Of a stretch of DNA of 46,828 nt, positions 1 through 46,828 are shown piece after piece. Each line of letters opens with the position of its first letter. Positions within the stretch are counted from its first letter, which is position 1. Under the pieces are notes generated by a model. It did not search any database. It saw only the letters and a program-made list of their open reading frames with translations, and had not been told where the DNA came from. Origin of the DNA: a virus; the IMG/VR virus record IMGVR_UViG_3300011126_000169, positions 1 to 46,828 of that record. One strand, written 5' to 3'. A program made the position numbers and the translations under genes.

Positions 1-471
1 ATAGAATCTTATATCTTGTGGGATTGTTCCATTTACAAAACCAGAAGATTCAATTTCAGCAACAACACGATAAGTTTTTCCAATTTCTAAAATTACTTTT
101 GGCTGAGTTGAAACAGCTACTCCAAGTCCTATGAATAAAATTCCACCAAGTGTAAACGTGTCCACATTGTCAGCGTTATTTGTCCAAGCTGTTTCTGTAT
201 ATACTCCACCAGCATTTAATGGAGAGTCAAATTGAATATCACCAATAAGCTCACGTCCAACACTGGTCTTAGTAAATGACCAGCCAATATCTGGATCAGT
301 AAATTCTGAATCACGATTTAACTTAACAGTTGAAATATTCGCAGCAGCAGCACCACAATTTTCAAGTGCTGTCCATCCACGAATTGCTTTTGTCAGTATG
401 CTATCTGAACCGAATACTGAAGCAACTACCGGAACAATAACATCAGCGATTATGTTTTGCTGTAAAGGCAT
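1..471 (-). CDS. Virion structural protein, N-terminal part (gene continues across the window ends)
   Basis: The ATG at 471-469 opens a frame of exactly 157 codons with no stop that runs off the left edge. It begins MPLQQNIIADVIVPVVASVF. A beta-rich domain follows, with an opening motif LNRDSEFTDPDIGW and later GKTYRVVAEIESSG, in the style of carbohydrate-binding-like modules of phage decoration or fibre proteins. The last codon ends at base 1. The open frame entering at 46828 is in the same register and continues the same strand pattern, so I read 471..1 plus 46828..46040 as one 419-residue protein. It lies directly after two small structural genes (stop at 474) and before the PhoD-like gene. 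A virion location is inferred from context; no catalytic motif is seen. Confidence 0.75.
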   Translation of the reverse strand, partial: MPLQQNIIADVIVPVVASVFGSDSILTKAIRGWTALENCGAAAANISTVKLNRDSEFTDPDIGWSFTKTSVGRELIGDIQFDSPLNAGGVYTETAWTNNADNVDTFTLGGILFIGLGVAVSTQPKVILEIGKTYRVVAEIESSGFVNGTIPQDIRFY

Positions 472-473
472 TT

Positions 474-749
474 TTAGTAAGCATATCCCAATGAGAATGG
501 AGTTGAGTAATTCGCAATATTAGCGACAAGCTTAACACCTACTCCACAGCGAACACGTTTTTGTTCACCAGCTAATATCGCACCATCAGTGTATGGAACA
601 ACATTGTCATCTTTATCGATAAACGAAAGAGCTATAGTCGCCGTGCCGATGTCTGCTGGAACGTAAACAGTAACTTCAGGGGTCAGAGTTGCTTTTCCAT
701 TCGTTGTTATTGGTGCAGCACCATTAGTCGTTATGTCTGTAAATCGCAT
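474..749 (-). CDS. Small structural protein, 91 aa, unknown
   Basis: This compact, beta-rich 91-residue protein has no signal peptide or membrane segment. It contains TLTPEVTVYVPADIGTATIA and a cysteine in KRVRCGVGVKL. Its ATG at 749 overlaps the end of the upstream gene, and its stop sits two bases before the ATG of the wrap-around structural gene, so it is translationally coupled in the head operon. The composition (Thr, Val, Ala) suits a virion or decoration component. The family is not recognised and the role is inferred only from neighbours. Confidence 0.6.
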   Translation of the reverse strand: MRFTDITTNGAAPITTNGKATLTPEVTVYVPADIGTATIALSFIDKDDNVVPYTDGAILAGEQKRVRCGVGVKLVANIANYSTPFSLGYAY

Positions 750-1108
750 TACACTGTCTCCACATAGAGGTTCGCATCTTTAGCCAGCTTAACCAATTCT
801 CTAGAACCAGTTATAAACCGACCACGAATAGTTGGATTAGAAATCGTTGTATCGTCTTGCATTTCCTGACGAGTATTAAATATTGCAGAATCAGTTTCAT
901 TGGCCTTGACGAATATTACAACATGGTTGTCAACTAATTCATAATTGTTTTTAGTCCAATCAAATAGATGCTGTGGATTGCTTAAAATCTTTCCAGCCAA
1001 TCTTCCAGCTGAATCACTTTCTTCTTTTCTCCAAACTCGAAAAGAGGCACCAGCTAATGCAGCTACCATCAAATCGATTCGTTCTTGTGTATTTGTTGGA
1101 ACTGCCAT
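749..1108 (-). CDS. Hypothetical head-operon protein, 119 aa
   Basis: A 119-residue, mostly soluble alpha/beta protein starting MAVPTNTQERIDLMVAALAG. The ATG follows the stop of the head morphogenesis gene at 1109 with no gap, and an SD-like GGAGAT (1111-1116) lies just upstream. Its end touches the next gene start at 749. There is no recognisable motif. The position between the SPP1 gp7-like gene and the wrap-around virion protein suggests a minor structural or connector function, but that is inference. Confidence 0.55.
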   Translation of the reverse strand: MAVPTNTQERIDLMVAALAGASFRVWRKEESDSAGRLAGKILSNPQHLFDWTKNNYELVDNHVVIFVKANETDSAIFNTRQEMQDDTTISNPTIRGRFITGSRELVKLAKDANLYVETV

Positions 1109-1957
1109 TTATATCTCCAAAATCGGTGAGGCCGTGCAGCGGCATTGATAATCTTGTCCAATGTGTCCGCCTGCAACTTTCTTAACATTCTTTCCAGCTA
1201 ATCCTCTTTTAATACTTAGCGGAGTCTTAATAATTTTTCCTGTTTTCCATTCAACTTCTAAGCCATCCATCTTGGCATGATTATCACGAACACGGGAATC
1301 CCTACTTGTTACCCATTTATATTTTTCAATTCCTGCACGTTCCTGACGGAAACGATTCATTCCGTTTACTGCTCGTTGAGTTTGGTCGCGAGCAATAAAC
1401 CTAGCCTGATTGGTAGTTACCCCATTGAACGCTTCCTTGATCGATGCAGCCAGAGTTGGACTTTTACTCTCCTGACCAGTCAAAGAATTGTTCACTAAAT
1501 CTATCACTCGCTTTCTGGAGGCTTCTTTTAAATCGGTAATTTGATCAACGTTCGTTTCTACAAGAGCGTTCATTAAATCGCCAATACCTTGTTCACTAAC
1601 AAAACCCGCAACATTAATTCCAGTCGCCGTGGTTGTTGTTTCGTAAAATGCTTCTGCATGAGTTGCGTTCCATTCGCTAACAAATCCTTTCGCTTGAGTA
1701 TTTAGTTCATCCCACCATGCCATTTCACTATATAATTCATCGATTCTATCTTTTGCAGCTTGAAGGCTGGAGGCTTTAGAATATTCCTCTAAGACTATGT
1801 CCTTAGTCTTTGCAACTGCACCTAGCAACGCATTCCGATGAGCAACTTCTTGACGCTTTGAAGGCTCAATCGGTTTTAGCAGAAATTCTTCTTTCTTCTT
1901 AGAAAGATTCTTTCTACTATTTTGGATACGTTTAGCTTGTGATGCAGGAACTGTCAT
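1109..1957 (-). CDS. Phage head morphogenesis protein (SPP1 gp7 / Mu F-like)
   Basis: A 282-residue minor head protein that normally binds the portal and is carried in or on the prohead. The N-terminal half is long charged helices. The C-terminal third has the family signature: FIARDQTQRAVNGMNRFRQ, then KWVTSRDSRVRDNHAKMDG, then GQDYQCRCTASP at the end, with the conserved D.RVR..H and CRC elements. The length fits the family. It lies downstream of the portal gene in the usual terminase-portal-gp7 order. The frame begins MTVPASQAKR and is separated by one base from the upstream small gene. Confidence 0.88.
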   Translation of the reverse strand: MTVPASQAKRIQNSRKNLSKKKEEFLLKPIEPSKRQEVAHRNALLGAVAKTKDIVLEEYSKASSLQAAKDRIDELYSEMAWWDELNTQAKGFVSEWNATHAEAFYETTTTATGINVAGFVSEQGIGDLMNALVETNVDQITDLKEASRKRVIDLVNNSLTGQESKSPTLAASIKEAFNGVTTNQARFIARDQTQRAVNGMNRFRQERAGIEKYKWVTSRDSRVRDNHAKMDGLEVEWKTGKIIKTPLSIKRGLAGKNVKKVAGGHIGQDYQCRCTASPILEI

Positions 1958-1958
1958 A

Positions 1959-2189
1959 CTACATATAAGCCTTTATTTTCTTCAATGAATCAGAAGCAAG
2001 TTTCAGAGCATTTTGCGCCTGAGTTAATGATTTTCTTTCTGCTCCGTTGAGCTGCATTTCTTTGCTTTCTAAATTTATAATGCTCTTTCTAATATTTAGA
2101 ATTTGACGACCAAAGCTTTGAAACTGATCATAGTATTCAGCTTCATCATTTATTTTATTATCTGTTACTTTGCCATCAACTATCTGCAT
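1959..2189 (-). CDS. Small coiled-coil protein between portal and head morphogenesis genes
   Basis: The frame is open upstream to 2270, but the ATG at 2189 (MQIVDGKVTDNKINDEAEYY) has an SD-like AAGGAT (2198-2203) just upstream and overlaps only the last codons of the portal gene, so I choose it. The 76-residue product is charged and predominantly helical (repeated Leu/Lys/Glu spacing), ending KKIKAYM. No family is recognised. The tight coupling to the portal suggests a minor head or scaffold-associated role (inference). Confidence 0.55.
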   Translation of the reverse strand: MQIVDGKVTDNKINDEAEYYDQFQSFGRQILNIRKSIINLESKEMQLNGAERKSLTQAQNALKLASDSLKKIKAYM

Positions 2190-3609
2190 TTTCTTCATCC
2201 TTATTGGGATCATCATTATCGGTATTCTGGTCTGATTCATCTGATTCGTTTTCCTCTTCATCAAAATCATCTTCTTCGTTTTCTGCTTCTTTAACTATTT
2301 TTTCAAGTTCTTCAACATACTCTGCATCAACACCAGAATAAACATCACGCTCCATAAGGTCACGCGCAACAATTGCTTCGTTTATAATGTTATTGTTAAG
2401 ATACTCTGAATCACGAGTGGCACGGCTAGCTTCTAGTTCAGCTTTTTCTTGTTCACTCATTTGCCATAACGGATTAAATGAAAAGCTTAGCTCATCATCT
2501 TTAGGCTCCGTGCCGAATAATGAACGATACATTATTTGGTCTAAGTATTCCAACTTAGGACGTAATTCAGTTTCTTGTTTAGCAGATAGGTGGTCGTAGT
2601 AATTACGAATATCTGATTCACCAGTTGAATTCATTCCAGCAGGTGAACTACCTAGTAAACGAGTAATTGGAATATCCGCAGCACCACCAACAATAGATAG
2701 ATATTTTTCTATCATATCTGTTAATCCAGCGAACTGTTGTTGCTTTTGTTCGTATTCTTCTTCAGAATCCATTAACATCATGCGGTTAATAGACTTCTGC
2801 ATTTTCGCAACACCGAAACGCTTAACTAGCTGAGCTTCAGTTTCAGGATTAGAAATTAAATCCATTAAGTCAGGAATCTTTATAATGTCAACCGTGGCTT
2901 CATGAATTAATGTGCCAACTGATTCCTGAACTTCTGCTGCTCTTACGAATGCAGAATGTAATGATTCAATTACAGACTTACCCCAATAGCTATTACGACG
3001 TCTAGCCTGCAATGGTAAAGGTAAGCCCTCAAAGCGAATAACTCTGGAATGATGTATTTGAACACTGGAAGGAGCCATCCTATATGTTAGTGGATAACCG
3101 AAGTTTTCAGACATAGGATTGTGGTCTACTTCCCCCATGTGAAGAAACTGTTTATCGGTTACAATAAGAAATTTCAGTGAGTCTTTCTTTATAGCGTTTA
3201 TATCAAGAGGCTCCCAAGGCTCGTGCTTATGTCCATCGTCTACATTAATTACTATTGCAGCACCACCATAAACACGACCCCAAGTCATTGCCTCTCTAAT
3301 TTTAGATTGTAGCTTTAATTTATTTTCAAACAAGTCCCATTGTTCCTGCTTGTCTGAATCCATATCGCCATCCATAACTCTCCATTCGCGAGTCATATCG
3401 AATGGAGGTAAGTTGCATACTTTGGAGACCAACCAATCTGAGCTGTATGCATCTTCGAGTTCCATATCTGTAAGAGTTAAATCTACAAAATGGCTTTCAA
3501 CAGATTTGTCCGTACCACTTACACCCAAGCCTGTCAATAGATTCTGCAAAGAATCATACATAGCAACTTTAGTCTTAGTGAAAATGTTTTGGACGTTATT
3601 AGATTTCAT
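2176..3609 (-). CDS. Portal protein (DUF1073 type)
   Basis: This 477-residue protein forms the dodecameric portal through which DNA is packaged. The family pattern is clear: an early ELEDAYSSDWLVSKVCNLPP and FDMTREWRVMDG region, AMTWGRVYGGAAIVIN, SRVIRFEGLPLP, GKSVIESLHSAFVRAAEVQE, LLGSSPAGMNSTGESDIRNYY and NPLWQMSEQEKAE. The tail is extremely acidic (repeated Asp/Glu from about residue 445). It follows the large terminase with a TAATG overlap at 3609, the canonical order. Some databases name this family after the anti-CBASS protein Acb1, but the full-length portal architecture here argues for a portal. Confidence 0.92.
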   Translation of the reverse strand: MKSNNVQNIFTKTKVAMYDSLQNLLTGLGVSGTDKSVESHFVDLTLTDMELEDAYSSDWLVSKVCNLPPFDMTREWRVMDGDMDSDKQEQWDLFENKLKLQSKIREAMTWGRVYGGAAIVINVDDGHKHEPWEPLDINAIKKDSLKFLIVTDKQFLHMGEVDHNPMSENFGYPLTYRMAPSSVQIHHSRVIRFEGLPLPLQARRRNSYWGKSVIESLHSAFVRAAEVQESVGTLIHEATVDIIKIPDLMDLISNPETEAQLVKRFGVAKMQKSINRMMLMDSEEEYEQKQQQFAGLTDMIEKYLSIVGGAADIPITRLLGSSPAGMNSTGESDIRNYYDHLSAKQETELRPKLEYLDQIMYRSLFGTEPKDDELSFSFNPLWQMSEQEKAELEASRATRDSEYLNNNIINEAIVARDLMERDVYSGVDAEYVEELEKIVKEAENEEDDFDEEENESDESDQNTDNDDPNKDEENADS

Positions 3610-4826
3610 TATGCTACATTCCTATAGTTCATCTTAGGCTTACTAATAAGATGACCGTGGCAGATGCGATATCCGATTGCGTCAACAGGATGATCTAGGT
3701 CTTGAGACTTATCAGGAATTCCACCTTTATATATCTGTTGTTCTAATGCATCTGCACTCAATGGGCAAGTATTGGTATTGATTTTGAATGTACCGTTTTC
3801 GATGACCTTATTAACGGACTGGACTCTTTCTTTAATAAGGGGATTTGACTTGAGTGCACGAACGGTAAATCCGGCGAGCTTAAGAAGCTTATGATCAGAA
3901 GTAGTAGCGCCAGTGGTATTACGATTCTTTCCAGCAGCATCGGGATAAACGTATATTTTGTGTCCATCGTATTTATCCTGTATAGCATTTATAAGATCAG
4001 GAGTGTCGTAGTAACCGATAAGCTCATCAACAAGAGTAAGTTCGTCAACAAAAGTACACGCAGACATCTTGCCAACATTAAAGTCCATCCCAATGTGTAA
4101 TGGCTCCCCTGACTTGATAACCCTGTCAGTGTGAGCACGTTTACGATCGAAATTATGATAGACAGCACCAGCAACCAGATTGACAAATTCTCCATTTAAG
4201 TATGCCTTGATTAATTGTTCTGGGTATAAATCCAGAAGACCTTGTATATAGTCATCTGGCAAATGAGGATTAGAGTATGTAGACATTTGGACCAAGCGAC
4301 TATCCGGTACAGGATCTTTCTTAAACATTTTATAAGTAGCTTTGAAACCTTCCGGAGTAGTCGTAATGAACCGCTGATTCTTTTTCCCATCCGGAAACTT
4401 CTGTCTAAGTCTCGCCGATAATTTTCGGATAACTGCTTCTGCTTTTTCCGTGGGTAAAAGATCGAACTCATCTAGGAACGCATCACCTGCTTGCCATCCG
4501 ACAATCATGTCTGGTCGTTCCATTGTTCTGCAAATTATTTTTCCATGTCCTTGGATATGAATGTTGTGCTCAGCCTTATTAATATTAAAGCCGATATTCA
4601 TATCGGAGAGTACTTCGGACATATAAGGGAAGAAAATGTCACGTATTAATCCATATGACGGAGCAAGATACGCGACATCTATTGAGGGATACTGTAATTT
4701 AGTCGTTAATAATCGAGTAACGGCTGCTTGAGTTTTTCCTGAACCGAATCCTGCGACAGCGGCAACATAGCGTTCAGTAGCGTGGAAAAATTCAGATTGA
4801 GGTTTTGTCAGATTTACTTCTGGCAT
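3609..4826 (-). CDS. terL: Large terminase subunit (ATPase-nuclease)
   Basis: The packaging motor protein. Starting at the ATG at 4826 gives 405 residues; a TTG at 4835 would add three. The ATPase domain has Walker A GFGSGKT (26-32), Walker B AFLDEFDLL (D119, E120) and a coupling motif FITTTPEG (153-160). The RNase H-like nuclease domain has acidic residues D248 (GMDFNVG), D296 (YPDAAGK) and D382 (DLDHPVDAIGYRI). The length is typical. It is followed by portal and head genes. No clear small terminase was identified upstream; the coiled-coil gene at 5745 is a weak candidate. Confidence 0.95.
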   Translation of the reverse strand: MPEVNLTKPQSEFFHATERYVAAVAGFGSGKTQAAVTRLLTTKLQYPSIDVAYLAPSYGLIRDIFFPYMSEVLSDMNIGFNINKAEHNIHIQGHGKIICRTMERPDMIVGWQAGDAFLDEFDLLPTEKAEAVIRKLSARLRQKFPDGKKNQRFITTTPEGFKATYKMFKKDPVPDSRLVQMSTYSNPHLPDDYIQGLLDLYPEQLIKAYLNGEFVNLVAGAVYHNFDRKRAHTDRVIKSGEPLHIGMDFNVGKMSACTFVDELTLVDELIGYYDTPDLINAIQDKYDGHKIYVYPDAAGKNRNTTGATTSDHKLLKLAGFTVRALKSNPLIKERVQSVNKVIENGTFKINTNTCPLSADALEQQIYKGGIPDKSQDLDHPVDAIGYRICHGHLISKPKMNYRNVA

Positions 4827-4918
4827 AACTTGCAACTAACTCGTTATTATCGTATGTGTAATTATACAGCACGAGTGGCCTTCAATTGCAAGTCCTTTTT
4901 TCGAATTTGGGTGGCAAA

Positions 4919-5302
4919 TCAGAAATTAATTTTATCGGAACTCCATTGTAAGAATGTACGTTCACTAATTCTGAGAAATCCCTTTTTAACTCCGATTTCT
5001 GTTGCAGGAATCAGAAACTCCCAATCTTTTCTATTTTGTCGGAATGCGACTACGGGTATAGCGGTCTCAATGTGTGAATTGCGAACTGCTTTGGATACCT
5101 GCGCCCACCATGCGAACAAGGAGAGTTTTTCGCATCGTTTAACTTCAAAGAAGAATGGCTCGATGTCGATGATATCGGAGCCTCCTGAGCGAACTTGTTC
5201 CAAATTCCTAGTAGGCATAGGCACATTATAATTATCAAACAACCATCTGCAGAATTCGAGCTCACCTTTTGCTCCTTTTGTCCGTGCGTTGATTTTAGCC
5301 AT
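4919..5302 (-). CDS. PD-(D/E)XK nuclease, Holliday-junction-resolvase-like
   Basis: A 127-residue protein with the compact archaeal Hjc/VRR-like nuclease layout: basic N-terminus, TKGAKGELEFCRWL (E16 in the first helix), GGSDIIDIEPFFFEVKRCE (the D and E-x-K catalytic triad) and a C-terminal helical tail. Such proteins cut branched DNA and could resolve replication or recombination intermediates before packaging, which fits its place just upstream of the terminase. It overlaps the preceding gene end at 5295-5302. The start MAKINARTKG is the only sensible one. The specific substrate is inferred from fold similarity only. Confidence 0.7.
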   Translation of the reverse strand: MAKINARTKGAKGELEFCRWLFDNYNVPMPTRNLEQVRSGGSDIIDIEPFFFEVKRCEKLSLFAWWAQVSKAVRNSHIETAIPVVAFRQNRKDWEFLIPATEIGVKKGFLRISERTFLQWSSDKINF

Positions 5303-5546
5303 TGATTTCGTATTTCCTTAATAGATCATTGTACCGATCTTCCAATGCAACAAGTTGATCTTCATATCGGTCTATCTTTTTATCTTCAACTTCATTTTCA
5401 AATTCACAATCACCTTCTTGTCTACTGATCGCTATACGAAGTCTTTCACATAATTCTTTTGCAATTGGGACAAGAGCTCCCTCATTATCTTTATGTTCGG
5501 CATCGCGAATTAATTCCTCATTTGTCATGCATCGGTAATTATTCAT
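5295..5546 (-). CDS. Small hypothetical helical protein, 83 aa
   Basis: The frame is open from 5657, but the ATG at 5546 (MNNYRCMTNEELIRDAEHKD) is preceded by a strong GGAGGA SD (5557-5562), so I take it as the start. The product is acidic with a C-terminal coiled-coil-like stretch (IDRYEDQLVALEDRYNDLLR). Its start overlaps the end of the small lipoprotein gene, and its end overlaps the nuclease gene, giving a tightly coupled operon. The family is not recognised. Confidence 0.6.
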   Translation of the reverse strand: MNNYRCMTNEELIRDAEHKDNEGALVPIAKELCERLRIAISRQEGDCEFENEVEDKKIDRYEDQLVALEDRYNDLLRKYEING

Positions 5547-5694
5547 AATTTCTATCCTCCGGACATACCCATAAATTATCGCAAACTGTGAAATTAAGAT
5601 GTTGTTCACATGTTGGGAGTTTTTCATCTTCAGGACAATCGGGAGCATCGCATCCAATTATAAAGAATGCAATGAACATTAATATTGTTTTCAT
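5539..5694 (-). CDS. Small secreted lipoprotein, 51 aa
   Basis: A short gene beginning MKTILMFIAFFIIGCDAPD. It has a one-lysine n-region, a hydrophobic core and a lipobox-like IIGC with Cys15, followed by a short Cys-rich acidic tail (four further Cys in CPEDEKLPTCEQ, FTVCDNLW and WVCPEDR). It has an excellent start: AAAACTGGAGAT lies just upstream (5699-5710), the phage's own recurrent leader. The stop overlaps the next ATG. Small phage lipoproteins often act in superinfection exclusion or receptor blocking; that function is inferred. It is placed ahead of the terminase operon, away from the lysis genes, so a spanin role is unlikely. Confidence 0.65.
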   Translation of the reverse strand: MKTILMFIAFFIIGCDAPDCPEDEKLPTCEQHLNFTVCDNLWVCPEDRNYE

Positions 5695-5744
5695 TTTAAT
5701 CTCCAGTTTTAAGCCTACATTATACTATGTATATAGGTGAATAG

Positions 5745-6278
5745 CTATTGAGTGTTGACCACATACGCTGCAATCTTCTTAGCATCTAGTCCTGCAGACT
5801 CGCTCCCTCCATTCATCAATAGAAGGAGGGCATCAGTTAATTCTTTTATTTCTCTTGCTGATTCGGTCTTTTCGATCTTAGTTATCATTTTATCGACCAT
5901 ACGACCTTTCACCCAATCAAAAGTCGATTCATGAATTTTTAATAAAACTGTCTTTTGTTCTTCTGTTAGCTCCATACCTTCATACGCAATCAATGCACTT
6001 TCAAAGTCCGTGCCTACAGAGAGGTTCTGAAACTCAATGAGGTTTTCATATCCTTGAATCATTTTTCGTTTACGCTTCCATTTCTTTTCTAATTTCTTTC
6101 TTTCTTTGGAAGCTTCCTCTTCACCATGCTCCTCTTCAAACTCCTCCATCTCAATATCCAGATCGTATTTTATTTCTTCCATCTGATTATGATAGTCGCT
6201 GATTTCAGCTTCCTTCGGACATAGTTCTGAACCAATCGCTAACTTCAATGCAAACTTGGTCGGGAAATATTCACTCAT
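5745..6278 (-). CDS. Hypothetical coiled-coil protein, 177 aa (weak small-terminase candidate)
   Basis: The first gene after the repeat-rich control region. MSEYFPTKFALKLAIGSELC leads into a long, very charged helix (roughly residues 30-75, Glu then Lys/Arg rich) and a second helical part ending AAYVVNTQ. No helix-turn-helix is obvious. The size and the place upstream of the nuclease and large terminase would suit a small terminase, but the typical N-terminal DNA-binding motif is not visible, so I leave it unnamed. Confidence 0.6.
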   Translation of the reverse strand: MSEYFPTKFALKLAIGSELCPKEAEISDYHNQMEEIKYDLDIEMEEFEEEHGEEEASKERKKLEKKWKRKRKMIQGYENLIEFQNLSVGTDFESALIAYEGMELTEEQKTVLLKIHESTFDWVKGRMVDKMITKIEKTESAREIKELTDALLLLMNGGSESAGLDAKKIAAYVVNTQ

Positions 6279-6611
6279 TGTTTTATTCCTGTGGTTTTAT
6301 TCAGTATATGCAAACCGTGCTTTTTATGCAATAACTTATGGTTCTAATTAATCGTGTACCTATGTACGAAATAACGTGCGGTTTTGTACGCCGACCAAAG
6401 CCCTGCTCCAATAGTCTTTTATATAGTGTAAATAATAATAATGTATATAGTGTACATATTAATATACTCTTTTTATATGTATATATAAGGGGTTGTACAT
6501 TATTACACTATTATAGCAAAATACGCCTTATCGCTTATCGAGTGGGTCTTATAATAATGTTCACCCAATCGTACATAATAATGTTCAACGCTGTACACTA
6601 TTATAGAATCC
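6279..6611 (-). promoter_or_regulatory. Repeat-rich control region upstream of the morphogenesis operon
   Basis: A 333-bp AT-rich gap with no credible gene. On the minus strand it holds two TATAAT boxes in a shared context, CTATAATAGTGT (6505-6516 and 6595-6606), which could be tandem -10 elements reading towards the terminase/head genes. Around them lie the 12-mer TAATAATGTTCA at 6552-6563 and 6576-6587, related TAATAATGTATA at 6436-6447, inverted TGTACATTATTA at 6494-6505 and TGTACACTATTA at 6592-6603, and TATATAGTGTA at 6420-6430 and 6444-6454. Two of the direct pairs are spaced exactly 24 bp. It is either a promoter-operator array for late genes or an iteron-type origin beside the primase-helicase gene. 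Confidence 0.5.
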
Positions 6612-8759
6612 CTAGTTTTTACCCAAAGCAAAAGTTTTCGTATCTTTCCCTCGGACATTTCTCTTAACAACTTCCAGAATCGTACCATCGTGAACCATTT
6701 CCTTCAGAGTTGAATATCGTTCGTTTGGCTTGAGCTTCCTCATATGTCTCATGTTATTGATATCCGACATTCTTACGACACGATTTTCCTTCGCATGTTT
6801 TTCCATCATCTGGACTATCGCATTTTTCGCAACATCACCCTCATTCTCACCAACCTCGTTTTTGAATAGTTCAACAGAATACTCACATGCTGCACCAACG
6901 AGCTTTAAATTCCTTTTCATGATTTCATGAGTGATTATCGGTTCTTCTGGATTTTCCGCTATAGCATCGATCATAGCATATTTCTTAGAGTTAGCGACAT
7001 GCCTGTTCCATACCTCAGCTTCCAATCCACGGAACTTAGAGTTTTTCACCGTTGTTTCATAACAGAGGTCTTTCGCCTTTTCATCAAACTCTACTAGAAC
7101 TGGCTTATGAATTCGTGATGCTGGATATTGACGTTCTTTGTCACTTCTGTGCTTTTCAATGACCCTTAGCTTAGATCGGAGTTTTCCGCGTATCTTTAAT
7201 TTCTTTCTTTCACGTAGATGTTTTTCTACATATTGAGTAACTGGAAAAAATATCATGCGGGATGCTGAACCATAAGATAAGAACGTAGAGTCTAGTCCCG
7301 TGGTGATTAAGCGTGGTGTAGTAGCACCAGACAATATAATGTGTGGAGCATAGAGTATTTCTGAGGCCTTTTCTGGTAGCTTCTTTACGAGTGCTCTTTC
7401 ATTTACTGTTTCATCTGCTTTTGTGTAGAACTTTAGGAGCATCTCTAGGATTTCACGTTTGCGATTATCCTTTTTAGCTGCTTGCATTAAACCACCGACT
7501 TCGTCCTGTAGCCAGATAACATCGTGCTTTGCACCAACTGTGCGAAGTTTTAGATCGATACCCTCTGGACTACCGACTTCCTCCATGATACCGCCTGCGA
7601 TTTGTTTCTTCTTTTCATCCTTTAAGAATATACAGTCCATGACTTTGCCGAACTGATTAAACAGTAAATCTTTACCGCAACCCGTTTCACCAATCGCAAT
7701 CTGTTGAATGTTCACACGGTCACCATCGGTGCTGGCATATTTTCCACCAGCTAGGTATGCGACAATTGAACGTGCGGCTAATCCTGCGACCATTATATTA
7801 GGAACCCACCACGTTTCATGGAGTGCCATAGTAAGCTCGCCAATCGCAGTATCAGGTGGAACTATAATATCTAGTGGAAGTTTCTTTGCTCTTACTGAAT
7901 TTGTGAAATTGCTTATGTCTGCAAATTCGTACTCTTCCCCATCTTCATGTTCTTCAGCCGCGTATTTCTCAACCGCTGAGTTAGCACATTCGAATAAGTG
8001 TTCTTCCGACATCCGGTCTTGCCATCGTTTGTCCCGATCGGCTTCTGGAACTCTTTCCATATCCTGTTGTAAAATAGCAATGATTTCATCTGTATCGAGT
8101 TTCCGATTTGCAAGCTCCATGGCACGATCACGCAAAGAGCCATGAAAGTCATCGGAATTCTTAATCGCTTTCTTTGCAGTTTTCTTATCATACTTTCCTT
8201 CCCGTTTTGTTGATGCTTTTAATTCTTTAGCTGGAGGGAAAGCAATCTTAATTTTTTCCCATGAGTGTTTCTTAAGAGAGCCGCCGACTACTTTCACTTT
8301 TCTAGCGTTGTCTAAATTCTTATTGTGATAGAAGTTTGGTAGGCGTAAGACACGAGCCAGATCACGAACGCCTTTATCGTTTCCGTGCTCATCGATCATG
8401 GTCTGCATTACTAGCTCGAATTCATCGAACTCAGTAGTTTCAGTAAGCCAGTAGTATTGATATTTACCTTCGGATGAAGAGACTATAATAGATGGAGGTA
8501 TTGGCCACTTCTTGCGAGGTGATTTGCGAGGATTATCATCATCAACCCAGATTGCTCTGACTGATCTAATATTTTTATTATTTCGCTTTTCGTTATTGAA
8601 TGAATTAACTGCAAAGAATACACAATATCCCTTACGATTTAGTTTTCTCATTTCTTTAAGTGAGGTTTGATTTCCTATTGCTGGCATGACCTTTTGATAA
8701 TCATACGCAGAGAATAAATGATCTTCCCCAAATAAATCTAAAAATTCTTTTGTTTTCAT
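6612..8759 (-). CDS. Bifunctional primase-helicase (RepB/AEP-like primase plus ATPase)
   Basis: A 715-residue replication protein. The N-terminal part looks like a RepB/archaeo-eukaryotic-type primase: AIWVDDDN (Asp cluster 73-75) followed by PPSIIVSSSEGKYQYYWLTE (about 88-107), the strand with the nucleotide-binding GKYQYYWL. The C-terminal half is a helicase-like ATPase of the DUF3987 style with Walker A GETGCGKD (357-364) and Walker B VIWLQDE (D419, E420). It is the first gene of the minus block and is divergent from the early plus genes across a 303-bp control region. It would prime and unwind for the DnaE-type polymerase encoded on the other strand. Note the Asp after the Walker A lysine, where Ser/Thr is usual. 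Confidence 0.8.
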   Translation of the reverse strand: MKTKEFLDLFGEDHLFSAYDYQKVMPAIGNQTSLKEMRKLNRKGYCVFFAVNSFNNEKRNNKNIRSVRAIWVDDDNPRKSPRKKWPIPPSIIVSSSEGKYQYYWLTETTEFDEFELVMQTMIDEHGNDKGVRDLARVLRLPNFYHNKNLDNARKVKVVGGSLKKHSWEKIKIAFPPAKELKASTKREGKYDKKTAKKAIKNSDDFHGSLRDRAMELANRKLDTDEIIAILQQDMERVPEADRDKRWQDRMSEEHLFECANSAVEKYAAEEHEDGEEYEFADISNFTNSVRAKKLPLDIIVPPDTAIGELTMALHETWWVPNIMVAGLAARSIVAYLAGGKYASTDGDRVNIQQIAIGETGCGKDLLFNQFGKVMDCIFLKDEKKKQIAGGIMEEVGSPEGIDLKLRTVGAKHDVIWLQDEVGGLMQAAKKDNRKREILEMLLKFYTKADETVNERALVKKLPEKASEILYAPHIILSGATTPRLITTGLDSTFLSYGSASRMIFFPVTQYVEKHLRERKKLKIRGKLRSKLRVIEKHRSDKERQYPASRIHKPVLVEFDEKAKDLCYETTVKNSKFRGLEAEVWNRHVANSKKYAMIDAIAENPEEPIITHEIMKRNLKLVGAACEYSVELFKNEVGENEGDVAKNAIVQMMEKHAKENRVVRMSDINNMRHMRKLKPNERYSTLKEMVHDGTILEVVKRNVRGKDTKTFALGKN

Positions 8760-8773
8760 TGTTGCCCCTAAAA

Positions 8774-8809
8774 GGTGGAGCCGATGTAGGGGTCCACACC
8801 GACTCCGAT
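8774..8809. promoter_or_regulatory. Paired operator-like dyads in the divergent early control region
   Basis: Two related 12-mers face each other: GGTGGAGCCGAT at 8774-8785, whose complement is ATCGGCTCCACC, and ACCGACTCCGAT at 8798-8809. They match the dyad ATCGGCTCCGAT found at 14955-14966 and, with one arm base changed, ATCGGCTCCGGT at 15043-15054. They lie between the primase-helicase start and the plus-strand early genes. I infer a shared regulator-binding site; the regulator is unknown. Confidence 0.45.
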
Positions 8810-8827
8810 TAATTCAGCCACCGTCGT

Positions 8828-8846
8828 AACTGAACGGCAAAGTATA
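8828..8846 (+). promoter_or_regulatory. Phage-specific promoter-like element, copy 1
   Basis: AACTGAACGGCAAAGTATA here is identical at 18 of 19 positions to AACTGAACGGCACAGTATA at 14994-15012. Both sit in non-coding DNA on the same strand, both end in a TATA-like -10 box, and both have a CTCCGAT dyad 20-30 bp upstream. No -35 hexamer resembling TTGACA is present, so the conserved AACTGAACGGC block may take its place (activator site or a phage-modified polymerase). Inference from two copies only. Confidence 0.45.
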
Positions 8847-8938
8847 CCTTATATATATAGGAATTAAAAACGCTGGCAATACGCAATGGAGCAGCTTTGA
8901 GGGGGAATTGAAAAAATAAATTTTGCCTCGTTATGAAT

Positions 8939-8966
8939 TTGCTATTCGCTTGTACTCTAGTATAAT
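8939..8966 (+). promoter_or_regulatory. Sigma-70-type early promoter
   Basis: TTGCTA (8939-8944) and a perfect TATAAT (8961-8966) are separated by 16 bp. The predicted transcription start is near 8973, immediately before an 11-bp inverted repeat and 90 bp upstream of the first plus-strand gene at 9063. This is the best host-type promoter I see and is suited to immediate-early expression. Confidence 0.6.
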
Positions 8967-8974
8967 GCAATTTC

Positions 8975-9035
8975 TGGTAGCGGTATGGCCTTTGTGGTTT
9001 CCCAGTCCACATGTAAACAGTCTGTATCGCTACCA
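8975..9035 (+). ncRNA. Structured 5' leader RNA of the early operon
   Basis: TGGTAGCGGTA (8975-8985) pairs with TATCGCTACCA (9025-9035) over 11 bp with one G-U. Inside, TGTGG (8993-8997) pairs with CCACA (9007-9011). The structure begins about two bases after the predicted start of transcription and is followed by a T-rich run (9036-9046). It could be a 5' stabilising hairpin, an attenuator or a small RNA; which one cannot be told from sequence. Confidence 0.45.
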
Positions 9036-9062
9036 TCCTTATTTTTAAAACTGGATTATGTT

Positions 9063-9266
9063 ATGAGTAGTATAGTATTAACGCGATACAGCGATAAGCT
9101 TTATGAATTAAAGCATACTGAATATGAAAGGCCGAATTATGATGAGCCGAATATTTCTGTTACCGATGTATTTTGTGAAGAGTATTTAATTGCAACACAT
9201 GGCAAAGCAACTAAACAAGAGTGGATAGAATTGCTTGAAGCTACTCTTGTGGAATTAAAAAGATGA
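9063..9266 (+). CDS. Early hypothetical protein, 67 aa
   Basis: The frame is open from 8985, but that segment is the structured leader. The ATG at 9063 (MSSIVLTRYSDKLYELKHTE) has the phage's recurrent leader AAAACTGGA at 9047-9055 upstream, which decides the start. It is a small acidic protein ending LEATLVELKR, the first gene of the early plus block, and its stop overlaps the next ATG (ATGA). The family is not recognised; early position suggests host takeover or regulation (inference). Confidence 0.6.
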   Translation: MSSIVLTRYSDKLYELKHTEYERPNYDEPNISVTDVFCEEYLIATHGKATKQEWIELLEATLVELKR

Positions 9267-9553
9267 AGGACTATGTTAAAGAAATATACAAGCTGAAAAA
9301 TAGTCAGCTTAACTTATTACTTGAGGATATGTCTGTAGATGATTTGCTTTCTCAACGCAGACACTTTAAGGTGCAGCCAGAAGGAATAATGCAACCTGTA
9401 ACAGTGTGGCGCTTATTCTATTACATTGATAAGCAAGGTGACTTTGTCAACAAAGGTAAATTAAAACATCACCGTATAGCTCGTGCAATTTTTGAAAGCA
9501 TGGGAACAAAAAGAAAACTGGAAGTGCTAGAGTACATAAGTGGAGAATACTAA
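9263..9553 (+). CDS. Early hypothetical protein, 96 aa
   Basis: It starts in the ATGA overlap with the preceding gene and ends in an overlap with the next, so it is translationally coupled. The protein (MKDYVKEIYKLKNSQLNLLL...) is mixed charge with aromatic residues and predicted helices. There is no recognisable motif, signal peptide or membrane segment. Confidence 0.6.
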   Translation: MKDYVKEIYKLKNSQLNLLLEDMSVDDLLSQRRHFKVQPEGIMQPVTVWRLFYYIDKQGDFVNKGKLKHHRIARAIFESMGTKRKLEVLEYISGEY

Positions 9554-9789
9554 TGGCAGAGAAAATTTCTCAGCTTGAAAAAGTTTTGGAAGTTCTAACT
9601 AAAGAGTTTAAAACAGTTAGGGAGCTTTCTAAAGAATCTAAATTGACTGAGCCTACAATATTCAAACATTGCTATAGACTAGTTGAGGAAGGTACAGTAG
9701 TAAAGGGTGTGGGAAATAAGAAAGTAATTTCTTATGGATCACGTAGGAATCAAAAAATAGTATTATTTAAATTAAAAACTGGAGAATAA
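9553..9789 (+). CDS. Small winged-helix DNA-binding protein, 78 aa
   Basis: A short protein with a winged helix-turn-helix pattern: helix LEKVLEVLTKEFKTVRELSK, turn and recognition helix TEPTIFKHCYRLVEEG (about 32-47), then a beta wing TVVKGVGNKKVISYG. This is the layout of small transcriptional regulators that re-read promoter elements. It is the best candidate in the genome for a regulator of the repeated operator-like sites at 8774-8809 and 14955-15054, though that link is inference. Confidence 0.6.
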   Translation: MAEKISQLEKVLEVLTKEFKTVRELSKESKLTEPTIFKHCYRLVEEGTVVKGVGNKKVISYGSRRNQKIVLFKLKTGE

Positions 9790-9790
9790 A

Positions 9791-10195
9791 ATGTTAATCC
9801 CAATTAAAGCACCAGAAGGTTCACAATTTGCAGAAACTTTTGCAAAGGTTTTTCCCACAATGATTAATTCTGAAGACCAAGAAACATTTTCAATGTGGAT
9901 GGAAGAATGGAAAGATTCTGCCGTATATGTTGGCCTTTCACTTGATATAGAAATAGGTCCAGATATTATGGAGCTACTTTCTAGTGAAGGTGACTTTGCA
10001 GAAAAAATGCAAAAGCTTGGTCCACAAGCAGGAATGGTAATGATGTTTCCTGATGGAAGTGTTGTTGGAATAGTTGATGGAATTTTTGTTGTAGCAGGTA
10101 CAGTTGAAATGCTGACTAAACCGTGGTGGGAGCTTGCTCGTGCAGAAGGCTTAGAACAAGTTAAACAGTATCAGGAGGCCAGTGGTGGCAATTAA
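9791..10195 (+). CDS. Hypothetical protein, 134 aa
   Basis: The start is well supported by AAAACTGGAGAAT at 9775-9787. The protein begins MLIPIKAPEGSQFAETFAKV and has a hydrophobic beta-rich centre (MVMMFPDGSVVGIVDGIFVV, about 87-106), which may be a buried core rather than a membrane segment because it carries charged and glycine breaks. Its end overlaps the Sak4-like gene. The family is not recognised. Confidence 0.6.
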   Translation: MLIPIKAPEGSQFAETFAKVFPTMINSEDQETFSMWMEEWKDSAVYVGLSLDIEIGPDIMELLSSEGDFAEKMQKLGPQAGMVMMFPDGSVVGIVDGIFVVAGTVEMLTKPWWELARAEGLEQVKQYQEASGGN

Positions 10196-10865
10196 AATAA
10201 AGAAAACTGGAAACGTACATGAGGATGGAATTAAATGTCTCGTGTACGGTAAGGGCGGTATCGGTAAAACTACTCTTATGGGTACTGCTCCAAAGCCAAT
10301 TGTTCTTTCTTGTGAGTCTGGTATGTTGGCACTTGCAGACAAGAACATTCCTTACATTGAAATACAAACCGTGGAGGAAATTTACGAAGCGTATGATTAT
10401 TTAATGAGCAGTAAAGGCAAGCGTTATGAGACTATCTGTCTTGACTCTGTGAGTGAAATAGCGGAACTTGTTTTAAGCGATTTAAAAAAGCAGTACAAGG
10501 ATGCTCGCCAAGCATACGGTGAGCTGGCCGAAGAAGTTACGACACTTGTAAGAAAGTTTCGTGACATTAAAGGCAAGAATGTTATTTTTAGTGCAAAGCA
10601 AAAACGTATAACAGATGAAGACACTGGTCTTACTCAATATGTTGCATCGATGCCTGGAAATAACTTGACAAATTCTATGCCATTCTTTTTTGATGAAGTG
10701 TTTTACATGACACTACACGAAAAGGATGATGGCAAAGAAGTTCGTGTTCTTAAAACTCAAACAAGTTTTGATCACGATGCAAAAGATCGTTCTGGGAAAC
10801 TTAAAAAACTGGAACTTCCTAACTTAACTAGAATATTTAACAAAATCTCTAAAGGAGATAAATAA
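10185..10865 (+). CDS. Sak4-like RecA-fold ATPase / single-strand annealing protein
   Basis: A phage AAA ATPase of the Sak4 type. Counting from the in-frame GTG at 10182, the P-loop GKGGIGKT lies at 23-30 and a Walker B strand ETICLDSV near 83-90. Further typical elements are NVIFSAKQKRITDEDTG and a C-terminal segment for oligomer contacts. GTG codons at 10182 and 10185 are both possible starts; AGGAGG at 10173-10178 is better spaced for 10185. Sak4 proteins promote homologous recombination together with an SSB, and the next gene is DUF669, the standard partner. The N-terminal part overlaps the end of the preceding gene. Confidence 0.8.
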   Translation: MAIKIKKTGNVHEDGIKCLVYGKGGIGKTTLMGTAPKPIVLSCESGMLALADKNIPYIEIQTVEEIYEAYDYLMSSKGKRYETICLDSVSEIAELVLSDLKKQYKDARQAYGELAEEVTTLVRKFRDIKGKNVIFSAKQKRITDEDTGLTQYVASMPGNNLTNSMPFFFDEVFYMTLHEKDDGKEVRVLKTQTSFDHDAKDRSGKLKKLELPNLTRIFNKISKGDK

Positions 10866-10866
10866 G

Positions 10867-11565
10867 ATGGCAAAGCTACCAAGTACGTTTAAACGAAAAG
10901 ATCATGGCAAAATGGCAGATTTCTCTGCAGTCCCTGCTGGTGAATACATTGCTAAGATTACTTCAAGTAAGTATGAAGCAAACAGTAAAAAAACTGGTCA
11001 TGGTTTAACCCTTGTATTTGAAATTCAGAATAAAGAATTCAAAGGCAAGAAGGTTTTCACTCTGCTTAATCTAGATAATCCAAATGAACAGACTGTTGAA
11101 ATGGCGAACAATGAGTTTGCAACAATCTGTGATGCAGCCGGTAAGGGTACAGTAAAAGACTCTGATCAGTTGCACGGCATCCCAATGATCATCACTGTTA
11201 AACTTGTTCCGGCCGAAGGTAAGTGGCCTGAGAAGAATGAAATTTCCATGTACGACAAAATGGACAGTAAAAGTGGTGATTCAGATGATGAACTGGAAGA
11301 AGAGGATGATCCTGATGAAGTTGCCGATCCTGAAGATGATCCAGAAGAATCAGTAGATGAAGAGGAAGATGAAAAGGAAGAAAGTGATAGTGATATCACT
11401 GTTGAATCCGTGCAAGAACAAGCTCGTGAGTACAAAAAGGAAAACAATCTTAAAGCATTGAAGAAAATGCTGGGTGAATATGATATTGAGAAAATATCTC
11501 AAATCGGTGACCTTGATGAAGACGATCTTGAAGCCTTGCACGAAGACTTTGAAGACGAACTTTAA
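10867..11565 (+). CDS. DUF669 protein, phage single-stranded-DNA-binding-like
   Basis: A 232-residue protein. The N-terminal DUF669 domain contains AGEYIAKITSSKYEANSKKT, GLTLVFEIQ and KGKKVFTLLNLDNPN (about residues 20-85). A long acidic low-complexity linker follows (Asp/Glu run at about 138-175), then a C-terminal helical module. DUF669 proteins behave as SSB-like partners of Sak4, and the acidic tail resembles SSB tails that recruit other proteins, although here a folded C-terminus follows it. It begins one base after the Sak4 stop. Role in strand protection and annealing is inferred from family and neighbour. Confidence 0.75.
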   Translation: MAKLPSTFKRKDHGKMADFSAVPAGEYIAKITSSKYEANSKKTGHGLTLVFEIQNKEFKGKKVFTLLNLDNPNEQTVEMANNEFATICDAAGKGTVKDSDQLHGIPMIITVKLVPAEGKWPEKNEISMYDKMDSKSGDSDDELEEEDDPDEVADPEDDPEESVDEEEDEKEESDSDITVESVQEQAREYKKENNLKALKKMLGEYDIEKISQIGDLDEDDLEALHEDFEDEL

Positions 11566-11580
11566 TTACGGATAGTTGGC

Positions 11581-11602
11581 TGCTCAAGGAGGAGCATTTT
11601 TT
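11581..11602 (+). terminator. Weak intrinsic terminator after the Sak4/SSB operon
   Basis: TGCTC (11581-11585) and GAGCA (11592-11596) form a 5-bp stem with a 6-nt loop followed by six T residues (11597-11602). The short stem suggests partial termination. It lies 16 bp after the DUF669 stop. Confidence 0.5.
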
Positions 11603-11616
11603 CATGAGAGCATTGG

Positions 11617-11650
11617 GCATAGGGTCACTATATTCTAACATAGTGTATGC
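11617..11650 (+). promoter_or_regulatory. Bulged hairpin in an intergenic leader
   Basis: GCATA (11617-11621) pairs with TATGC (11646-11650) and CACTAT (11626-11631) with ATAGTG (11640-11645), with a 4-nt bulge GGGT on one side. It lies between the terminator-like hairpin and the A-rich leader of the next gene. It may be a processing or stabilising structure. Confidence 0.4.
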
Positions 11651-11707
11651 TCCTAACTGCTTAGTGTTCTCTTCAAAAAAAAAAAATAATAAAACTGGAG
11701 AATAATT

Positions 11708-11923
11708 ATGGCTTCAATATTGAAGAAAACAGAAGTTGATCCTGGAATTGCATTCTGTCAAATATGTCATATATTTGGAAATGAAGAATTATTTGTCGTA
11801 AAAATAATAGCACCACATATAAAATCTTCATTAGAAGATGTTTATCTATGTCCAGATTGCATAAAACAAATGAATGTAGAAATTAATCATTGTCAAAAAC
11901 TTCTTGGACTGGAGAGAGCATAA
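11708..11923 (+). CDS. Small zinc-finger protein, 71 aa
   Basis: It contains two Cys pairs, FCQICH (C18, C21) and YLCPDCIK (C49, C52), consistent with one treble-clef or ribbon-type zinc site. AAAACTGGAGAAT at 11691-11703 gives a strong start at 11708. Such small phage zinc proteins often bind nucleic acid or host proteins; no specific role can be assigned. Its TAA overlaps the ATG of the next gene. Confidence 0.6.
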   Translation: MASILKKTEVDPGIAFCQICHIFGNEELFVVKIIAPHIKSSLEDVYLCPDCIKQMNVEINHCQKLLGLERA

Positions 11924-12111
11924 TGCCACACGTTGAATTTGAATTTGTAGAAATAGATGAAGGTCATGCTATGGTCACAGATGAAATTGGAACGCTACAC
12001 GCTATTCCAGATCACATGGTTGACATTGATATTAAAGAGCTTGAAGCTGGCGATAGTTGCGTAATCTTTTTAAGTGAAGAATATTGTGAAATGAATGGAG
12101 TGTTCATTTAA
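11923..12111 (+). CDS. Small hypothetical protein, 62 aa
   Basis: I choose the ATG at 11923, which overlaps the preceding stop (TAATG) and has CTGGAGAG upstream. The upstream in-frame ATG at 11890 lies inside the zinc-finger gene. The product is acidic and beta-rich (MPHVEFEFVEIDEGHAMVTD), perhaps a small barrel resembling DUF3006-type proteins, though the similarity is weak. It ends on the start of the nuclease gene. Confidence 0.5.
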   Translation: MPHVEFEFVEIDEGHAMVTDEIGTLHAIPDHMVDIDIKELEAGDSCVIFLSEEYCEMNGVFI

Positions 12112-12992
12112 TGGTTTTAATTCCTGATAATACTAAAACTACTGAACACGTTATTGAAACGAAAGAGTTCGGTGGAAAGAGGCCTCGTGAATATCTTGGA
12201 ATGAGTTCTCTTGGAAATGAATGTCTTCGTGCTCAGTGGTACACTTGGCATTGGTCTAAAATTGGAAAAGTTATTGCCCGTGTAAATAGAATTTTCAATT
12301 ATGGGCATCATGAAGAAGAGCATATTATTCATGATCTAAAAGAAGCAGGAATGAAAGTCTATCTTGTAAATGAAGAAGGCAATGAAGTTTCTATGACTGG
12401 TATAGTTGGAGAAGAACAAGAAACTATTGTTGGATTTCACCAACATTGTAAAGGTCATCCTGATGGTAGAGTGTTAGGTGTAATTGAAGCACCAAAAACT
12501 CCACACCTTTTAGAAATGAAAACCATGAATGATAAATGGTTTCAAGTTTTAAAAGAAGCAATCTTTAAGCACGGTCCAGAAAAAGGATTGAAAGAAGCAT
12601 TTGCTGGATACTACGATCAAATGACGAGGTACATGGGTGGATTAAAATTAACCCGTGGACTGTTTATTGCAACTAATAAAAATGATCAGGCCAGAAGATA
12701 TGTTCGTGTTCACTTTAATAAGAAAAGATTTGAGACTTTGGTTGAAAGAGAAGAGCTCATTATTACTAGCGAGCTTCCACCAAAGAAAAAATATAAGGCA
12801 GATCATTATAAGTGTGCTTTCTGCAATCACCATCAGGTTTGTCATCTTGGTGCAATACCTGCTGTTAATTGTCGCACTTGTAAGTTTAGCGATCTTCTAC
12901 CTGCTGGAAAATGGGGTTGTGGAAAAACTGGAAAAAGACTGAGCTACAATAAGCAATTACGTGGATGCAGGTCTTATAAGAGATTATTCTAA
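12111..12992 (+). CDS. PD-(D/E)XK exonuclease, Cas4/RecB-like
   Basis: A 293-residue nuclease. The catalytic core shows GHPDGRVLGVIE (D near 118) and LLEMKTM (E-x-K near 134-137) after an N-terminal helical part with GMSSLGNECLRAQWYTWH. The C-terminal third has many cysteines (CAFCNHHQVCH, CRTCKF, WGCGK, RGCRSY), suggesting an Fe-S cluster or zinc site as in Cas4/AddB-type nucleases. It is followed directly by the DEAH helicase, with which it may form a resection unit feeding Sak4 annealing. Activity is assigned by motif only. Confidence 0.7.
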   Translation: MVLIPDNTKTTEHVIETKEFGGKRPREYLGMSSLGNECLRAQWYTWHWSKIGKVIARVNRIFNYGHHEEEHIIHDLKEAGMKVYLVNEEGNEVSMTGIVGEEQETIVGFHQHCKGHPDGRVLGVIEAPKTPHLLEMKTMNDKWFQVLKEAIFKHGPEKGLKEAFAGYYDQMTRYMGGLKLTRGLFIATNKNDQARRYVRVHFNKKRFETLVEREELIITSELPPKKKYKADHYKCAFCNHHQVCHLGAIPAVNCRTCKFSDLLPAGKWGCGKTGKRLSYNKQLRGCRSYKRLF

Positions 12993-14635
12993 TGTATAAA
13001 GAAAGATGGTATCAAAGAAGAGCTACGAAAAAGACTCTACAATCTTTAGAAAAAGGGAACCACCCCTGCACTGTCCTTCCAACTGGTAGTGGAAAAACTA
13101 TCGTTGTTTGTAAGCTTACCGAGAAGTACCTTGACTCATACATCGAAAATGACGTATTAATTTTAAGTCATCGAAAGAAAATACTTGAGCAAGATCATGC
13201 TGCACTTTCTAAGCATTTTCCTGACTTTGAAGTTGGCCTGTATAGTGCTGGACTAAAGAGCAAAGTTAAAACAAAAATTACAGTCGCAGGAATTCAGTCC
13301 GTGTGGCGTAAACCAAATCTGTTTCAAAATGTTGGGCTGGTCATTATTGATGAAGCTCATCTTATTAATCACGATGCAGATGGAATGTATAGAAGTTTCC
13401 TTGAAAAGATTCCTGCTCAATACGTTGGACTTACTGCCACTCCATTTAGACTAGGGCATGGCTACATATATAAGGGAGAGAAAACCCTTTTCAATGACCT
13501 TGCATACGATCTAAGCAGCACGGAAAACTATAACAAGCTTGTTGATCAAGGTTATCTTTCTCCAATGTACTCTAGGAAAACTAAATTTGTTGTAGATACT
13601 TCCAAGATAAAGATGAAAGGAAAAGAGTTTGATCAAGAAAGCTCTAAGTCTCAATTTGATCGGGAAGGAATAACAGATGTAGCCTGTAATGAAATTGTTC
13701 GTGAAGCAACTGAGCAAGGTCTTGAAAAATGGCTAGTGTTTGCAATTGATATTGAACATGCAGAACACATCACTGCGAAAATGCAAGAGCTTGGAGTTGC
13801 GTGTGCATGTGTACATAGCAAAATGAAGGGCGAAGAAATAATTCTGGACATGTATCGTAAGGGAATTTATAAGTGCATAGTCAATGTAGACATTTTAACA
13901 ACTGGATTAGATATTCCTGATATAGATTTAATCGGAGTATTAAGGCCAACTGAATCGCCTGCATTGCATGTGCAAATTCTTGGACGTGGTGGCCGACCAG
14001 TTTACGCTGATGGCTTTGATCTTTCTAAAAAGAAAGAAAGAGTTAAGGCAATAGCAAAGGGAAAGAAACCATTCTGTTTAGTTTTGGATTTCGCTGGAAA
14101 TGTTAATCGCCTTGGTCCAATCAATGCCGTGCTTGTTGAGGAAAAGAAAGAAAGAAAAGGAAAAGGAAATGGAGAAGGAATAACTAAGGTATGTTCTAAG
14201 TGTGAAACAATTGTTCATGCTGCTACTCGTTTTTGTGACTGTTGTGGACATAAGTTTGAATTCAAGCAAAAGATTTTAACGGAAAGTTCTGATAGTGATG
14301 TAATTGCAAAGGCAATGAAAGATGCACAAGAAGGGGTTTGGCATGAAGTTGATGAAGTAAGATATTCAATTCATAGCTCTCGTGGAAAAGCTTCTTCAAT
14401 GAAAGTTAACTATCGATGTGGAATGATGAATTTCATTGAGTATGTTTGCCTCGACCACGGTGGATATCCGAGGCATTTGGCGAACCATTGGGTTAGATCA
14501 AGATTAAGGCATGGTCAGCGCAAGCCGAAAAATCTTTCTGAGCTATTCAAGATAAAAGATGAATTGAGAATTCCTAAGAAAATTCAAGCAAAAAGAAACG
14601 GGCGATGGATGTCGGTGGAAAACTGGAGCTTTTAG
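12992..14635 (+). CDS. Superfamily 2 DEAH-box helicase
   Basis: A 547-residue SF2 helicase: Q-like RWYQRRATKK, Walker A PTGSGKT (30-36), DEAH (120-123), GLTATPFR (146-153), then RecA-like domain 2 with NVDILTTGLDIPDID and QILGRGGRP (motif VI). A zinc module CSKCETI...CDCCGHKF starts near residue 401 and a basic C-terminal domain follows. It overlaps the nuclease stop by one base and ends the first early operon. It probably acts in recombination-dependent replication or branch processing (family inference). Confidence 0.88.
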   Translation: MYKERWYQRRATKKTLQSLEKGNHPCTVLPTGSGKTIVVCKLTEKYLDSYIENDVLILSHRKKILEQDHAALSKHFPDFEVGLYSAGLKSKVKTKITVAGIQSVWRKPNLFQNVGLVIIDEAHLINHDADGMYRSFLEKIPAQYVGLTATPFRLGHGYIYKGEKTLFNDLAYDLSSTENYNKLVDQGYLSPMYSRKTKFVVDTSKIKMKGKEFDQESSKSQFDREGITDVACNEIVREATEQGLEKWLVFAIDIEHAEHITAKMQELGVACACVHSKMKGEEIILDMYRKGIYKCIVNVDILTTGLDIPDIDLIGVLRPTESPALHVQILGRGGRPVYADGFDLSKKKERVKAIAKGKKPFCLVLDFAGNVNRLGPINAVLVEEKKERKGKGNGEGITKVCSKCETIVHAATRFCDCCGHKFEFKQKILTESSDSDVIAKAMKDAQEGVWHEVDEVRYSIHSSRGKASSMKVNYRCGMMNFIEYVCLDHGGYPRHLANHWVRSRLRHGQRKPKNLSELFKIKDELRIPKKIQAKRNGRWMSVENWSF

Positions 14636-14670
14636 TATATTAGCGAATACTTATGGAAACAGGTGGAATT

Positions 14671-14743
14671 GTGGCAAATAAGGCCAATTTGCCACCCAAA
14701 ACAGGCCAATTTGCACCCAAAACACTACATCTTGGGGTGCAAA
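14671..14743 (+). repeat. Imperfect tandem repeat with two 9-bp hairpins
   Basis: AGGCCAATTTGC-type units of 22 bp (14681-14702) and 21 bp (14703-14723) differ by one deleted base. GTGGCAAAT (14671-14679) pairs with ATTTGCCAC (14687-14695), and TTTGCACCC (14710-14718) pairs with GGGTGCAAA (14735-14743). No T run follows either hairpin, so a simple intrinsic terminator is unlikely. Origin, recombination site or protein-binding array are alternatives. Confidence 0.55.
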
Positions 14744-14954
14744 CAGGCTAAAACCACTATATATTGGGGTATTCACCAGTTATCTAGGGTGCTACAATAC
14801 ACCCATGGATGTCGCTACTATATATAAGGTATAGCAAACCACATATAGCAAGCCCCTAGCCACCGGATGCCAGTATGCCAAACATAAACTGTCCGGAAAA
14901 TGGAAAAAGGCGAAAAAGTGAAATGAAACTTTAAATGGAAAATTGATTTGCAAG

Positions 14955-14966
14955 ATCGGCTCCGAT
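14955..14966 (+). promoter_or_regulatory. Operator-like dyad
   Basis: ATCGGCTCCGAT is an inverted repeat (ATCGG / CCGAT, 2-bp centre), 28 bp upstream of the promoter-like element. Related sites lie at 8774-8785, 8798-8809 and 15043-15054. Confidence 0.45.
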
Positions 14967-14993
14967 AACTTAAATCAAAATTAAGAATTCAAA

Positions 14994-15014
14994 AACTGAA
15001 CGGCACAGTATAAT
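14994..15014 (+). promoter_or_regulatory. Phage-specific promoter-like element, copy 2
   Basis: AACTGAACGGCACAGTATA (14994-15012) extends into a perfect TATAAT at 15009-15014. It matches the copy at 8828-8846 at 18 of 19 positions. The predicted start near 15021 would give a leader of about 130 nt that includes the hammerhead ribozyme, ahead of the gene at 15154. Confidence 0.5.
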
Positions 15015-15042
15015 GTCGGGCATAGGATTGGACAAAGTGAAA

Positions 15043-15054
15043 ATCGGCTCCGGT
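15043..15054 (+). promoter_or_regulatory. Operator-like dyad downstream of the promoter
   Basis: ATCGGCTCCGGT differs from the 14955 dyad by one base. If transcription starts near 15021, this copy would lie within the transcribed leader, a possible roadblock position. Confidence 0.4.
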
Positions 15055-15074
15055 TAAACTTTTAAAAATTATGC

Positions 15075-15128
15075 ACTTGTCTTAATCAAAGCAGATTAAC
15101 TGATGAGGCCTGAAGCTGGCCGAAACAT
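15075..15128 (+). ncRNA. Hammerhead ribozyme, type III topology
   Basis: All core elements are present in the right order. The cleavage triplet GTC is at 15079-15081. Stem I is a perfect 6 bp, TTAATC (15082-15087) with GATTAA (15094-15099), loop AAAGCA. CTGATGA follows at 15100-15106. Stem II is GGCC (15107-15110) with GGCC (15118-15121), loop TGAAGCT. GAAA is at 15122-15125. Stem III is the open end: TGT (15078-15080) pairs with ACA (15125-15127), only 3 bp, possibly extended by CACTT (15074-15078) with AAGTG (15142-15146). Predicted self-cleavage is after C15081. It sits in the leader of the gene at 15154. Confidence 0.85.
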
Positions 15129-15153
15129 AACAACTATATAAAAGTGAAACATT

Positions 15154-15456
15154 ATGAAAAATTCAAATAGAAAAACTTGTATCGTTCTTGAAGAGTATGA
15201 TCAAAAAGTTATTGATGCACTGAGTAGAAATATTTTTAATATATACGAGCACGATGTAACCTTAACAATAAACAATAAGCAATATGAATGCTATATTGAA
15301 TATATGAGTGGTGATCATATTCTTGTTTGTGGTGATACTGTTTACCATCACGAAAATAATATGTTCTATGTTGATACTAAAACTTATATCTATGCCGGTG
15401 ATATGGAATGGCAAGTGTTAGGTATTCAGCAAACTGCAAACTCAATTCAATTTTAA
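15154..15456 (+). CDS. Hypothetical protein downstream of the ribozyme, 100 aa
   Basis: The first gene of the second early block, 23 bases after the ribozyme's GAAA-stem III. MKNSNRKTCIVLEEYDQKVI leads into alternating strands (LTINNKQYECYIEYMSGDHI), a small beta-rich fold. No clear Shine-Dalgarno is visible (AAAGTGAAAC precedes the ATG), so leader structure or ribozyme cleavage could influence translation. The family is not recognised. Confidence 0.6.
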   Translation: MKNSNRKTCIVLEEYDQKVIDALSRNIFNIYEHDVTLTINNKQYECYIEYMSGDHILVCGDTVYHHENNMFYVDTKTYIYAGDMEWQVLGIQQTANSIQF

Positions 15457-15466
15457 GGGGAACACC

Positions 15467-15670
15467 ATGCAAGTAGATCAAAACAACTTTACAAAAACAT
15501 TCGCAAAAATGATCGTAATCCACGAAGCACATTATATTGAAGTTACACTTCCTATTTTAAAATTGAAATTTTATTTTAATGTTGACCACATGAATAGATT
15601 GCAAAGGGAAAAGGCTCGCATGAATTATGTTCGCCTTATGCGTCACATGGAGGTAATGCAAAATGTGTAA
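15467..15670 (+). CDS. Small hypothetical protein, 67 aa
   Basis: Start at 15467 with AAGGGGAAC just upstream (15454-15462). The protein is basic at the C-terminus (MNRLQREKARMNYVRLMRHM) with an N-terminal beta part. It overlaps the next gene start by 8 bases. No family is recognised. Confidence 0.55.
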   Translation: MQVDQNNFTKTFAKMIVIHEAHYIEVTLPILKLKFYFNVDHMNRLQREKARMNYVRLMRHMEVMQNV

Positions 15671-15965
15671 TCATATAAAAGAAAGTCCAATGCTCGCAGC
15701 TACACTAAGAATATGTGCGGTATATCTTTTCCGTGCTAATCGAAGGGAAGCTTCTTCTGTTCGATTGTGGGCTCAAAATTTAAAGGTAACTGAGTCGCAG
15801 CTTGATCGTAAAATCTTTGAGTGCATAAAGCTAACAACTCAAAAGGGCAGATCGGAAGTTGATGACCAATTGCTTATCGATATTTTCAACGAACTTAAAA
15901 AATTCGATGTACCTGCAATTAAGCGAATACTTAATTCATCGAGGTTGCCATATGACCCTTCATAA
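15663..15965 (+). CDS. Hypothetical helical protein, 100 aa
   Basis: The ATG at 15663 overlaps the preceding gene, with GGAGG (15650-15654) upstream. The protein is predominantly alpha-helical (SPMLAATLRICAVYLFRAN, then SVRLWAQNLKVTESQLDRKI), and the latter stretch looks like a helix-turn-helix (LWAQNLKVTESQLDRKIF). A DNA-binding role is possible but not assured. Confidence 0.5.
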   Translation: MCNHIKESPMLAATLRICAVYLFRANRREASSVRLWAQNLKVTESQLDRKIFECIKLTTQKGRSEVDDQLLIDIFNELKKFDVPAIKRILNSSRLPYDPS

Positions 15966-16152
15966 ACCTTGCGAATTAGAATGCCAAGTATTTAATCCTT
16001 ATACTCGTAGCGATGCAGAAGTTATCGCCAAGTATTTAGGAATGAAACTTTCACAATTTAGAATGCCAAAGGATGCTATCGATACAATCGCTGTTATCTC
16101 TTCTTTATATGTGAATGAATATTTAAAAATTAAAATCAAAACTGGAGAATAA
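15952..16152 (+). CDS. Small hypothetical protein, 66 aa
   Basis: I choose the ATG at 15952 (MTLHKPCELECQVFNPYTRS) rather than 15859, because the longer frame lies inside the preceding gene and GAGG (15941-15944) is well placed. The stop is one base before the start of the AAA ATPase gene, whose leader AAAACTGGAGAAT lies inside this gene's end. The product is helical with no motif. Confidence 0.5.
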   Translation: MTLHKPCELECQVFNPYTRSDAEVIAKYLGMKLSQFRMPKDAIDTIAVISSLYVNEYLKIKIKTGE

Positions 16153-16153
16153 G

Positions 16154-17500
16154 ATGGCCAGAAAACTAAAACAACTACATCCGGCTCAAAAAAGATTAAT
16201 CTTAGACTATGCAGGAGTGGCAGCAGTTCGCAGTCAACCTAAAAAGGCCTCTGAATTAGAGCAGCTATATAGTCTATTTAAAAATACCGAGGAGGAAAGA
16301 TTCCAAGCTGCATACGATGTTATTATTAATAAGATAACTCCAAGTGGTGATAATAATGCAGTAGTAGCCGCAAAGGTTTCTGAAATTGTTGAATCCAATT
16401 TAAAGTTTCAGGAAAGCCAGTCTGTAAATGAAATAACAAAAGCATTTATGGACCAAACAGAAAAAACTGCAAAGGATGCAATAGAAATTGTTCAACGCGA
16501 AGTTGAAAAATATAAAAAGGATTTTATAACTCATCAAGTTAAAATTGGAACCAAGAAAGCTAAGAAAATAAAAGGTATGGTATGCGAACAATTTCCAGAC
16601 CTTTTACAACTAGCATCAGCACGGATAAACATTATGATGATTGGTCCTGCTGGTTGTGGTAAAACTCACATTGCTGGTCAGCTTGCTGAATCTTTAGAAT
16701 TAGATTTTGCCAGTCAATCATGTTCAGCTGGTATGAGCGAATCCCAATTAACTGGATGGCTGTTACCACTTAAAGGTGGAAACTTTGAGTATGTTGCCAG
16801 TGAGTTTATTCGCATTTATGAAAATGGTGGAGTATTTTTACTTGATGAAATGGATGCGGCTGATCCAAATGTTTTAATTTTCATTAACCAAGCACTAGCC
16901 AACACTCAATTCTCATTACCTCAGCGTCACAAGAAGCCTGTCGTTAAACGTCATAAAGATTTCGTGGCCGTGGCAGCATGTAATACTTTCGGCGGTGGAG
17001 CGGATGCGATGTACCATGCTCGTAATGCTTTGGATGCCTCAACAATTGATAGATTTAAAATGGGTATGGTTGCCATTGATTATTCTGAAAAAGTTGAGCG
17101 CAACTTAGTTGATGAAGACATATTGGAGTGGGGAACAGAAATTCGTGAATCAATTCAAAAACATGGTATGCGAAAAATTATGTCTACTCGTGTTTTGCGT
17201 GATGCAACTACAATGATGGGAGTTGGCTGGGATTTAGATCGCATCGCAACTTCATATTTCTTGGATTGGTCTCCTGAGGAAATTGCAATTATAGAAAAAG
17301 ATTGTGACCATCCAACCAAACCTTCAAAAGCAATGAAGCGAAAAGTGGTTAGTGCAGAAGTAGATGGAAAATGGCCTGAAGGTCCAAGTGATGAAGCCCT
17401 AAGAGTAATGGATGGAAAATTTCAAGAAGAACTTCTTAGCGATTCTCAAAAGGCTAAGAGAAGAAGAGAAGAAAGAATGCGCAATCAATGGAGAGCATAA
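16154..17500 (+). CDS. AAA+ ATPase of the MoxR/CobS type
   Basis: A 448-residue ATPase. The N-terminal 150 residues are helical and coiled-coil-like. The AAA core follows with Walker A GPAGCGKTH (about 164-172), Walker B GGVFLLDEMDAADPN (about 226-240), sensor 1 FVAVAACNTFGGG and a sensor-2 region STRVLRDATTMMG. It resembles CobS, the small subunit of cobalt chelatase, and phage MoxR proteins. The next gene is the usual partner. In phages such pairs are thought to remodel a protein or metal complex; the target is unknown. It has a strong leader at 16138-16150. Confidence 0.8.
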   Translation: MARKLKQLHPAQKRLILDYAGVAAVRSQPKKASELEQLYSLFKNTEEERFQAAYDVIINKITPSGDNNAVVAAKVSEIVESNLKFQESQSVNEITKAFMDQTEKTAKDAIEIVQREVEKYKKDFITHQVKIGTKKAKKIKGMVCEQFPDLLQLASARINIMMIGPAGCGKTHIAGQLAESLELDFASQSCSAGMSESQLTGWLLPLKGGNFEYVASEFIRIYENGGVFLLDEMDAADPNVLIFINQALANTQFSLPQRHKKPVVKRHKDFVAVAACNTFGGGADAMYHARNALDASTIDRFKMGMVAIDYSEKVERNLVDEDILEWGTEIRESIQKHGMRKIMSTRVLRDATTMMGVGWDLDRIATSYFLDWSPEEIAIIEKDCDHPTKPSKAMKRKVVSAEVDGKWPEGPSDEALRVMDGKFQEELLSDSQKAKRRREERMRNQWRA

Positions 17501-18402
17501 TGGACATTATAAAGGAAAACGAAAAAATGGTTAGCGTTCAGTATGATTCTATACTGGACATAATCAATGGTGAATGCCCTAGCAAAAACGAATACAATAA
17601 AAGAAGATTTAAAGAGTACAAGAATCACAGGAGCAATCACAAGTGGTTCGGTCCAACCTGCACCACGGCTCCAGAAATAATTGAAAAAGCATTGCTAGGT
17701 GATCATAAGCTTTATGAAAAATATCTAAAGCCGAAAATGTCAATGCTAGGTGATCAAAAAGATGTTGCTGATTCTGAGCAAACTATTCAAGTTGTAAAAA
17801 GAAAACGTATCCGCTGTGACCAAGGCGATGAACTAGATATTCATAAAGTTTATCAAGGCCAAATGGACAAGGCTTGGTCAAAAACCGAAAGAATAGAAGT
17901 TGCGCAGAAATTTCACCTTGTAACATTAATGATTAATTATGGAGGAAACTGTGACATAAAGGCGGAAGATTCTTTATGGAGGGCAGCAGTTGCCGTGCGA
18001 CTAGCCACTGAATTAGAGGCAGCAGGGAAAAGTGTACAGATTTTAGTGGGAACTGTGAGCAATGCGACAAGTAATAGTCATAATAAGCTTTTCACAGAAT
18101 CAGTTGTAATCAAAAGGTTCAATCAAAAATTGAGCATGGAGAGGTTAGCCGCACTTTCTCATATTGGAGCTTTTCGAGTATTTGGATTTTTAGGAATAGT
18201 CTCTCAACCATCGGAAGCTGTCGGAAGTCTAGGCTATTCGTCCAATTTCAGTGAAAATACTATGCCGATACATCTTCAAGAGGAAGTTGATGCTGGTCAT
18301 ACGAAATTTATTCACATTGGTCAGGCCTTAACTTTACATTCGGCTAAAAATGAGTTAGCAAGATGCTATGCCCAAATGCAGGAATTTGCAGGGCAAAATT
18401 AG
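17500..18402 (+). CDS. DUF7192/VWA-like partner of the MoxR ATPase
   Basis: The ATG at 17500 overlaps the ATPase stop and has TGGAGAG upstream, so I prefer it to the ATG at 17488. The 300-residue protein has an N-terminal NHKWFGPTCTTAPEIIEKAL segment, IRCDQGDELDIHKVYQGQMD, then a Rossmann/VWA-like half (FHLVTLMINYGGNCDIKAED, AVAVRLATELEAAGKSVQIL). A normal MIDAS DxSxS is not evident (NYGGN replaces it), which is typical of this divergent phage family. It probably works with the ATPase as a chelatase-like or chaperone-like machine. Confidence 0.6.
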   Translation: MDIIKENEKMVSVQYDSILDIINGECPSKNEYNKRRFKEYKNHRSNHKWFGPTCTTAPEIIEKALLGDHKLYEKYLKPKMSMLGDQKDVADSEQTIQVVKRKRIRCDQGDELDIHKVYQGQMDKAWSKTERIEVAQKFHLVTLMINYGGNCDIKAEDSLWRAAVAVRLATELEAAGKSVQILVGTVSNATSNSHNKLFTESVVIKRFNQKLSMERLAALSHIGAFRVFGFLGIVSQPSEAVGSLGYSSNFSENTMPIHLQEEVDAGHTKFIHIGQALTLHSAKNELARCYAQMQEFAGQN

Positions 18403-18490
18403 TTTCAACAAATATGTTGCATTCACAATTCGGTGGGTGTAATATTTAAACCGTGGCAAGTATGCCGCACAAAAAACTGGAGAATATATA

Positions 18491-19252
18491 ATGAAATACT
18501 TAATTAACCCAAACTTTACAGTATCACAAAAAGGCAAAGCAGTATCTACAAGTAAGCTGGCCGAAGATTTTATATACGACACAAAGGGTGAAGAACTATC
18601 CATTGCTAGTATGAAGGAAATTGCAAAAGAAAATGGATTTAAAGTAAAAGGTAAGAAAACAGCCGATGTTAAAAATTCTTTTGACACGGAACTTGAAAAA
18701 CTAGACATACCGGAGAAACGAAAAATGTCACAAACTGAAGCAGTAAACAAAATTGTAAAAGCTGGATTTGATGAAGATAAGAACGAAGATGACATTCTTA
18801 TTGAAATTGTTCAATCAGGTGTAAAATTCCAGCAAGCGATTAAAATGCTTAAACAGGCAAAAGTTGATCTTGGACTTGCAATCTCTGCTGAAGATCGTTG
18901 GAAAAAATCAAATGTTATTATGGAAGATGAAGGTTTTGAACCTTCTGAATATTCTGAAGTAACAGAAATGGTTAAGGCAATTTCTAAAGATGTTGCCAAC
19001 ACCAATGAAAAACAGGCGTTAGCAATGATTCGCAAATTCTGTAAAGCGAATGAATTGGAAATTCCTAAAAAGCCGAAAGCAACTGGTGCATCGTTTGCAG
19101 TTAAGGCAATGGCTTGGATGTTTGGTAACATGGAAGCAGAAGCTGATGCATTCGAAGAATGGTTGGAAGAAGCTGAAAAAGGTGAAAAGGTTATTGAGCG
19201 TCAGCTTAAAATCTTTGCTGATCTTAAAGCTGAAATCGCAGCCACTGAATAA
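18491..19252 (+). CDS. Hypothetical acidic helical protein, 253 aa
   Basis: A single gene between an 88-bp gap (with a CAACA/TGTTG hairpin at 18406-18419) and the intrinsic terminator at 19278. AAAACTGGAGAAT at 18473-18485 marks the start. The protein (MKYLINPNFTVSQKGKAVST...) has an N-terminal beta part, then charged helices with several Lys/Glu runs ending KAEIAATE. Its own leader and terminator suggest strong, perhaps separately regulated expression. The family is not recognised. Confidence 0.65.
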   Translation: MKYLINPNFTVSQKGKAVSTSKLAEDFIYDTKGEELSIASMKEIAKENGFKVKGKKTADVKNSFDTELEKLDIPEKRKMSQTEAVNKIVKAGFDEDKNEDDILIEIVQSGVKFQQAIKMLKQAKVDLGLAISAEDRWKKSNVIMEDEGFEPSEYSEVTEMVKAISKDVANTNEKQALAMIRKFCKANELEIPKKPKATGASFAVKAMAWMFGNMEAEADAFEEWLEEAEKGEKVIERQLKIFADLKAEIAATE

Positions 19253-19277
19253 TTTTTTCTAATTATTCATAAATCAG

Positions 19278-19303
19278 AAAAGCCCCTTGATTGGGGCTTT
19301 TTT
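19278..19303 (+). terminator. Strong intrinsic terminator
   Basis: AAAAGCCCC (19278-19286) pairs with GGGGCTTTT (19293-19301) around a 6-nt loop, continuing into a T run to 19303. This is the clearest rho-independent terminator in the genome. It sits 25 bp after the stop of the 253-residue protein. The A-rich 5' arm makes a weaker reverse-direction signal possible. Confidence 0.9.
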
Positions 19304-19307
19304 GTGG

Positions 19308-19604
19308 GTGTCTATATTAGCATTCGCTTATATAGGTTATCCCTTTTTGCTGATTGCGTCTCAGGCGTTCATTTTTCACAGCCATAAGTGGGCTAGGCAT
19401 ATAAGTTCGTTTGGGAGAGGGCGAGAGCGTAAGCCTCACAGCTTATTGTGTGGCTATATTGGCACAATACAAGCCCTCACAGGCCGCTCACAGGGTTTTA
19501 GCGGTTTTGCCTATATAATGTATATGATTTTGCTTTGCATAGCTGGTGGACTTTTATTTGCCTCTTTTCAAATTAGCTATCCGTTGCCATTGGTAGTAAA
19601 ATAA
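19308..19604 (+). CDS. Possible small membrane protein of atypical composition
   Basis: A frame just after the terminator. A GTG at 19308 gives about 98 residues with an N-terminal hydrophobic segment (AFAYIGYPFLLIASQAFIF), a basic middle (GRGRERKPH) and a second hydrophobic segment (IMYMILLCIAGGLLFASF). A TTG at 19287 inside the terminator would be longer. No good Shine-Dalgarno is seen. The local GC content and codon choice (ctc, ggg, cga) differ from the AT-rich neighbours, so recent acquisition or a chance frame in a non-coding insert are both possible. Confidence 0.35.
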   Translation: MSILAFAYIGYPFLLIASQAFIFHSHKWARHISSFGRGRERKPHSLLCGYIGTIQALTGRSQGFSGFAYIMYMILLCIAGGLLFASFQISYPLPLVVK

Positions 19605-19630
19605 AAACTATTAAAACTGGAGAATTAATA

Positions 19631-19828
19631 ATGAGCATCGTTAGAGAAAACTTGATGACCCAAAAAGGATACACTCCTTATTGTGGAGAACCTGATTGCC
19701 ACATAATGCCTAGAACATTTTTTGATGGGGAGCAATTTAATTGCCCTCTGTGCCACTGGAAATCTGAATTTGATGAAAAGTTTATCAAAGAATATAAAGC
19801 TAAATGGAGAATTAAATGCAAAACTTGA
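19631..19828 (+). CDS. Small zinc-ribbon-like protein, 65 aa
   Basis: It has a Cys/His pattern YCGEPDCH and NCPLCHW, a plausible zinc ribbon, and a basic C-terminus ending KWRIKCKT. A perfect AAAACTGGAGAAT leader is at 19613-19625. It overlaps the sulfotransferase start by 13 bases, so the two are co-translated. Function unknown. Confidence 0.6.
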   Translation: MSIVRENLMTQKGYTPYCGEPDCHIMPRTFFDGEQFNCPLCHWKSEFDEKFIKEYKAKWRIKCKT

Positions 19829-20628
19829 AACCCAACGACAATAAATTCGTTGTCCCGAATACGTTTATCATCGGAGCAGCAAAAGCAGGAACATCCTCAC
19901 TTGCCGCGATGCTTGGTCAGCATCCTGAAATTCTTTTATCCACTCCGAAGGAAACAAACTTTTTCCAAACTGGTGATTATCAGCACGGATTAGAATGGAT
20001 GGCCAAGAAATATTTCCGTGGCTACAATCACGAAAAAGTAATACTGGATGCCAGTCCAGATTACATGCACTTGAAATATGTCACAGATCGTATTGAACAA
20101 AGTTGCACTAATCCGAAATTCATTTTTATTCTACGTGAGCCAATTTCTAGAGCATACTCACAATATGCAATGTTTCGTGATTTCAGACCTGGACGTATGC
20201 CAGCAACTTTTATTGCAGAAATAAATAGAAATCTTAACGTATTCTCTGAAAATAGATTTTACTGTGAATATGAAAGAATGGGAAATGTGGACATAAAAGG
20301 TGGAAGCTATGACCCTTTTATTATTGAGCAAGGGCTTTACTATAATGACATTGCAAGATATATAAATCGTTTCGGTCGTGAAAATATTTATATATGCACA
20401 ATTGAAGACCTAATACATCAAACTGAAAAACTAGTTTTTGAATTACTCACATTCTTAGGAATTGGATTTTATAAATTCATTAAGGAGAAAAGAAATATTG
20501 GTAAGGCAGAAAGATTTGAATTGAGTGGTCCATTAAGTAGCGAGCTATGCAGAATTTATGTTCCGCAAGTAGAAAGGGTTGGAAAACTAATTGGTAGAAA
20601 TTTAATTGAAGAATGGGAGATGTGTTAA
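19816..20628 (+). CDS. PAPS-dependent sulfotransferase
   Basis: A 270-residue enzyme of the Sulfotransfer_1 type, which moves sulfate from PAPS to a hydroxyl or amine, commonly on sugars. The 5' phosphosulfate loop is IIGAAKAGTSSL (KAGTSS 23-28) and the 3' phosphate motif is FILREPISRAYS (R107, S111, S115). The typical LYYNDIARYINRFGRENIYI and IEDLIHQ...LLTFLGI elements follow. No signal peptide, so it acts in the host cytoplasm. It overlaps the upstream zinc gene and the downstream glycosyltransferase-like gene, suggesting one pathway. The acceptor is unknown. Confidence 0.88.
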   Translation: MQNLKPNDNKFVVPNTFIIGAAKAGTSSLAAMLGQHPEILLSTPKETNFFQTGDYQHGLEWMAKKYFRGYNHEKVILDASPDYMHLKYVTDRIEQSCTNPKFIFILREPISRAYSQYAMFRDFRPGRMPATFIAEINRNLNVFSENRFYCEYERMGNVDIKGGSYDPFIIEQGLYYNDIARYINRFGRENIYICTIEDLIHQTEKLVFELLTFLGIGFYKFIKEKRNIGKAERFELSGPLSSELCRIYVPQVERVGKLIGRNLIEEWEMC

Positions 20629-21584
20629 TGAAAATTGCAAGTGTAACTTTTTTTGGTGAAAAGGGAATGGCAGGTGGTGGTCGTACACCTGCAATTGCAT
20701 TTAAAGATTGGTGTGATCTTTTAAATATTGAATGCGATTACATAAATGTTTTTGATGGAATAACTGCCGAGGAATTAAATGAATATGATTGTTTATTTTT
20801 CGCTACCCCTCCATATCCTGCAGATGGCTCATTTGACATGAGACTAATAAAAACTAATTTCATTTTTATGCTACATGGTGAATGTGATGTTGAAATGTAT
20901 GGTAAAGAAAAAATAGCAGAAATGAGAATGCATCCTAGCTGCATAGGTGTTGTGCATGTTGGTAATCATAATTCCGAGCTATTATGGTTTCCTTGCTGTC
21001 GTCCTAAAGATTTATGGAGCGGAGAAATAAAGCCTCGCAAAAAAACTGGATTACTTTACGCAGCACGGGTTTTTGAAATGAAAAACCCTGTACAGTTTAT
21101 GAAAATGGCAAATGAAACTTTGCATATTACTCATAACGCCTTAATGATTGGCGAGTGCAAAAGCAATTTTTTAAATAGAACACTTGAAGCAATAAAAGGT
21201 GGAGTAAATTATTGGCCTCATGAATTTGATGAAGATGTAATGCTAGACAAAGATTTTGGATTTTATTGGGAGGTATTTGGAACATTGAGTCGTCCAGTTA
21301 ATTCACCACGATTAAATCTTAGTGCCGTGGAGGCGATCAATAATGGAATGATGCCAATAGTTAATCCAAAATCTATGCCAGAAAGGATGACTCAAATTTT
21401 TATTAATACCAGTATAAACGGCAAGCCTAATTCATTGGCAGAGAGTATGATTTATTATTACAAAAATAAAGAGGAGCGATGGGAAAAAATAAATAATATT
21501 ATGAGTAAGGGTGAATATTCTTTTAACAGTGTTATAAAGCAAATTGAAAAAATCATAAACGTAATGGAGAAAAACAATGGCTAG
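20628..21584 (+). CDS. Glycosyltransferase-like protein (GT-B-like)
   Basis: The ATG at 20628 overlaps the sulfotransferase stop (TAATG), so I take it over 20613. The 318-residue product has a Rossmann-like N-terminus (MKIASVTFFGEKGMAGGGRT), a central segment starting LLYAARVFEMKNPVQFMKMA (as at the second domain of GT-B enzymes) and near the C-terminus LNLSAVEAINNGMMPIVNP, which resembles the GT-B nucleotide-sugar-binding E..NG..P motif. I infer a glycosyltransferase paired with the sulfotransferase. The match is partial, so the assignment is tentative. Confidence 0.5.
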   Translation: MKIASVTFFGEKGMAGGGRTPAIAFKDWCDLLNIECDYINVFDGITAEELNEYDCLFFATPPYPADGSFDMRLIKTNFIFMLHGECDVEMYGKEKIAEMRMHPSCIGVVHVGNHNSELLWFPCCRPKDLWSGEIKPRKKTGLLYAARVFEMKNPVQFMKMANETLHITHNALMIGECKSNFLNRTLEAIKGGVNYWPHEFDEDVMLDKDFGFYWEVFGTLSRPVNSPRLNLSAVEAINNGMMPIVNPKSMPERMTQIFINTSINGKPNSLAESMIYYYKNKEERWEKINNIMSKGEYSFNSVIKQIEKIINVMEKNNG

Positions 21585-21912
21585 AAAAAAGAAAGTAGTA
21601 GCACCAGAAAAACCAAGACTATCTTATCTTCTTGAGTTTCCAAAAGCAATGGAGCAATTTAGTCGTGGTATGATGCACAGTGAAGATTCTGGTAAGTATG
21701 AAAAGCATGGCTGGAAAGAAGGCTGCGACGTTACAGAATCTTTGGATAGTGCAATGCGACATATTATGTCCTACAATAATTGTGAAGATATTGACCCAGA
21801 AACTGGAGTTAACAATCTTGCTCTGGCAATGGTAAACCTTGCATTTATTATTGAAAATGTTGATCGTGTTGAAATAGATAATCGGGATTGGGAACACAAT
21901 GAAGTTTCGTGA
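21577..21912 (+). CDS. DUF5664 dATP/dGTP diphosphohydrolase-like protein (MazZ-like)
   Basis: A 111-residue all-helical protein. It shows the DUF5664 pattern: LEFPKAMEQFSRGMMH, KYEKHGWKEG, SLDSAMRHIMSYNNCEDIDP and ETGVNNLALAMVNLAFIIEN, i.e. the R-H-x-x...D-x-E-(T/S)-G...N helix pair of the MazG-like superfamily. Relatives (MazZ) in Z-DNA phages hydrolyse dGTP/dATP to monophosphates. It overlaps both neighbours and precedes the exonuclease and polymerase, consistent with dNTP-pool control. Substrate preference cannot be read from sequence. Confidence 0.6.
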   Translation: MARKKKVVAPEKPRLSYLLEFPKAMEQFSRGMMHSEDSGKYEKHGWKEGCDVTESLDSAMRHIMSYNNCEDIDPETGVNNLALAMVNLAFIIENVDRVEIDNRDWEHNEVS

Positions 21913-22459
21913 TACAATTATCTTAGACACAGAAACAACTGGCCTGTTGGTTCCGGAAGCATCGCTTCTGGAGCACCAGCCCTATATCACTGAACTATAC
22001 GCAATGCGCGTAGACCACAAAGGAAACTTAATAGATGAGTTTGAAACTTTCTTCAAAGTTCCTGTTCCACTTGAAAAACATATTATTAAATTAACAGGCA
22101 TAACAGATAATATGCTTCAAGGGGCTCCAGAGTTTGCGGAAGAATATAAAAATCTTGTTGAATTTTTTATGGGAACACGAAGGATGGTTGCGCATAATCT
22201 TCCTTTTGATGCTGGTATGCTATGGGCTGAGCTAAGTCGTATTGGAAAAGAGTTTATGTTTCCTTGGCCTCCAGAATATTATTGCACAATTGAAAAAAGT
22301 TTTCACATAGAAAATAAAAGAATTAAACTTAGTCGGCTGCATGAACATGCAACTGGTAAAGAGTTTAAGGAAGGAGCTCACCGTGCGAAGCAAGATGTAT
22401 TCGCTTTGAAAAGATGCTATGACTGGTTGGTGGAGGAAAGAAACGATGGCATTACCTGA
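21899..22459 (+). CDS. DnaQ-like DEDDh 3'-5' exonuclease
   Basis: A 186-residue exonuclease with the complete catalytic set: D10 and E12 in IILDTETTG, D104 in AHNLPFDAGML, H161 and D166 in HRAKQDVFAL (the DEDDh variant). The length equals the catalytic core of the polymerase III epsilon subunit. It lies two small genes upstream of the DnaE-type polymerase, so it is very probably its proofreading subunit. It overlaps the DUF5664 gene end. Confidence 0.88.
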   Translation: MKFRDTIILDTETTGLLVPEASLLEHQPYITELYAMRVDHKGNLIDEFETFFKVPVPLEKHIIKLTGITDNMLQGAPEFAEEYKNLVEFFMGTRRMVAHNLPFDAGMLWAELSRIGKEFMFPWPPEYYCTIEKSFHIENKRIKLSRLHEHATGKEFKEGAHRAKQDVFALKRCYDWLVEERNDGIT

Positions 22460-22628
22460 ATATAAAAACCTAACACAAAGCGAACTTGAAATGGCAGACC
22501 ACTACGCAGAAATTGGTGACATGAGCACTCTAAGAAAATTTCAAGAAATAAGTGCAAATCGTGAAGAAAAAACGGCAGTAGGAACACGTGAATATTCTTT
22601 ACCAATGGAACCAAGGAGAATTAAATGA
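22446..22628 (+). CDS. Small hypothetical protein, 60 aa
   Basis: The ATG at 22446 has GGAGGAAAG upstream and overlaps the exonuclease stop. A start at 22419 would lie deeper in the exonuclease gene. The protein is charged and helical (MALPEYKNLTQSELEMADHY), ending PMEPRRIK. The place between the exonuclease and polymerase genes suggests a replisome accessory protein (inference). Confidence 0.5.
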   Translation: MALPEYKNLTQSELEMADHYAEIGDMSTLRKFQEISANREEKTAVGTREYSLPMEPRRIK

Positions 22629-22774
22629 ACGCTTACATGACAGTTTACTGGTTCGCCACTGGAAGCAAAGGTGTATTTTTACAAGTTTATATTTTCTCTG
22701 GTAGAGATTATAAAAAAGCAGTTGATCTTCATAATAGGCTTACAAAATGGGCTTACAAAATAGGTGTCCTATGA
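22625..22774 (+). CDS. Small hypothetical protein, 49 aa
   Basis: A short gene: ATG at 22625 preceded by AAGGAGAATTAA, stop TGA at 22772-22774 overlapping the ATG of the polymerase (ATGA). The product (MNAYMTVYWFATGSKGVFLQ...) is beta-rich with a basic helix (DYKKAVDLHNRLTKW). The overlap structure on both sides supports it as real and translationally coupled to the polymerase. Confidence 0.55.
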   Translation: MNAYMTVYWFATGSKGVFLQVYIFSGRDYKKAVDLHNRLTKWAYKIGVL

Positions 22775-25608
22775 AACAAATGATTAACCTTGCTCTTCGC
22801 ACGGAGTTTTCTTTTCAAAAAACCTACGGATACCTTGAAGATGTTGTCGCAACTCAAGATAAAGTTGTAGGTGTTGCTGATATTGAAAATACTTTTGCTC
22901 ATTTTTATCTAGACCAAGAATGTAAAAAGCAAAATAAAAAAGCAATCTTCGGTGTGCGCCTTATGGTTGTTAAAAATGCAGAAAATAAAGTTAAGCCTCG
23001 TGGACAGTATGGTCCAGAATATATTTTTCTTGCTAAGAACCATGAAGGGCTTATGGAAATACACGATCTTGTAGAACGTTCTATAGAGTGTATGTATTTT
23101 CGTAGGCACATTGGACTTGTTGATGTTTGGAAACTTTCAGAAAATGTAATTGTAATTACACATCACTTTGAAATGGATGAACGAATAGACTATATTGCGC
23201 TAAACCACATGACATCCCCCGTGGCGCTTGCTTCAGATATTCCAAAAGTTGCAATAGTTAATAATCAAATTGTTAATGCAGAAGATAAAGAAGTTTATCA
23301 ATTGTTTGCTGGCAAAAGAAAAACAGAAAACTGGACATACCCTACCCATATTTTATCTACTGCCGAATGGTTTGCAGAGTTTGGAGATGAAGAGGCAATA
23401 AATAATACTCATGTTATTGCAGATCAATGCAATGTAGTTTTTCCTGAGGCTGAACCAGTAAAGTATAAGGGTGACAGAAAAATAAAAACATGGTGCAGGA
23501 AAGGAGCAAAGAAATTAGGAATAGACTTAAAAGACCCAGTTTATAAAGAAAGATTGAAATTTGAATTAGATTTGATTCGCGAAAAAGATTTTATAGACTA
23601 TTTTTTAATTGTTGCAGAAATGGTAGAAAAAGCAAAAGAGTATCAGCTAGTAGGTCCAGGTCGTGGCTCATCTGGAGGTAGTCTTGTTTGTTTTCTTATG
23701 GGTATAACCACACTTGACCCAATTAAATGGGATTTGTTATTCGCTCGTTTTATAGATTTAAACCGAGATGATATGCCTGACATAGATATAGATTTTCCAG
23801 ATACAAAAAGGCAATCTGTTATCGATGAACTTGTAAGAACTAATGGCAAAGAAAATGTAAAAAATATTGGAACCATTTCCGAAATGAGAACCAAAGGTGC
23901 TATTGGTGACTTTGCAAAAGAGCTTGGCATAGAGCCAGATGAAGTTGAAGCGGTAAAAAATTCTATTGTTGAAGTTTCATCTGGTGATGCGCGTTTTGGT
24001 GAATCATTAAAAATTGCTTTTGAAGAAACTGAAATAGGAAAATTGTTTATAGAAAAATATCCAAACATGAAACTTGTTGAAAGAATAGAGCAACACTCTA
24101 GGCACTCAGGTATTCATGCGGCTGGTGTAATAGTTTCCTCTAGACCCATAAAAGAGTTTGCAAGTATTAATCCTAGCAATAATACAATGCAGCTAGAAGG
24201 CAAGCCAGCAGAAACAATGGGGCTATTAAAAATGGACTGTCTTGGCCTTGCCAATCTTTCTATTCTTGAAGAAGTTGCAGCCCTTGCTGGATTTGATTTT
24301 AGAAAATATTATGATCTGGAATATAATGATGACAGTGTTTTTAAGCTTTTTAGAGACAAAAGACTTAAAGGAATATTTCAGTTTGAGGGTCCAGCACTTT
24401 CTGGCTTATGCAGAACAATTAAGGTAAGACACATAGAAGATATTGTTGCCATTACAGCACTAGCACGTCCAGGTCCTCTGCACGGTGGAGGTGCTGCAAA
24501 GTTTTCTAAAATACACCAAGGACTTGAAGAAATAGAATACGTTATGGACGACCCAGACATAGAACGCATAACAAAAAAGACTATGGGTGTAATAGTTTAT
24601 CAGGAACAGGTTATGCAAATAATGAGGGATGTTGGTGGCTTCCCTTGGAAAAAAGTTGGAACAATTAGAAAGCTTGTTTCTAAAAAAGGTGGCAAGGAGC
24701 AGCTAGATAAATTTAGAATAGAATTCATAGAAGGTGCTGTAAATAAAGGATTAAAAAGAGAAGACGTTGAAGAGGCATGGCGTAAAATTTTAGAGTTTGC
24801 TGCATACGGTTTTAACAGATCGCATTCCGTGGCTTATGGTATGGTTAGCTACTGGACAGCATGGGCTAAGACACATTATCCTTTAGAGTTTTTAGTTGCC
24901 AATTTGAATTCTGGCGGAGCACCAGCCAATAAGAAAAGGCTAATTAGGGAAATGAAAAAGCACCATGAATTTGAATTAATTTCTTTTGACTATGACCTCT
25001 CTGAAGAAAAGTGGACATTGCAAGATGGAAATAAAATTGTTGGTAGTCTAACAAATGTTGATGGAATTGGAGTTGCAAACGCGAAAGTAATAATGCGTAA
25101 AAGAGAAAATGGAGAAAAACACGCGGCAGGTATAGCTAAGAAATTAGAAAACCCTGTTACTAAATTCGACATAATTTATCCTTGCGAACATTACTGGGGA
25201 GGAATGTTTAGAACTCCAAGCCGGTATGGTTTGTATGAAGCACCAACTACAGTTGAAAATATAACAGAAAAAGGAGACTATTTATTAGTTGCACAACTAA
25301 TGAAGAAAAACGTTCGTGACTTAAACGAGCTTCAAAATGTTTTAAAACGTGGCGGTGAAGTTTATGAAGACAACACAAAACTTTTAAACATAACAGTTGA
25401 AGATGACACTGGCAGCATAATGTGCAGGGTAAACAGATTTGACTATGAAAAACTTGGAGTAAAAGTAGCGGAAGAAGGAGAAGAAGAAAAAGATTGGTAC
25501 TTAATAAAGGGCAGGATAATAAGTGATGATATTATTTTCCTATTCATTTCAGAAATTTTTAAATTAGGAGACGGTTACAGTGAAGGCGAAACTATTAGAG
25601 ATATTTGA
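22771..25608 (+). CDS. dnaE: DNA polymerase III alpha (DnaE-type) replicative polymerase
   Basis: A 945-residue C-family polymerase that starts in an ATGA overlap. The N-terminal PHP-like domain is degenerate: LRTEFSF replaces the usual His-rich HTEYS-type motif. The palm follows with GPGRGSSGGSLV (about 295) and the catalytic PDIDIDFPD (about 336-344), then the third-Asp region KMDCLGLANL (about 487), GVIVYQEQVMQIMRDVGGF, FNRSHSVAYGMVSYWTAWAKTH, a helix-hairpin-helix (VDGIGVANAK, about 763) and an OB fold (about 830-910). It is shorter than cellular DnaE (about 1,160) and lacks an obvious tau-binding tail. Proofreading is likely supplied by the DEDDh exonuclease upstream. Confidence 0.93.
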   Translation: MKQMINLALRTEFSFQKTYGYLEDVVATQDKVVGVADIENTFAHFYLDQECKKQNKKAIFGVRLMVVKNAENKVKPRGQYGPEYIFLAKNHEGLMEIHDLVERSIECMYFRRHIGLVDVWKLSENVIVITHHFEMDERIDYIALNHMTSPVALASDIPKVAIVNNQIVNAEDKEVYQLFAGKRKTENWTYPTHILSTAEWFAEFGDEEAINNTHVIADQCNVVFPEAEPVKYKGDRKIKTWCRKGAKKLGIDLKDPVYKERLKFELDLIREKDFIDYFLIVAEMVEKAKEYQLVGPGRGSSGGSLVCFLMGITTLDPIKWDLLFARFIDLNRDDMPDIDIDFPDTKRQSVIDELVRTNGKENVKNIGTISEMRTKGAIGDFAKELGIEPDEVEAVKNSIVEVSSGDARFGESLKIAFEETEIGKLFIEKYPNMKLVERIEQHSRHSGIHAAGVIVSSRPIKEFASINPSNNTMQLEGKPAETMGLLKMDCLGLANLSILEEVAALAGFDFRKYYDLEYNDDSVFKLFRDKRLKGIFQFEGPALSGLCRTIKVRHIEDIVAITALARPGPLHGGGAAKFSKIHQGLEEIEYVMDDPDIERITKKTMGVIVYQEQVMQIMRDVGGFPWKKVGTIRKLVSKKGGKEQLDKFRIEFIEGAVNKGLKREDVEEAWRKILEFAAYGFNRSHSVAYGMVSYWTAWAKTHYPLEFLVANLNSGGAPANKKRLIREMKKHHEFELISFDYDLSEEKWTLQDGNKIVGSLTNVDGIGVANAKVIMRKRENGEKHAAGIAKKLENPVTKFDIIYPCEHYWGGMFRTPSRYGLYEAPTTVENITEKGDYLLVAQLMKKNVRDLNELQNVLKRGGEVYEDNTKLLNITVEDDTGSIMCRVNRFDYEKLGVKVAEEGEEEKDWYLIKGRIISDDIIFLFISEIFKLGDGYSEGETIRDI

Positions 25609-26191
25609 CATAAATTATAAAATGTCTGCATTAACAAGGTATTCTCAAACACATCTAGTGAAAGAGGAATCTGTTTTAGAGCACACGGGATTTGTGTGTA
25701 GCATGGCATATTATATTGGAATGGTTTTGGTTAAAGAAAATGTTCCATTAAATATTGGAGTGTTATTGTCTAAAGCAGTTGTACACGACATGGATGAAAT
25801 AATAACTGGAGACATTCCTCGTCCAACCAAGTATTATAATGAAGGTGTGCGTGGAGCATTGCAAGAAATTGAAGACGCAAACATGCTGAAAATTTCAGCA
25901 GAAGTTGAACTTGAATCAATTTTTTATGATTGGAAAAAAGCAAAAGATGGAAAGGAAGGATTGATAGTTGCAATCTGCGATTCACTTGCCGTGGTTTATA
26001 AAGTTTATTATGAAGTTATTATGTTTGGAAATATGACAATTGCAGATCATGCAGATGGAATTTACCCACACATAATGAAAAATATTCGTGAGTTCGAATC
26101 AATGGCAGGTAGTTCTCAATTTTTGCATTCACTTGCAGAAGATGCTAGAATTATGTGCTTGGCAATACAAAAAACTGGAGAACAAAAATGA
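25580..26191 (+). CDS. HD-domain 5'-deoxynucleotidase, YfbR/DatZ-like
   Basis: A 203-residue HD phosphohydrolase. Metal ligands are H35 (ESVLEHTGF), H69-D70 (VVHDMDEIITGD) and D134 (AICDSLAVVY). The segment HDMDEIITGDIPRPTKYYN closely follows the YfbR signature. The GTG at 25580, with AGGAGA (25567-25572) upstream, gives the full N-terminal helix; an ATG at 25622 would lose it. YfbR removes phosphate from dNMPs, while DatZ in Z-DNA phages degrades dATP. It overlaps the polymerase end, so the link to dNTP supply is strong. Which activity applies is not decidable here. Confidence 0.8.
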   Translation: MKAKLLEIFDINYKMSALTRYSQTHLVKEESVLEHTGFVCSMAYYIGMVLVKENVPLNIGVLLSKAVVHDMDEIITGDIPRPTKYYNEGVRGALQEIEDANMLKISAEVELESIFYDWKKAKDGKEGLIVAICDSLAVVYKVYYEVIMFGNMTIADHADGIYPHIMKNIREFESMAGSSQFLHSLAEDARIMCLAIQKTGEQK

Positions 26192-27324
26192 ATATAAATA
26201 TCGTGTCATGCAATGTCCATGATCATTATGGCAAGCACATTTCCCAACGAGCTTGGCAATTTTCAAGAAATGATGATTCAACAGAATTAGAAAAAGTTCT
26301 TGATCTTGATCTTCCTGTTAATGAGTTGCCAAGTGCAATTCTAGAAATTGAATCTACAATTATTGAACGTGAAGTAATTGTTTCAATGCGCGATCATCAC
26401 ATGTGGTCTAGAAGCTCAAGGGTTGATGACCCAACTAAATTTGAAATTCATCCTTTGCTTAAAACAAGAGTTGGATACTTAACGCAGGCCGAAAACATTA
26501 AGATTGAAATGCACAACCAGCGAGCCGATGGAATTCGTCAAGATGAATTTAGAATGATGATGCCATTAACTGCACTGACAAAATATACTGTTTCATTAAA
26601 TCTTCGTTCTCTAATTAAATTGCATGGTCACTTTAGAAATATCGCCTCAACTATTTGCGACACTCTTTACCATGAGCTATATTCACAATCTGCCGATGCA
26701 ATAAGAAATGTCATCTACTGCCTTTGTGACTTTCCAATGAAATATAATGTTGAGGAATACATTAGTTCTTTTAATCGAGTTAATGTTACTCCGCACTATG
26801 TTTCAGATCAAAGTGGAATGGCTGGTGGCTTTATAACCATAAGTGTCACAGTTCCATTTACATTGCGAACACATTTAATTCGCCATCGCATGGTGCAAAT
26901 AAATGATGATCTAAATATGTTGATGCTACATAAAGACTTTCCTCATTTTAATTTGAACACACCAACAAGAATGAACATTAGTTCTAGTGTTGAGTTCTGG
27001 AAAAAGATTTTAGAAACTCGTAGTTGCTGGCTAACCCATTACGGAATTTGGAAGCCGATCATTCAGGAAGTTTCTAAGTTTATTCCAATGGAAGAAAATA
27101 TGCTTCCGTGTGCTGGTGGTGAAATTAAATGCCCATTTGCCACAGACAATGAAGCAAGACTAAAAGGCAATGATCCGAACCCTCCTTGCCCAATCTACAT
27201 TGATCAAAATGAAGAAATTCTAATTGATAGGGGATTCACAATTGCAATGAACGAACAAGTTATAAGAGACCACCGACCTGAATTTTGGTTTAATAAAATA
27301 GACAAAGCTGGAGAAGAACAATGA
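26188..27324 (+). CDS. ThyX-like flavin-dependent thymidylate synthase family protein, enlarged
   Basis: A 378-residue protein (typical ThyX is about 220-250). The start at 26188 follows AAAACTGGAGAAC. First lobe: RDHHMWSRSSR (68-78), standing where the ThyX signature RHRxxSxxxxSxR would be, then LTALTKYTVSLNLRSLIKLH (127-146), like the ThyX substrate-binding helix. Second lobe: GGFITISVTVPFTLRTHLIRHRMVQINDDL, with a second RHR (232-234) but Leu where the signature Ser is expected. I read it as an internally duplicated or fused ThyX relative. It could make dTMP or modify a pyrimidine nucleotide; catalysis is uncertain given the changes. Confidence 0.6.
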   Translation: MNINIVSCNVHDHYGKHISQRAWQFSRNDDSTELEKVLDLDLPVNELPSAILEIESTIIEREVIVSMRDHHMWSRSSRVDDPTKFEIHPLLKTRVGYLTQAENIKIEMHNQRADGIRQDEFRMMMPLTALTKYTVSLNLRSLIKLHGHFRNIASTICDTLYHELYSQSADAIRNVIYCLCDFPMKYNVEEYISSFNRVNVTPHYVSDQSGMAGGFITISVTVPFTLRTHLIRHRMVQINDDLNMLMLHKDFPHFNLNTPTRMNISSSVEFWKKILETRSCWLTHYGIWKPIIQEVSKFIPMEENMLPCAGGEIKCPFATDNEARLKGNDPNPPCPIYIDQNEEILIDRGFTIAMNEQVIRDHRPEFWFNKIDKAGEEQ

Positions 27325-27809
27325 AATTTTGTGAAATTAAAGTGTATATAGCCTCACCATTTTTTAATCAAACTCAATTAAATATGGTTGATAAGATTGA
27401 AAGAACACTTGATCAATATGGTGTGAAATATTTTTCTCCTAGACTTGAAGGTGTCATTACAAAAATGACTCCGGAAGAAAAGGAAAAACATATTAAGAAA
27501 ATATACCAAAGCAATATTCAAAATATGCAAACGTGTAACATGATGATCGCGGTAATAGATGATTACGACACGGGAACAGTTTTTGAGCTAGGATACTTCA
27601 ATAGCATAAAAGACTTAATCGAAACTGGTCGTAGAATTGTAACAATTACCGGCAACGACTATGATTTAAATGTTATGCTCAAATTCGGTGTTGATTGTCA
27701 TTTGAAAGAAGTAGAAAACCTTTCTAATCTTGTGCAAGGAATGAGAAGCTATGGTCTAGAAGATCATGTGTTTGAACATTGGGATAGTAAGCCAGAGGTG
27801 AAATCATAA
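27321..27809 (+). CDS. Nucleoside 2-deoxyribosyltransferase-like protein
   Basis: A 162-residue protein of the nucleoside deoxyribosyltransferase fold: first strand KVYIASPFFN (7-16), MMIAVIDDYDTGTVFELGYF with the D81-x-D83-T-G-T-x-x-E89-L-G signature that carries the catalytic Glu. Enzymes of the family exchange bases between deoxynucleosides or hydrolyse dNMPs. It starts in an ATGA overlap with the ThyX-like gene and ends on the ligase ATG, so it belongs to the nucleotide module. The base specificity is unknown. Confidence 0.8.
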   Translation: MKFCEIKVYIASPFFNQTQLNMVDKIERTLDQYGVKYFSPRLEGVITKMTPEEKEKHIKKIYQSNIQNMQTCNMMIAVIDDYDTGTVFELGYFNSIKDLIETGRRIVTITGNDYDLNVMLKFGVDCHLKEVENLSNLVQGMRSYGLEDHVFEHWDSKPEVKS

Positions 27810-28879
27810 TGGACTTATACAAGAAAGATGCAAAAGGAAATACTCGTTTGTGGAGAATTTATCAGACCGATACCGATGAATTTCAATGGGAACATGGAAT
27901 GCTAAATGGCGAAATGCAAATTGAAGCAAAGTGTGTTGAGGCAAAAGCGGGAAGAACAGATCAAGAACAGGTTGATCTTGAAATGAATTCTAAAATTGAA
28001 TCTAAAAAGAATGCTGGATATGTAGATGATATTCGAAAAATTTCAAGCGTGATTAAAAATCAATTAGGCTTTGAAAAGCAAATGAAAGCCAAGCTGCTCA
28101 AGGACGGAGACACGCCGAACGTGGTTTATGGTAGCCATAGCCATTTACAGCGTAAACTAAACGGCCACAGATGCACTGTCGTGCGCCTCAGCGGTGTGGT
28201 TACTGCATATAGTAGCGGTGGCAAGCCAATAACAAGCATAGAGCATATTTTGGATGGCATTCGGATTTTAGAGGGACAAAAATTAGATGGTGAATTATAT
28301 ATTCATGGTCTATCTTTACAGAAGATTTCCAGCAAAGTTCGTAAGAAAAAAGAACAGGCAACTGACCTAGAATTTAGAATATTCGATCAGGTTTCTGACG
28401 AACCATTTATAGATCGATATAATTCTATTCCAAAACAAACAAATCCAAACTGCATAATTGTGGAAACAATACAGGTATTTAATTTCAGCGAAGTTAAAAA
28501 GCTATTCAAACAATTCCGTGCTGAGGGCTATGAAGGTGCAATGCTACGCCATGGAAAGAAAGGATATGAAGCTGGTCGTAGATCAGGAAGTATTTACAAA
28601 ATAAAGAAAATGGAAGGTGAAGGATATTACGATGATGAGTTTAAAGTTATTGGAATAGTAGCTTCAACAGAAGGTTGGGCTAGGCTTGTATGCGTGACTA
28701 AAGGTGGCCAGAAATTTAAGGTTTCTTGTCATGGTGATGTTGCATATAAAAAATATGTGCTAAGGAATATTGAAAAGTTTGTCGGCAAGTTCGTAAAGGT
28801 TGAATACCCTGAACTCACCGACAGTGGAAAACCAAGTCAGCCAATTGCACTTGATTGGAGAGAAAAAGGAGAGGGATAA
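27809..28879 (+). CDS. ATP-dependent DNA ligase with N-terminal WGR-like domain
   Basis: A 356-residue ligase. Adenylation lysine K116 lies in RKLNGHRC (motif I; the usual KxDG is KLNG here). Motif III is KLDGELYIHG (about 158-167), motif IV EGYEGAMLRH (about 240-249), and motif V follows IYKIKKMEGEGYYDDEFK. A C-terminal OB domain ends with KVEYPELTDSGKPSQP. The N-terminal 70 residues (LWRIYQTDTDEFQWEHG ... SKKNAGY) resemble a WGR domain, which binds DNA ends. It is the last gene of the plus block and meets the minus spanin gene end to end. Confidence 0.85.
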   Translation: MDLYKKDAKGNTRLWRIYQTDTDEFQWEHGMLNGEMQIEAKCVEAKAGRTDQEQVDLEMNSKIESKKNAGYVDDIRKISSVIKNQLGFEKQMKAKLLKDGDTPNVVYGSHSHLQRKLNGHRCTVVRLSGVVTAYSSGGKPITSIEHILDGIRILEGQKLDGELYIHGLSLQKISSKVRKKKEQATDLEFRIFDQVSDEPFIDRYNSIPKQTNPNCIIVETIQVFNFSEVKKLFKQFRAEGYEGAMLRHGKKGYEAGRRSGSIYKIKKMEGEGYYDDEFKVIGIVASTEGWARLVCVTKGGQKFKVSCHGDVAYKKYVLRNIEKFVGKFVKVEYPELTDSGKPSQPIALDWREKGEG

Positions 28880-29293
28880 TTATTGCAGAGAATCAGAATA
28901 AGAATAGCAAGCAATTAGTGCTGTTCTGATTCTGTCTGCTCTGGAAGCTTCCCTTGTAAGAAATTCTGCATCGGGTTTCGAAAGTTCTGCTCCACTTGCA
29001 CCCTTGCAGTTAGCTTTGGAATTTCCGGACAAGTTTCTTCTACCTTCACGTTTCCGCAACCCGATAAGATCAGAATTAAGCTCGTCATTAATAGTAGAAA
29101 GACTATCCAATTGTGTTTGTATGGTTTCATTTATTTTTTCCTGTTTGATTTTTTCATCTGCTCTTGCTTTTTTAACAGCCTGATTAATTGCTTCACCTGT
29201 TTTTGCTTCCCACTTTGTGTCGGTAACTTCTACCGCAAAAAAGTAAGTAGCTATGCAAGCAAGGAAAGCCCCAATTAATAAATAATTATTCAT
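28880..29293 (-). CDS. Rz: Inner-membrane spanin (Rz-like)
   Basis: A 137-residue protein with an N-terminal membrane anchor (YLLIGAFLACIATYFFAV, residues 4-21) and a long periplasmic coiled-coil helix (KWEAKTGEAINQAVKKARAD ... TINDELNSDL). This is the i-spanin layout. Together with the embedded outer-membrane lipoprotein it fuses inner and outer membranes in the last step of lysis of a Gram-negative host. It overlaps the holin-like gene start at 29286-29293 and is the last gene of the late block. Confidence 0.85.
   Translation of the reverse strand: MNNYLLIGAFLACIATYFFAVEVTDTKWEAKTGEAINQAVKKARADEKIKQEKINETIQTQLDSLSTINDELNSDLIGLRKREGRRNLSGNSKANCKGASGAELSKPDAEFLTREASRADRIRTALIACYSYSDSLQ
28885..28939. 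terminator. Long hairpin at the convergent operon junction
   Basis: GCAGAGAATCAGAA (28885-28898) pairs with TTCTGATTCTGTCTGC (28924-28939) over 14 bp with a 2-nt bulge. It lies within the last codons of Rz, just past the ligase stop, where the two transcription blocks converge. No T run follows on either side, so it is more likely a bidirectional barrier or an mRNA 3'-end stabiliser than a textbook terminator. Confidence 0.5.
28915..29130 (-). CDS. Rz1: Outer-membrane spanin lipoprotein (Rz1-like), embedded in Rz
   Basis: A 71-residue frame wholly inside Rz in another reading frame. It has a lipoprotein signal peptide, MKPYKHNWIVFLLLMTSLIL, with lipobox ILSGC (Cys25), and a short mature part containing CPEIPKLTARVQVE. 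The embedded arrangement equals that of lambda. The signal peptide, lipobox and position make this a real gene rather than a shadow frame. Confidence 0.85.
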   Translation of the reverse strand: MKPYKHNWIVFLLLMTSLILILSGCGNVKVEETCPEIPKLTARVQVEQNFRNPMQNFLQGKLPEQTESEQH

Positions 29294-29471
29294 TTATTTT
29301 CCTTTTTGTGTATTTGTCAACACCTGCCAATGCAAAAACGAACGGAATTAAAATTACCATTACCTGAACAAACATTGCATCATCTAGAGTGTATCTGCAA
29401 AGTCCAGTTATAAAATAACTGAACACCCATTTTTTCTCCTCAAGAATTGTTGTTATGCCATTTAATTTCAT
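29286..29471 (-). CDS. Holin-like small membrane protein, 61 aa
   Basis: It has a clear transmembrane segment (MFVQVMVILIPFVFALAGV, about 34-52) followed by a positive tail KYTKRKINE, and a weaker hydrophobic stretch before it (WVFSYFITGLCRYTL). Located directly before the spanins in the late operon, it is the best holin candidate. The endolysin is elsewhere (43942-44409), next to another membrane protein that is the alternative holin. Confidence 0.6.
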   Translation of the reverse strand: MKLNGITTILEEKKWVFSYFITGLCRYTLDDAMFVQVMVILIPFVFALAGVDKYTKRKINE

Positions 29472-29479
29472 TGTTTCTC

Positions 29480-30082
29480 CTATGTTGGGTCAATTGTTAT
29501 CCAATCAGACCATAAACCAAGAACTCCAAATCTAAACTCAAATCCAGAACCTTGTAGCTGGTAAATTCTATATCCATCAGAAGAAGGAGCGCTCACAGTA
29601 ATATTTGAAAATCCAGTAACCTTACTAAACGGTAGCTCTGGAGAATACAGCTTCACATCTCCTCCATCTATTGCATTAGCAGAAAAGATTTTTAATCCAG
29701 TTCCCTCTTCTCCTGGAAGTGGATTTCCCATTCCAAAAAGACCAAACCAATGGTATCTCCCATTAGGGGGTGTTCCAAGCCCTGCATCATCTAATAGCAT
29801 TCCAGCTTCACCAAGGAAGCCTCCAGATTCATTTACCTGAACAAATCCTATTGAAGTTGTGTTTAGCCAACTAGCAGTAGTTTCAGAAACTCTCAAATAT
29901 TCTCCATTAAATCCCTCTATGTTTAGGGTCACGCCTCCGGTTGAAATGCTTTTAACTCCTTGCTCAACAAGTGGGGTATTTTTCCACACACGGGTTCCAT
30001 TTGCATAAACTTCTGTCATGGCGACCCCATTAACATTTACTCCATTTTGAATTTCCGCCCATTCATTTATGCTTATACTCAT
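29480..30082 (-). CDS. Tail fibre / receptor-binding-type protein, 200 aa
   Basis: MSISINEWAEIQNGVNVNGV with AMTEVYANGTRVWKN is the kind of N-terminal motif found on distal fibre proteins. A glycine-rich beta domain follows. It overlaps the preceding fibre gene at 30079-30082 and is last before the lysis genes, consistent with a receptor-binding tip. The binding target is unknown. Confidence 0.6.
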   Translation of the reverse strand: MSISINEWAEIQNGVNVNGVAMTEVYANGTRVWKNTPLVEQGVKSISTGGVTLNIEGFNGEYLRVSETTASWLNTTSIGFVQVNESGGFLGEAGMLLDDAGLGTPPNGRYHWFGLFGMGNPLPGEEGTGLKIFSANAIDGGDVKLYSPELPFSKVTGFSNITVSAPSSDGYRIYQLQGSGFEFRFGVLGLWSDWITIDPT

Positions 30083-30756
30083 GCGTCTACACCATTATTG
30101 GTTATGTATAAAACTGAACCAGAAACCCTCATTTTAATCGTACCTCCTTTAGAGTTGGTCGCATAGTCTTGAGGGCGAACAAATTCATTCCATGAACCCC
30201 AAGTTCCACCAGTTCTTTGACGAGAAAATATCTTCCCATTTGTTCTATTGGCTGCGAATTGAGTCTGTTCTGTTGCTGCTGCACCAACTATGGCCATGAC
30301 CATATAGTTTCCAGCGACTGGAGGCTGGTTTGCTCCTCCATCGATAACATATAACCCACTTGCTACAATTAAATTAAAATCTGAAATTGTAGCTATAGCA
30401 GAACGAACAGAATTTCGTTGAGATAAAGACCAAGAAGGATCATCAACTTTTTCCCACCATCCGGCTGCACCAGTTGGGCTATGATTTATATTTGAAGCCT
30501 GTATGGATCTATATATTCCAGTGCCTCTGATAGAAGAATACGCTCCAACTCCATAAGTTACCGTGGAATCCCAGTCTGGAATCCCAGTCTCTTCTACAGA
30601 TTGCATCCACGCATCAGACCTATGTTGCAACCAATTTTCATTTTGATATGGAGGTTTTTCTGCACTCCATCCAGAATTTATTTTATCTGGATTTGGTGCT
30701 ACTTTTGTTCCAGCATTACACCAAGCTTTTCCGGTCATTGTTGGTTTGGTTGTCAT
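30079..30756 (-). CDS. Tail fibre protein with pyocin-knob-like domain
   Basis: A 225-residue protein. The N-terminal part is WCNAGTKVAPNPDKINSGW followed by GAYSSIRGTGIYRSIQASN. The second half has the pyocin-knob pattern: DFNLIVASGLYVIDGG, GNYMVMAIVGAA, TNGKIFSRQRTGGTWGSWNEF. Knob domains sit near receptor-binding tips of tail fibres. It is coupled to both flanking fibre genes by overlaps. Confidence 0.7.
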   Translation of the reverse strand: MTTKPTMTGKAWCNAGTKVAPNPDKINSGWSAEKPPYQNENWLQHRSDAWMQSVEETGIPDWDSTVTYGVGAYSSIRGTGIYRSIQASNINHSPTGAAGWWEKVDDPSWSLSQRNSVRSAIATISDFNLIVASGLYVIDGGANQPPVAGNYMVMAIVGAAATEQTQFAANRTNGKIFSRQRTGGTWGSWNEFVRPQDYATNSKGGTIKMRVSGSVLYITNNGVDA

Positions 30757-31307
30757 TACACTATCTCCGTCTTAAATGAGGAATCAATAACATCTATTGC
30801 AGTAGTTAGAGCCGTAGTTGAGATTCCAAAGGAAATGATATCTCCAGCATTAACTGGAATAATTCTATGGGCATTAAAAATTACGGAAGTGACTGCGGCA
30901 TCTGTTGTAAATAGCTGGTCAACATTGTAGAAAACAGGAGACACTCCGTCATCAACCTTAACTATTAGCTTCCAGAAGTTGTCTAACGCGGAAGGAGAAG
31001 TTATATTAAACTTGACAAATCCTTCAAATCGTGCTATACCCTCAACATCTATTGTAATTGTTCCAGCAACTTCATCTGCACCTCCTTCACCTGCCGAAGC
31101 CGCGAACCCTGAAAGATAGACAACGGTCGCAGGAACGAGAGCAAGACCTTGATTCGCTGCTCCATAAATAACATTTTGATGAAATGCTGTATTTCTAAAT
31201 GTTGCCAGATCAATTTGTTTTGAAACTCCTGCTGTTGTGTCTACGACATAAAAGACGTCGGTTTCTTTTATTTCCGTGGCTAGTGGTAGTGCTGATACTT
31301 TAGGCAT
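30756..31307 (-). CDS. Tail fibre / baseplate-attachment protein, 183 aa
   Basis: It begins MPKVSALPLATEIKETDVFY with VVDTTAGVSKQIDLATFRN, a short motif common at the N-terminus of phage fibre proteins. A beta-sandwich C-terminal region follows (GTITIDVEGIARFEGFVKFN, then DIISFGISTTALTTAIDV). It lies between the DUF2612-like baseplate gene and the knob-bearing fibre gene. The assignment rests on the N-terminal motif and context. Confidence 0.6.
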   Translation of the reverse strand: MPKVSALPLATEIKETDVFYVVDTTAGVSKQIDLATFRNTAFHQNVIYGAANQGLALVPATVVYLSGFAASAGEGGADEVAGTITIDVEGIARFEGFVKFNITSPSALDNFWKLIVKVDDGVSPVFYNVDQLFTTDAAVTSVIFNAHRIIPVNAGDIISFGISTTALTTAIDVIDSSFKTEIV

Positions 31308-31999
31308 TATTCTATCTCCAGTTGAAGGTTATCTTCTGTAAATAAGGTTAGACCATCTTCGCCAAGTATGGCATTTGATGGAGCAGTATATAGGTACGAA
31401 ATTCTAACTCCAGTTGGTCTTGGAATTATATCAAGGTCTGCAATAAATGCCTGATTAGGACCACTTAATGCTGCTCCAATTTGAATTTCAAAAGAGGCAT
31501 TTCCAGTTTCATTTATTGCGACAGAAATCTCTTCTCCAGAAAACATTATTTCGAGAATATTTTTAGTTAATTCTAAAACTTTATCTGGAGTTATGTCTGA
31601 AGAGTTTTTAGAAATCTTAGCAAACAACAGCGCACGGTATTCTGAATCAATTAGCCTTCTAGCAGCAACTGGATTTTCATCAGCAGCACGATACCTACCA
31701 CCAACAGAGGCATCCTCTAAGTCACCAAGTGAAAGTGAAGTTGCATCAATGTCATATCCAAAATATATAAGGTCTATAAAATCTACAACTTCACGATCTA
31801 TTCCAAGTATATTTCCAAGTATGTCTAGTTGAACTCCACTCGCATTTAATAGATATCTGTTTAGCTTTACATTTTCTATTTCATCTCTAAGTTTATCGGC
31901 TTCAAAGGCCATTGCCTGTATGAATGAAACAAGTATAGGGCTTTCCCTATATTGCCCTATGAGCATTTCTGGTATTCTTTCTGAAAAATGAGTAGACAT
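31307..31999 (-). CDS. Baseplate protein, DUF2612-like
   Basis: A 230-residue protein starting MSTHFSERIPEMLIGQYRES with LRDEIENVKLNRYLLNASGV and QLDILGNILGIDRE, the helical N-terminal signature of DUF2612 baseplate proteins, which follow gpJ and bridge to fibres. The C-terminal half has IIPRPTGVRISYLYTA. It begins on the stop of the baseplate J gene at 31999. The role as wedge/fibre connector is family-based. Confidence 0.7.
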   Translation of the reverse strand: MSTHFSERIPEMLIGQYRESPILVSFIQAMAFEADKLRDEIENVKLNRYLLNASGVQLDILGNILGIDREVVDFIDLIYFGYDIDATSLSLGDLEDASVGGRYRAADENPVAARRLIDSEYRALLFAKISKNSSDITPDKVLELTKNILEIMFSGEEISVAINETGNASFEIQIGAALSGPNQAFIADLDIIPRPTGVRISYLYTAPSNAILGEDGLTLFTEDNLQLEIE

Positions 32000-33183
32000 T
32001 ATCCCACCACCACTGAAATTCTAGCTGCATCCCATGCTGATAATTCGTTGTATGCAATTACCCGATCGTTTGCATCATAGTTAATCCCATTAATTCCAGT
32101 TTCAAGGAGATTTATAGAAGCATTGGAATACGTTAAGTTCACAGCCATATACAAGGCAGAGTTTATAACGTCATCTCCAACTCCAAGACCTCTTCCGGAA
32201 ATTAATTCACCAGAGACTAAATCTAAAAAGGCTTGTGTTAAAATATCGGAAGCATCATCTGGAACTTTTCCAGCAAAAGTAATATTTGCATTAAGATACA
32301 TCGGAACGACAGTGGGTCTTGAGAATGACATTGAATGAACATTTCCAAAAATATCATTTGCCTCTGCAGAAACATCACCGTGCGGTTCTATTCCAGCAGG
32401 CTTCTTTTCCCATATAGCTTGTGCAATGCTTATGTTGTCTCCACCTAGGACAACACATTCAAATGAATGAGCTGGCAATCCATTTGCATCTGTAATGTCA
32501 CTGAAGTTTTCAACTGCACCTGCATATGTGACATCTGAAAGAGCTTGAATTGCTGAAATAATAGATTCTAAAGAAGACCTTCCGGCAAGTGTTAAGGTTC
32601 TTGCACGTCTTGCTCTTAATTGTGAATCTGTTTCTGCATTGCGGCCTTCAGTTGCATCTGTATTATTTATAACAGTATCCCAACCATTAACGGGAGAATC
32701 AATAACAGTTAGAGTTCCAGACAGAGCTTCTATGGCTCCATTGAATCTTGCACTAGCAAACACGGTAGCAGTTCCAGTTGGAAAACCAACTCCAATTTCA
32801 ATTGCATTTTCAGTTAAGAATTCTGCACCAGTTGAAGAATGGGAGACAATTGATCCAGCTGGAATAACAGTGTTGTCTGTTCCAGATATGGAAAGAAATG
32901 CTCTTGAAGAAAGTGGAGGCAATCTTGACAATCCATTTAGGGTTACAAGGTGATCTAAAGACTGGTCTGTAACCAGCACAGGATTAAATGCTCCATAAGC
33001 ATTATTAAGTTCTTCCCATAGCTCTGCATAAATTTGAGAAAAAACAGAGATTATTGTTCCTTCCACAGAATCTGGAAGTAATGAGGCCTCAGCTCCAAGT
33101 GCCTGTCTTGCGCTTTCCTCTAAATCTTCTTTTATTTCGGGAAGCCTTTTTATAGAAAAGCCATTTTCAGTCATGCCAGCCAT
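31999..33183 (-). CDS. Baseplate J-like wedge protein
   Basis: A 394-residue homologue of P2 gpJ / T4 gp6. N-terminal EDLEESARQALGAEASLLPD and SVFSQIYAELWEELNNAYGA, the FNPVLVTDQSLDHLVTLNG segment, then AGSIVSHSSTGAEFLTENAI, and TDSQLRARRARTLTLAGRSS are the gpJ hallmarks. It forms the inner baseplate wedge ring. Two Met codons (residues 1 and 4) are possible starts. It overlaps the gp25-like gene. Confidence 0.88.
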   Translation of the reverse strand: MAGMTENGFSIKRLPEIKEDLEESARQALGAEASLLPDSVEGTIISVFSQIYAELWEELNNAYGAFNPVLVTDQSLDHLVTLNGLSRLPPLSSRAFLSISGTDNTVIPAGSIVSHSSTGAEFLTENAIEIGVGFPTGTATVFASARFNGAIEALSGTLTVIDSPVNGWDTVINNTDATEGRNAETDSQLRARRARTLTLAGRSSLESIISAIQALSDVTYAGAVENFSDITDANGLPAHSFECVVLGGDNISIAQAIWEKKPAGIEPHGDVSAEANDIFGNVHSMSFSRPTVVPMYLNANITFAGKVPDDASDILTQAFLDLVSGELISGRGLGVGDDVINSALYMAVNLTYSNASINLLETGINGINYDANDRVIAYNELSAWDAARISVVVG

Positions 33184-33551
33184 TATATTTCCACCTCTAT
33201 ATTTGATATTAAATATCCTGCCGTGGCTTCAACTGAAAAAGTCACGGTGAGCTTTCTTTGATTTCCACCTGCATAATCTAGGAAGAATTGTGTTATTCTT
33301 TTAACACCATTTGTTTCAACAATGTATTGCTTTATTAAAGTTTCAACTTCAGATAAATTTATTTTCTTTGTCTGAAATAATTCTCCATATGGAAAACCAT
33401 AAAGTCTGTCAAGAATTGCTTCTCCACGAGCAGTTTTTAATCTTGTTCTTATATCTTGTGCAAGTTTCTCGCCATCATCTACTAGTGCTATAGCACCATT
33501 AACCATTTCAATATCATTTGTCGAACTACTTATTTTTATTCCTATTGGCAT
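33183..33551 (-). CDS. gp25-like baseplate wedge protein
   Basis: The ATG at 33551 (MPIGIKISSSTNDIEMVNGA) is chosen over 33638, which lies inside the spike gene; AGGAAC lies upstream. The 122-residue product shows QDIRTRLKTARGEAILDRLY, GFPYGELFQ and VKRITQFFLDYAG, as in small gp25/gpW-type wedge proteins that initiate sheath assembly. The neighbours spike and gpJ agree. Confidence 0.75.
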   Translation of the reverse strand: MPIGIKISSSTNDIEMVNGAIALVDDGEKLAQDIRTRLKTARGEAILDRLYGFPYGELFQTKKINLSEVETLIKQYIVETNGVKRITQFFLDYAGGNQRKLTVTFSVEATAGYLISNIEVEI

Positions 33552-33555
33552 ATTC

Positions 33556-34113
33556 TTAAGTTCCTGGAGTCGGTGAAGAAGGAGAACCAGTTGGTGCAGA
33601 AGGATGCTGATGAGTAGAAAGAGAAACTGAGGCTCCATCTGCTATTGCTGTAACTTCACCAGTTGATTCTATGTTTCCTATAACTTTTACGTCCCCTGTT
33701 ATTTCTATTCCAGCTGAAGGTATTGCAGCCCTATTAGAATTGCTCAATGAAGTTGGAATAAACAGTGCATCTGAGTATTCATGCTTTCTTAAAATTGTTG
33801 GTCGTAAAACTTTTCCACTTTCTATAAAGCTTGAAATATCTCTTTCACAGAAAACCGCAATACCTTCATCACCTACGCTTATTGCATGGGCAATTGAAAG
33901 ACCACCAGAACCAAAAAATAAAACAGGAACATCTGGAATAACAGGAACGGTAAATTCTTCCTGATCTTTCTTAACTCTTTTAATCGCCACGGTAATGTCT
34001 ACGGTATTCGCTCCAACTTTATGAACGATTACAGGAACACATGTATGAACATCCAACATTCTAGATTCAATTGCATTTCTTATTAATCCTTCAATTGTAA
34101 TGTTTTCACTCAT
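33556..34113 (-). CDS. Membrane-puncturing tail spike (Gp138/gpV-like)
   Basis: A 185-residue spike protein. The OB-fold N-terminal part has TCVPVIVHKVGANTVDITVA, FTVPVIPDVPVLFFGSGG, SIAHAISVGDEGIAVFCERD and SFIESGKVLRPTI. A short beta-helix follows (EITGDVKVIGNIESTGEVTA) and the end is a Pro/Ser/Thr tail containing THQHPSAP, where the HxH motif often binds metal at the spike apex. It caps the baseplate hub. It overlaps the hub gene by four bases. Confidence 0.82.
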   Translation of the reverse strand: MSENITIEGLIRNAIESRMLDVHTCVPVIVHKVGANTVDITVAIKRVKKDQEEFTVPVIPDVPVLFFGSGGLSIAHAISVGDEGIAVFCERDISSFIESGKVLRPTILRKHEYSDALFIPTSLSNSNRAAIPSAGIEITGDVKVIGNIESTGEVTAIADGASVSLSTHQHPSAPTGSPSSPTPGT

Positions 34114-34961
34114 ATCATTTTTATCCCTTCAATTTCAGTGAACCAAGTTGTACCATGTGTATCGCCCGTGTGGACTACAGATAGAACAGACTGAACTCCT
34201 AGTCCTTGTGTTATACTTTCAACAAGTTCTAGGTTTCCTTGGGAAAATTGCAATCCTCCAGATTGAACTTCATATCGATCTTTTTGTCGTATGGAAGGTT
34301 CAAGGAGCATCTTAACATCTATTCCTTTTTGAGTTAACACTGGTGATTCTAGCAATCCTGTTTTCGCATTTATATTTAATATTGCGTTAGTTGAATTTGC
34401 AGAATCATTGTCATAAAGGTATAATTCAAAATTATAAATATACCATCCAAAATTATATGTTTCGCCTAACTCATCTAATATGCTACTAAACTTTTTAGAA
34501 TATGTGACAGAGCTCTTAAGATTTTGAGACTTAATTGAAATTTCTGCAATATCAATATCGGCTTCAAATGCAATGTCAGAAATTAAAGAGATCAAACTTA
34601 TTTGCTTTCTATATGAAGAATTTATTATTGGTTCTTCACTAGAATTTAAATCAGAAGCGAATACAGTTGTTATTGTGTCAACACCCTGTCTAACAGTTTG
34701 TATATTTTTTATTGAACCAGTAAACAATACAGATTCATTTTCTATATATCCGCCTTCAAGAGAAACTTTGTCCCCTTCTTTAAATATACTTTCTTCTTCC
34801 CCTTCATTTTTTAGCGACATATTGTAAATTTCTAGCTTTAATTTTGCGAATGCATCTCCGGCAACTCTTTCTATCCTGAATATCATTCGCAAACCTTCAA
34901 TATATTTTCCATCATTGAATGAGGCTTTTAATTTTCTTCCAAATTTTATTTCAGATGCCAT
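34110..34961 (-). CDS. Baseplate hub protein (gp27/gpD-like)
   Basis: A 283-residue protein starting MASEIKFGRKLKASFNDGKY with LRMIFRIERVAGDAFAKLKL and IYNMSLKNEGEEESIFKEGD, i.e. the first hub barrel, then GSIKNIQTVRQGVDTITTVF, LGETYNFGWYIYNFELYLYD and LLEPSIRQKDRYEVQSGG. These match the trimeric hub proteins that hold the spike. It overlaps the plug gene upstream and the spike gene downstream. Confidence 0.78.
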   Translation of the reverse strand: MASEIKFGRKLKASFNDGKYIEGLRMIFRIERVAGDAFAKLKLEIYNMSLKNEGEEESIFKEGDKVSLEGGYIENESVLFTGSIKNIQTVRQGVDTITTVFASDLNSSEEPIINSSYRKQISLISLISDIAFEADIDIAEISIKSQNLKSSVTYSKKFSSILDELGETYNFGWYIYNFELYLYDNDSANSTNAILNINAKTGLLESPVLTQKGIDVKMLLEPSIRQKDRYEVQSGGLQFSQGNLELVESITQGLGVQSVLSVVHTGDTHGTTWFTEIEGIKMI

Positions 34962-35328
34962 TAGGAGTTTGTTCTACCCATTGTTGTCTTGAGGTGCCAC
35001 CCTGTAAAACTAGTTCGCTATACGTTGCAAGGTCCATATAAACTAGCTTGAGGCCTTCTGAGTAGTTGCTCAAGGAGCCTTCAAGTAGTGGTTGCGGCAT
35101 ACTAACAAGCATTAGCGCTTCTAGCCCGAGATGCCCTGAGCTTTCTAAAAGATCAACGCCAACATTAACTGGAAGACCAACGCTTTTCCTTTTCATTCTT
35201 TTGTTTTCGATGTCCATTAAATATCTGTCAGAAGTTTTAGAATAATATAAATCTATTCTAACAGTTTCTCCTCCAAGAGAAGTTTCAAAGAATGATGAAT
35301 TTTCTGGTATAGTTATTATATGTATCAT
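34951..35328 (-). CDS. Baseplate plug-like protein, 125 aa
   Basis: MIHIITIPENSSFFETSLGG followed by TVRIDLYYSKTSDRYLMDIE and SVGLPVNVGVDLLESS resembles the small plug proteins (DUF6983 type) that sit between tube and hub. It overlaps the hub gene and the upstream tube-adaptor gene. Similarity is judged by eye. Confidence 0.6.
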   Translation of the reverse strand: MIHIITIPENSSFFETSLGGETVRIDLYYSKTSDRYLMDIENKRMKRKSVGLPVNVGVDLLESSGHLGLEALMLVSMPQPLLEGSLSNYSEGLKLVYMDLATYSELVLQGGTSRQQWVEQTPNGI

Positions 35329-35939
35329 TGTCCCACACTACTCGCAATTGTAGAAGTTTCTGCAGGAGTGGCTGGTGAGCCACCATTAAATCCAGAATTA
35401 GATTTACTTGATAGTGCAGCCTTATCTTCAGAACCCTCTATATTTTCGGCATCTACTTTTTGTCTAGAAGTTTTTACAATAAATGCTTGAACAAATGAAG
35501 CAGAAAAATGAATCCCATTTGCCGTGTTCTTGTCTGCATTGACCACGATTGACTCAAATATTAAATCTTCATATTTTTGAAGAGTTGTGTCAACCGTAAT
35601 TATTTCCTTAGCATTCATTAGTGCAACTAATTCATTATAGGCTTGTTGCGATCTTGTTGCTCCAGAAGATTCAGACTCACCAAATATTCCGGTAGCTGCA
35701 TCAACAACACTACCAGCTAATTGAGAAAATGCAGCAGCACCAATTGGAGTGTCAGTTATTACTCCAGTCATAGAGTATCTTAATGGCTCCTGAATAACAT
35801 GATCGGCAATATTAACACCACTTTCAACTGGATTGGTTGTCACTCTCATTGTTCTTTCAGTTGATTCAGTTATTACTCCATCAACTTTGATTCCACCAAT
35901 CTGTCTTTTAACTGTAATTAATAAGTTTTCAAAAGCCAT
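35325..35939 (-). CDS. Dit-like baseplate/tail protein
   Basis: A 204-residue protein. MAFENLLITVKRQIGGIKVD, then GVITESTERTMRVTTNPVES and GVNIADHVIQEPLRYSMTGV is the pattern of Dit-like or tail-tube initiator proteins in contractile phages. The N-terminal beta domain is followed by a helical middle and a low-complexity Ser/Ala tail. It directly follows the tape measure gene, as expected. Confidence 0.65.
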   Translation of the reverse strand: MAFENLLITVKRQIGGIKVDGVITESTERTMRVTTNPVESGVNIADHVIQEPLRYSMTGVITDTPIGAAAFSQLAGSVVDAATGIFGESESSGATRSQQAYNELVALMNAKEIITVDTTLQKYEDLIFESIVVNADKNTANGIHFSASFVQAFIVKTSRQKVDAENIEGSEDKAALSSKSNSGFNGGSPATPAETSTIASSVGQ

Positions 35940-37024
35940 TAGTTAGCCACCGATCCGGTTAGGTTTTTATTAGCTTGTGACATTTGCTCTTTGCCAACTC
36001 TTTGAATTGTTTCTGCAACTACTTCAGGATTGTCACTGGTAACTTTTATATTAAATGTTTGCTTAATAGATGTGCTAGAGCTTCTATTGTCACCACCAAA
36101 TAATCCAAGTTCTTGCTTCGCAAAACCTTCAATAAGACCTGTAAGACCTGAGTACGTATTTTCTGGAGACTGGTATCCACTTTTTGTTATTGGTCTAACA
36201 AGTCTATCAAAATTTTCAATCAGCTTGTTTGTTTGAACTACAGCCCATCCTATAGAGCTTCCAATCGCAACTCCAAGGTCATTAAACATTTTGGTTGCGT
36301 CTCTTGCAAATCCAATTATTTGCGGCATATTGCTATTTAGAGTTTTTATTGCTGGAATTAATTTTTCAAATAAAGGTGTTCCAAAAGTTACGATCGCATC
36401 ATTGAAAGTTTGCTTCAGGTCTTTCATTAGGCCATCAAACTTTTCTATTGAAGCTAAATCTGCTGGAGCAGGGACATTTGCCCTCAATCTATCAGCAGTT
36501 AGTCCTGTAAATAAATTTCTTCCAGCAGAATCTAAGCTCATAAGATGTGAAACTGCATCTTGAGAATCCTCTCCAAGTCCTTGGAATCCTTCTGAAAGTC
36601 TAAGCAATGCCTGATCTGGTCTTAAGCTCTGGAATTCCTCCAAAGAGATTCCCATCATCGAAATGCTTCTTAAAAATTCTTCGCTAGGTGCAACACCAGC
36701 CTTAACAGCATTTTGAATTCCATTAAACTTTTCTATGAATCCAGCTGCCGTGCCGGAATCACCAGTAAGCTCTTCAGAAGTTCTATCAAACGCTGCAACA
36801 CTAGCACGGGAAACTCCCATTGCCTGTCCGAATCTTTTTTGTGCAAGGGCATTAGCAGAAAGCTTGGCAAACAAAAATGAAAATGAAGTTGCAAGACCTA
36901 AAACTGCAAGGGAACCGGTCTTTAATATTTTTCCAGTTCCTGTTGCAAGCTCATTAAACTTCTCCATTTTAGCTTCATCGTATTCATATCCTAGCTTTAT
37001 GAATAAGTTATCAACTATTGCCAT
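35939..37024 (-). CDS. Tail tape measure protein (short)
   Basis: A 361-residue protein starting MAIVDNLFIKLGYEYDEAKM. A hydrophobic helical part (LKTGSLAVLGLATSFSFLFA, about 36-55) precedes long helices, in tape-measure style. It lies directly after the G/GT chaperones, and its ATG overlaps the end of the frameshifted GT. At about 1.5 angstrom per residue it predicts a tail of roughly 54 nm, short for a myovirus. Confidence 0.75.
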   Translation of the reverse strand: MAIVDNLFIKLGYEYDEAKMEKFNELATGTGKILKTGSLAVLGLATSFSFLFAKLSANALAQKRFGQAMGVSRASVAAFDRTSEELTGDSGTAAGFIEKFNGIQNAVKAGVAPSEEFLRSISMMGISLEEFQSLRPDQALLRLSEGFQGLGEDSQDAVSHLMSLDSAGRNLFTGLTADRLRANVPAPADLASIEKFDGLMKDLKQTFNDAIVTFGTPLFEKLIPAIKTLNSNMPQIIGFARDATKMFNDLGVAIGSSIGWAVVQTNKLIENFDRLVRPITKSGYQSPENTYSGLTGLIEGFAKQELGLFGGDNRSSSTSIKQTFNIKVTSDNPEVVAETIQRVGKEQMSQANKNLTGSVAN

Positions 37025-37591
37025 TTTTCTTAACCTTTATTAGTAAATTAAGTGCTTCGTGCATGTCCATTAAATCGTTTATGTTATAGGTTCCATCCTC
37101 TAGTTCCTTTAGAGTGCAAAGCGGTGGAGTACTTATTACTGGTCTCCATAAAAACAAATCTAAATTTGGAGCAAGCTTACTGTAATCGGTTTTATCCTCA
37201 GAAACTACAGAATAGACTGAGCGTCTCCTAAAAAACTTCCATACTCTTCTTTAAGAACCCAGAACAAAGCCTGATACATTTCGCCAAATTCACCTTTATA
37301 GTGTTTGTCGATATCAACTCTTTCTCCATCACGAAATGCTGGAACAAAAATTGTTTCAATAAGAGTAAGAATTTTCTCAGGCTTATTGTCTTTAAATACC
37401 GTGGTCATTGCATTTGCGAATGAGGCCATTTGTTCTTCATCACTTTTACCCAGCACTGTCGCTAATTCTCCAGCAACTTTCCCAATGATGCCAGCAAGCT
37501 CAAACTTTAATAAAAGAGATTGTCTTGCTGACAATTGAGTGTAGGTGTATTTGTGATCGTTTATAACTGTTTTCAGGGTTTTGCTAGACAT
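37011..37591 (-). CDS. Tail assembly chaperone GT, made by programmed -1 frameshift
   Basis: The heptamer T TTT TTA (37235-37229, minus strand; codons AGT TTT TTA) is a standard -1 slippery site. After slippage the frame continues RRRSVYSVVSEDKTDYSKL through LKELEDGTYNINDLMDMHEA and LNLLIKVKKNGNS and stops at 37013-37011, 13 bases inside the tape measure gene. The extension of about 67 residues fills an otherwise empty 180-bp gap and has chaperone-T character. Two products in fixed ratio are expected. Confidence 0.82.
37205..37591 (-). CDS. Tail assembly chaperone G
   Basis: A 128-residue helical protein, MSSKTLKTVINDHKYTYTQL with QSLLLKFELAGIIGKVAGEL, the typical G-type chaperone found between tube and tape measure genes. 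It ends EYGSFLGDAQSIL. A canonical -1 slippery heptamer lies eight codons before its stop and links it to an in-frame extension, giving the GT product. Chaperones coat the tape measure during tail assembly. Confidence 0.8.
   Translation of the reverse strand: MSSKTLKTVINDHKYTYTQLSARQSLLLKFELAGIIGKVAGELATVLGKSDEEQMASFANAMTTVFKDNKPEKILTLIETIFVPAFRDGERVDIDKHYKGEFGEMYQALFWVLKEEYGSFLGDAQSIL
37229..37235 (-). promoter_or_regulatory. -1 ribosomal frameshift slippery heptamer
   Basis: Reads T TTT TTA in the zero frame (XXXYYYZ type), at the conserved location between chaperones G and T. No strong downstream pseudoknot was identified by eye. Confidence 0.8.
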
Positions 37592-37593
37592 TT

Positions 37594-38022
37594 TTATTGA
37601 GCCTCACTTCCAGTGTTAATCATATCAAGTCTTTCAACTACTACAGTCCACTCGTTTTCACCAAGCGCACCACCAAATTGCATCGTTGCAGGTCTAAGCA
37701 CATATCCTTGAGTGCCCGAGATTAATTCACCTCCTTCGGTATTTTTAATCTGAATAAAAACTGGAACAAATACTCCATTTTCCTGAGTTGTAATTAAAGT
37801 TGTCATTAAAGCATTTGACTTACTGTTTTGCTTCAACTTAAATTTAATTGTTCCGCTACGATCATTGCTAAGGTTTAATGTCATTGAACCATCTACACCG
37901 ATTGAATGACTACCAGAATCTTCAGAGCGTTCACAAATAATAACATCATCGCCTTCAGGCCAACCAGTTATTTCTTCACCCTGAACAAGCATGATCACGT
38001 TATTGAAATTAAATGCTTTCAT
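37594..38022 (-). CDS. Tail tube protein (DUF3277-like)
   Basis: A 142-residue protein starting MKAFNFNNVIMLVQGEEITG, with DDVIICERSEDSGSHSIGVD, LNLSNDRSGTIKFKLKQNSK and GALGENEWTVVVERLDMIN, the beta-barrel pattern of contractile-phage tube proteins that stack inside the sheath. It follows the sheath gene with a 3-base gap and precedes the chaperones, the standard order. Confidence 0.8.
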   Translation of the reverse strand: MKAFNFNNVIMLVQGEEITGWPEGDDVIICERSEDSGSHSIGVDGSMTLNLSNDRSGTIKFKLKQNSKSNALMTTLITTQENGVFVPVFIQIKNTEGGELISGTQGYVLRPATMQFGGALGENEWTVVVERLDMINTGSEAQ

Positions 38023-38025
38023 TGT

Positions 38026-39126
38026 TTATCGCTCCACTGTTCCGTTAATTTGAATTGAGTGCATTGCACCTGTTAGTATTGCAACGAAAGAAATATCAGG
38101 AGCAATTCTATTTGCTTTATCGGCAGGAGCAACATCGGCAACTTTTTGGGTTACAACCTTATATCCGTTACCAAGGAATTCACCTTCAATAGTTGTTCCA
38201 GCACCTATGCCTCCATTATTTACTCCAGCGTCTAGCGCCTTAATAACCTGCTGCTCAAGAGCGGTTGCTCCTTTATCTGTGAATGGAACTTTCGTTGTAC
38301 GAGAAAGAAGGTATGAAAAAACATTAGATTCAATCTCACCAGTCTGCCAATCAATGTAATGAATTTCATCAAAGAATAATTGAGAGGACATATATCCTTC
38401 AGTAAACATTGAAGCACCAGCAACATCGGTAAGAACATTGCAACGCTTTTCATCAAGACCAGCTTTTTGAGAAGTATTAATTGCTTCTGTTTGAATACCG
38501 GCAAGACTCTTAAACTTAAGAGTTATAACAGAATCAGGAGAATTAAAGTCCGTGGTAAAGGCTTTACCAAGCACGGCAGCATCTGGATACTGATCTGCAT
38601 TACTAGAGTATGCAAATGAAGTTCTCGTATATCCATTGTTAAGGGCTACATACGGATTCCCAGTTATATTTCCAAGTGTCAGTGTAGTGACATCATTTGA
38701 GCAAGCTGAGAACACTTTTGTTCTGGCCTGTACCCATGCAGCAACATCAAGCTGAGCCTGAACATCACGAACAGTTTTCAGTAGCAGCACTCCATACCAG
38801 TCATTGCTAACTAGTTCTGCGGCAGCTAACGCTTCAACCTCTGTCTCAGGAGTTCCACTAGGGTCCTGAAGTATAGTTGCAAAACGAGTTGGACTTGGGC
38901 TTTGAGAAAAATATGCTTGGGCAGCCAAATAAGTTTCTGAAATATTAGACCAATCAACTGCAACTTCTGCAATGCTTGCATAGAAAACAATACGTTCGAC
39001 TTGTGGTGCTGCAAGTAAAGTGTTTTCATTGGTAACTATTGCAGCAGTTCCGAATCCCTGTTTAGGAGGAACTGTTGGCGAAATAGATACGCTAACATTC
39101 ACTATGCTCGATATTGGTAGACTCAT
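38026..39126 (-). CDS. Tail sheath protein (DUF3383 type)
   Basis: A 366-residue sheath protein. The DUF3383 pattern is visible: MSLPISSIVNVSVSISPTVP, ERIVFYASIAEVAVDWSNIS, AAQAYFSQSPSPTRFATILQ, FKSLAGIQTEAINTSQKAGL, KRCNVLTDVAG, GYMSSQLFFDEIHYIDW and DISFVAILTGAMHSIQINGT. It forms the contractile outer sheath, which establishes myovirus morphology. The gene is between the tail terminator and tube genes. Confidence 0.9.
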   Translation of the reverse strand: MSLPISSIVNVSVSISPTVPPKQGFGTAAIVTNENTLLAAPQVERIVFYASIAEVAVDWSNISETYLAAQAYFSQSPSPTRFATILQDPSGTPETEVEALAAAELVSNDWYGVLLLKTVRDVQAQLDVAAWVQARTKVFSACSNDVTTLTLGNITGNPYVALNNGYTRTSFAYSSNADQYPDAAVLGKAFTTDFNSPDSVITLKFKSLAGIQTEAINTSQKAGLDEKRCNVLTDVAGASMFTEGYMSSQLFFDEIHYIDWQTGEIESNVFSYLLSRTTKVPFTDKGATALEQQVIKALDAGVNNGGIGAGTTIEGEFLGNGYKVVTQKVADVAPADKANRIAPDISFVAILTGAMHSIQINGTVER

Positions 39127-39136
39127 AATTCCCTCC

Positions 39137-39667
39137 TTACGGGACAGTTATGTTTACATTTTTAACAATTTCTTCGCCATTTTCAATTTGACCAATGATT
39201 CTAACAGAATCAATACCAGTAACAGGTTCCACTGGAGCGGTTAACTCAAAATGTAAAAATAAATCTAACTGAGCTCTTTCTTCCTGAGTAGAATTAAAAA
39301 CCTGAGTTAAATCTCTTATTGGAGAAAATCTAATTACTCCAACTTTTGCCACATTAAATAAATCAACTAAACTATTTGCGGCTAAAGAACTGGCATATAG
39401 TGCAGCATTTAATCTGGCATTTTCTCTAAAAAAGTTTATGCTCATTCTTGCTTCAAACATTCTAACAACTTTTTCATCAAGGTCTTCTGCATTGGTGGAA
39501 TACTCTACATCACGCATTCCAATTGGAGTCATTTCTCCAGTATATACCGTGGCGAAGTCATTTGCTGGGCGATTTCCATTCTGGTTTGCAACAATAACAT
39601 TGTCAATAGTTATGGCAGCGTTAATGGAATCACGAACAACTTTATTTAATTCAGTCAATGTGGTCAT
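39137..39667 (-). CDS. Neck/tail terminator protein (gp12-like)
   Basis: A 176-residue protein, MTTLTELNKVVRDSINAAIT with FATVYTGEMTPIGMRDVEYS, EKVVRMFEARMSINFFRENA and LIHFELTAPVEPV-like strands, resembling the LIC_12616/neck-terminator family that closes the tail tube before head joining. It lies directly upstream of the sheath gene and overlaps the adaptor gene. Confidence 0.68.
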   Translation of the reverse strand: MTTLTELNKVVRDSINAAITIDNVIVANQNGNRPANDFATVYTGEMTPIGMRDVEYSTNAEDLDEKVVRMFEARMSINFFRENARLNAALYASSLAANSLVDLFNVAKVGVIRFSPIRDLTQVFNSTQEERAQLDLFLHFELTAPVEPVTGIDSVRIIGQIENGEEIVKNVNITVP

Positions 39668-40011
39668 TCTGTTGCCTCAATAAAAACTGATTCACTATGT
39701 CCAAAATACTGATAGTTTTCTGGAGAACTAATTCTAAATAGAGTTCCATCTATAATTAATTCATCAGCCTTTACACCACTGTCATTTCCCATAAGCAATT
39801 CAAAGTTACAGAGTATTTTCCAAGATCGTTTTGCTCTATCACCCTCTGGCAACAATCTTAATTCGTTTGGAGTTGTTGGCTGTACACTTGCCTGAACCTC
39901 TGAATCTGTACTTACACCATCAACCCACAATCCATCAACATAATCTCCAGCTGCATATCTGCGAAGAGTTATTGTCCTCATAAATTTTGCTGGAACACGA
40001 ACGTTAATCAC
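39664..40011 (-). CDS. Head-tail connector protein, 115 aa
   Basis: A small beta-rich protein starting MINVRVPAKFMRTITLRRYA, with VQPTTPNELRLLPEGDRAKR and a C-terminal ENYQYFGHSESVFIEATE. The size and the position between tail terminator and tail completion genes match head-closure or adaptor proteins. It overlaps both neighbours. The precise family is not certain. Confidence 0.6.
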   Translation of the reverse strand: MINVRVPAKFMRTITLRRYAAGDYVDGLWVDGVSTDSEVQASVQPTTPNELRLLPEGDRAKRSWKILCNFELLMGNDSGVKADELIIDGTLFRISSPENYQYFGHSESVFIEATE

Positions 40012-40459
40012 TTACGACTACTCCTATAACACCTTGCTTCATTGCCCCCGAGTCGTTTAATGGATTAGTACTTCCATCTTTACGAGGACTTTTCAATGGA
40101 GGCTGACTTAGGTCAACAATATTTTCTTGAACTAAACCTTGTCCAAATAAGGCAAACTGTTCCATAAGCTTATTTGCATCCTCTCCATTTGCAGCCTTCT
40201 TAGATTGAACAGTCATTGCTTTCTGTATTTCTGCTTTCTTTATTATAACTACTGATCTTAAAAAAGAACGCTCTGGAATATCGTCTAATCCAAACTCGTG
40301 TATAGCACCAAGTTCAGCCAACGGCAGTCCAGAAGGTTCGTGTATTCTATCTGAAGGCAATCCAACTTCAACAGACATTCCACCAATTTCAGCGAAATTC
40401 TTAGTTGCATCTCCCATTTTCTTTATTGCGTTATTCATTTGAGCTTGAATATCAGCCAT
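40004..40459 (-). CDS. Tail completion protein (HK97 gp10-like)
   Basis: The frame is open from 40543, but the ATG at 40459 overlaps the stop of the upstream gene (TAATG), so I take it. The product of 151 residues starts MADIQAQMNNAIKKMGDATK. It has ELGAIHEFGLDDIPERSFLR, the hallmark region of HK97 gp10-type proteins, then LVQENIVDLSQPPLKSPRKD near the end. It completes the tail for joining to the head. Confidence 0.72.
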   Translation of the reverse strand: MADIQAQMNNAIKKMGDATKNFAEIGGMSVEVGLPSDRIHEPSGLPLAELGAIHEFGLDDIPERSFLRSVVIIKKAEIQKAMTVQSKKAANGEDANKLMEQFALFGQGLVQENIVDLSQPPLKSPRKDGSTNPLNDSGAMKQGVIGVVVSD

Positions 40460-40833
40460 TACGGAGCAATCCTTACAGATGCACCAAAACACATTCTTCT
40501 TAATCTTACAAAATCTTGACCGTATGAAGTTGATCTCCACCAATCATTTGAAGCCCCTTTACTTTCTGCAATTTGATAGGAAATAGAAACGCTTCCAACA
40601 GACTCGCTATTAGCGGGTCCATTAGAAGTGTCCATGCCATTAGGATTATTCCCAGATTTCGCTAGAAGGTGTGCAGCATATGCCATCTGCAAACTATCTG
40701 AAATCTTAGGACACACGGCTAGATTCAGCATAATCTCTGCTTCATCCAAATATGCTTGAATAGCAGGCTCATTTGCATCAGCTGCTGAAACAAGTTCTGG
40801 ATAACGAAGTTTAAAATCTGCGAATGTAGCCAT
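40459..40833 (-). CDS. Head-tail adaptor (DUF4054-like)
   Basis: A 124-residue helical protein: MATFADFKLRYPELVSAADA, then IQAYLDEAEIMLNLAVCPK, LQMAYAAHLLAKSGNNPN and the C-terminal SIAESKGASNDWW-type end with TSYGQDFVRLRRMCFGA. This is the typical DUF4054 pattern of the adaptor that sits under the portal. Confidence 0.75.
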   Translation of the reverse strand: MATFADFKLRYPELVSAADANEPAIQAYLDEAEIMLNLAVCPKISDSLQMAYAAHLLAKSGNNPNGMDTSNGPANSESVGSVSISYQIAESKGASNDWWRSTSYGQDFVRLRRMCFGASVRIAP

Positions 40834-40842
40834 GATTATTTC

Positions 40843-41142
40843 CTATTTGTCCGCTTCTTCAGCGCCTTTTTTCTTGGCGTTTTCATCAGCATCTTTAATT
40901 GCATCGGCAGCCTTACCACCCTTTTTCTTGGCACGAGAACCTGTTTCCAGTTCCTCATTGTCAATCTTTTCTTGAATGAAAGGCTGTTCTTTCAGCTTTT
41001 TCCAGTCGTCATCTTCAACAGAAGTTAATTCTCCTGGATGGAATGCAAACTTTTTACCACGAACTAATTTCTTAGAATCGCCAACTCGCTCAGTGAGCTG
41101 AGTATAAAAAGAACGACCAGAGGTATTTATTACGAAAGCCAT
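40843..41142 (-). CDS. Small capsid-operon protein, 99 aa
   Basis: MAFVINTSGRSFYTQLTERV with a KKFAFHPGELTSVEDDDWKK core and a Lys/Ala/Glu-rich C-terminal tail (GSRAKKKGGKAADAIKDADE). Located between capsid and adaptor genes, overlapping the capsid stop. It may be a head-associated protein; the family is not recognised. Confidence 0.6.
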   Translation of the reverse strand: MAFVINTSGRSFYTQLTERVGDSKKLVRGKKFAFHPGELTSVEDDDWKKLKEQPFIQEKIDNEELETGSRAKKKGGKAADAIKDADENAKKKGAEEADK

Positions 41143-42029
41143 TACACTACTACTCCTGTAATTTTGATTGCAGATAATGGGTAGTAAACATTTGTTCCTG
41201 CTGTTTTACCCCAAGCTGGAACAATTAGCTCTAAGCCACGTTCCTGAGCTGGTAGGAATTCTAATTCCTTAACCATTTCCATTTGAAGCTTATCTGGATT
41301 TTTATCGTAAAGCATAGCATCCACAGTAAGCTCGTTGATTGGAGCAACTTCAGAAAGACCAACTACATTCTGCAAAATGAATTGCAAGATAGTTGTGTCT
41401 GAATTTGATGCCCGTGGTGTTCCAGAAATATAGTTGTAAACCAACACTGGAACTAAAAGAGTTTGAGGCTGCTCTTTCATACGAGTAGTTGAACGGACAG
41501 TACCCATAACGGTATTAACTTCTTCGATAATATCGTCAGGAGCAGCACCAATCCAAGTACCGATTGTGTTGGCAATTTCAGGAATGTTTGGATGGTTTAG
41601 GAAACCAATCAAACCGTCAACAGCAGAGCCATTCCAAGCGATATCATCAACCTTTGTTTCAAACGCTTCAGCTACAGCATTTGCACGACGTTGATCTAAT
41701 GGTAGACCAGTCATTTTGGATTGAAGAATTTCATCACGAGAGTAACCGAATGAAGAACCAATACCACGCGCTGGAATAATTGTTTCTTTACCGAATACAT
41801 CTGCACGAGGCAAATCATCAGCATAAGAATTAATAATTACAGCAGCACCAACCATATCGTATGTGCGATAAGTAATGCTTGAAGTACCTTCTGGAGCTTC
41901 GTTAGAAACTGGAATGTAATTCCGTGCCATTAAATCTTGACGAACTACGTCGTAAGATTTAGATTTAACATGCTCTAGCTGACGAGCAAAAAAAGCTTGA
42001 CCAGCTGAATCTAAAATTGTAATGCTCAT
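41142..42029 (-). CDS. Major capsid protein (DUF2184 type)
   Basis: A 295-residue capsid protein. Elements include MSITILDSAGQAFFARQLEH, ARNYIPVSNEAPEGTSSITY, AVIINSYADDLPRADVFGKE, GSSFGYSRDEILQSKMTG, RANAVAEAFETKVDDIAWNG, GLIGFLNHPNIPEI and ERGLELIVPAWGKTAGTNVY. This is the DUF2184 form of the HK97 fold. It follows the decoration protein and protease/scaffold genes. Confidence 0.9.
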   Translation of the reverse strand: MSITILDSAGQAFFARQLEHVKSKSYDVVRQDLMARNYIPVSNEAPEGTSSITYRTYDMVGAAVIINSYADDLPRADVFGKETIIPARGIGSSFGYSRDEILQSKMTGLPLDQRRANAVAEAFETKVDDIAWNGSAVDGLIGFLNHPNIPEIANTIGTWIGAAPDDIIEEVNTVMGTVRSTTRMKEQPQTLLVPVLVYNYISGTPRASNSDTTILQFILQNVVGLSEVAPINELTVDAMLYDKNPDKLQMEMVKELEFLPAQERGLELIVPAWGKTAGTNVYYPLSAIKITGVVV

Positions 42030-42040
42030 AGATTATCTCC

Positions 42041-42535
42041 TTAAGATGAAATACGAATTACACCAACGAAAGTGCTGGTAGTTTCTTGAGTTGCATCAAC
42101 AGCAGCTTTTTCGATTGTTGCTGTTACGCCAGAAGTTAGAGCAGTTCCTGTTCCAGCAGCAACGACCTGACCAGCCGCATTTACTGTAACTGCATCACCG
42201 ACAGTACCACCGGCTGCATCGAACTGAGCAAAGATAACACCAGAGCGTAGAACGCCAACTGTTTCTTCATCTTCGTATTGACCAGCTGCGAAAGCACCAC
42301 TGATTGGATTTTCAGTTTGAACACGAACTGCAACACCAATAGCACCAGCACCGATTGCAACGGCAGAAGCACCAAGTAGACATTGCTTTTCTGCATCAGT
42401 GCCACGATTTACGAAAGTACCGAAACCAACTACACCTTCAGCAGCAAAACTGTCTATATCAGTATTGCCAACATCGTGCAACTGACCAGCCAGACCATGA
42501 GCTAAACCTTTTTGATAAATTGTTTGAGCAACCAT
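42041..42535 (-). CDS. Capsid cement / decoration-like protein
   Basis: A 164-residue Gly/Ala/Val-rich beta protein: MVAQTIYQKGLAHGLAGQLH, GFGTFVNRGTDAEKQCLLGA, AGAIGVAVRVQTENPISGAF, QYEDEETVGVLRSGVIFAQF and a C-terminal TTSTFVGVIRISS. This is the pattern of cement proteins that bind the capsid exterior in DUF2184-type phages. It sits directly between protease/scaffold and capsid. Confidence 0.75.
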   Translation of the reverse strand: MVAQTIYQKGLAHGLAGQLHDVGNTDIDSFAAEGVVGFGTFVNRGTDAEKQCLLGASAVAIGAGAIGVAVRVQTENPISGAFAAGQYEDEETVGVLRSGVIFAQFDAAGGTVGDAVTVNAAGQVVAAGTGTALTSGVTATIEKAAVDATQETTSTFVGVIRISS

Positions 42536-43620
42536 TATTTATCTCCCTTCCAAGCATTTTGCTTGCGTTTGATTGATTCCTGACGAGCCTTGTCTGAATC
42601 AGATAATTCAGCAGCACCATCGTTCATTTGATGTTCAAAGCCATCAGCCATTGGATCAGCCTTGGCAGCAGCATCAACAAGCATATCAAAGCGAGCTTCA
42701 ATATATGCATCAGATTTGTCAGCAAATTCAGGCTTAGAATCAAGAACAACATCGCGCTTGATTTGAGCAACTGTTTTACCAGTAGCATCATAATCTTTAA
42801 CTAGCTTCGCAGCATCATTAAGCACGGCAAGAAGAGCATGAGCAGCATCGCCAATTTTCTTGGCTTTTTCTTCTTCGTCTTCTTCTTGGTCTTCCATTTC
42901 CTTCACTTTTTCGTTAGCCGCATCAAGCATAGCTTTCGTTTTATCGTGAGCATCGTTTGAATCTGCTAACTTAGTTTCCAGAGCAGAGTTATCGTCAATA
43001 AGTGCAACTACGGCTGGCGCAACGGAATCCGCCATCTCGTATTTCACCTTCTTAATTGTGACTTCAGCCATAAGAGTATCTCCTGTGTTTGGCTTTGAAT
43101 CAAAGATGCTACACTCTTTACCGCACCGTGCAGCATCTACGAACGCGACATGATTGCCGCGTATTTTTCTTTGGATGGCGGATTTACCATCGTCAGAAAA
43201 TTCTAATTCAGCAGCATAACCTGCCGAAAGTTCTCGCTTTCCTCCTTCTATTTTTAGAATTAGGTCAGCATCGTAAACAATCATGTGCGCTTTCACCTGA
43301 TTGCTTGGAGTAGTTTCAGCATCGACAACAACTCCTTTAGAATACTTTTTGAAATTATTCGGATTTACATGACCCTCAGTTGGGTGTTCATCTGTAATGG
43401 GCATACTTATAAAGCTGGCTATAGAGAGTGCATCTGTCACTTCACTCACTGGCCTCTCCAGCGTTATCAGCTGGCCGTTGTTGCCCATGCCTAGCTCAGC
43501 GTCTAAGTATTGCTGTGAGCCACTACGACTAATAATGCCTTGCAACATCAGATAACCTTGAGGGGTTCTCTTAAAAGATTTATCACAGATTTGCAATTTA
43601 GAATCCATAAAAATTTTCAT
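42535..43620 (-). CDS. Prohead protease/scaffold fusion (DUF2213-like)
   Basis: A 361-residue protein. The N-terminal half is DUF2213-like: YLMLQGIISRSGSQQYLDAE, PITDEHPTEGHVNPNNFKKY, KAHMIVYDADLILKIEGGKR, LSAGYAAELEFSDDGKSAIQ and GNHVAFVDAARCGKECSIFD. The C-terminal half is a scaffold-type coiled coil (TKAMLDAANEKVKEMEDQEE ...) with an acidic run, ending KRKQNAWKGDK. The PITDEHP and GNHVAFVD segments are where catalytic residues of this putative protease would lie. It precedes the cement and capsid genes. Confidence 0.75.
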   Translation of the reverse strand: MKIFMDSKLQICDKSFKRTPQGYLMLQGIISRSGSQQYLDAELGMGNNGQLITLERPVSEVTDALSIASFISMPITDEHPTEGHVNPNNFKKYSKGVVVDAETTPSNQVKAHMIVYDADLILKIEGGKRELSAGYAAELEFSDDGKSAIQRKIRGNHVAFVDAARCGKECSIFDSKPNTGDTLMAEVTIKKVKYEMADSVAPAVVALIDDNSALETKLADSNDAHDKTKAMLDAANEKVKEMEDQEEDEEEKAKKIGDAAHALLAVLNDAAKLVKDYDATGKTVAQIKRDVVLDSKPEFADKSDAYIEARFDMLVDAAAKADPMADGFEHQMNDGAAELSDSDKARQESIKRKQNAWKGDK

Positions 43621-43937
43621 TTGTTATGAGCCTCCAATATATCTTTCATGTGGTCCATGTTTTCTTTAATATAATCTTTCATGTTTTGTTCATGTGCTTC
43701 TATTGCAGAGTTTACTTCCCTTTGCATATCCTGCCTCATTAGTAATATTTCTGCTTGAAGCTGGTAAGCAGTAACAACATCTGTTTTACTGCCCTTGACT
43801 TTTAAGACGTATGCAGTTAAAAGTCCAATTATTCCTAATGCAATTTCCACGGTCCACTTTGCTAAGAAGAAAGTTGACTGAGGTTCTAATTCTGGCGTTG
43901 GTGACATTCTTTTTTCCCCAATTATTAAAGTGTTCAC
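43617..43937 (-). CDS. Membrane-anchored coiled-coil protein next to the endolysin (possible holin/antiholin)
   Basis: A hydrophobic segment (WTVEIALGIIGLLTAYVL, about 28-45) is followed by a long charged coiled coil. The GTG at 43937 has AGAGGA just upstream, which gives 106 residues; an ATG at 43907 would give 96. It follows the endolysin stop by four bases, suggesting a lysis-related role such as holin or release factor. The gene at 29286 is the competing holin candidate. Confidence 0.6.
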   Translation of the reverse strand: MNTLIIGEKRMSPTPELEPQSTFFLAKWTVEIALGIIGLLTAYVLKVKGSKTDVVTAYQLQAEILLMRQDMQREVNSAIEAHEQNMKDYIKENMDHMKDILEAHNK

Positions 43938-43941
43938 ATTA

Positions 43942-44409
43942 TTATCCTCTTAGCATTTGTTTCCAAACTAATCGGGAATCAAAGCATGGACATTGTTTTA
44001 ACCATTCATGTTTTTCGACAATTCCATCACCATCTAAATCCGGAGATAAATCACGATGCCCTAAAACCTCTGCATCAGGAGCCCTTAATAAAAGCCCTCT
44101 TGTGATTTTTTCTAAGGAAAAGGACTGTGAATCTGTCATTGTATTTGTTGGTTCGCCATTAAGTAAACCACCAACTATGCAGATTCCCCAACTATCATGA
44201 TTGTGGCCTACACCACCAACATGAGCTCCTTGACGATCTAAATTTCTACCTATTTCTATAGTTCCATCTAAACGAATAATAAAATGATAACCACAACCGT
44301 TCCATCCTTTGTCACGATGCATTTTGTCAATTTCTTTAAACCCAATATCCTTATTAGATTCCGTGGCTGAACAATGCCATACAATATAGTTTATGTTGGA
44401 TGCTCTCAT
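43942..44409 (-). CDS. Endolysin, N-acetylmuramoyl-L-alanine amidase
   Basis: A 155-residue amidase of the T7-lysozyme type. It has IVWHCSATES (H12, zinc), GWNGCGYHFIIRLDG (Y41), GAHVGGVGHNHDSWGICIVG, and LGHRDLSPDLDGDG (H118, zinc) followed by EWLKQCPCFD (C142, zinc). It cuts between muramic acid and the peptide. No signal peptide is visible, so it needs a holin. It is separated from the spanins by the whole tail module, a split lysis arrangement. Confidence 0.92.
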   Translation of the reverse strand: MRASNINYIVWHCSATESNKDIGFKEIDKMHRDKGWNGCGYHFIIRLDGTIEIGRNLDRQGAHVGGVGHNHDSWGICIVGGLLNGEPTNTMTDSQSFSLEKITRGLLLRAPDAEVLGHRDLSPDLDGDGIVEKHEWLKQCPCFDSRLVWKQMLRG

Positions 44410-46040
44410 TATATAGCCTTTGCATCATTTCCTTGACCAGAAACAAATTTCTTATTCCAAAGAAGATTTTCATTCTGATCATAATATTCAACTTCAATTT
44501 CAGGTGTTGCTCTTGATCCATATACAAACATTGGAACATACCACCACTGATTAATATCGCCTTGAGGCTCCTCAAAACGATCACCACCACGAGCCATTTC
44601 AACTGTTGTTCCATCAAATGGTGGAACGCCATCACAGCTTAATCCCTCAAAGTTTACTGAACCATTTATTGTTCCCAAATTGATGCTGTAAAAATCTTCA
44701 CTATGAATATGCGCGGCAGCATCAGATTGATTACGCTGAACTTTCGCAGAGTGCCAATCACCTATAACAGTAAACATTGTTCCGTTTACTCCATTGGTTG
44801 AATCTAAATCCATTAGACCTCCATTTCCAGTAAACAATTGAAGGTAATCCGCCGTGGCTGCAATACCACCACTAACGCTTGGATTATCTGCAATTGGATT
44901 CTGAGCACCATCTGTATTCTTAGATGCTATGGTTCCCTTTACTTGACGAATACCATTCGCCATTGGAATCATCGTAAACGCTAAACCAGAATCTCCAAAA
45001 TCTAATATGTCCGAAACCTGATTTGTTCCATAAACACTTGTTGGACGTGAAGCATAGTTTCCTTGAATTGCATCACCAGAACCACCACCCATGGAATCAG
45101 CAGATAATATTTTTAGACAGCCAAGCCTATGATGCCAATGATAAGAGCTTGTATCGGCATTCTGCAATGATGCTCCGGTTAGCGGTTTAAGGAACTCATC
45201 ATAAACTGATTGAGCACTATTAAAGCATTTCTGTGGAGAAGAATTCCATCCGCTTATAATTCCATCATCGGTTTTGTCTAAGTCCCAGCTCATTTCGTTG
45301 GCACCAGAATCGTGATCTCCACGTTGGAACAATGCAGGAATATTTCTGTAGCACCAGATGCGGTCAGCCATTTGACCCCATTCAATATGATCTACATTTT
45401 GTCCAGTTGCAAGAGAAGAATCATATAATCCATATGCAGAAAATGCTCCAATTGCATAATCATAAATATTTGCATTTACTTGAGCTGCATCTCCAGGACC
45501 TGTGGTGTGATAGCCACCTACACCTGAGCCATCATCTTGAAAATAGAAATCATTGTATCCAAGAATATCATCAACATGAACCAAGTACATTGGCTTATCT
45601 GGATTTGCCTCTGCAATTGCTCTTACTTTTGTCCAACCACCTGCAACTTTCACTTGACCAGTAATTGTCGAGTTATTGTCGCACGTTACTGGAACAACAA
45701 TAAAGTCGTCATTTTCTTCACATGCAGTCCAAGTGAACCAAGGATTATTGTTTTCATCGGTTTCTAACTTGTATCCGTCTTGGTAAATTTTATAAGTGTA
45801 TTTAGTGTTTGGACGTAAACCACTTATCATTGCATTTCCAATGAAGCCAGCTTCTGAACGAACAGCACCATCCGTGCCGAGAGCCACGGGATTTATCGTA
45901 ACTATCGGAGCTCCAGCAACTACTACAGTTATAGGACTATTAGACAAAGACTTAACAACAACATTGATAGTCGTCTTTTCTGGACGACCAAATCTAACGC
46001 CTATCATTTGTTGAGTTTCTGGTACCTGATTAATCGCCAT
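44409..46040 (-). CDS. PhoD-like metallophosphatase/phosphodiesterase with Fn3-like N-terminus
   Basis: A 543-residue protein. The N-terminal domain (about 1-105) is Fn3-like with SGLRPNTKYTYKIYQDG, as in PhoD/purple acid phosphatases. The catalytic part carries LVHVDDILGYNDF, ALFQRGDHDSGAN (GDHD motif) and TVIGDWHSAKV (GDxH), matching metal-binding elements of PhoD. No export signal. It starts on the stop of the wrap-around structural gene and is followed by the endolysin, so it is probably a late, perhaps virion-borne, enzyme. It might remodel teichoic or capsular phosphodiesters, phospholipid, or scavenge phosphate. Confidence 0.7.
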   Translation of the reverse strand: MAINQVPETQQMIGVRFGRPEKTTINVVVKSLSNSPITVVVAGAPIVTINPVALGTDGAVRSEAGFIGNAMISGLRPNTKYTYKIYQDGYKLETDENNNPWFTWTACEENDDFIVVPVTCDNNSTITGQVKVAGGWTKVRAIAEANPDKPMYLVHVDDILGYNDFYFQDDGSGVGGYHTTGPGDAAQVNANIYDYAIGAFSAYGLYDSSLATGQNVDHIEWGQMADRIWCYRNIPALFQRGDHDSGANEMSWDLDKTDDGIISGWNSSPQKCFNSAQSVYDEFLKPLTGASLQNADTSSYHWHHRLGCLKILSADSMGGGSGDAIQGNYASRPTSVYGTNQVSDILDFGDSGLAFTMIPMANGIRQVKGTIASKNTDGAQNPIADNPSVSGGIAATADYLQLFTGNGGLMDLDSTNGVNGTMFTVIGDWHSAKVQRNQSDAAAHIHSEDFYSINLGTINGSVNFEGLSCDGVPPFDGTTVEMARGGDRFEEPQGDINQWWYVPMFVYGSRATPEIEVEYYDQNENLLWNKKFVSGQGNDAKAI

Positions 46041-46828
46041 TACGAAATATCCAAACAGTTTGTCAATGTAATTTCAGTATCTTGCATTTGGCCAGCAACT
46101 CTTCGCTGAATTCCTGCAAACTCTATTATCGATTCTTCACCAAATTGGTATGAAAGATTAGTAGTAGTTAATGCAAGCCTATCAAGACCTGGATTATCAG
46201 CAACTATATTCAGCTTTGTTTCTCCAACCGAATGCACTTCGCCAACATTAACTCCACCAAGTAAAATAATAACACCTAATCCTGAAGTTGGAGTTAAGGA
46301 AACAATATTGATTGTAACCTCAAATTCTTCTCCATGTGCTATTGCTTCATCTAATTCTATATATGTAACATTTGTTGGACCCATTGTTAATTGGCTTCCA
46401 GCAATTACTATTCCAGCAGCTATTGGGTCTTGCCAACCTCCAACTGAATCCATTGGAGAATCAAAACCAGCATCAGGATTTAACTCTATCCCACTTGCTT
46501 CAAGAACAGATGAATCTGTATAATCGCCAGTCGCGCTATCATAAGTTGCAACAACAACATCACCATAAGTTGGATCAGCGACCCAAGTGCAATCAAATAC
46601 GATTACATCATTTGGAGAAGTTGTCGTACTTGTGACTACAGATGCAGTTTCAACTTCACCAACTTGTTCAATAACAGAAATTGAACCAACAGATAATGTT
46701 CCAGATGCACTAGCATCAATTATTGCAATTCTATTATTTACGGCAAGTGCTGTAATAAGAACATCAAATTCAAGAAGTCCACTTCCAGCAAATTGCCCTA
46801 CTACTTCTGTTCCTGTGCCACCACCAAA
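46040..46828 (-). CDS. Virion structural protein, C-terminal part (enters from the right edge)
   Basis: The frame is open from the right edge (46828) without a stop, ending TAA at 46040 in an overlap with the PhoD-like gene. The first ATG in this frame, at 46453, is not needed. Reading from the edge gives FGGGTGTEVVGQFAGSGLLE and LAVNNRIAIIDASASGTLSV, then a second module beginning ELNPDAGFDSPMDSVGGW that mirrors the LNRDSEFTDPDIGW start of the N-terminal piece. Placed after the 1..471 piece it is in frame. The whole protein looks like two tandem lectin-like or carbohydrate-binding-like domains, as in decoration or fibre proteins. Confidence 0.75.
   Translation of the reverse strand, partial: FGGGTGTEVVGQFAGSGLLEFDVLITALAVNNRIAIIDASASGTLSVGSISVIEQVGEVETASVVTSTTTSPNDVIVFDCTWVADPTYGDVVVATYDSATGDYTDSSVLEASGIELNPDAGFDSPMDSVGGWQDPIAAGIVIAGSQLTMGPTNVTYIELDEAIAHGEEFEVTINIVSLTPTSGLGVIILLGGVNVGEVHSVGETKLNIVADNPGLDRLALTTTNLSYQFGEESIIEFAGIQRRVAGQMQDTEITLTNCLDIS

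Follow-up and report, generated by a model that had tools for sequence, protein, structure and literature searches.

A virus represented by a 46,828-base record, the whole of which was analyzed and is hereafter termed the window, carries what is by its sequence a genuine type III hammerhead ribozyme, situated in the leader of an early operon. The element belongs to a known class, with its contact loops exchanged relative to most of its relatives, and it is present in a single copy in the window. It is likely that co-transcriptional cleavage at this site would provide the operon mRNA with a fixed, hairpin-capped 5'-hydroxyl end. The coordinates of the ribozyme and its surroundings are collected in Table 1.

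Table 1. Features of the ribozyme locus in the window
Feature	Position	Strand	Basis or relatives
Exonuclease-helicase genes, same strand, upstream of ribozyme	12111-14635		
Conserved block ACGGCACAGTATAATGTCGGG...AGGATTGGACAAAGT, 5' of ribozyme	15000..15044	.	Common to L002, partly to L057/L139 (otherwise different phages)
Imperfect dyad ATCGGCTCCGGT in leader; operator or RNA hairpin	15044..15055	.	Perfect ACCGGATCCGGT in L002
Type III hammerhead ribozyme, whole element	15078..15127	+	Sequence; phage type III covariance model; Rfam Hammerhead_3 below cutoff
Stem III, 5' strand UGU, pairing with ACA 15125-15127 (3 bp only)	15078..15080	+	
GTC cleavage triplet	15079-15081	+	Read directly
C17, predicted cut 3' of this base, leaving 5'-OH at 15082	15081	+	Analogy with hammerhead core
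Stem I hairpin TTAATC-AAAGCA-GATTAA (arms 15082-15087 and 15094-15099, 6 bp; loop AAAGCA)	15082..15099	+	Sequence, read directly; stem covaries in L057, L137, L138, L002
Catalytic core CTGATGA	15100..15106	+	Invariant among aligned relatives
Stem II hairpin GGCC-TGAAGCT-GGCC (arms 15107-15110 and 15118-15121; loop TGAAGCT, complementary to stem I loop, AGC with GCU)	15107..15121	+	Read directly
Catalytic core GAA + A15.1 (GAAA)	15122..15125	+	Invariant among aligned relatives
First gene after ribozyme, 100 aa, no known family	15154..15456	+	L002 orthologue at 8390
AAA_5 ATPase (phrog_249) of operon	16154..17500	+	L008 and L012 relatives also preceded by type II hammerheads

The invariant core CUGANGA...GAA and an NUH cleavage triplet are both present, and stems of 6, 4 and 3 bp surround the core in type III order with stem III open, an order that is also found in L002, L057, L137 and L138. 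A sequence-only reading had earlier proposed the element, and direct reading confirmed that GTC, CTGATGA, GAAA and the three stems are all located where it had placed them. Its predicted cut after C15081 indeed lies 72 nt before the ATG at 15154, while 26 nt separate the end of the ribozyme from this start codon.

Hammerheads for comparison were gathered by pattern from viral contigs and, in addition, from genome contigs. At the gathering cutoff, Rfam returned no match anywhere in the window. RF00008 Hammerhead_3 was the best ribozyme match, yet its score of 21.7 bits stays far below the cutoff of 48.5. L057, L137, L138 and L002 likewise miss this cutoff, which therefore excludes this phage subtype. 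A covariance model was then built from 38 aligned phage type III hammerheads, leaving out the window, L002 and the loop-exchanged loci; it recognized the window element at 15077-15128 with 38.1 bits (E = 5.8e-10), the next-best match in the window having E = 0.34. When 202 Mb of composition-matched first-order Markov sequence were scanned with a permissive descriptor of the type III fold (6/4/3 bp, NUH, CTGANGA, GAAA), two matches appeared, or ~0.001 per window, a rarity that makes chance unlikely and is not decisive by itself given the many windows read. It is the independent covariance model together with a syntenic, covarying homologue that settles the identity of the element as a hammerhead.

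This homologue resides in L002, a 13.4-kb contig whose ATPase, helicase and exonuclease proteins are 66-77% identical to those of the window, and which was the only further relative returned by a helicase-based search. Its hammerhead occupies the syntenic site, scores 56.2 bits by the phage type III covariance model and reads CUGUU-UUGGGAUGUGCAUCCCAA-CUGAUGA-UUCCAAAAGGAU-GAAACAG. The two elements share 12/12 core letters and only 7/18 positions of the stem I hairpin, which nevertheless remains perfectly paired; such compensated replacement of stem I with an intact core is the signature of selection on RNA structure. Stem III of L002 has 4 bp (CUGU/ACAG) at the matching place. Its loop pair, TGTGCA/AAAA, is a third type that is also present in L081 and that we take to resemble the sTRSV loops more closely. 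The leader immediately 5' of the ribozyme (14961-15074) is about 70-83% identical between the two phages. In L002 an additional small gene follows the ribozyme and precedes the 15154 orthologue, so the ribozyme goes with the leader and not with one gene.

The same architecture was observed in the unrelated phages L057/L139, L137/L140 and L138. Among the four distinct sequences (window, L057, L137 and L138), five of the six stem I pairs are altered on both sides, and the observed stem I covariation score was reached by 0/500 shuffles, while stem II offers one compensated pair only. The search pattern had fixed the loops and core and left the stems free, so that no circularity affects the evidence from stem covariation; L057 itself first emerged from a pattern with both loops and stem I free. 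A tighter pattern using the stem II loop of the window itself gave zero matches in viral contigs. Covariation in homologous phages had been named beforehand as the refuting check, and it holds for stem I and more weakly for stem II. Taken with the independent model and the L002 homologue, this four-locus covariation upholds, at the level of sequence, the earlier assignment of a type III hammerhead to the leader of an early operon. L138 also possesses a second loop-exchanged hammerhead (10821-10873), in which a single additional base separates the CUGAUGA core from stem II.

Loop I (AAAGCA) and loop II (TGAAGCT) of the window are complementary through AGC/GCU, and in L188 the corresponding GCC/GGC represents a compensated change. 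Across 66 distinct type III loop pairs, complementarity between loops I and II was found in 12, against 3.7 expected by permutation, and this number was matched in 0/5000 permutations. Loop-loop pseudoknots are already known among hammerheads (PMC3088659). In most relatives with these loops, stem I is capped by TGANGCT and stem II by (NN)AGCA, whereas in the window subtype AxAGCA caps stem I and TGANGCT caps stem II. The common phage type III class (e.g. L298, L289 and L271) shares with the window the two loop sequences, the 6-bp stem I, mostly a 4-bp stem II and the leader position, but has the loops on opposite stems; L298 (TGACGCT/ATAGCA) and L057 (ATAGCA/TGACGCT) are exact exchanges with equal stem lengths. 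The exchanged-loop pattern was absent from GTDB genome contigs, and a non-exhaustive text search of the literature found no report of loop exchange. We tentatively propose, as a reading whose balance is close to even, that the phage docking contact is pseudo-symmetric, NNAGCA and TGANGCT being swappable between stems I and II, and that a self-cleaving leader is kept while the ribozyme type is swapped. Under this joint reading, exchange with preserved stem lengths would define a loop-exchanged type III subtype (window, L057/L139, L137/L140 and L138), and with exchanged-loop type III, sTRSV-like type III and type II ribozymes replacing one another, selection would act on the setting of the 5' end itself.

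The position of phage hammerheads was assessed by the presence of an ATG-initiated ORF of >= 40 aa starting <= 50 nt downstream, in sets retrieved by search patterns with stem II fixed as GGCC or GTCC and thus representing a sample of phage hammerheads only. Two independent viral patterns together gave 72 non-redundant type III hammerheads, of which 64 were start-proximal by this measure, at a median of ~20 nt, compared with 28% of random same-strand points. With one element per IMG/VR contig, the figures were 54/60 for type III, 11/60 (18%) for antisense and 30% after ORF ends. Type I hammerheads behaved alike (138/177), and the 26-nt spacing of the window falls in the peak of the distribution. 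In the GTCC type III set, 33/40 were start-proximal and 8/40 when a Shine-Dalgarno sequence was demanded; many of the flanks in this set are A-rich and devoid of one. The survey suggests that the usual effect of such ribozymes is to define where phage mRNAs begin. In IMG/VR members of the GTCC type III set (e.g. L160, L191 and L192), the A-rich leaders between ribozyme and ATG resemble Bacteroidota-type translation starts. The type III hammerheads of L154 and L178 abut the ATG with zero spacer, such that the leader after cleavage would be the ribozyme alone. L036 harbors seven type I and L160 three type III hammerheads, and in most cases a small gene follows closely.

With reference to the operon itself, the first gene has a weak Shine-Dalgarno sequence, and named phages yielded neither a nucleotide match to the window nor a protein relative of this gene. 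Relatives of the ATPase were fetched regardless of ribozyme content. Among these more distant relatives, small genes and the ATPase are preceded by type II hammerheads in L012 (40.1 bits with Rfam) and in L008 (56.3 bits), L009 has these elements too, and L016 has a type III hammerhead ~1.6 kb downstream of the ATPase match. No hammerhead match was obtained in L003, which has the helicase/ATPase order of the window, or in the other ATPase relatives; the recurrence of hammerheads ahead of the ATPase operon is only suggestive. In L003, a long non-coding, apparently structured stretch (8280-8960), in which ARAGORN detected no tRNA or tmRNA, takes the place of the ribozyme leader. The two type II hammerheads of L008 (8169-8225 and 8596-8652) flank a single small gene, which would be released as its own mRNA. 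A sulfotransferase-family gene (PF00685) is situated among the early phage genes of the window at 19816-20628, with a similar gene in L002 at 12607.

Given this architecture, stem I would dock on stem II through the 3-bp kiss of loops I and II, compensating for the 3-bp stem III, and the transcript, while still being made, would cleave itself after C15081, with a 5'-hydroxyl and a 2',3'-cyclic phosphate as the predicted ends. The mRNA downstream of the cut would then open directly with stem I, its first nucleotide bearing the 5'-hydroxyl, and the stem II hairpin and the start codon would come next. One mRNA 5' end would thereby be fixed regardless of promoter or read-through, and the upstream leader would be removed. 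Phosphorylated 5' ends are the substrates of RppH, and a 5' monophosphate stimulates RNase E; a 5'-hydroxyl end, lacking the 5' phosphate used by 5'-end-dependent decay, would thus escape this route. The candidate benefits are mRNA stability, insulation and the separation of the operon from the helicase cistron.

The last of these may be the main function: an active hammerhead could chiefly separate cistrons by cutting read-through transcripts of the exonuclease-helicase genes into the ATPase operon, the two halves differing in fate. We regard this as possible rather than probable. The upstream genes are encoded on the same strand, no terminator was found at 14600-15500, and no convincing plus-strand promoter was found upstream of the ribozyme. 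The TATAAT at 15009-15014, previously proposed as a promoter, has no -35 hexamer and reads TATACG in L002; that proposal is not supported. Moreover, several phages have hammerheads before several genes (two in L008, three in L082 and seven in L036), and such processing was proposed by Perreault et al. (PMC3088659). Against it, the helicase and the operon are set apart by a 518-nt non-coding gap with conserved blocks, and across phages the ribozyme keeps near the next start codon.

The same gap contains further elements. The upstream block ACGGCACAGnATAATGTCGGG is common to the window and L057; since L057 has both, block and ribozyme may travel together. As a general promoter the block was rejected, because 2/4 pattern matches (L141 and L142) look coding, are without a hammerhead and are probably due to chance. 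Within the conserved block, the minus strand offers a promoter-like TTGTCC-17-TATACT (15007-15035) that scores 9/12 and is largely kept in L002, although such matches are equally frequent in shuffles. Between helicase and ribozyme, 100/145 aligned bases at 14800-14960 are identical in L002 with no Rfam match; this block is a possible origin, sRNA or regulatory region, and is accompanied by iteron-like repeats at 14675-14770. No tRNA or tmRNA was detected anywhere in the window.

A decayed or inactive hammerhead retained through recent descent is unlikely. The short stem III and a competing fold would be in keeping with decay: in the absence of tertiary contacts the hammerhead fold has -7.8 kcal/mol, 3.2 kcal/mol above the minimum-energy fold. 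This gap also counts against the preferred reading, as does the lack of significant folding in longer transcripts (z = -0.13). The more distant CACTT/AAGTG pairing that had been offered as support for stem III is absent in L002 and was rejected. Stem II of L002 differs from that of the window and has a U-U at 10.1/11.1, a type of mispair that served Perreault et al. to discard matches (PMC3088659), and owing to which the L002 copy may be slow. However, decay would hardly leave a fully identical core and a fully compensated stem I between the two phages, nor the exact loop pair in unrelated ones.

It is highly unlikely that the ribozyme is regulated, being gated by a protein or metabolite with cleavage toggled by the upstream dyad or by an outer pairing. 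The leader and dyad upstream are conserved, and 12-nt arms at 15053-15064 and 15139-15150 surround the ribozyme with 83% complementarity, but this outer pairing was rejected as it is not kept in L002, and no known RNA family was found in the leader. Lastly, a chance likeness, its conservation coming from a DNA operator or promoter, might appeal to the sub-cutoff Rfam score and to the many windows read, but its probability is practically negligible, the independent model, the syntenic homologue and stem I covariation effectively refuting it, as a DNA-binding site would not retain complementary stem I changes while its sequence was replaced.

A self-cleaving leader that fixes the operon's 5' end, the reading preferred here, has counterparts among known systems. 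A precedent in vivo is HHphage of haloviruses HF1/HF2, which precedes the start of an early helicase gene by 13 nt and for which the 5' end of the transcript was mapped to within 3 nt of where cleavage occurs (PMC3088659). Like the window element, it lies directly 5' of the start codon of the first early-operon gene; it differs in its altered, salt-adapted core and archaeal virus, the window having a canonical core and presumably a bacterial host. Bacterial and prophage type III hammerheads (RF00008) share the type III topology, invariant core and GUC triplet, whereas the window has a short stem III, exchanged kissing loops and a sub-cutoff score. The clustered prophage hammerheads flanking ardA and other genes (PMC3088659) likewise precede individual phage genes, the window differing in its single copy. 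RiboJ, a hammerhead derived from sTRSV that is inserted after the promoter and ahead of the ribosome-binding site, leaves a hairpin-containing 5' end after cleavage; with it, transcript levels rose about twofold and protein levels two- to tenfold (PMC6206723). By analogy, the window element may be the natural counterpart of this engineered insulator, the likeness being on the start-codon side; RiboJ, unlike it, is an engineered derivative of a plant satellite RNA with an extra hairpin on the 3' side. Any effect on mRNA stability suggested for the window is borrowed from RiboJ.

Overall, these results narrow the role of phage hammerheads, which in phage contigs are overwhelmingly start-codon-proximal leader elements, and the loop exchange serves as a natural test of stem I/stem II docking in hammerheads. 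Within one operon family the ribozyme type appears to change while the leader cleavage site stays, and start-proximity together with type swapping makes a direct live/dead-ribozyme test of the role possible.
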